From Arbacia lixula (taxonomy: Eukaryota > Echinodermata > Echinoidea > Arbacioida > Arbaciidae): a stretch of 64,000 nucleotides of DNA. How positions within the stretch are numbered: position 1 is the first letter of the stretch; each line of letters starts with the position of its first letter. Positions 1 through 64,000 of the stretch are shown one piece after another. The stretch is from positions 19,697,990 through 19,761,989 of the forward strand of contig OZ022576.1 of assembly GCA_963669155.1 (NCBI GenBank). Reading direction: 5' to 3'. A model generated the notes under the pieces. The model was not told the DNA's origin, made no database searches, and saw nothing but the letters and a program-made list of their open reading frames with translations. Position numbers and translations under genes: made by a program.

Positions 1-77
1 TCCATACACACATTAAAAATGGATTTGTATACATGTATTTGTATTTGAAGATAAGAATAGGTGGCTTGATCAGAACT

Positions 78-327
78 TGATTAACAGGTGTGATACACAA
101 TGGTCATTGTGAAGCATATCCCAGCTGTGACATACACACAATGCCACTTTTCCTTAGGCGATTTCGTAGGTCAGGAAGAGAGTCAATTTAGTGAAATTTG
201 ACTTTCATTAAACACATAACTGAACGCTTTCATGGCATGTTAGCTGCATAAATTGCTTTAATAACTCATTCAATTATAAAATAAACTATATTTATTTGAT
301 TTTATATCCTATGAATATCACCTTTAA
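78..327. mobile_element. Truncated copy of TTAA-flanked MITE family B
   Basis: This stretch matches 1379-1626 almost base for base, from GTGTGATACACAATGGTCAT to the terminal TATCACCTTTAA. The match stops at about position 78, so only the right half of the element is present. It ends in TTAA at 324-327, as does the complete copy downstream. No coding capacity is seen. Confidence 0.75.
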
Positions 328-785
328 AAGGATCTGATGAAAAGATGAATACTTTCCTCTTTGACTCTTGTTGGATGTTTTACCCTTTCAAAGAAAATAT
401 TGCCCATATGTCAACAGGATCTATACTTTGACAAATATAAAAAAATATATATATATATTGTACATGCACATTTTATTTCACACATGTATACATGTTCCAC
501 TAAATCTAACTCCAATGTGATGTGACCATGTTATCATACTGAAGTTACCATTGATCAACATATGTTTTCACCAAGTGAATAAAGACAATGAACTGTATAA
601 AAAAAATCTGCATCATGTGATTTTTTTTCTGTCTCAAATTCATCTCATTGGAACTTGATTAGCAAAATTGGAATGGAACTCTGATCATGTACAAACTTGA
701 ATTAAATAAAACCTGACAACTCAAAAGAAACAGATTAGGAAAAGTTTACATAAAAATCCGTATGTATTCATAAGGAAGTTTATCG
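328..785. other. Intergenic, no gene seen
   Basis: AT-rich sequence with a short (TA)n run near 447-461. I see no exon, RNA gene or repeat arm here. Confidence 0.5.
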
Positions 786-1030
786 TGTTTAAAGGGTATA
801 TGCTGTACTGTACTGGGAAGACATAAAAACCTTCAAAAGGTGATCATGAGCAATCTTCTTGCCAATGGTCTTAAATTCATGTACTGTCCAATTTAGAACC
901 TTGCTGAAAGTTATTTGCCCCCAAATGATCCACACTTGGAGGATTTGTGATTTAATCACTAATTTCTCCAAATGTGGATCATTTGAGGGTGTAGCGGCTC
1001 ATGTTTTAAGGAACAACAAGTTCCAATTCC
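786..1030. mobile_element. Left arm of an interrupted MITE, family A
   Basis: The segment begins TTTAAAGGGTATATGCTGTA and matches the left arm of the intact element at 48824-49196, including the shared stretch around CTTGCCAATGGTCTTAAATT. The matching right arm lies at 2210-2345. Element B and unclassified DNA now sit between the two arms, so the element appears to have been split by later insertions. Confidence 0.75.
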
Positions 1031-1072
1031 TGCTATCTTGAATTACATGTCCGGACCCCACACGGGTGACAT

Positions 1073-1626
1073 TTAAAGGTGATATTCATAGAAAATCCAA
1101 AAATATGAAGATATTCATCTATAGAAAGCTTATAAGCCATACAATGAGCTCGGATGACATTCAAACAATATATCACTTTCCAAAAAGCGAAATTAGGGTG
1201 AAAACAATCACCGTATTCTCGGGGACAAATTTGACCTACTGTCATCCGAAACGGCCTTTAGGTCTAACGTAGGAAACGGGAGGCGTTATTGTGCATCAAA
1301 CATGCCAATCCGCAGCTTCTTTTCCGCCAGAAGCATCAGGCATTGTTAATGAAACTGTGATGGCAGTTGCTAGTGGATTAACAGGTGTGATACACAATGG
1401 TCATTGTGAAGCATATCCCGGCTGTGACGTACACACAATTCCACTTTCCCTTAGTCGATTTGGTAGGTCAGGAAGAGAGTCAATTTAGTGAAATTTGAAC
1501 TTCATTTAACACAAAACTGAACACTTTCATGGCATGTTAGCTGCATAAATTGCTTTAAAATAACTCATTCAATCATAAAATAATCTATATTTATTTGATT
1601 TTATTTCCTATGAATATCACCTTTAA
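1073..1626. mobile_element. TTAA-flanked MITE, family B, complete copy
   Basis: The left end reads TTAAAGGTGATATTCATAG and the right end is its inverted complement, CTATGAATATCACCTTTAA, so the element has terminal inverted repeats and TTAA at both ends. It is 554 bp long with no credible coding region. TTAA target sites with TTAAAGG ends are known from Kolobok/T2-type MITEs. That superfamily assignment is inferred from the ends alone. Other copies are at 78-327 (truncated) and 55705-55835 (fragment). Confidence 0.75.
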
Positions 1627-2209
1627 CAGAACACCCTTAATAACAAACTCTCTTTGTTCTTGCGACAAGAGTGATACTTAACAGAACACTCTTCATCTGT
1701 TCTTGCGGCGAGAGTCCGGAAAACCTCTTTCCGGTGATTTTACCGAACTCACGCAGTTGTTTTGCCAAAACAGCGGGAAATTCTGACCAATCAGGATTCA
1801 TAATCTACATCATGGATTTCTCGAGATGTTAGGGCATCTCCTCATCACTTCTCCTCGCAACCGCCGAAACACTCTGACTTACTCAACACGAACTCGATCT
1901 CCAGCAGGAATAACACTTTCTAGCTCTGGACTTTTCAACTTGGAACATACGTCTACTACTATGCGATACCTTTTTCAAAAGGAAGTGACATCGCATAACT
2001 TGGATCGTTCCACCCTTTTTATTTGCGTTTTATACTCCGTCAACTTTTGTACAAACAGTGTACAAACAAACGTTTGGCATGTATGCCTCTTGAACATATT
2101 ATATGAACTACATCAGTGCTGCCCGATCACAGCGCCAATCGAAGCATCATCAGCACCGTGACACATTATTTTGTAAGTAGAAACAAAATTCATATCTCAT
2201 AACAATGAT
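1627..2209. other. Unclassified insertion between MITE arms
   Basis: This sequence is more GC-rich than its flanks, with internally similar words such as AACAGAACACTCTTCATCTG and TTGTTCTTGCG. A 111-codon open frame at 1826-2161 resembles no family I know and has no splice or start context to support it. A solo LTR or other transposon remnant is possible but I could not define its ends. Confidence 0.35.
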
Positions 2210-2345
2210 TTCTACAAGGGCAAATAACTTTCAGCAAGGTTCTAAAATGAACAAAACATGAATTTAAGACCATAGGGAAGAAGATTGCTCACGGTCACAT
2301 TCTGAAGCCTTTTTTTGTCTTCCCAGTACAGTATATTCCCTGTAA
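2210..2345. mobile_element. Right arm of the interrupted family A MITE
   Basis: The sequence GGGCAAATAACTTTCAGCAA through CCCAGTACAGTATATTCCCT is the inverted partner of 786-1030 and matches the right arm of the intact copy at 48824-49196. The terminal TTAA has decayed to GTAA. Confidence 0.7.
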
Positions 2346-3300
2346 AATTAGTACATGTAATCATCAGCCCTGTCATCTTGCTGTGTAAATTCAAAGTGGA
2401 CAAGTGATGCTCTGGGTGTTGTCTTGTTTATGCATTGTAGGCAAGAACAATCCAAACAATGTACAGTACACTATTACGGACCAATGGAGTTACCTGTGAA
2501 GTGCATGGTCAGCATTCAATGCTAGTAATGATTTTAAAACTTCACCCCCCCCCCCCATAATATGCCTGATTATTAGCTTTAAATCAAAGGTGAAAACCTA
2601 TTTGTTCTAACATGGACCTAATTTACTTTTGACCATGATTTAAATCATGTAGCATTGTGTAGCAGAAGTGGATGTAGAAGCTCTTGCAGCTCAGTAGAAT
2701 ATGATATGTAAATATAGTTTCTGTGCTCTATAAATGAGTAATTGTTATTATCATTATTATACAACTTATAGTACATATCAATCTTTCTCCTATTTTTCTG
2801 CTTTTCTTCAATTTAACTGATTTCATGTTTAAGGTTTTGTTTCGTAAAAAAAAAACAAGATCGATGATTTAAGTACAATTTATTGAATGATAAATATATC
2901 AAACATCTGTTTGCAGACCCCACATTAAGTTTCTTCATCAACTTTCTGCTCCATGTTAGGTGTTTTGTTTGTTTCATGTTTCCTTTTGATTTTTCTGATA
3001 GTGTTTGTCTTGTTCTCCTTTTTAATAAATATTTCCCCTTTATTTTACTACTTTTGAAAACATTGCTTCTTCATCTTGTGTTTTCTCTAAAATCATTGTT
3101 TGTGTAATTCTTGTTATTCTTGTTTAGTGCCTTCTGCTTCTGAAGTAGAATAGAGTTTAGAGGAGTAGTAGACATTTGGAAGGAGAGAGTGTGGAAGGAG
3201 ACACGGGGATAATGAGAAAGAAAACCTACTTTTTCTCTCTCCTTGTTGTATTTCTTTTTCAGCCTGTTATCTTGTCGTAGTCTTTTGCATATTGAATCGT
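2346..3300. other. Intergenic, no gene seen
   Basis: Sequence upstream of the AHCYL promoter. It has a 13-nt C run near 2545 and T-rich stretches (2760-3120), but no exon-like frame with splice sites. Confidence 0.5.
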
Positions 3301-3309
3301 CCGCCCTCT

Positions 3310-3694
3310 AAACTTTCGTCCAATAAGGTAGATTTTGTTCCATCCAGCGACATCCTTATTGGTCGAACTTGACTGACGTCAAGGATACGTCCGTGAAAAG
3401 TTCTTGCATTATTCACGAGCGGTGAAAGATTGGGGGTCATCCAGCGGTCTCGCTCCCAGTGCGTACGCTGCCGATCGGCTGTTTTGTTCTGCCATTGCGA
3501 ACACTACGGCGTATCGTGGCCCATGCGACTACTACTGATCGAGCAATCTTGCATAGAGATAGCACACAACACGTTTACACGTACTTTACGTTACCTGCTG
3601 CTACGTGCTTTGGCATTTGGCTTGGGAAACCTGTCGACGTTACTCAGTTTTTGCTGATTTTCTGAAGAAGGAAAGTCCCGATCTAACTTTGGAA
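3310..3694 (+). promoter_or_regulatory. AHCYL core promoter and 5' leader
   Basis: Upstream of the AHCYL start the sequence turns CpG-richer. It carries a CCAAT box (3320-3324), an inverted CCAAT box ATTGG (3358-3362) and a palindromic cAMP response element TGACGTCA (3374-3381), a normal arrangement for a TATA-less promoter. The leader contains an upstream frame starting at ATG 3523 and ending TGA 3655-3657 (44 codons), 37 nt before the main ATG. It could dampen translation if transcription starts upstream of it. The exact start site cannot be seen. Confidence 0.6.
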
Positions 3695-36725
<33,031 letters not shown>

Positions 36726-39700
36726 AGTGGAAACGTGTAAGAAGTTCCTGTCAGTTACAACAATACTTCTTCTGGTAGACATCATGAATATATTGTGAAG
36801 AGAGGTGTTGTCCTACTCCAGAGTATCATGCAGTGAAATTGAAAGTGTGGAAATATATTTCTGTACCCACTGCCTGCTCTACCTCTTTCAATTCAAACCT
36901 CAAATTGCTGGTCAGGCAGTCATACTGAAACGCCACATGGCTTAAGTACATGGAATGTGCCCATTTATTTTTCAAACTATGAAACAATCATGTTCTAATA
37001 CAGAGTAATATAAAAAAAAAAAATAACAAAACTAGTGTGTATAGTTATCAGGGTGCATACCCACACTTATTAATGAATATGTGATTAGTTAAATCTGAAA
37101 TTTGTTCTTGAGTAAAAGTGATTAATGACGTGCTAACTAGGTGATGAAAAATGCACTTTGTAAGAATGTTTGTTCCATATTATGATACTGAGCACCGTGT
37201 GTGTGAAATAATTTGAGTCACAAATGTGAAACTTGAAAAGCAATACTTAAATACCATGTGAGCTTTGACATTTAAATGTAAAAAATAATTGCACTATGGC
37301 GGTGTATAAAATGTTTACTTTCTCAGATAAATACCATTGTGGTGTTTTTATCTTTGTAGTCGTTACTAAAGTGCCAGTAAGTTTGAAGAAGTTATGCTTT
37401 CTTCATTTTACTGAGAAAATTACCAAAAATAGCCCTTGGCTATGGACTTTTATTTACTTCCTGTATGATAATTGGAGTAAACTTGTGATGTATTAGAGCA
37501 CAATTCAGGACATGTGCACTGTATCACATTCTTATATTCCTTAGTGAATTATTTATTACTCTGCTAATTTTTGTTTTGTCAATGCCTTGTATACCACTGA
37601 TTGGAAATCAGGATTTGTTTTCATATTCCAGCTGACACTATGTTGATGATAAAAGATTTGTTTTTGTAAAACCATGGTATTTACAATAATTTCTATTTGT
37701 GAAAGAAAAAATTTGAATTTCAGATTGAATTGCTAACTGTGTAGTGAATTTCTGATGTCTCCACATGAATAGTGGTGCAATGTGTGAGTGACCATGGTAA
37801 CAATGTATATTCAACATTGATGTGACTTTCTGAGAAATGTACCACAATAAGAAAAGGATACCAGTAGCTTTAAATTTGCTGTGTATTGGAGTTTCTTGTC
37901 AACCTAATACAGTTCATAGAAATTAGGCACCTACAGTACCTCATCTACTGAAGTTTGAAGAAAATGTGCAAATGTATGATGCTGTGTTAAACTATACAGA
38001 GAGTAGTTGCCATATAGTTACCAAGAGATTGATAAAGAACAATTTAAGTGTAGTTCAGATTAATTATGATGTGAAGAGATTTGATCTATCTTACTATATG
38101 CAATAACATTTATGGTCTACACTATGGTCTGTACTATACTACATGGATAGTGATGCAAAATTGTGAGGTAATATGTGCCCATTAAATATATCACATTTTC
38201 TTGATGGACACTACTTCGGCTGAATTCCATTTTATTTCAATTCTTGGTAGATATGTAAACAAAAATATTTTGTGAGATTTAGGAATTGCCAGATTATATG
38301 CAAATCTCTTCTCCTGTTGGGAATCTGTACGAGTGAATTTACATGTTTGTTAACCGTGCATGACATCAAAGCGTAAAATGCTATGGTATGTAGTAATGAA
38401 ATGTAACTTGACACTCACTGTGTTATTTACAACTGGTTTGGCTGATTTTCTTTGCATTTGTGTGTTAATCCACTGGATTGTCGACCATATTTTTTGTGTT
38501 TTAAGGGACATGAAAATACATTGTGCTTTGCTGTTCTTTTATGTTGCTACTATCAACCTCACTCAATTCACTTCCACACATGTTCTGTTTTCTTTGGTCA
38601 TGTGACGAGCCTTGTTATTATTTTGAAGTGTGGGACAGAGTTCAGACATACTCCCAAGAGAGAAAAATTAAAATAAGAGATCCTTGTTGCTAAATATTTT
38701 CTGGTGAGTTCCAAGCTGAAAGCCATTCATGTTGATAGATATCTATTTTATTAAAATAATATTAGATTTATAAAATTGTGTTTTCTTGCCATGCAGGATC
38801 TCACTGTTTATTGTGAATGTGTAAGTTTGAAAAGATCTTTCTTTTTTTTTAGAATCGGATGTGAGAAAGGAGCGATTTTTGAACTCGCAAAGGAGAGTGA
38901 ACCCTAAAACAAAGTTGATTTGTATTAAAGCAGACAAACCCGACAAGCAAATGTGACAGTTAGAGGAAAATCAAACAAATGTAAAAATGATAAGTCTTTG
39001 ATATCTAGATGACACTTGTGCTTGCACTGGGCATGGTCATTTTCATGTCTTCATGTACCAAGGCTGCATAAACAATGGACATTGTGTGCAATGCAAATGA
39101 GAAGGCTGCAGAAGCAATTCGTAAGAAATGCTCACAAACCTAATAAACAGGAATGGAGAAAATTATTGATCAACCAAAAACACTTCCTTGTACCTTGTAA
39201 TCTGACAGATTTTGCTCAAACTTTCATCAACCCGCTTCCCCCTGTTTTGTTCAGATTGGGGATTGTATTCTCTTTAAATGGATGATATGAATATAAACTT
39301 GCTTTTTGTTTAACATTCCTATGTTTTTGGACATTTATGTTTCAATTGTCATTAGTCATTAGGGGTGTATATGTTTTTTTAAACATTTTGTCACCTTGTT
39401 TGATATGTTTTCTCATGGAAAGGGAGGACACAAATGAAAGTGAACCGTTTATAATCAGAAACAGCCTCCCTTTCAATTTTAAGGTGGAAGGATGAATAGT
39501 TATGAGGGACAATTGAATAGAAAGAGACAGATAAACAATGTAGAGAAATGTACTGTATAAGAATTTTCTTCCATACCAAGTGTATACGTGCGTTACTTCC
39601 TCTTTCTTTTTCATGGCGAGTACAGGGTGTAAAGTGCATGTACATTTGTATTTTATTTTGACACATAATTCCCAATTTTGAAGGAGCTAGAAATGGTCAT

Positions 39701-40290
39701 TAGTCAACCATTAAACCTCATGGCTTAGGTTTCTGTTTGATGTGTTGTAAACATTGCGTAACAATATCATGAAGTTTAATTTGCCATGGATCATCAATTT
39801 TAAAATCAGGAATAAACTGAAATTGGCCTTCTCAGCCATACCTTGTTTATGCTTGGTTGCAAGGAGTTCATATTCCTGCTGTTAGGGTTACTGGTTGATA
39901 ATTTCTCCAGTTTCTTACATCAAGTCTGAGAATGATTCAGTTTTAAATCAAAGAAACAAATACCTTCTAAAAGAAGCTATGATTGATGTTTATGCTATCA
40001 TGTAACACAAAAAAGGGTGTTCCAATATGGTACACCAATGGAGGATTTAAACAGTTCAATCTGGAGGATGCATTAATTTGTGGATAAAAGGGATGGACTG
40101 CAGATGAGTTTATTTTATTCATTTAAATACTGTCTGTGTTTTTCTATCAGTTCATTTATGTTATAAATGTCGTAATGAATTGAAAGTGATAGAGTGCATG
40201 CAATTTAACCAAATATTGAATGTAATGAAAGTATACAAATTGCTTCAGAAAGTATATTATTGCTGGAAATAAAATATAAATTCAACATAG
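36726..40290 (+). other. Probable AHCYL 3' UTR
   Basis: About 3.5 kb of AT-rich sequence with no transposon arms that I recognise, unlike most non-coding parts of the window. A very long 3' UTR is typical of vertebrate AHCYL1 as well. Several AATAAA-like signals occur, so shorter forms are possible. Its extent is inferred from the last good signal at 40268. Confidence 0.5.
40268..40273 (+). terminator. Candidate poly(A) signal of AHCYL
   Basis: AATAAA in the context GGAAATAAAATATAAA. It is the last such plus-strand signal before the oppositely oriented NRF1 signal. Confidence 0.4.
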
Positions 40291-40428
40291 AAATGGAAGT
40301 GTCTCAAATCATTAGTTGCATTAATAGATTGTGCATTGATTGTAATACATGTGTATATAACACAAAGTCAAAGGAATACAAATATGGCAAGAGAAGGTTC
40401 GAGTGTGTAGGCGCATCTTTTTAATTTT

Positions 40429-40434
40429 TTTATT
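40429..40434 (-). terminator. Candidate poly(A) signal of NRF1
   Basis: AATAAA on the minus strand (TTTATT on plus), within ATCACAATAAAAAAATT. It would end an NRF1 3' UTR of about 2.9 kb. Confidence 0.4.
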
Positions 40435-43344
40435 GTGATATAAAAGCAATACATTGCCTTGTACAGAATTTTCTCTTAATTATATTACCTACATCATTTA
40501 TATGTACTGTACAATTAAAATTTTTAGAACATATCACTCAGCACAATATTTACAAATACCTGAAATTTATGATTTCCAGTAACGTGGACACTTGCCAACA
40601 TTCTGCCCAATCAACACTGACATGAAAAATGGCCGAGTGGATTGATTCTCAGATTACCCCAGAGCCCTGTATCACAAAGAATGAGTTGCAACGGATAGCA
40701 ACTATACAATCAATTGCATCTTGACAGTTGCTATATCTTGCACCTCTCTGTAGCACACAACCACAACTGCTATCTAGTGCAAGTCGAGGCCTATGCATAA
40801 TTTTGAATTGTGTATCAATACCTCCGCTATAGCTGTGATTATTTCATTTGCAAGTTACGATTGATAGAGATCATAGGTTCTCTGTTATATGAATTTATGA
40901 TTGATATCAATCTTGTGATTTGGGCCTCTGGACAGGAAATATTCAGAGCACTCGTCACAACAAATTCAGAAAGAAACTGAACAGATGAGCTATGAGTTGG
41001 GAGCTAGTATTCCTTGTCTTGAGAGAAATGTACATCAGTCCATTGCACAACATGCTAGCTGCTATTCAGTATAACTGCCACATTATAACTGACCTAGAAG
41101 CTTGAAAACGGTTGCTTTGAAAATTGGTGAAAATGATGTATCACTATTTGAAGTACACGTACATATAAATAATCCTAGATTTGGTCTACTCAAACTAGCT
41201 TTACCTCCAGTCTAGTAGTACGATGCTATCAAAACATACACCTGAGATTCTCTTATTATTTTCACACAACGTTCTGAGGAGGCACACTTCCCTTTCCCAG
41301 AATTGTTTTTTTTTAAACAACCAAACATCAAAAAATGTGTTTAATACCATAAATACATTAAGACAGAAAACCCAACATACACAAAACTGCAGGAGAAAGA
41401 TGTAGAGGTATTTTTGAGGTGCATTGTTTTGTACATGCAAGGAATAACTGGATATCCATCCCTTTGAATGAGGTTTGGTGTCCATCTGGATTTTATAATA
41501 GGTCATACATACATCTTAAAAATGCATACATTTCAGGACAAATGAATACAAAATTTGATCCTCGTCTAGATGAAAATACTAGTTTGGGTGCGTCTAGGCA
41601 CGTTTTTCATGTTACTTGTATGAAAGGAAAATATCTTACAGCAACATTTCCAGCCTCTTTTTAATGATCATGCGGAGCAGTGTGAAATCAAGACTTGATT
41701 TTATGTTTAGGGCCATTTTTCCTCATTGTAACAATATTCGTTAATTACATCTTTAAAGATGCATTGCAAGTATTACATATTACAATTGTGCAGGCATCTG
41801 GGGTGAGGATAATTCCCCAAATTTTTCTGCGCATTCTAGTTTGTTCATGTGTCAAATCCATGCAAATATTCTACAGAGAATTGGCAGCATCAAACATGGG
41901 ATCAAAGAGGAAATCTTTGTAAAGTATACTTTTGTGACTAAAAGAAGAGTACAATCAATCTGAATTGATTAAACGGCTGATGGTACTCTATGTGATTTAA
42001 ACATCCTTGGTACATGCATTTGAAAGAGTTGGTTACATCATGGGGTCAAAGATGTGCGTGTCACTGACCAATAGGGCAGATATTCTACATTAAAAACGGT
42101 GGAGCCGTTCCGCAGGTAAAAAATTGAATTTTGTCAAATAAAAAAACACATGGAAAATGAAAGAAAATACTGTTTCAGAACTTCCCTAACAGTAATAGAA
42201 CTGGATGTGGAATGATAAAGATGGCTCTATTTTGGGATGTTGGATGGGTCCTGAATCCTGTAGCCCTAGAGACTGGAGACCACTGTCCACTATGGTCAGC
42301 ACCACTGTCCACTATGGTCAGCACCACAGCGAATGCATTGCGTGCAAGCAATGCCCACTGACTGATGCATCACACACTGACAGGGGCAATGCCATTCTGA
42401 ATGTAGACTATGATCGCTATGTTTCAACGTAGACGAGGACATTTTTTTGCTTTTCCTGAAAAGGTTTGTGAAACTAAGACTGAGATTTCATACACATTAT
42501 CGTTATACTGCTGATTCCTGCCAAGTTTCATGACTTTTGCAAAAAGGCTAACCTGTCTTTAAGCATAAGGTGTGTATGCAAAATTGTGAAACAAGCTATA
42601 TTTGACTATGATGCTCAGAATTAATTCTGTTTTATGCTCAAGTGTATATGAGCGGAATACCCTGTTGGTATGTCTTCACTACATCTACAAACCACATTGA
42701 CTGATATAATCTTCAATTACACAAACAAGTACTCAATGCCACAGACACAGAATGCCACTAGAGCATTAAGCCTTCCACCCTTCAAGACTTCTTCATCAGT
42801 ACCTCAATAAAATTTAATACATGGCAAAAATTTAGGAAACTAAAGAAGCAGGCAGACCAGCTGCCTACATGTATGCAGAATCAGCAATTTTACAACTGTA
42901 CATGGAACACATATCTTATTGTCTGTCAAAGAACTTGACAATATGAACAAAAGAAGAAAGTTAGGCATGATGATATTCACTTTAAAAAAAAAACAATAAA
43001 ATATAGGCTGGGCAACACCATCGCTGCAAACTGCAAGGGGAGCGCAGGAAGCCAAGACTTGGACATGTAAACTTGGACATGTACTCCTCAAAGACAGGGA
43101 AAGTGGGAAAAGCAGCCTAACTGACTGGTTAGGAGAGCAAGGGACTGTTTACCTTGATATGGAGCTGACACAGATTGCCTACGTCTTAGCATATGGCACT
43201 TCAATAGACAGATAGACATAAGTAATACTGAATATTATCAATTGGCAAAAGCATGGTTTAACATAACTGACACTGTTTCAGCTGTGGTGTTTTATTGTGC
43301 GTCGCTTAGGGCGAGATAACCAGTCCCATCCATTCAGCATCCTG
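40435..43344 (-). other. Probable NRF1 3' UTR
   Basis: Non-coding sequence between the NRF1 stop codon and the candidate poly(A) signal. It contains repeat X copy 2 (42246-42475). Earlier signals may be used, so the extent is uncertain. Confidence 0.4.
42246..42475. repeat. Interspersed repeat X, copy 2
   Basis: Partner of 34433-34625, with an extra tandem copy of CACTGTCCACTATGGTCAGC near 42280-42320. Confidence 0.6.
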
Positions 43345-43562
43345 CTACGTTTGGTGGTCATTTGGGGCCGTGTTGACGACGAGGGTGGCTACCTGAGATG
43401 TGACTGGCTGTGCCTGCATGACGGTGCCCGCATTCTTGATGTTTGCCATGGAGATGGTTGCGGTGTGCTGGGCGGCATTCCCGATGTTGACGTTAGCTAT
43501 TTGAATGGGCTGACCATCCCCCGTCATGACGGTCTGGTACACAGATGCTGGGATTACGATAC
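43345..43562 (-). CDS. NRF1: NRF1 coding exon 8 (last)
   Basis: It completes Gly392 and encodes 393-463, IVIPASVYQTVMTGDGQPIQ to NTAPNDHQT then TAG. This matches the vertebrate stretch VQIPVSMYQTV of the activation domain. Confidence 0.92.
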
Positions 43563-46500
43563 CTGCAGCCAGTAAGCATAGAACAGGAGGTTTATATAGT
43601 CTTTGTATTACAAAGCTATTTGTACTTAATGATCAATTTTCTTTCATTTCTTTCAATAATGTAATGGTTGGTTTACTTATCGTTACACTCTCAGGGCCCC
43701 ATTAGACTAGGGTGAATAGCCATAATGCTGATCTGCTTCATATGTCAAAATGAGCTACTTCTTCAAACCCTAACAAGATCCCAGATGGGCTTTGAAACAC
43801 TAGTATGACTATTGCCATTGTTTTGCATCTACTCTCTTGATACGCAAGTGAAGTGAAATTGAACCCTATTCTGACTTTTTCATGGAGCTAATGGAATATG
43901 TTTAGAGCCCTACTGCATATTTTATTAAAGGAAGAAAGTATTCAAATTTGTGCAAATTATAATTTATGCAAATGAGATACATATTTCACGAATTCATCTA
44001 TCTTTCATATAAAGATGATGGCATGAAGGTCAAACTTTTTTTTTTCAATATGCCGCGTAGCAAACTCAACAATATGTCAAAAAACCTTGAAATTACGAAT
44101 CAATTTTCTTCTGTATTTGTTTTATTTTTCCACATTGTTTTTTCTATTTTTGTTATTTTCTTTTGCTTCAGATATGTATTCAAAATAGGTTTAATCTACA
44201 AGCTATTTCCTTATCTGCATTGCTTTCATTGTTGTCTAGAATGTTTATAAGGAATTTGTTTTTAAATCAAAAAGTGTTGGATTAAGATACATGTATCAGA
44301 TAGGGCAAGACGTATCCTCATGATGTACTCAGAAGGATCCACTGGTTTGCTCATCATCACTTACAATCTCAATGACCAAACAAGTAGAGCTCCTGTTGAG
44401 AGCTCCACAAGCACTATTGCAATGCTAAGTTCTGCTGACATACATACCTTGAGTGGTGCCATCATTGACGGCCTGTAAAGACCCGTCACTGGACAGGACA
44501 AGTTGAGTGCCTTCTGCTAGTGCTGTCACCGTCTGCCCCTCAGTCAGTTCACTCTGCAGCAAGATAACAAGCACTCATCAGTTCTGGCTTCTTCTCAAGA
44601 GGAAAAACATATGCATGTTGTACTGGGTACGTTTCTCTACCAGTGATAATTAATAAATCGTCTCTACGACAGGGATCTTTTACATGGAGAAATTTACACA
44701 ACGCCTTTGGATTGTCCCTTTTTCCAAGATGATTCTGCTATGAAATATGAGCTCCTTTGCACCATGTCCCACAAATCAAATTTTCAATTACCACTTTTCA
44801 CACATACAGTGATACTCCCCAAAAGGTCTTGACATGGAATAAGTACAAGTAACGCTACATAAATAAAATACTACCAGGTGGTTAGATATTGTGGATATCT
44901 TTTGCCCAATTTAACTACACAAAGCATACCACACCTGTTCAGAAAAAAATAATTGATTGACAGCTGTATTGTATCAGATAGGGCAAGTGTTATCCTCATG
45001 ATGTACTCAGAAGTATTCCACTGGTATGCTCATCATCATATACAGGCTGTCAAGACTATTAATCAATTTTACAGAAAACTATGGCTAAAATTTCAGATTG
45101 TTTCAGTCATAATCATTAAATGTAGAATGTATTGTGAAGTAATCTATATAACTTCCTCTATAAAGAGCAAGTCATGTCAAATTGATTTTGTCAATTCTTC
45201 TTCTTCTTCAATTGTAGTACAGTCCACCATTGGTGTATATTCCTACTGTTGGCACATATGGTGTGGCTGCGAATATGCAAAGTGCCGGTTAAAACAAATC
45301 CTCGGCTATGTACAGTGCAGTTAAAAATAAGTGTCCCCATCTACTGGAGCTGAGCTTCCTGTACCACTTGCTTGTTTGTACTTGAGGACAAGCAGCACCT
45401 CCATAAGACCCTAGTGCTTGCTCCCCTCCACTCCTTACCTCTCCATGTGCTGCTGCAGCCACCTCAGCCAGGGTCTGGACAGCCTGGGTAGCCTCTGCCT
45501 GCTGGTTGCCTAGGGTCTGCTGGATCTGGAGTGGCTGTAACCTCACCTGCTGGATGGCTTGCAGGTTGGTCAGCTGCTGCACTTGCTGTACACAGAGAAC
45601 ACACAAATTTCATTTTAATGTAATCAATAAACATTCCATTTACTGTGTACAGGAAACAACACATTTGACATTTTTTTAATACTGTACATAAACAGAGCAT
45701 TGATTTCATTTATGTGAATATAATTGTGTTTCAATGTCATGAGACACATAACATACGACAGGCAGTGCTAAATTAGTTTAAGGCAAAAATTGTAAGAATG
45801 TAAACTTGGGGAGTAAAATTCTTTTTTGAGCACTCCTACTGGGGTGTGCTAGTTCCCAGGAATCAAGGTAAAATTCTATACAACTGCCAATAGACACCCC
45901 ATCCATTAAAAAACAACAAAATACTGGTTAGACTAGTATAATTTGTTTCACACAAAATAAATAAAAATACAGAGCAAGACAAAATATGTTTGTGTATCAG
46001 AGAGGGCAAGTGTTTTCCTCATGATGTACTCAGAAGGATCCACTAGATATCAAATCATCATATACACTCAAACAAGTTGAAAAACAGATCATCGAATCGA
46101 TGGCATAACCTTTGAATGCTCACTTTTTAATGATAATGCTGTTTTAGTGAAATGATATACTGTATAAGCTGTTATTTTCGCGTACATATATTTTCGCGAA
46201 TGGCGGCTTCTGCCACATATTCGCGTGTTGTTAAATTCGCGTTCACGTACACCGGGTCGTGCTCATGCTTAGTAGTCAGTACGTACTACTAGTAGTACAT
46301 GTGTGTGAGGCATGCGCTGTATGCTGCTGCATTTGTTCGCCATGCGTGTTAGTACTTAGTATAATCTCGTAATGTTGCAAGTTGATATGAGAATATTTTC
46401 GCGCGTTGTTAAATTCGCGTTTGCTCGTTCATTCGCGAAATTCGCGAAAATAAAACCCTCGCGAAAATAACAGCTTATACAGTATTCTGTAACAATGACG

Positions 46501-49500
46501 GCAACCTACCGTAACATCTGCTAATGTTGCCACTGTGGCACCAGTGTCCACCTGTATGAGGGATACCGTCCCGTCTGGGTTGTTGATGGTGTGGACCACT
46601 GCATGTGATGGCAGCAGTGTGGCAGTGGGAATGGCTGCATTCTGGGTCTGCGTTGCTTCACTCTCCTTGCATTTATCCTCTATAAACTCTGGCAAGAGAT
46701 CGTCCCGGCCATGGTGCTTGTAGCAGTTGATAACGATGGTACGTAGGGCATGGGTCCACGACACCTAGTAGTGTACATCAAAGGACATGAGAGCTTGTGT
46801 CAATTACATAATGAGGTGAGGCACTGGCTATGTTCTTTTCCACAAAATAGCACAACAGTACAGAATTATAGCAATGCTTTGTGTATCAGAGAGGGCAAGT
46901 GTTTTCCTCATGATGTACTCAGAAGGATCCACTAGATATCAAATCATCACATACACTCATATAAACAAATTGCTCAATACGCTAGTTCTGTTTCTCTTTT
47001 TTTCCTTTAATTTATTACTGGAAATGTATCACTGTAAAATACACACAATGGATGTATGCTCCAACTGCAAATAATACACCATCAATTTGACTGCATGCAA
47101 TACTTTCTTAAAACCGATTTGAAACGGTTTGTATCAATTCCATATTGGTAACAGATAGACAGACAAATATGAAAAATGAGAGAAACACAGAACTGTCATT
47201 TGGCAATAAATTAATTTACTTTATACGAGTAGCGCTAACTGCAGCAGACAGAAAGATTCCTACCTTTCTTTTCTCGTCCTCCGTCCTGACATCACTTCTG
47301 ACATTGGCCCAAGGCAGGTCTGAGGGCCACCAGACTGGCCTGCAGCTCTCCTTGCCCCAGCCAGGCTTGCCCCTGCCTGTGGAGTACTTCAGCATGAGGG
47401 GGATAAAGGCACGCAGCTGAGCCTGGGTCATCTTGTTGACCGGGGTTGGGATGCCGTCAATAACCAGGGGAGGGAGTTCGTATAGGTCGGATGTATCATG
47501 TGTCTGCTGAGGGGCTCTTTGGGCTAAGGCACTGTCTAGGTCTTGGAGAATCAGACCCTTCATGTTCCTCATCTGGAAAAAAAAAAGTTTATAGAGCAAA
47601 GTGAGTATAGACCATGAAGCAAAAATAGAAAGAGAGACAGGAAATGGGGTTGATATACATACATTGGTGGACTGATAGTCATTTAGCATTTAGATTCTAG
47701 TACACCAGATGAGCATGAGACATTAACCGTAATAGTGCATCTCTACTAGAAAATCTAAAATGTTTGTATTTAACAAACAAAGATGAAATTTAGTCAAAGG
47801 ACCATTTGAAGAAATGCAGATAATACTTGACATCATGTACTGATAAGTGCTTGCAATGTTAAGGGGAGCAGCATTTTCTCCAAATGAGTAGATTGCTCTG
47901 AATAAATGTGCTCTTTTGCACATTTCATCAGTATTTCATTTTCAGATGAAGTCTTCACTCTTCACATAAAGTGTTTACCCTGACACATCTGGCATAATTT
48001 GTAGGCTTATAAAAAGATCTCCATTTGGAATGAGTAATATCTATGTAAATTAAATAATTTGAGATAAGATTAAATTACGTCATACTGATGCATAAATCAG
48101 AGAAAGCATACCACATCTATAAGATAAAGAAATTTGACAGTTGTATCAGATAGGGCAAGTGTTATCCTCATGATGTACTCAGAAGTATTCCACTGGTATG
48201 CTCATCATCATATACAGGCTGTCAGGACATCAATGTTTAAGAATTGAGGGCACTGTGGTATAGTGGCAATAGCTTTGGATTCTTGCAGAGAAATGATGGG
48301 TTAGAACCCAGCCGAAGTGCAATGTGTTTTTGCTGTTTGTCCCTCTCGAGTCAACCCAGGTGTAGTAAATGGGTACCTGGCAGAAATATAGTATTCCTGA
48401 TCTAATTAGATCAACTAGCTTCTAGCGCTATTTTTTACTTGGCTGCTTGGCTAAAGCCAGGGTACTAATGAAGAGGGTTGAGCAGTACTACGTACATGTC
48501 CTAGGAATGCGCTATATAAAATTATATTACGTTACTTGTAATATTATCAATATCTACTTGCACAATGAACCAAGAAGAACTTACAATGTTTTCAAGAGGA
48601 GCAGCACCAAAGACTTTGAAGTTGCCATCATGCTTGCCTGGAGTACAAGTTACCACAACAGCCTGCTGTCCAACTCTCGTGGCATACTCATCAATGGTCG
48701 CTTTCAGCTTCCTGTCAGGATACAATCATTTCAAAGAATACGTCATTGTTCCAATGTGAATGTGAAATTAACTGTATAATTGTCTTCTATGATACAGCCA
48801 GTATGAGATTACATTACCTGACTTTAAAGGGCATGTACTGTACTGAGAAGGCAAAAAAGCCCTCAAAAGGTAATTGTTAGCAATCTCCTTGCCAATGGTC
48901 TTAAATTCATGTATTGACCATTTTTGAAGCTTGCTGAAAGTGATTTGCCCTCAAATGATCCACATATGGATTTATTAATTATTAATGAATCAATCTTCAA
49001 AATGTTTGGGCCGAACATTTTGAGGATTTGTGATTTAATCACTCATTACTCCAAATGTAGATCATTTGAGGGCAAATAATTTTCAGCAAGCTTCTAAAAT
49101 AGACAATACATGAATTTAAGACCATTGGCAAGAAGATTGCTAACATTTACATTTTGAAGGCTTTTTTGCCTTCCCAGTACAGTATATGCCCTTTAAATTC
49201 AGTATCTTTTTGATCTGTGCACACAAACCATTCCTGAACATATTACATAATTTCCAGGTAATGTGGAATCATTTCATCTAAAAACCAGTTTAGCTTACCT
49301 TGAAATAGCTTCCTCTCAAAAAAAATTATCAATTTACCTGATAAGCCTTGTTTGCTGGCGGCGGCGTATGGAGGGGTTAGTCTCGAATGAATGAGGCCTT
49401 TTACGTTTCTTCCCTGTCGCAATAGCTGCAGCAGCAGCTACACCAATTGGACCTAATATAAAAGGAGATAAATTAATGCAAACTTTCAGAGAAGATATAT

Positions 49501-50191
49501 TCTAGTTGGAGGTTCTTTGACCCTATCCTTACTAGGTGGTTATTTTGATCCCCCCCCCCCCCCCCCCTCCTCGCTCATTGAGACCACGTTTAAAAAAATG
49601 AGAAAACAGTGTATGCCATTTCACAATTTCTCCTGTAAGACTGTTCCGCAGACTCACAAAATAAAAATAGCAATTTACAATTTCAATGGTACATGACATG
49701 TATGTTACTATAGCGAATTTTGATCATTCCTGGTTCCCAACAAATTATAAGAAAATTTAGAAATCCCTGAATTTCCCATGATGAGATCATGAGAGTGCAT
49801 TACAAGTAAGAAAATGGTAAAACTTTTGGTAGCAGCATGCAGTTGCTTTCTTGTGTAATTGATCAATTCATGAGGTGAAGAATGAAAAGTGACAATAGAG
49901 AAATGAAGAGATAGATTGTACTGATATCTTATTAAAAATTTCATATCAGTTTCTTCATCTGATGAAGATGTACCCCAGGAATGCTTGCAATTTGCAAATA
50001 TGAAACATTTTTTATTGCAGTCATAACTATTAAGTTCTGTACCTCCCTTCCCAATATAAATCAAATTCTGACTTACCTGATGCTGCTAACTGAGCAGACA
50101 CATCATCGGTCATGCTCGAGTCAAGCAAGTCAGAGTCATCAAATGGCGTGTCCGGAGAGGACGGCTCGCTGATATCCTCACTTATCATCAT
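43345..50191 (-). CDS. NRF1: NRF1: nuclear respiratory factor 1 (P3A2 family), 8 coding exons
   Basis: On the minus strand the coding exons are 50191-50077, 49452-49338, 48711-48585, 47572-47264, 46764-46510, 45585-45439, 44553-44448 and 43562-43345. All have GT/AG junctions and matching phases, giving 463 residues against 503 in human NRF1. An acidic N-terminus (MMISEDISEPSSPDTPFDDS) precedes the nuclear localisation signal KKRKRPH (53-59). Residues about 66-260 are the NRF1 DNA-binding region, with RVGQQA, VFGAAPLEN, KMTQAQLRAFIP and KPGWGKESCRPVWWPSDLPW. The Gln-rich C-terminal half is the activation region. NRF1 binds GCGCATGCGC-type promoter sites as a dimer and controls mitochondrial and growth genes; P3A2 is its sea urchin counterpart. 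The ATG at 50191 has A at -3, and no upstream coding exon was found. Introns 4-8 each contain a box C/D snoRNA. Confidence 0.95.
43563..44291 (-). other. NRF1 intron 8, 3' part, nothing seen
   Basis: AT-rich intron sequence downstream (in the NRF1 sense) of snoRNA copy A. Confidence 0.45.
44292..44365 (-). ncRNA. Box C/D snoRNA, copy A, NRF1 intron 8 (SNORD62/SNORD103-like)
   Basis: On the minus strand a 74-nt unit begins TGTA, then box C GTGATGA, an internal box D' CTGA, a C'-like ATGAGGA, and ends with box D CTGA followed by TACA, which pairs with the starting TGTA. The D' guide CCAGTGGATCCTT can pair with 18S rRNA GAGGATCCATTGG using two G-U pairs. The D guide TCTTGCCCTAT pairs with AGGGCAAG and then mismatches. 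It lies 82 nt inside the donor of intron 8. It is the most diverged of the five copies in the D guide. Confidence 0.75.
44448..44553 (-). CDS. NRF1: NRF1 coding exon 7
   Basis: Residues 357-391 plus one base, SELTEGQTVTALAEGTQLVL to NDGTTQ. Donor G|GTATGT. Confidence 0.92.
44554..44969 (-). other. NRF1 intron 7, 3' part
   Basis: No feature seen between snoRNA copy B and the exon 7 acceptor. Confidence 0.45.
44970..45044 (-). ncRNA. Box C/D snoRNA, copy B, NRF1 intron 7
   Basis: A 75-nt unit with terminal TGTA/TACA pairing extended by GACAG/CTGTC outside, box C ATGATGA, D' CTGA and D CTGA. The D guide ACACTTGCCCTAT pairs with 18S AGGGCAAGT. The D' guide reads CCAGTGGAATACTT, differing from copies A, C and D and no longer matching GGATCC. 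It is nearly identical to copy E. Confidence 0.8.
45045..45438 (-). other. NRF1 intron 7, 5' part
   Basis: Intron sequence between the exon 6 donor and snoRNA copy B. It has a short TTC repeat near 45196-45210 and otherwise nothing that I can identify. Confidence 0.45.
45439..45585 (-). CDS. NRF1: NRF1 coding exon 6
   Basis: Residues 308-356, a Gln-rich segment QVQQLTNLQAIQQVRLQPLQ to VAAAAHGE. It aligns with the Gln/Ala-rich activation region (EATQAVxxLAEVA). Confidence 0.92.
45586..45992 (-). other. NRF1 intron 6, 3' part, nothing seen
   Basis: AT-rich intron sequence between snoRNA copy C and the exon 6 acceptor. Human NRF1 has extra residues at this exon junction, but I found no further exon here. 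Confidence 0.4.
45993..46066 (-). ncRNA. Box C/D snoRNA, copy C, NRF1 intron 6
   Basis: A 74-nt unit with terminal GTGTA/TACAC pairing and outer GTTTG/CAAAC, box C ATGATGA, D' CTGA and D CTGA. The D' guide CTAGTGGATCCTT pairs with 18S GAGGATCCATTGG over 13 positions, allowing G-U. The D guide ACTTGCCCTC pairs with 18S GAGGGCAAGT over 10 positions. The fifth bases upstream of D' and D point to the A of GGATCC and the second G of AGGGC, which are 11 nt apart like human Am590 and Gm601. Confidence 0.85.
46158..46484. mobile_element. Inverted-repeat MITE with TTTCGCG arms, NRF1 intron 6
   Basis: Perfect 25-bp inverted ends, starting TACTGTATAAGCTGTTATTT and continuing TCGCG, enclose 327 bp rich in TTCGCG words. 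The flanking TA suggests a TA target site. The interior is CpG-rich and non-coding. Confidence 0.8.
46510..46764 (-). CDS. NRF1: NRF1 coding exon 5
   Basis: Residues 223-307, VSWTHALRTIVINCYKHHGR to VATLADVT, including NPDGTVSLIQVDTGATVATL, nearly identical to vertebrate NRF1. Confidence 0.96.
46882..46955 (-). ncRNA. Box C/D snoRNA, copy D, NRF1 intron 5
   Basis: A 74-nt unit nearly identical to copy C. It has GTGTA/TACAC terminal pairing, a perfect box C GTGATGA, D' and D CTGA, and both 18S guides intact. It lies 117 nt upstream of the exon 5 acceptor. Confidence 0.85.
46956..47263 (-). other. NRF1 intron 5, 5' part
   Basis: No further feature seen between the donor of exon 4 and snoRNA copy D. 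Confidence 0.45.
47264..47572 (-). CDS. NRF1: NRF1 coding exon 4 (DNA-binding core)
   Basis: Residues 120-222, MRNMKGLILQDLDSALAQRA to VRTEDEKRK. It contains KMTQAQLRAFIPLMLKYSTG and RGKPGWGKESCRPVWWP, the best conserved part of the NRF1/EWG family. Confidence 0.97.
47573..48141 (-). other. NRF1 intron 4, 3' part, nothing seen
   Basis: AT-rich intron sequence between snoRNA copy E and the exon 4 acceptor, which has a long T run on the sense strand. Confidence 0.45.
48142..48216 (-). ncRNA. Box C/D snoRNA, copy E, NRF1 intron 4
   Basis: A 75-nt unit almost identical to copy B, including the altered D' guide CCAGTGGAATACTT. The terminal stem TGTA/TACA continues outward as GACAG/CTGTC. Box C is ATGATGA and both D boxes are CTGA. 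The D guide is ACACTTGCCCTAT. Confidence 0.82.
48246..48535 (+). mobile_element. tRNA-derived SINE, plus orientation, NRF1 intron 4
   Basis: The head carries an A box TGGTATAGTGG (48256-48266) and a B box GGTTAGAACCC (48299-48309), spaced as in pol III genes. The body follows with GGGTACCTGGCAGAAATATA, AACTAGCTTCTAGCGC and an AT-rich tail. It runs opposite to NRF1 and ends about 50 bp from the exon 3 donor. The second copy at 30896-31126 confirms the family. Confidence 0.8.
48585..48711 (-). CDS. NRF1: NRF1 coding exon 3
   Basis: It completes Arg77 and encodes 78-119, KLKATIDEYATRVGQQAVVV to VFGAAPLENI. Donor ATT|GTAAGT, phase 0. Confidence 0.96.
48824..49196. mobile_element. TTAA-flanked MITE, family A, intact copy, NRF1 intron 3
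   Basis: Left TTAAAGGGCATGTACTGTAC and inverted right TTAAAGGGCATATACTGTAC begin arms of about 180 bp that pair nearly perfectly around a short loop near 48985-49020. TTAA stands at both ends. The split copy at 786-2345 is a relative. Confidence 0.85.
49338..49452 (-). CDS. NRF1: NRF1 coding exon 2
   Basis: It completes Gly39 and encodes 40-76 plus two bases, PIGVAAAAAIATGKKRKRPH to RRRQQTRLI. It carries the nuclear localisation signal and the start of the DNA-binding region. Confidence 0.96.
49453..50076 (-). other. NRF1 intron 2; 18-nt C run
   Basis: The only structure seen is the poly-C run at 49550-49567 (poly-G in the NRF1 transcript). Confidence 0.6.
50077..50191 (-). CDS. NRF1: NRF1 coding exon 1
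   Basis: Residues 1-38 plus one base, MMISEDISEPSSPDTPFDDS to VSAQLAAS. Acidic residues and SSP/TP sites align with the vertebrate phosphorylated N-terminus. Two adjacent ATGs (50191 and 50188) exist; the first has AGG before it. An acceptor TTGTAG lies 28 nt upstream, so the exon begins at about 50219 and a 5' non-coding exon must exist. Confidence 0.88.
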
Positions 50192-50219
50192 CCTGGCTGC
50201 CTTGTTACAGCTAGTAGAT

Positions 50220-50548
50220 CTACAACATGCAACATCAAATACAACGGAACAAAACCTTTAGTTTGGAAATTGTAGGCATACACCCAGTAGTATTGAGGAT
50301 AGCGTGCTCCATTCTGTAAATGAATGGAAAACTAACTCAGACAATAATCTTGGAAGCAGAGGGAATTTAACCTGCAATCTACTGCTTCCTGGGCAGCGAC
50401 TCAACCACACAAGCTACTTCTATCTCATGGATTAAGACACAACATCATGGAAACAAATACCCAAGAGTCTCATTAATATTCAGAAGCAGTCCACCAGGCA
50501 TAAGGACCAGTCGGCTAGTATGATATAAGTGAAGGCAGAGGTCTTCTG
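50220..50548 (-). other. NRF1 5' intron, near part
   Basis: Contains a partial direct relative (50278-50330) of the hairpin at 50549-50718, with CCCAGTAGTATTGAGGATAG. No gene seen. Confidence 0.5.
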
Positions 50549-50718
50549 GGGTCTAATTTCAATTTTAAAAATAAATCTTAAGCATTCATCCAGTAGAAAT
50601 AGAGAAAGCGTGCTCCATTCTGTAAATTAAATGAATCTTCATTTATAGGATGGAGCACGCTATCCTCACTTCTACTGGGTGTGAGCCTTAAAATTTATTT
50701 TCAAAATTGAAATTACCC
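50549..50718. mobile_element. Near-perfect hairpin repeat, 80-bp arms
   Basis: Two arms, each holding AGCGTGCTCCAT and AATTTCAATTTT, pair over about 80 bp with only a few bases between them. It looks like a foldback MITE. Confidence 0.7.
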
Positions 50719-51639
50719 CGGAAAGCCCTTTCATCTAAAACCCTTGGGATCAATAAAATTCCTTGAGTGAAAGTTTACTCACACAGCGCCTCAAAATTCA
50801 AAGCTCACTGCGCAGATCTATACTGTGCAGATATATCGCCCATTTTGAAGGTCAGTGACCTGCATGTGCATCTCAAAAAGCCCTTCAAATAGACAGGTCT
50901 GGCTGCATTCCTTACCATTTGGGGTGCAGATTTTAATAAACAAAGGATTAGACTGAGACAGAGCCTCAAACACCTACAATCTTACATGCTATGTTTTAAA
51001 TTTTAAAACCTTCATTGCCATGGATGGTTGACAATGTGCAACAACAGGTACCTATATACGAGGGCGCTAGTTCATAAGTATATCCACAGCCTACGCGACT
51101 AGTCACGTGTAACTTTCAGAGAAATTGCGCTTTGATTGCATATCGCTCAGCACAATCACATCACTGCACTGAACCTGCCTTGAAACCAGCCCCTATCGAT
51201 ACTGTGCGATATCTCCGTTCCGGTGGGGTGAAAAAATGACGGGCGAGTTTCTGCAATCGATGAGAAAACCATGGAAATACCAAAGCAAGTTTAAAAACAG
51301 AGATATTGCAAACGCTTTTTGTTTAATTGTCAAAAATGTGCATCCAACCTTCGATAATTTTGCGCATTGAGCAGCAACATGCATATGCGGGGACCTGTTT
51401 TAAGGGTAGGGGCCGGTTTGTGGACCACTCAATACAAACACTGACAGACTGATTGCAATATTTTCAAATGTAACTTATTACTCTCGATACACCTGAGATA
51501 CGAGTTCAGTCTCAAATGTATAATACAACTTAAGGCAAAGCCAAAACAAAGGTAATGATGATGAACTCACAATGCACTCCTCCATTTCTAAACAGTGCTG
51601 TACCCAGCCACAGACTGACATGACTGAGCAGAATCAAAA
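50719..51639. other. NRF1 5' intron, nothing definite
   Basis: Intronic or upstream sequence. I see no exon or RNA gene. Confidence 0.45.
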
Positions 51640-52160
51640 GGGCCAAAACATGCAAAATAGCCTATCCTGGACATGAGCTCAAACAAGGATGTATCCTTAG
51701 CTCGACAACGTGTTGGGCGATGGCGATCATGGCACCACGCCGAACTTTCACGACTTTCCGGCCGTTTCGAAGCATTACGATGTCTGCTTGTTTGAGCTGA
51801 GCTCGTCGGGTTGATCCCAGGAATGACAACATATCTATTGTCATCAAAGCATACTTTCTGCCGACACGGAAGTTAGATAAGAGCAAAAGTATCCAGCGTC
51901 AGTGGTTGATGATACTCGCAACGAAGTTCACACCCACGTGGCGCCGAGGGTAACACAGAATCACCCTAAATTTCGAAAGCACGAACTTCTAGTTCTACCC
52001 CGCGTGTTTTTACTACATACATGAACTGTGTTTAGCTAACCAGCTTTCCGAAGCGAGCTAACTTTATCTGCGACTGCGTAGAACTGTACGGGGAAGCATC
52101 GGCGCAGAAGCTTATCGAGCATCCCCGTATACGAACAGCGCAGACTCGGCTTTTATACCA
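51640..52160 (-). promoter_or_regulatory. Probable NRF1 promoter and 5' non-coding exon region
   Basis: This is the most CpG-rich stretch upstream of NRF1. It contains an E-box CACGTG in CCCACGTGGCGCC (about 51932-51944). A 74-codon frame at 51662-51886 on the minus strand resembles nothing and is more likely leader sequence. The exact first exon and its donor could not be fixed. Confidence 0.4.
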
Positions 52161-53313
52161 CTCAATACGAATCGCATTTATCACACGAATCAACAGTAAT
52201 CTGACAAATCTTGAGCAAATTCAAGTTAGAAGAAGAACTTTCAGCAAGAGTAGTATTTAATTCCACACATTAAGTTGAACTGTGAGTTGTGATATCTGGA
52301 TTTAGTGCGAAAACTTTGGATAATAACGTCGTTTTCATGTCCGTAAGCTCCGAATTTCGACGCAGGCGAACTGTATCGTTGAGTACGTTTGCTCTAGCTG
52401 TCGGGCCATATCTAATATCGACAACAAGAAGTGAACTACTTTCACTGAACGCCTCTTCTTATTGTATTACCTTACAGAAGTGTATGCATATCCAAAGCAG
52501 GGTTTGTTTGGATTTATTGACATTCGTCTGTGTCAAGAATTTGACACATTTCGGGCTCGGTAATTCATGGCCAATTGAAAAAATATGGCGATTGAATTGC
52601 GGCTGCGCAGACGAAGTAAAAATACTAAAGTTGACATGGTTACATTCGGGTGAAGGATTTACCCTCATGATACAATGTACACACGCATTAATCCATGATT
52701 CACAAACACGAATAGTTAAACATTTAAGTAGTAAGGGTAATATTAATGTCATACCAAGAAAAATGTGAAAAAATCAGCTGTAGAGTTGTCCTTCCCGATA
52801 GTTTTCGGCATGCGCACACAGTTCCAAAATAGACTGCTACTGAGCATTTCAGCTAGGATTATGCGCACGCATACAATGCATGCATGCAGCTACATACACC
52901 TGTACATGTATGTACCGTATAGTACAACGCATGCACTGCACTACTTCTCAGTCTATAGGGTTTGTGCGCCAATTGGGGGTGGTAGTATTGACTGCAAGCG
53001 ATGATTGACAGAGCTCTTTGCCTTCCGTCAAGAGCTGGAGCTATTAGTATTACGGTACCCCAAGAGGGGGTAGATAGAGTCAATAACATGTATCTTTTAC
53101 CATAGGCCTCTGATCAGTAATGTCTTCTTTGCTTCTGACTGACTGGAAAAAAAAACAAAAACAACGGCCTGCAGTACGTAGCTCGATGGCATATACATGT
53201 ATTACAATGACATACACGTTACAGCGTAAAAGTGATGATGAATTATTATACAAACCAAACACTGAACTCATGAGTCATACCCACGGAGGTGTGCTCACAT
53301 ATAACACAACAAC
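52161..53313. other. Intergenic region upstream of NRF1
   Basis: A 159-codon plus-strand frame (52289-52768) has no recognisable protein features. NRF1-like half sites occur at 52808-52814 (ATGCGCA) and 52861-52873 (ATGCGCACGCATA). Confidence 0.4.
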
Positions 53314-54023
53314 AAAAAAGTAAGTACCCCCTAAGCAAAATAGCATAACTCTTTATCGGAGAGGTTTTGGTCAAAATAACTTGGCAGGATTGTTTCTTAA
53401 CCTATATAAACTTCTGTGTGAAAATCACATTAATCCAATTAGTCATGCATAAGTTCGCAAATTTTAAAGGCAGAAATGTCACTTTTCAAAAGTCTTAGGG
53501 TAACTGTTTGTGCCATTTTAACAGTACATTTTGGCATTTCTTGTGCGATTTAAGTGTATTCACTCAAACATGACACGTAAATTACTTCATATGTTTACAT
53601 AACATGTCATGTTACATCTTTGTCAAAATATCCAGAGTTTTATTTTTTAACAATTTTTTTTTTTCTTGTAAACAAACTTAAGAGGGATGAGTATTTGTTT
53701 GACGGTGCTCACTAAACCAGAACAATGGGTAAAGTGTCGGGATAGGTGTAAGTGCATCGAGAGATGGATGATAAACAATGAAAGGACACTCTAGAAATGG
53801 AATTCATCAAAAATTAATATGACAGAATTATACCCTTGTGACTTTTGAAAAGTGACATTTTGCATTTGTACCCACTCATGCATGATAAATTGGATTAATG
53901 TGATTTTCACACAGAGTCAGTAAGTTTAGTATTTACAATCATGCCAAATTATTTTGCCCAAAACCTCTTCGATAAAAGGTGATTACTATTTTGCTTAGAA
54001 GGGGACTTACTTTTTTTTTTTTT
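53314..54023. mobile_element. Long inverted-repeat element, AAAAAGTAAGT ends
   Basis: The arms are about 190 bp long and share CTAAGCAAAATAG, GAAAATCACATTAATCCAAT and TGTCACTTTTCAAAAGTC in inverted orientation. The 710-bp element has no transposase frame. Confidence 0.75.
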
Positions 54024-54034
54024 AGGTAGGCGGT

Positions 54035-54261
54035 CAAGGGCGGAAATCGCTCCCCGAAGGACGACGAAAATAGTGTGGGGGGGGGGGACATTTGATATTT
54101 TAGGGGTACAGGACCGAAACTAGGGGGGACCTTACATATTGTGGGGGTATAGGACCACAAATAGTGTGGGGGGGCATTTGATATTGTGTCCCCCCCCCCC
54201 CCCCCCACTTCGAATTGGTGGGGGAACACGTCCCCCCGTACCCCCGGGATTTCCGCCCATG
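54035..54261. mobile_element. hAT-type MITE with 8-bp target duplication
   Basis: Ends CAAGGGCGGAAATC and inverted CATGGGCGGAAATC enclose 227 bp. The flanks TAGGCGGT (54027-54034) and TAGGCGGA (54262-54269) differ at one base and look like an 8-bp target duplication. The interior has long G and C runs. Confidence 0.8.
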
Positions 54262-54309
54262 TAGGCGGAGCCGGAGCTCAACTAAATTAATATCAAGAAT
54301 CGAGTACGT

Positions 54310-54540
54310 CCTTTAACCCTCATTCAGTCGGGGCCAATAATGCCCCTACCCCCCCCCCCCCCCCCCTCAATATTTCGCGCGATCATTCTGAAAATCGCGA
54401 AAAGATATCACTGCAAGATGTTAAGACTTTCTTCTTTGTAGTCTTGCGCAACTTTTGAGACAAAAATCGCGACGACCGGGTATACCATCGCGACGACGAC
54501 GTCGCGTCTTTTTCGTCAAATAATTATGTCATCCCAATTT
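54310..54540. repeat. G-run/C-run hairpin repeat, copy 2
   Basis: GGGGCCAATAATGCCCCTA, then an 18-nt C run, then CGCGAAAAGAT and TTGCGCAACTTTTGAGAC. Diverged inverted forms of the same blocks occur at 62860-63040. Confidence 0.6.
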
Positions 54541-54833
54541 CAGCTCATTTTTTAGATTTTGTGTACGAACCCAAGGATAAGTGTCTTCTTTCACATCATT
54601 CACAAAACCCGCTTACTTTTCATTCTAATAATGATAATTGATGTACAGGTCTGTATATGGTTCATTATTGGTCTGTTATGAGTTCCAATTCAAATAAACA
54701 ATACAAAAAAGTAGAGAAAACAATGAATTACAAAGGGGAAAACGTGGCTTTTGCAATTTTCTTATATGTTACAAATTAATCAATCAAAATGAAGAAGTAT
54801 CAAATGCAATCCCTCTAAGAAAATGGTAGTATA

Positions 54834-55302
54834 GGAGAGCATCTCGCATATGATGTCACAAGATCAAAACTTCAAAGAATCGTAACTTTCTTATCTTTTG
54901 ACGGATTTTCATCAAACCTTCACTTATTTGTTTCTTTCAAGTTTCTGCTTTAATCAAAACCAACTTTATTTCAGGATGGACTATCAGCAGGGAGATGTGA
55001 ATTTCATGAATATACATCTCCCTGATTTTTGCTCGTCGAGTCTGCCAGTTTCAAGACTATACCGAAATGAAGCAACATAGTTTCATCACTTTCTTTGTGT
55101 AGGCCCTAGACTGACTCGCCTATGTCTTCTTATCCTATCTAAGGGATAGCTCACCCTGAAATTATTTTTGTTTCAATAAAAGGAGACACATGAAAGAAAC
55201 AAATTAGTGAAGGTTTGATGAAAATCCGTCAAAGGATAAGAAGGTGATTATATTTCAATTAAAGTTTTGATTTTGTGACGTCACGTGGGAAGTGCTCTCT
55301 GT
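54834..55302. mobile_element. Inverted-repeat element with 115-bp arms
   Basis: The arms share TTTGACGGATTTTCATCAAA, CCTTCACT and AATCAAAACTT in inverted orientation around a spacer of about 240 bp. No coding region is seen. Confidence 0.7.
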
Positions 55303-55640
55303 TGGTGTTGGTGTTGGCGACAGTGTGTTGTGTTGTTGTGTTGGTGTTGTTAGGTTGGTGATGTTGGGGGTGGCGACAGCATGTTGTTGTGTTTGTGTTG
55401 GTAGGTGGTGGTGAAAGTGTGTTGTTGCGTTGGTGTTTTTGTGTTGATGGCGACAGTTTTTGGTGATGTTGGATTGAAGATGGTAATTGGTGGCGAGAGT
55501 GTGTTGTTGTGTTGGTGTTGTTGGGGTAGTGATGTTGGTGGTGGCGACAGCGTGTTGTTGTATTTGTGTTGTTGTGTTGGCGATGTTCGTGGTGACAGTG
55601 TATTTTTTGTTGGTTTTGTTGTGTTGGTGATAAACCTATG
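55303..55640. repeat. GTT-rich minisatellite
   Basis: Imperfect units of about 55-90 bp built from GTGTTGGTGTTG and GGTGGCGACAG. The Thr/Asn/Pro frame on the minus strand is a by-product. Confidence 0.85.
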
Positions 55641-55704
55641 AATATTTAATAAGATTTTTGTTCTAAACATTTGCGAGTATCAGATAATTAATTCAGACCA
55701 CAAC

Positions 55705-55835
55705 AATGGTTATTGTACACTACACTCACGCATGTCAACCCACAACTTCTTTTCTGCCAGAAGCACCATGCATTATTAACGTCACTATTATGCTATTGAC
55801 AGGTTTGGTATACAATGGTCACTGTTTTTTTTTTT
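55705..55835. mobile_element. Fragment of MITE family B
   Basis: CTTCTTTTCTGCCAGAAGCA and TATACAATGGTCACTG match 1310-1405 of the complete family B copy in order and spacing. Both ends are lost. Confidence 0.6.
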
Positions 55836-56016
55836 TAATTGATTATGTGAGGAACAGTTATTATTCTTGTTATGATGTTTGGAATATCAAATAAGTCTTT
55901 CACGTTCGGACTTTTTTTTTTTTTTTTTAACTGTGTATCACTATGCTGCTTGCCTTGCATGTTCGATGACGCCCGATCTTTCTGGTACAAGTCTTCTTTC
56001 TGGAATTATCTTCAAC

Positions 56017-56235
56017 TCAAGTCCATGCAACCTTTTGGCATCTGAACTGCTCAACGACTTCCCTCAGTTCTTCAACTAAATTCAAAATGAAATCATTCCC
56101 AGATGTTGATAGTGGTTTCAGATGGCGATGCATGTCGAAAGCTTCAGGATCTAGGATGGCAGGCGTTGTGCGTCTGGACTGCGTCGCCGTTTCCCTCGCC
56201 CCGCGTTCGCAGGGGATTTCCCAGCAACACAACAC
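56017..56235 (-). other. Possible antisense coding exon near the PNGase F-like gene
   Basis: A minus-strand frame has a protein-like middle: MHRHLKPLSTSGNDFILNLV continuing as an acidic helix EELREVVEQF. It ends in TGA at 56017 with a CpG-rich 5' side. I do not recognise it. It could be a small gene, a first exon or chance. Confidence 0.2.
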
Positions 56236-56244
56236 TGCAGGAGG

Positions 56245-56272
56245 GAGTCACATGACCGTGATCACATGACTC
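56245..56272 (+). promoter_or_regulatory. Paired TCACATGAC motifs upstream of the PNGase F-like gene
   Basis: TCACATGAC at 56248 and CACATGAC at 56264 lie about 280 bp before the ATG, in CpG-rich sequence. The motif is the M-box/CLEAR-type site of MITF/TFE factors. Function here is inferred. Confidence 0.3.
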
Positions 56273-56544
56273 GTACTTTTGCGTCGAAGACACATTGCAT
56301 ACCGCATTCATCTTCATGCGGGTTCACGTAGATGTCTTCGTGATCACTGATACCAAATTTTACGTTTGGTTAAGAATCAGCCTACCTTACAGGGTTAAGC
56401 TTTAAAGTTGAAGAGTTCTGTAGCTGCATGACGAGTCAATCAATGAAACTGAGATTTGAACTGGTCTGAATTGAGGTCAGAGTTAGGATAGGAGCCTAGC
56501 TGATTTTCCATTTGTTGGATGCAGATGAGAGCAGATATTAAAAT

Positions 56545-57422
56545 ATGGCATCGTTTGGCTTTAACTTGTTAGCTCTTCTCGTTCTAGCATTGTGTGGCTG
56601 TTGTCAAGGAGTGACAAGTCTTCTTCAAGTTCAAGCCGAAGACAATCTGCCAACTGATCAATTTCACGAAGTTGCCTTTTCTGGTATAATGGGATCCCAG
56701 GCATTGAGAGATCCAACATTGAAGATGTATGAGCTGACTGCCTCCAAGCCCAGGAAAGAGCAAAACTCTTACAAGGGAAAGGACAGGCTGAACTGGGACA
56801 CATTGAGAAACAAAATCAAAACGGCAACAAATAATCTGCATGGAGGACGAGATGGCCAACACACTTCTGACTCCGGACGTGCTGGAACTAAAAAACTCCC
56901 AGAAGATTCATCCTCACTTGACTTCAAGCCAAACTCAAAACCTGGGAGCCAGCAGGCCACACACAACAATGATGGCAGACTCAACTGGGGTACATTGAGA
57001 CAAAAGATCCAAACAGCAACAAACAATTTACACAAAGGTGGAAAAAGTCATCCGACGGATTCATCCAGATTTGCATCAAGCAGCAGACATCTGAAATTAG
57101 ATGGTGCGAAAGCCACACAAAGCGGGTTTGTTCCCGGACAGCAAGCAGCCCCTTTCACAGTGGAAACAATCAATGGCGTCTTGGCCTTCCCCAGTGCTGT
57201 CCTAGCTAACAAATCCATCATCTTCCACACGTTTGACAACCGCTCTGCCTTCCTGGAGTGTCTGTGGACCTCGGAGAGCTCCCTCGAGGCCTTGGTGGGG
57301 AGCCCGGAGAACACACACTACGTGTTCATGTCGCCCTCCCAGGATGCCAGGCAACAGGCAGAGTGGATGCAACAACAGCTGATGGGTATCTTACAAGAAA
57401 TGGTGCTCAGAGAGGAATTAAG
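56545..57422 (+). CDS. PNGase F-like gene, exon 1
   Basis: Residues 1-292 plus two bases hold the signal peptide, the low-complexity linker with the 20-residue duplication (81-100 and 145-164, 16 of 20 identical) and the start of a conserved-looking segment ETINGVLAFPSAVLANKSII. The frame meets TGA right after the donor AG|GTGAAA, so splicing is needed. Confidence 0.85.
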
Positions 57423-60400
57423 GTGAAAATGTGTTTAAAAGTTAATAAAACTGATAAATCTTTGCTATTCTAATCAAATTGTTGAAGCTTTATTTTGGTA
57501 CACATTTGAATGATGATATCACCATAAAATGTAATGAGGTTAAAGGCAAATGTTCAATACCAGGTAAACAGGAAATGCCTCTTCCCACTTTTATAGGATA
57601 GTCATGCACATTTAGAGACAGTACCTCAATTAGCCTAAATGGTTAGCTTTGATGTAATGAAATTGAAGTGATCTGGAATGAAGAACTGTTACAGTAGTTA
57701 TGATTCATTTATTTGTATGTTTGTTTGTGTGTTTTGGTAATTCTTATCCAGTAATGTTTGCATTTTTTTTTTATAGCTCTAAAAAAATGTCATCACTCCA
57801 GTTTTATTTCTTGGAATTTTAAAATAGAAACATCACACACACTTTGCTTTGTTTCTGACTATGCAGCAAGGACTCTGCTAGGAGTCTTCAGGCCAGGTTC
57901 CATTTTGTGACCACGCCCACCTACCAGCTGGGTAACTGGCTGACTGGTGTCCTGATGGAGTGGGCGTGTCAGGACCATGGGTGTGGCTTCTCACAGGCTG
58001 TCTTCACATCACAGTCAGGTAAATCAACAGGGTTAGGGTTTCTGAAAGAGGAAACTGTACTTAATTGAGATGGCCAATTATAGTAAATTTTGTATCACTG
58101 TTAAAGCAAAAAAAAAACATATCTTTTCGGTTTCAAAATGTTTAACCCATAACTTGCCCCAATGAATAGAGCCCAGTGCCATGCCGCTAATCCAAATTGT
58201 GCCCGCCCCATATCCGCCCTGGGCCAAGTTTATTTTGAGGCCTGTTCAGTTGTGCTTTATTTTCTGTGTTGGCATTTTCGACCCACTATATTTTGATACC
58301 TATACACTTTTACTGAAAAACTTGTACATTGTATAAAAGAAGTAGGCAATTTTATCAGCTTTATTGTGACACCAAGGATGTACAGCAAATTTACCTTGTG
58401 AATTTTTAAAGTAATGATTAACGTTAAGTTGCACAGGATCAGGCACAAGATCAGGGTCGTTGAAGAAACTCTGTTTCTTGCGAGGGGGAGGCATATTGAT
58501 GATGTGATATAAATTACTTGAGAAAAGCCAATATCAGGTGCTGATGGAGACAAGTGACCGAAAGCCAATTATCTGGTGCACGCAAAGTGATGAACAATAG
58601 CGTGTGGGAATCATTCATTAACAGTGCAATAAGCATGAACAGTGATTGCTATTACAAATGCGTGCAAGCATGCACATGGCAGCGTAGCAGTGGCTCGCTC
58701 GCGTTTGCAAAACAGCTGATTGATAGCGCGCTAGCGTGAATAAAGCACCATAACAATCATGCACATGCGGCTTCATGGCACTGTGAGAGTTTATATTAGA
58801 TTGCCTGGGTAACATAATGTCAATGGTAGTTTGTCAATGTAATTTACCTTTGACAAGGGCAGGGTTGAATTCAACTTGTTCTTGGTTTAAACCGTGATTT
58901 AATCAGTAATTACAATCTCGATTTGTAGGCATATTCCTCAAAGAAAACACTAAAAATACCCTTCCTGACAAAGTGCAGGGCTAGTCTGACCTGCTGAAGT
59001 TTATACATTACATGAACCAACTAATTATCTGTTCCAGGTCAAACTGCAGTTTTAAAGCGACTTGATGCCCGGTATGATTGGCTCCCTTCACCTGATGTTG
59101 CCTTGACAACTCCTGTGCGGGTGGTGCTGGCAGCAGATGGCTGTGCCGTCAGGGAGGATGTGTCTGGTAGGGTTGCCATAGTTGTCGCTGGGGGATGCAG
59201 CTTCAGCACAAAGGTCAGGTGGTGTGCTACATCGCTTCTGTATTCTCTGACATCTCTTCTTTCATGGAAGCCATTTGTTCATGTGACTTGCCGTATTGCC
59301 GCACAATCAGGGCAAAATCTTGGCATTAAACTAATCAGTTCTCTGCGATTTTCTTGCTTTCCAGAGGCAGCCGGTTTTCGTTGTCATTCTTGTACATGCT
59401 GCAGCAGTAGTCATTCCCCGAAATATTATGAAACTAGTTGGAAGAGTTTTAAACAATTTGAGAAGGATGTTATTTCATCCAATTTCAAAATCATTATTTT
59501 GATTTTGGTTAGTGTAATGTGAAGTTGCAGGTTAACTTCACATTCACCACACAAAAAGTGTGTGCTGCAAACCTTAAAGCCACATTGCCTGAAATATTTA
59601 GCTGGAAGTTCTTTCTAGGAAAGTACTCTTGAGAAGATTAGTGCAGTCAATGGAATGTTTTTTATGTTTTAAGTTTCACTTTCCTCTGTACAGGTGAGCA
59701 TGATGCAACAATCCTCGGCATTAGGAGTGGTTGTCTACAGCAAGCCTGGAGAACCTGTACAAGATATGAACTGTGAGGGCGCTGAGTGTGACTCTCCTCC
59801 GAGCATTCCGGCTACCATGATCCCATATGACAAAGCCCTCCTTGATTGGTATGATCCATGGACATTTTGCAAATATGTATGTACACCTTCAGTTGCATTT
59901 CCACTTATTACTGGACTGCTGGGTAAAAGTGAAATAGATTTATTGCATCAGCAATATTCACAACGCGAGTTGAAGTGACAAGTCTATGACTTGTGATTCT
60001 TACTGTACCAAAATTGTTGCAAGTTTAAAGATTCAGCATTTCCCTCATTAAAAAAAGCACTGAGAAGAAATTGTAAGTTGTATTGAATCATATGCTTTTG
60101 GAAAGGGATATGAGTATGAAATTGTATTCTAACAACAAATTTGAATATAAGAAAAGTGCCAACGGTATATTTTGTGCTTGCCTCTTTTTTTTTTCATTAG
60201 CAGCTAGCATATCATCATAGATTGCTTTGTCTCCCTCAGTTTTGGGATTAAGATTAATCAACATTACCTTTTTTCCTTTTGCTGGCTTTCTTCTTTCTAG
60301 TTTGAACACCAGTGAAACGAACGTGAGCTTCCAGACGACTCCCAGTGAGAACTTCTACTTTGCCGTTGATGCCCAGGGTCTCCTAGCTGAGATGGGCTGG

Positions 60401-63400
60401 CTGCTCTACCCATCCTTCCAATTCTTTGTATGGCAGGCGGAGTGGTAACTACAATTGTCATTATGTAACAAAAATAAATCAAAGTTTTAACCTATGTTTT
60501 ACTGAACCCACATATATGCGGGCTGGCTTTTTTTCCACTCAGATACTATGCAGCATGACTCCCATACAATCTGAACTTTGGACAATAGACGACAGGCTAT
60601 GACTTAACTTCAAATACCTTTAAGTCGCAATTAAGCTGACCAGGGTTCACAAAACCAGAAAATCTAACTGTGAGCAATGGCTTAACATCATTATTTACAA
60701 ACAGCATGATGTCAGGGGGAAGAATTATGTAGCTGTTGTGCCTGAATAGTCCACAAAGGATAAGCTGTGTAGGGCATAATTGAGCTGTTATCACCCACTC
60801 TGCTGTGCTTGTTGAGACTTATTTTTTTGAGTGGGAAATGCTAACTCTGCAAGAAGCCAGGGGTGTGCTGATGTTTCTACATAGGGCGGTACATGTACTA
60901 GCCAAATTTGCAATATAGATACCAACCTTCATTATAGATAAATAAGAATAGTCAAGAGAACATTTTGTTAAAAACGATACATGGCATGATTTGCATTATA
61001 TATCATTTGGTGTATTCCACTCTCTTCATTTTTGTGTTTTTTTTTTACTGGAGAAAGGTAGTAAACGGAGTCTTCTTTGATAATTAACACTTCTGGTATA
61101 TTTTGTCTATGGTGCTCTTATTGTAGTTGGATTAGGGCATACAACTGACAGTAGTCTAAATTTTATGTTGTGTAGTGGGGATTGTAAGCTCTGTCTTGTT
61201 TCTGCTGATTCCAGGTTTGACTATAGGACTGCCTTGTTGAAGAACCTGACTGAGGAGGTGGTGGTCGTGCCTGTCATCAATGAAACTATCATGCAAGGGC
61301 AAACCGGCGTACTCAAAACTGTCTCAATCCCTTCCCTTCAAGGTCAGGTTCATTCTTTTTGACACAAGTGCTACAGCATGGGTTTCTACATGTCATGGAA
61401 TGTCATAAGTTTCTTAATTTCCATGAAAGTTATGGGGGTAGGGGGTGGGAGGAGAGCATACATACACAACAGCTCAAAGGAATTGGCACGGTTATAGGGA
61501 AAGGGAAGAAAGGGAAGGAGCCGCAGTTTTAAACCGCGGAATATTTTGTCCAGTTCAGCATGAAACACGATGCTCGTGCCAATTCCTTTGAGCTGTAGTG
61601 TAGTTATCACCACTCTATTGCCTTAACTACTGTGCAATAACTGTGTCATAATTTGTACATTGAAGAGGGAAACTAAACGTCCACTTGAATACCTGAATAT
61701 TTTCATCCATTTGTCCAGTGCAGTGTATTGTATAATAAAAGGTAAATTATTGTAAATCTCAAACTCTCTCTTTCTTTTTCACTCCTTCTCCAACTTTCTG
61801 TCTCTCTGTCATTCTCTCACTCTCTCCCTCACCTGCTCCCTATCCCATTTTCCCTCCCCATAGATGTGTCGGTCCTAGAGCTGGATGCTTCCCTCTCCTG
61901 CCCCAGTGAGAGAGACGAAGACTGCCCTCCATGGGACCACACGGTGCATCTCTATGTCTGCTGCAACCAGTCGTCACCTCTGTGTGGTATGGAGCTGGGC
62001 AGATGGATCACACCATTCAGGAGGTATATCGAATTGTAATAAAATCACATTCCACTCAATATTCAATTTTATGGATGCTCCATGTCTAGAGATGGAAAAG
62101 CACCCTTCAGGGATTTGCAAAAATGCATAAAGAGTAACAACTAACAAAGTACTCAAGTACATATATTTTAGGAATCATTTAGGTATTAAGAATGTATTCA
62201 ATAAACGTGCTGCAATAGTTCTTAAATAATGAGTTTGGAAAAGTTTGTAGCCTTCCAACAACTACCAATCACCATCCATGGTATATATGATAAGAAAACC
62301 TTTTAGCCAGCAAATTCATCTACTGCAGGATGTGCTCTGTAACATATTTAGAAAACGTTTTCTATGAAGCTATGACAGGTAGATAGAAGAACTTGTATTT
62401 GATGTTGTACATCTGTTTTCTCTGCCCCCCCCCCCATACTCCACTACTAGACGAATTGGCCGTTGGTTAACTGACGTGACGCCACTAGCTCCATTGTTGA
62501 CATCAGGAAACTGCACCTTCAACATGAAGAGTGATGCGTGGTGGGCCCAAGCATGGAAACCTTCACTCAGTCTGAGACTGCACACGTCTGGTAAGAAAGG
62601 GTCGGGGTAGAATCATTGCACGTTGCTAGAGCGATTATAATCACATGACCTGTAGCTAGCCCGGGCTATTTTGAAATCACATAGCGGGGGGGGGGGGAGG
62701 GGGGTGGCAAAAAAAAATGTCTTTCATCAGTAAGAATAAAAATAATGATACATTAATGAATTTTGGCTAGATACAGAATTTGCACTGGATTTGTACATGA
62801 AATCATGTTTTTCAGCAATTTTTGGTCTGACATGCACGTACAAGATGTTACGTAACTTCGGAACCACGTACCTCCGTGTCGCAAATTTGGTCTTAAAAGT
62901 TGCGTGAGACTTGAAGGAAAAAAGTCAGGAAACGTCGCGGCGTGATCTTTTCGCGTTACAAATTTATCGCAAAAAATGTAGAGGGGGGGGCTGTTTTTGC
63001 CCCCCCTCCCCCTGGCTAGATAGGGTTAAGGTAGTAAAGGTTGGTAAAGACTCTATAGCTGGTAAATAATCAAGTGTCATTCTGCCGTGATTACAAGTGC
63101 CATTTTAGTTTGACTTTAGAATACCAGGTCGGAGTCCTCTCTTAATGATAAAATTGTCTGGTGACACGATAGCAGAACTGTTCATCCCTGATAACGTTTC
63201 TGAACACTTTTGGAATTCAATTAACCCATTCTTTACTGAGCCCACATACCGTATTTGCGGGCTGGCTTTTCTTTACTCGGTTACTAAGCAGCATGTTTCC
63301 CGCACTATCTACTGTGCCAACAATAGACAACAGGATTGAAATTCCGTAAAGGGTGCAATTAAGCCACTCACCTTTGGTTGCTGCTGTTCCATGCCAAAAT

Positions 63401-63750
63401 GTTAACATCCTCATTGGACCAGGGTTTACAGAGCCAAAAAATCTAAACCTTGAGCAATGGATTTAAGTAGTTTCTAACCTTGTGATATAAACTGCTCAAG
63501 CATTTTTTGATTATTCAGTAAGTGATTGATTGTGCTCGAGTAATTCATTGACTTTTTGTAAGTAGTCTATTTGATTGCTTGATGATTAATTGATTATTTG
63601 ACCAACTTTCCTGATGTCATGTTAGAACGCTCCAATGAAGAGAGTCGTCCACAGCAAATCCTGCCTCTGTTTCGTGGTGGAACTTTCAATCAGTCGTACA
63701 ACGAGCAATACGAACCATATCAGTTCTCTGTCCCTGCTGGAACCCAAAAG
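56545..63750 (+). CDS. Secreted PA-domain and PNGase F-like protein, first 9 exons (partial)
   Basis: The exons are 56545-57422, 57867-58018, 59038-59213, 59694-59848, 60301-60444, 61215-61342, 61864-62023, 62451-62590 and 63626-63750. They join in frame to 686 residues and continue past the window. Residues 1-22 (MASFGFNLLALLVLALCGCC...) are a signal peptide. Residues 81-164 hold two copies of RLNWxTLRxKIxTATNNLH. Residues about 375-455 are a protease-associated (PA) domain, with GRVAIVVAGGCSFSTK and IPATMIPYDKA. From about 500 the sequence resembles the PHM/PNGase F fold, with CPPWDHTVHLYVCC, ELGRWITPFRR and RWLTDVTPLAPLL. Many Asn-X-Ser/Thr sites fit a secretory or lysosomal glycoprotein. 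PNGase F removes N-glycans, but activity cannot be assumed here. Related animal proteins remain uncharacterised as far as I know. Confidence 0.85.
57423..57866 (+). other. PNGase F-like gene, intron 1
   Basis: AT-rich intron without recognisable elements. Confidence 0.5.
57867..58018 (+). CDS. PNGase F-like gene, exon 2
   Basis: Residues 293-343, KDSARSLQARFHFVTTPTYQ to SQAVFTSQS, with the cysteine pair CQDHGCGF. The acceptor choice (TATGCAG) is fixed by the reading frame. Confidence 0.88.
58019..59037. other. PNGase F-like gene, intron 2
   Basis: A minus-strand frame at 58300-58494 (MPPPRKKQSFFNDPDLVPDP...) looks somewhat protein-like but has no known relative or splice support. Otherwise nothing seen. 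Confidence 0.4.
59038..59213 (+). CDS. PNGase F-like gene, exon 3 (PA domain start)
   Basis: Residues 345-402, QTAVLKRLDARYDWLPSPDV to GRVAIVVAGGCSFSTK. The last part is the first half of the PA domain. Donor AAG|GTCAGG. Confidence 0.9.
59214..59693 (+). other. PNGase F-like gene, intron 3
   Basis: The reading frame stays open by chance for about 300 nt into the intron, but the continuation lacks PA-domain character. Confidence 0.5.
59694..59848 (+). CDS. PNGase F-like gene, exon 4 (PA domain end)
   Basis: Residues 403-453, VSMMQQSSALGVVVYSKPGE to IPATMIPYDKALLD, completing the PA fold. Donor TG|GTATGA. Confidence 0.9.
59849..60300. other. PNGase F-like gene, intron 4
   Basis: A minus-strand frame ending at 60088 reads KGKKVMLINLNPKTEGDKAI and then a Lys-rich stretch. 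It is unexplained but overlaps the exon 5 polypyrimidine tract, so it may be chance. Confidence 0.35.
60301..60444 (+). CDS. PNGase F-like gene, exon 5
   Basis: It completes Cys454 and encodes 455-501, LNTSETNVSFQTTPSENFYF to FFVWQAE. Two sequons (NTS, NVS). Donor TG|GTAACT. Confidence 0.88.
60445..61214. other. PNGase F-like gene, intron 5, with repeat Y copy 1
   Basis: The segment 60500-60690 (GCGGGCTGGCTTTT ... GAGCAATGG) is shared with 63225-63463 in intron 8. Nothing else is seen. Confidence 0.55.
61215..61342 (+). CDS. PNGase F-like gene, exon 6
   Basis: It completes Trp502 and encodes 503-544, FDYRTALLKNLTEEVVVVPV to TVSIPSLQ. Sequons NLT and NET. Confidence 0.88.
61465..61600. mobile_element. 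TA-flanked hairpin MITE, copy 2 (internally deleted)
   Basis: The ends CACAACAGCTCAAAGG and inverted CACTACAGCTCAAAGG match the copy at 20236-20468. Half of one arm is missing, leaving 136 bp. TA flanks both ends. Confidence 0.8.
61601..61863 (+). other. PNGase F-like gene, intron 6 end
   Basis: A CT-rich tract (61765-61862) precedes the exon 7 acceptor. Confidence 0.6.
61864..62023 (+). CDS. PNGase F-like gene, exon 7 (CPPWDH motif)
   Basis: It completes Asp545 and encodes 546-597 plus two bases. CPPWDHTVHLYVCC (565-578) and ELGRWITPFR resemble the PNGase F C-terminal-type domain, where a Cys-Pro-x-Trp-Asp segment is characteristic. Donor AG|GTATAT. Confidence 0.9.
62024..62450 (+). other. 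PNGase F-like gene, intron 7
   Basis: AT-rich intron with a C run near 62425-62435 close to the acceptor. Confidence 0.5.
62451..62590 (+). CDS. PNGase F-like gene, exon 8
   Basis: It completes Arg598 and encodes 599-644, RIGRWLTDVTPLAPLLTSGN to LRLHTS. The join gives ITPFRRRIGRWLTDVTP, continuous with the exon 7 motif. Confidence 0.9.
62591..63625. other. PNGase F-like gene, intron 8, with two repeats
   Basis: It holds the inverted G/C-run hairpin repeat (62680-63040, copy 3, with CGCGTTACAAATTTATCGC) and repeat Y copy 2 (63225-63463). Confidence 0.6.
63626..63750 (+). CDS. PNGase F-like gene, exon 9
   Basis: It completes Glu645 and encodes 646-686, RSNEESRPQQILPLFRGGTF to FSVPAGTQK. Donor AAG|GTAAGC in phase 0. 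The gene continues beyond 64000. Confidence 0.88.
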
Positions 63751-64000
63751 GTAAGCTTTCTTTCTACATCTGATCGAGGTCAAAGCATTTCTGATCACAC
63801 ATAATGATTGATTAGTTAAGAGCATGCCATGTTCATGTGTAATTATGAGTATTGATCTGAAAGTATACCAGTACACATACTAACATCAGCTTCAACATTT
63901 TATGTTCTTCATGACAACTCCATCTCACATTTGTTATATTTATAAATTTACAACTCTACTGCCAAATAGAAGTGCAAATGATCATGATACTTTTTCTGGG
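63751..64000 (+). other. PNGase F-like gene, start of intron 9
   Basis: Intronic sequence to the window edge. Nothing seen. Confidence 0.6.

Follow-up and report, generated by a model that had tools for sequence, protein, structure and literature searches.

The NRF1/P3A2 locus of the sea urchin Arbacia lixula raises the question of what kind of element recurs, as a unit of about 75 nt, once in each of five successive introns, and whether these units are genes for box C/D snoRNAs that guide methylation of 18S rRNA. The five units (copies A–E) lie within a stretch of 64,000 nucleotides, hereafter the window, and all are on the minus strand, the sense strand of the host gene. Based on analysis of their boxes, copy number and complementarity to 18S rRNA, they very probably constitute five members of one family of intron-encoded box C/D snoRNAs, predicted to guide methylation at the equivalents of human 18S A590 and G601.

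The host gene (43345..50191, minus strand) was modelled by eye with GT-AG splice sites and protein matches as eight coding exons, with exons 1–4 at 50077-50191, 49338-49452, 48585-48711 and 47264-47572 and exons 5–8 at 46510-46764, 45439-45585, 44448-44553 and 43345-43562. The joined exons give an open protein of 463 amino acids that contains the Nrf1_DNA-bind domain (E 1.8e-111), is 88–89% identical to P3A2 of Lytechinus pictus (88%), Diadema antillarum and Strongylocentrotus purpuratus, and has matches in two NRF1 chains of solved structure (8k4l and 8k3d). As a host, NRF1 might tie a regulator of growth and respiration to ribosome maturation, as the sequence-only reading proposed. The main requirement for a snoRNA host gene is broad expression, and snoRNAs are mobile among broadly expressed hosts, according to the available text of PMC3511168.

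Copy A (44292..44365) lies in intron 7 of the coding model (43563-44447), copy B (44970..45044) in intron 6 (44554-45438), copy C (45992..46067) in intron 5 (45586-46509), copy D (46881..46956) in intron 4 (46765-47263) and copy E (48142..48216) in intron 3 (47573-48584), the unit ends being derived from box positions and stem lengths. The sequence-only reading had placed one sense-strand unit of 85 bp in each of NRF1 introns 4–8; the arrangement stands, but the coding model numbers the introns 3–7, giving 4–8 only if one 5′ UTR intron is added, and the length has to be revised. When the seven coding introns were compared by BLAST, only introns 3–7 matched one another, over the unit (75–82 nt) and with sharp ends, and introns 1 and 2 gave no match to it. 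The exception in length is the pair B and E, whose alignment of 136 columns includes an outer stem and is longer than those of the other pairs; copies C and D are 98.8% identical over 82 nt. The units lie 117–729 nt from the 3′ splice site, in contrast to vertebrate intronic snoRNAs, which lie roughly 70–80 nt from it, a difference that counts against the snoRNA reading.

Each of the five copies carries the box C (RTGATGA, in copy A GTGATGA), D′ (CTGA), box D (CTGA) and terminal stem that had originally been ascribed to it, the stem being of 4–5 bp and formed by TGTA/TACA in copy A. Alignment of the copies also reveals that all five have a C′ box, ATGAGGA, which departs from RTGATGA at one base. 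A scan of the window for box C, box D and a stem of at least 4 bp returned all five units, each with D′ at a normal distance (copy B also in one longer alternative reading), together with two further places, both of which have no D′ box. The same scan of 20 Markov sequences gave 1.15 hits per window, 0.2 of them with D′, and the de novo recovery of five units against a null of 0.2 led us to reject a chance assembly of boxes. Likewise, the 19-nt core CTCATGATGTACTCAGAAG occurs five times in the window without a mismatch, whereas shuffled sequences gave a mean of 0.02, both counts being made with up to three mismatches allowed.

Sharp ends of similarity might also be produced by functionless intronic insertions of a mobile repeat in which snoRNA-like boxes occur by chance, and a truncated copy of the 3′ half of the unit does lie elsewhere in the genome, on a different contig (C9:2331748). 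A DNA search of the 607-Mb assembly, which may undercount large repeat families, returned this fragment and the five NRF1 units, that is, 6 matches rather than many copies outside introns. Five matches in one gene, all in sense and each in another intron, argue against a repeat, as do two guides whose best targets are known methylation sites (see below), and we reject this explanation as extremely improbable. The relative on the other contig was considered as a sixth gene and rejected in its turn: a covariance model of the unit (R1), which was run on the window, on this relative and on one full-length eukaryotic 18S sequence, matched it at model positions 34–75 only, and the sequence preceding the match is by eye unrelated to the unit. 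It is thus read as a fragment.

All Rfam families remain below their gathering scores in the window. In a permissive scan of positions 44200–48300, 21 of 24 rows are whole-model alignments of 10 box C/D families to the units, on the strand of the units and below the cut-offs, the best being snoR77Y (E 0.039); the remaining three (MIR7696, snoZ40 and DdR1) lie outside the units. This pattern is as expected for what would be a box C/D RNA of an unlisted family. A search with the SNORD62 and SNORD103 models had been put forward as a check of the units, and it did not bear out membership of either family, since neither SNORD62 (RF00153) nor SNORD103 gave a row at the gathering score or in the permissive scan with E up to 10, from which a single overlapping hit of the same clan was removed without its name being given.

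The possible targets of the units were sought in one full-length eukaryotic 18S sequence, used as a stand-in for that of A. lixula, on condition that the duplex take in the fifth base counted from the box; the pairings also hold against an 18S stretch. For the D′ guide of copies A, C and D, the best target in the stand-in is the A of GAGGATCC (GAGGA), the equivalent of human A590, with 13, 14 and 14 contiguous pairs, respectively, of which two or three are G-U. These scores were reached by 28 of 5000 shuffled guides for copy A and by 57 of 5000 for copy C, whose count stands also for the identical guide of copy D. In copies B and E a 1-nt insertion of the same base breaks the A590 register, and their D′ guide has no clear target in 18S, the only RNA scanned, its best match of 7 Watson-Crick pairs being reached by 2926 of 5000 shuffles. 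The duplex energies rank the D′ guides in the same way, with −25.0 for copy A, −22.0 for C and D and −16.1 for B and E.

The D guide of all five copies has as its best target in the stand-in 18S the G of GGAGGGC, the equivalent of human G601, with 11 contiguous pairs in copies C and D, 9 pairs in B and E and 8 in A, and with energies in the same order (−19.6, −16.0 and −15.7). Shuffled guides reached the score of copy C in 108 of 5000 cases, that of B in 355 and that of A in 1325, the counts for C and B holding also for D and E, which have the same guides; the D guide of A is therefore no better than chance, and that of B and E is weakly better. The sequence-only reading is thus upheld in its pairings as far as the stand-in goes, and the two bases picked by the box+5 rule, which it had matched to human Am590 and Gm601, are the equivalents of those sites in the stand-in 18S and lie 11 nt apart. 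Both are known human sites, the available text of PMC10164566 naming G602, C603 and A605 beside Gm601 in h18; in the accessible text of the chicken study (PMC2653536), the corresponding A551 (U62) and G562 (U103) of chicken 18S are likewise 11 nt apart.

The 18S of A. lixula itself was sought in the assembly with a 77-base DNA query, in a search that skips very common words, and with an exact 23-mer, and neither gave a match; either the rDNA is absent or skipped, or the stretch differs. Some invertebrates have T for C in GATCC of 18S. With this change one G-C pair of the D′ guide would become G-U, and the guide would stay intact.

The scores and shuffles together suggest that copies C and D are bifunctional, that A is a guide for A590 and that B and E are guides for G601. 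The proposal that a single RNA covers the tasks of two human snoRNAs accordingly survives in part: dual guiding looks to fit only C and D (14 and 11 pairs), two of the five copies, given that A is weak at G601 and that the A590 guide of B and E is broken. In C and D the D′ and D duplexes overlap by three 18S bases (GGA), so that simultaneous full pairing of both is unlikely.

These differences between the copies bear on two alternatives. In the first, the units are real box C/D snoRNAs, essentially a sea-urchin U62/SNORD62 that guides A590 only, with a G601 complementarity that is incidental or marginal. The predicted target A is that of human U62/SNORD62, yeast snR41 and plant snoR41Y, and the available text of PMC3511168 gives snR41, snoR41Y and U62a as serving this equivalent Am590 site in yeast, plant and human. 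Chicken GGgCD14 (U62) also guides it from the D′ position (accessible text of PMC2653536), and a D guide of 8–9 pairs, as found in three of the five copies, is often matched by shuffles. Against this, all five D guides share the U103 site as their best target and in C and D extend to 11 pairs, B and E retain the G601 guide though they have lost that for A590, and the Rfam scans gave no SNORD62 row. The D′ guide for A590, a trait of SNORD62, is present in A, C and D and absent from B and E, and the units differ from U62/SNORD62 further in the second 18S guide adjoining D and in their host. We regard a family confined to A590 as rather improbable.

In the second alternative, not all five copies are functional, and decaying copies surround one or two active genes (C and D). 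The broken A590 guide of B and E and the weak G601 guide of A are what such decay might leave, yet none of the five copies has lost its boxes, its terminal stem or any of the D′–C′ segment. The flanks speak to the same point. Pairing between the 24-nt flanks is stronger than in shuffled flanks for B (0 of 2000), E (a fraction of 0.0075) and A (0.023), and not clearly stronger for D (0.093) and C (0.13); when the comparison is with other sites of the same intron, the corresponding fractions are 0.010 for B, 0.044 for A, 0.060 for D, 0.10 for E and 0.27 for C. Copy B, which has a long external stem, thus ranks first in flank pairing, a point against decay, and we consider partial decay of the family unlikely. 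As a separate observation, and one that counts against the snoRNA reading, C and D have the best guides and yet a flank pairing that is not clearly above that of shuffles.

Whether the genome holds other guides for the two sites was examined with strict patterns. The A590-guide pattern adjoining D′ has five matches in 607 Mb, with none for the reversed-pattern control, namely copies A, C and D and two further places, L012 and L013. In these two the next guide base upstream of GGATCCT is unpaired, and they are probably not further A590 guides; L012 was also examined for open reading frames. Adjoining D, the A590-guide pattern has two doubtful places (L014 and L015, control 0), which are alike and seem to be an antisense reading of an exon end, L014 being viewed over 120 bases. 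The strict G601-guide pattern adjoining D′ has no match in the whole genome, in a search that had no positive control of its own. Guides that use G-U pairs, or whose boxes deviate, would escape such strict patterns, so that the genome may also contain separate RNAs resembling U62 or U103.

The closest parallels come from chicken, as far as the accessible text of PMC2653536 goes. U103/SNORD103 (HBII-251) and its chicken counterpart GGgCD15 share the target G (18S Gm601) with the NRF1 units and also occur as multiple intronic copies in one host, those of GGgCD15 being three, in introns 9, 12 and 21 of PUM1; its G601 guide is at D′, in contrast to the NRF1 units, where the guide adjoins D on the same RNA as the A590 guide, so that this trait of SNORD103 is absent. 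U24 (chicken GGgCD38), a single box C/D snoRNA, likewise has two guides whose targets lie close together in one rRNA, but these targets are C2112 and C2126 of 28S, 14 nt apart, its sequence is another and it exists as one isoform. For GGgCD18, a case of 'recombination of guiding function', one RNA is predicted for two modifications that are split between snoRNAs in human, although its sites are one in 18S and one in 28S, and those of the NRF1 units are both in 18S and 11 nt apart. Copying of snoRNAs within one gene into adjacent introns is described there as well, and thus each ingredient (dual nearby guiding, regrouped guide functions and intragenic copies) is known from chicken in that text (PMC2653536). 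In the open-access literature, searched mostly by title and start of abstract, we found no description of a snoRNA family hosted by NRF1/P3A2 or of its combination of guides, and no paper that treats a snoRNA together with P3A2.

If the units are snoRNA genes, they would be released from the spliced NRF1 introns, and their box C/D core and terminal stem would be bound and protected by snoRNP proteins. The D′ guide of A, C and D would then direct 2′-O-methylation by fibrillarin at the A590 equivalent, and the D guide would direct fibrillarin to the G601 equivalent, best in C and D and more weakly in B, E and A. The family may have originated through duplication of the unit from one intron of the gene to another, with later drift that left C and D as dual guides, A chiefly as a guide for A590, and B and E chiefly as guides for G601. 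We add, tentatively and as a possibility on the doubtful side, that C and D truly function as guides for both sites and that their two duplexes compete for the GGA in the helix-18 region, such that one snoRNP methylates A590 and G601 in turn or clamps the stretch as an RNA chaperone, with the two jobs split among the five NRF1 copies. If true, this would be a natural fission/fusion experiment for the functions of U62 and U103 within one gene.

The finding adds a predicted sea-urchin snoRNA family with NRF1 as host, and its effect on general understanding is modest. Two guide functions that reside on separate RNAs in chicken and human appear here to be joined on one, and the family, whose five members differ in which guides are intact, would offer a way to study the origin and the splitting of dual guides.

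The full-length 18S sequence that served as stand-in target for the snoRNA guide scan, NZ_CP050525.1, carries the database label of an Acinetobacter baumannii plasmid. The sequence itself is eukaryotic 18S rRNA, plant-like by our own reading, and it ends in what we take to be the beginning of an Illumina adapter; the record is a misfiled contaminant.

Outside NRF1, the whole-genome DNA search matched a snoRNA 3'-half fragment on another contig of the A. lixula assembly (G000:C9:2331748-2331793, equivalent to 1501-1546 of L006), which extends from slightly upstream of D' through box D. A CGTTATAACGGGGTTTCCCTGTA stretch 5' of this fragment is repeat-like in appearance.

Tandem arrays within the window include a 22-nt unit repeated 21 times (24232-24695), a 68-nt unit repeated 7.9 times (31105-31640) and a 60-nt unit repeated 10.4 times (10362-10984), the last lying within an open frame (10098-11219, + strand) that contains 20-residue repeats rich in lysine and glutamate.

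NRF1 coding intron 2 holds a foldback at 48818-49202, probably a foldback or MITE-like element, with two arms of 192 nt each that are 86% complementary and separated by a 1-nt spacer. In intron 5, between snoRNA C and the exon at 46510-46764, lies a direct-repeat region with recurring TTCGCG words (46159-46483), the termini of which, ACTGTATAAGCTGTTATTTTCGCG and CGCGAAAATAACAGCTTATACAGT, are by eye inverted copies of each other; this region resembles a small DNA transposon.
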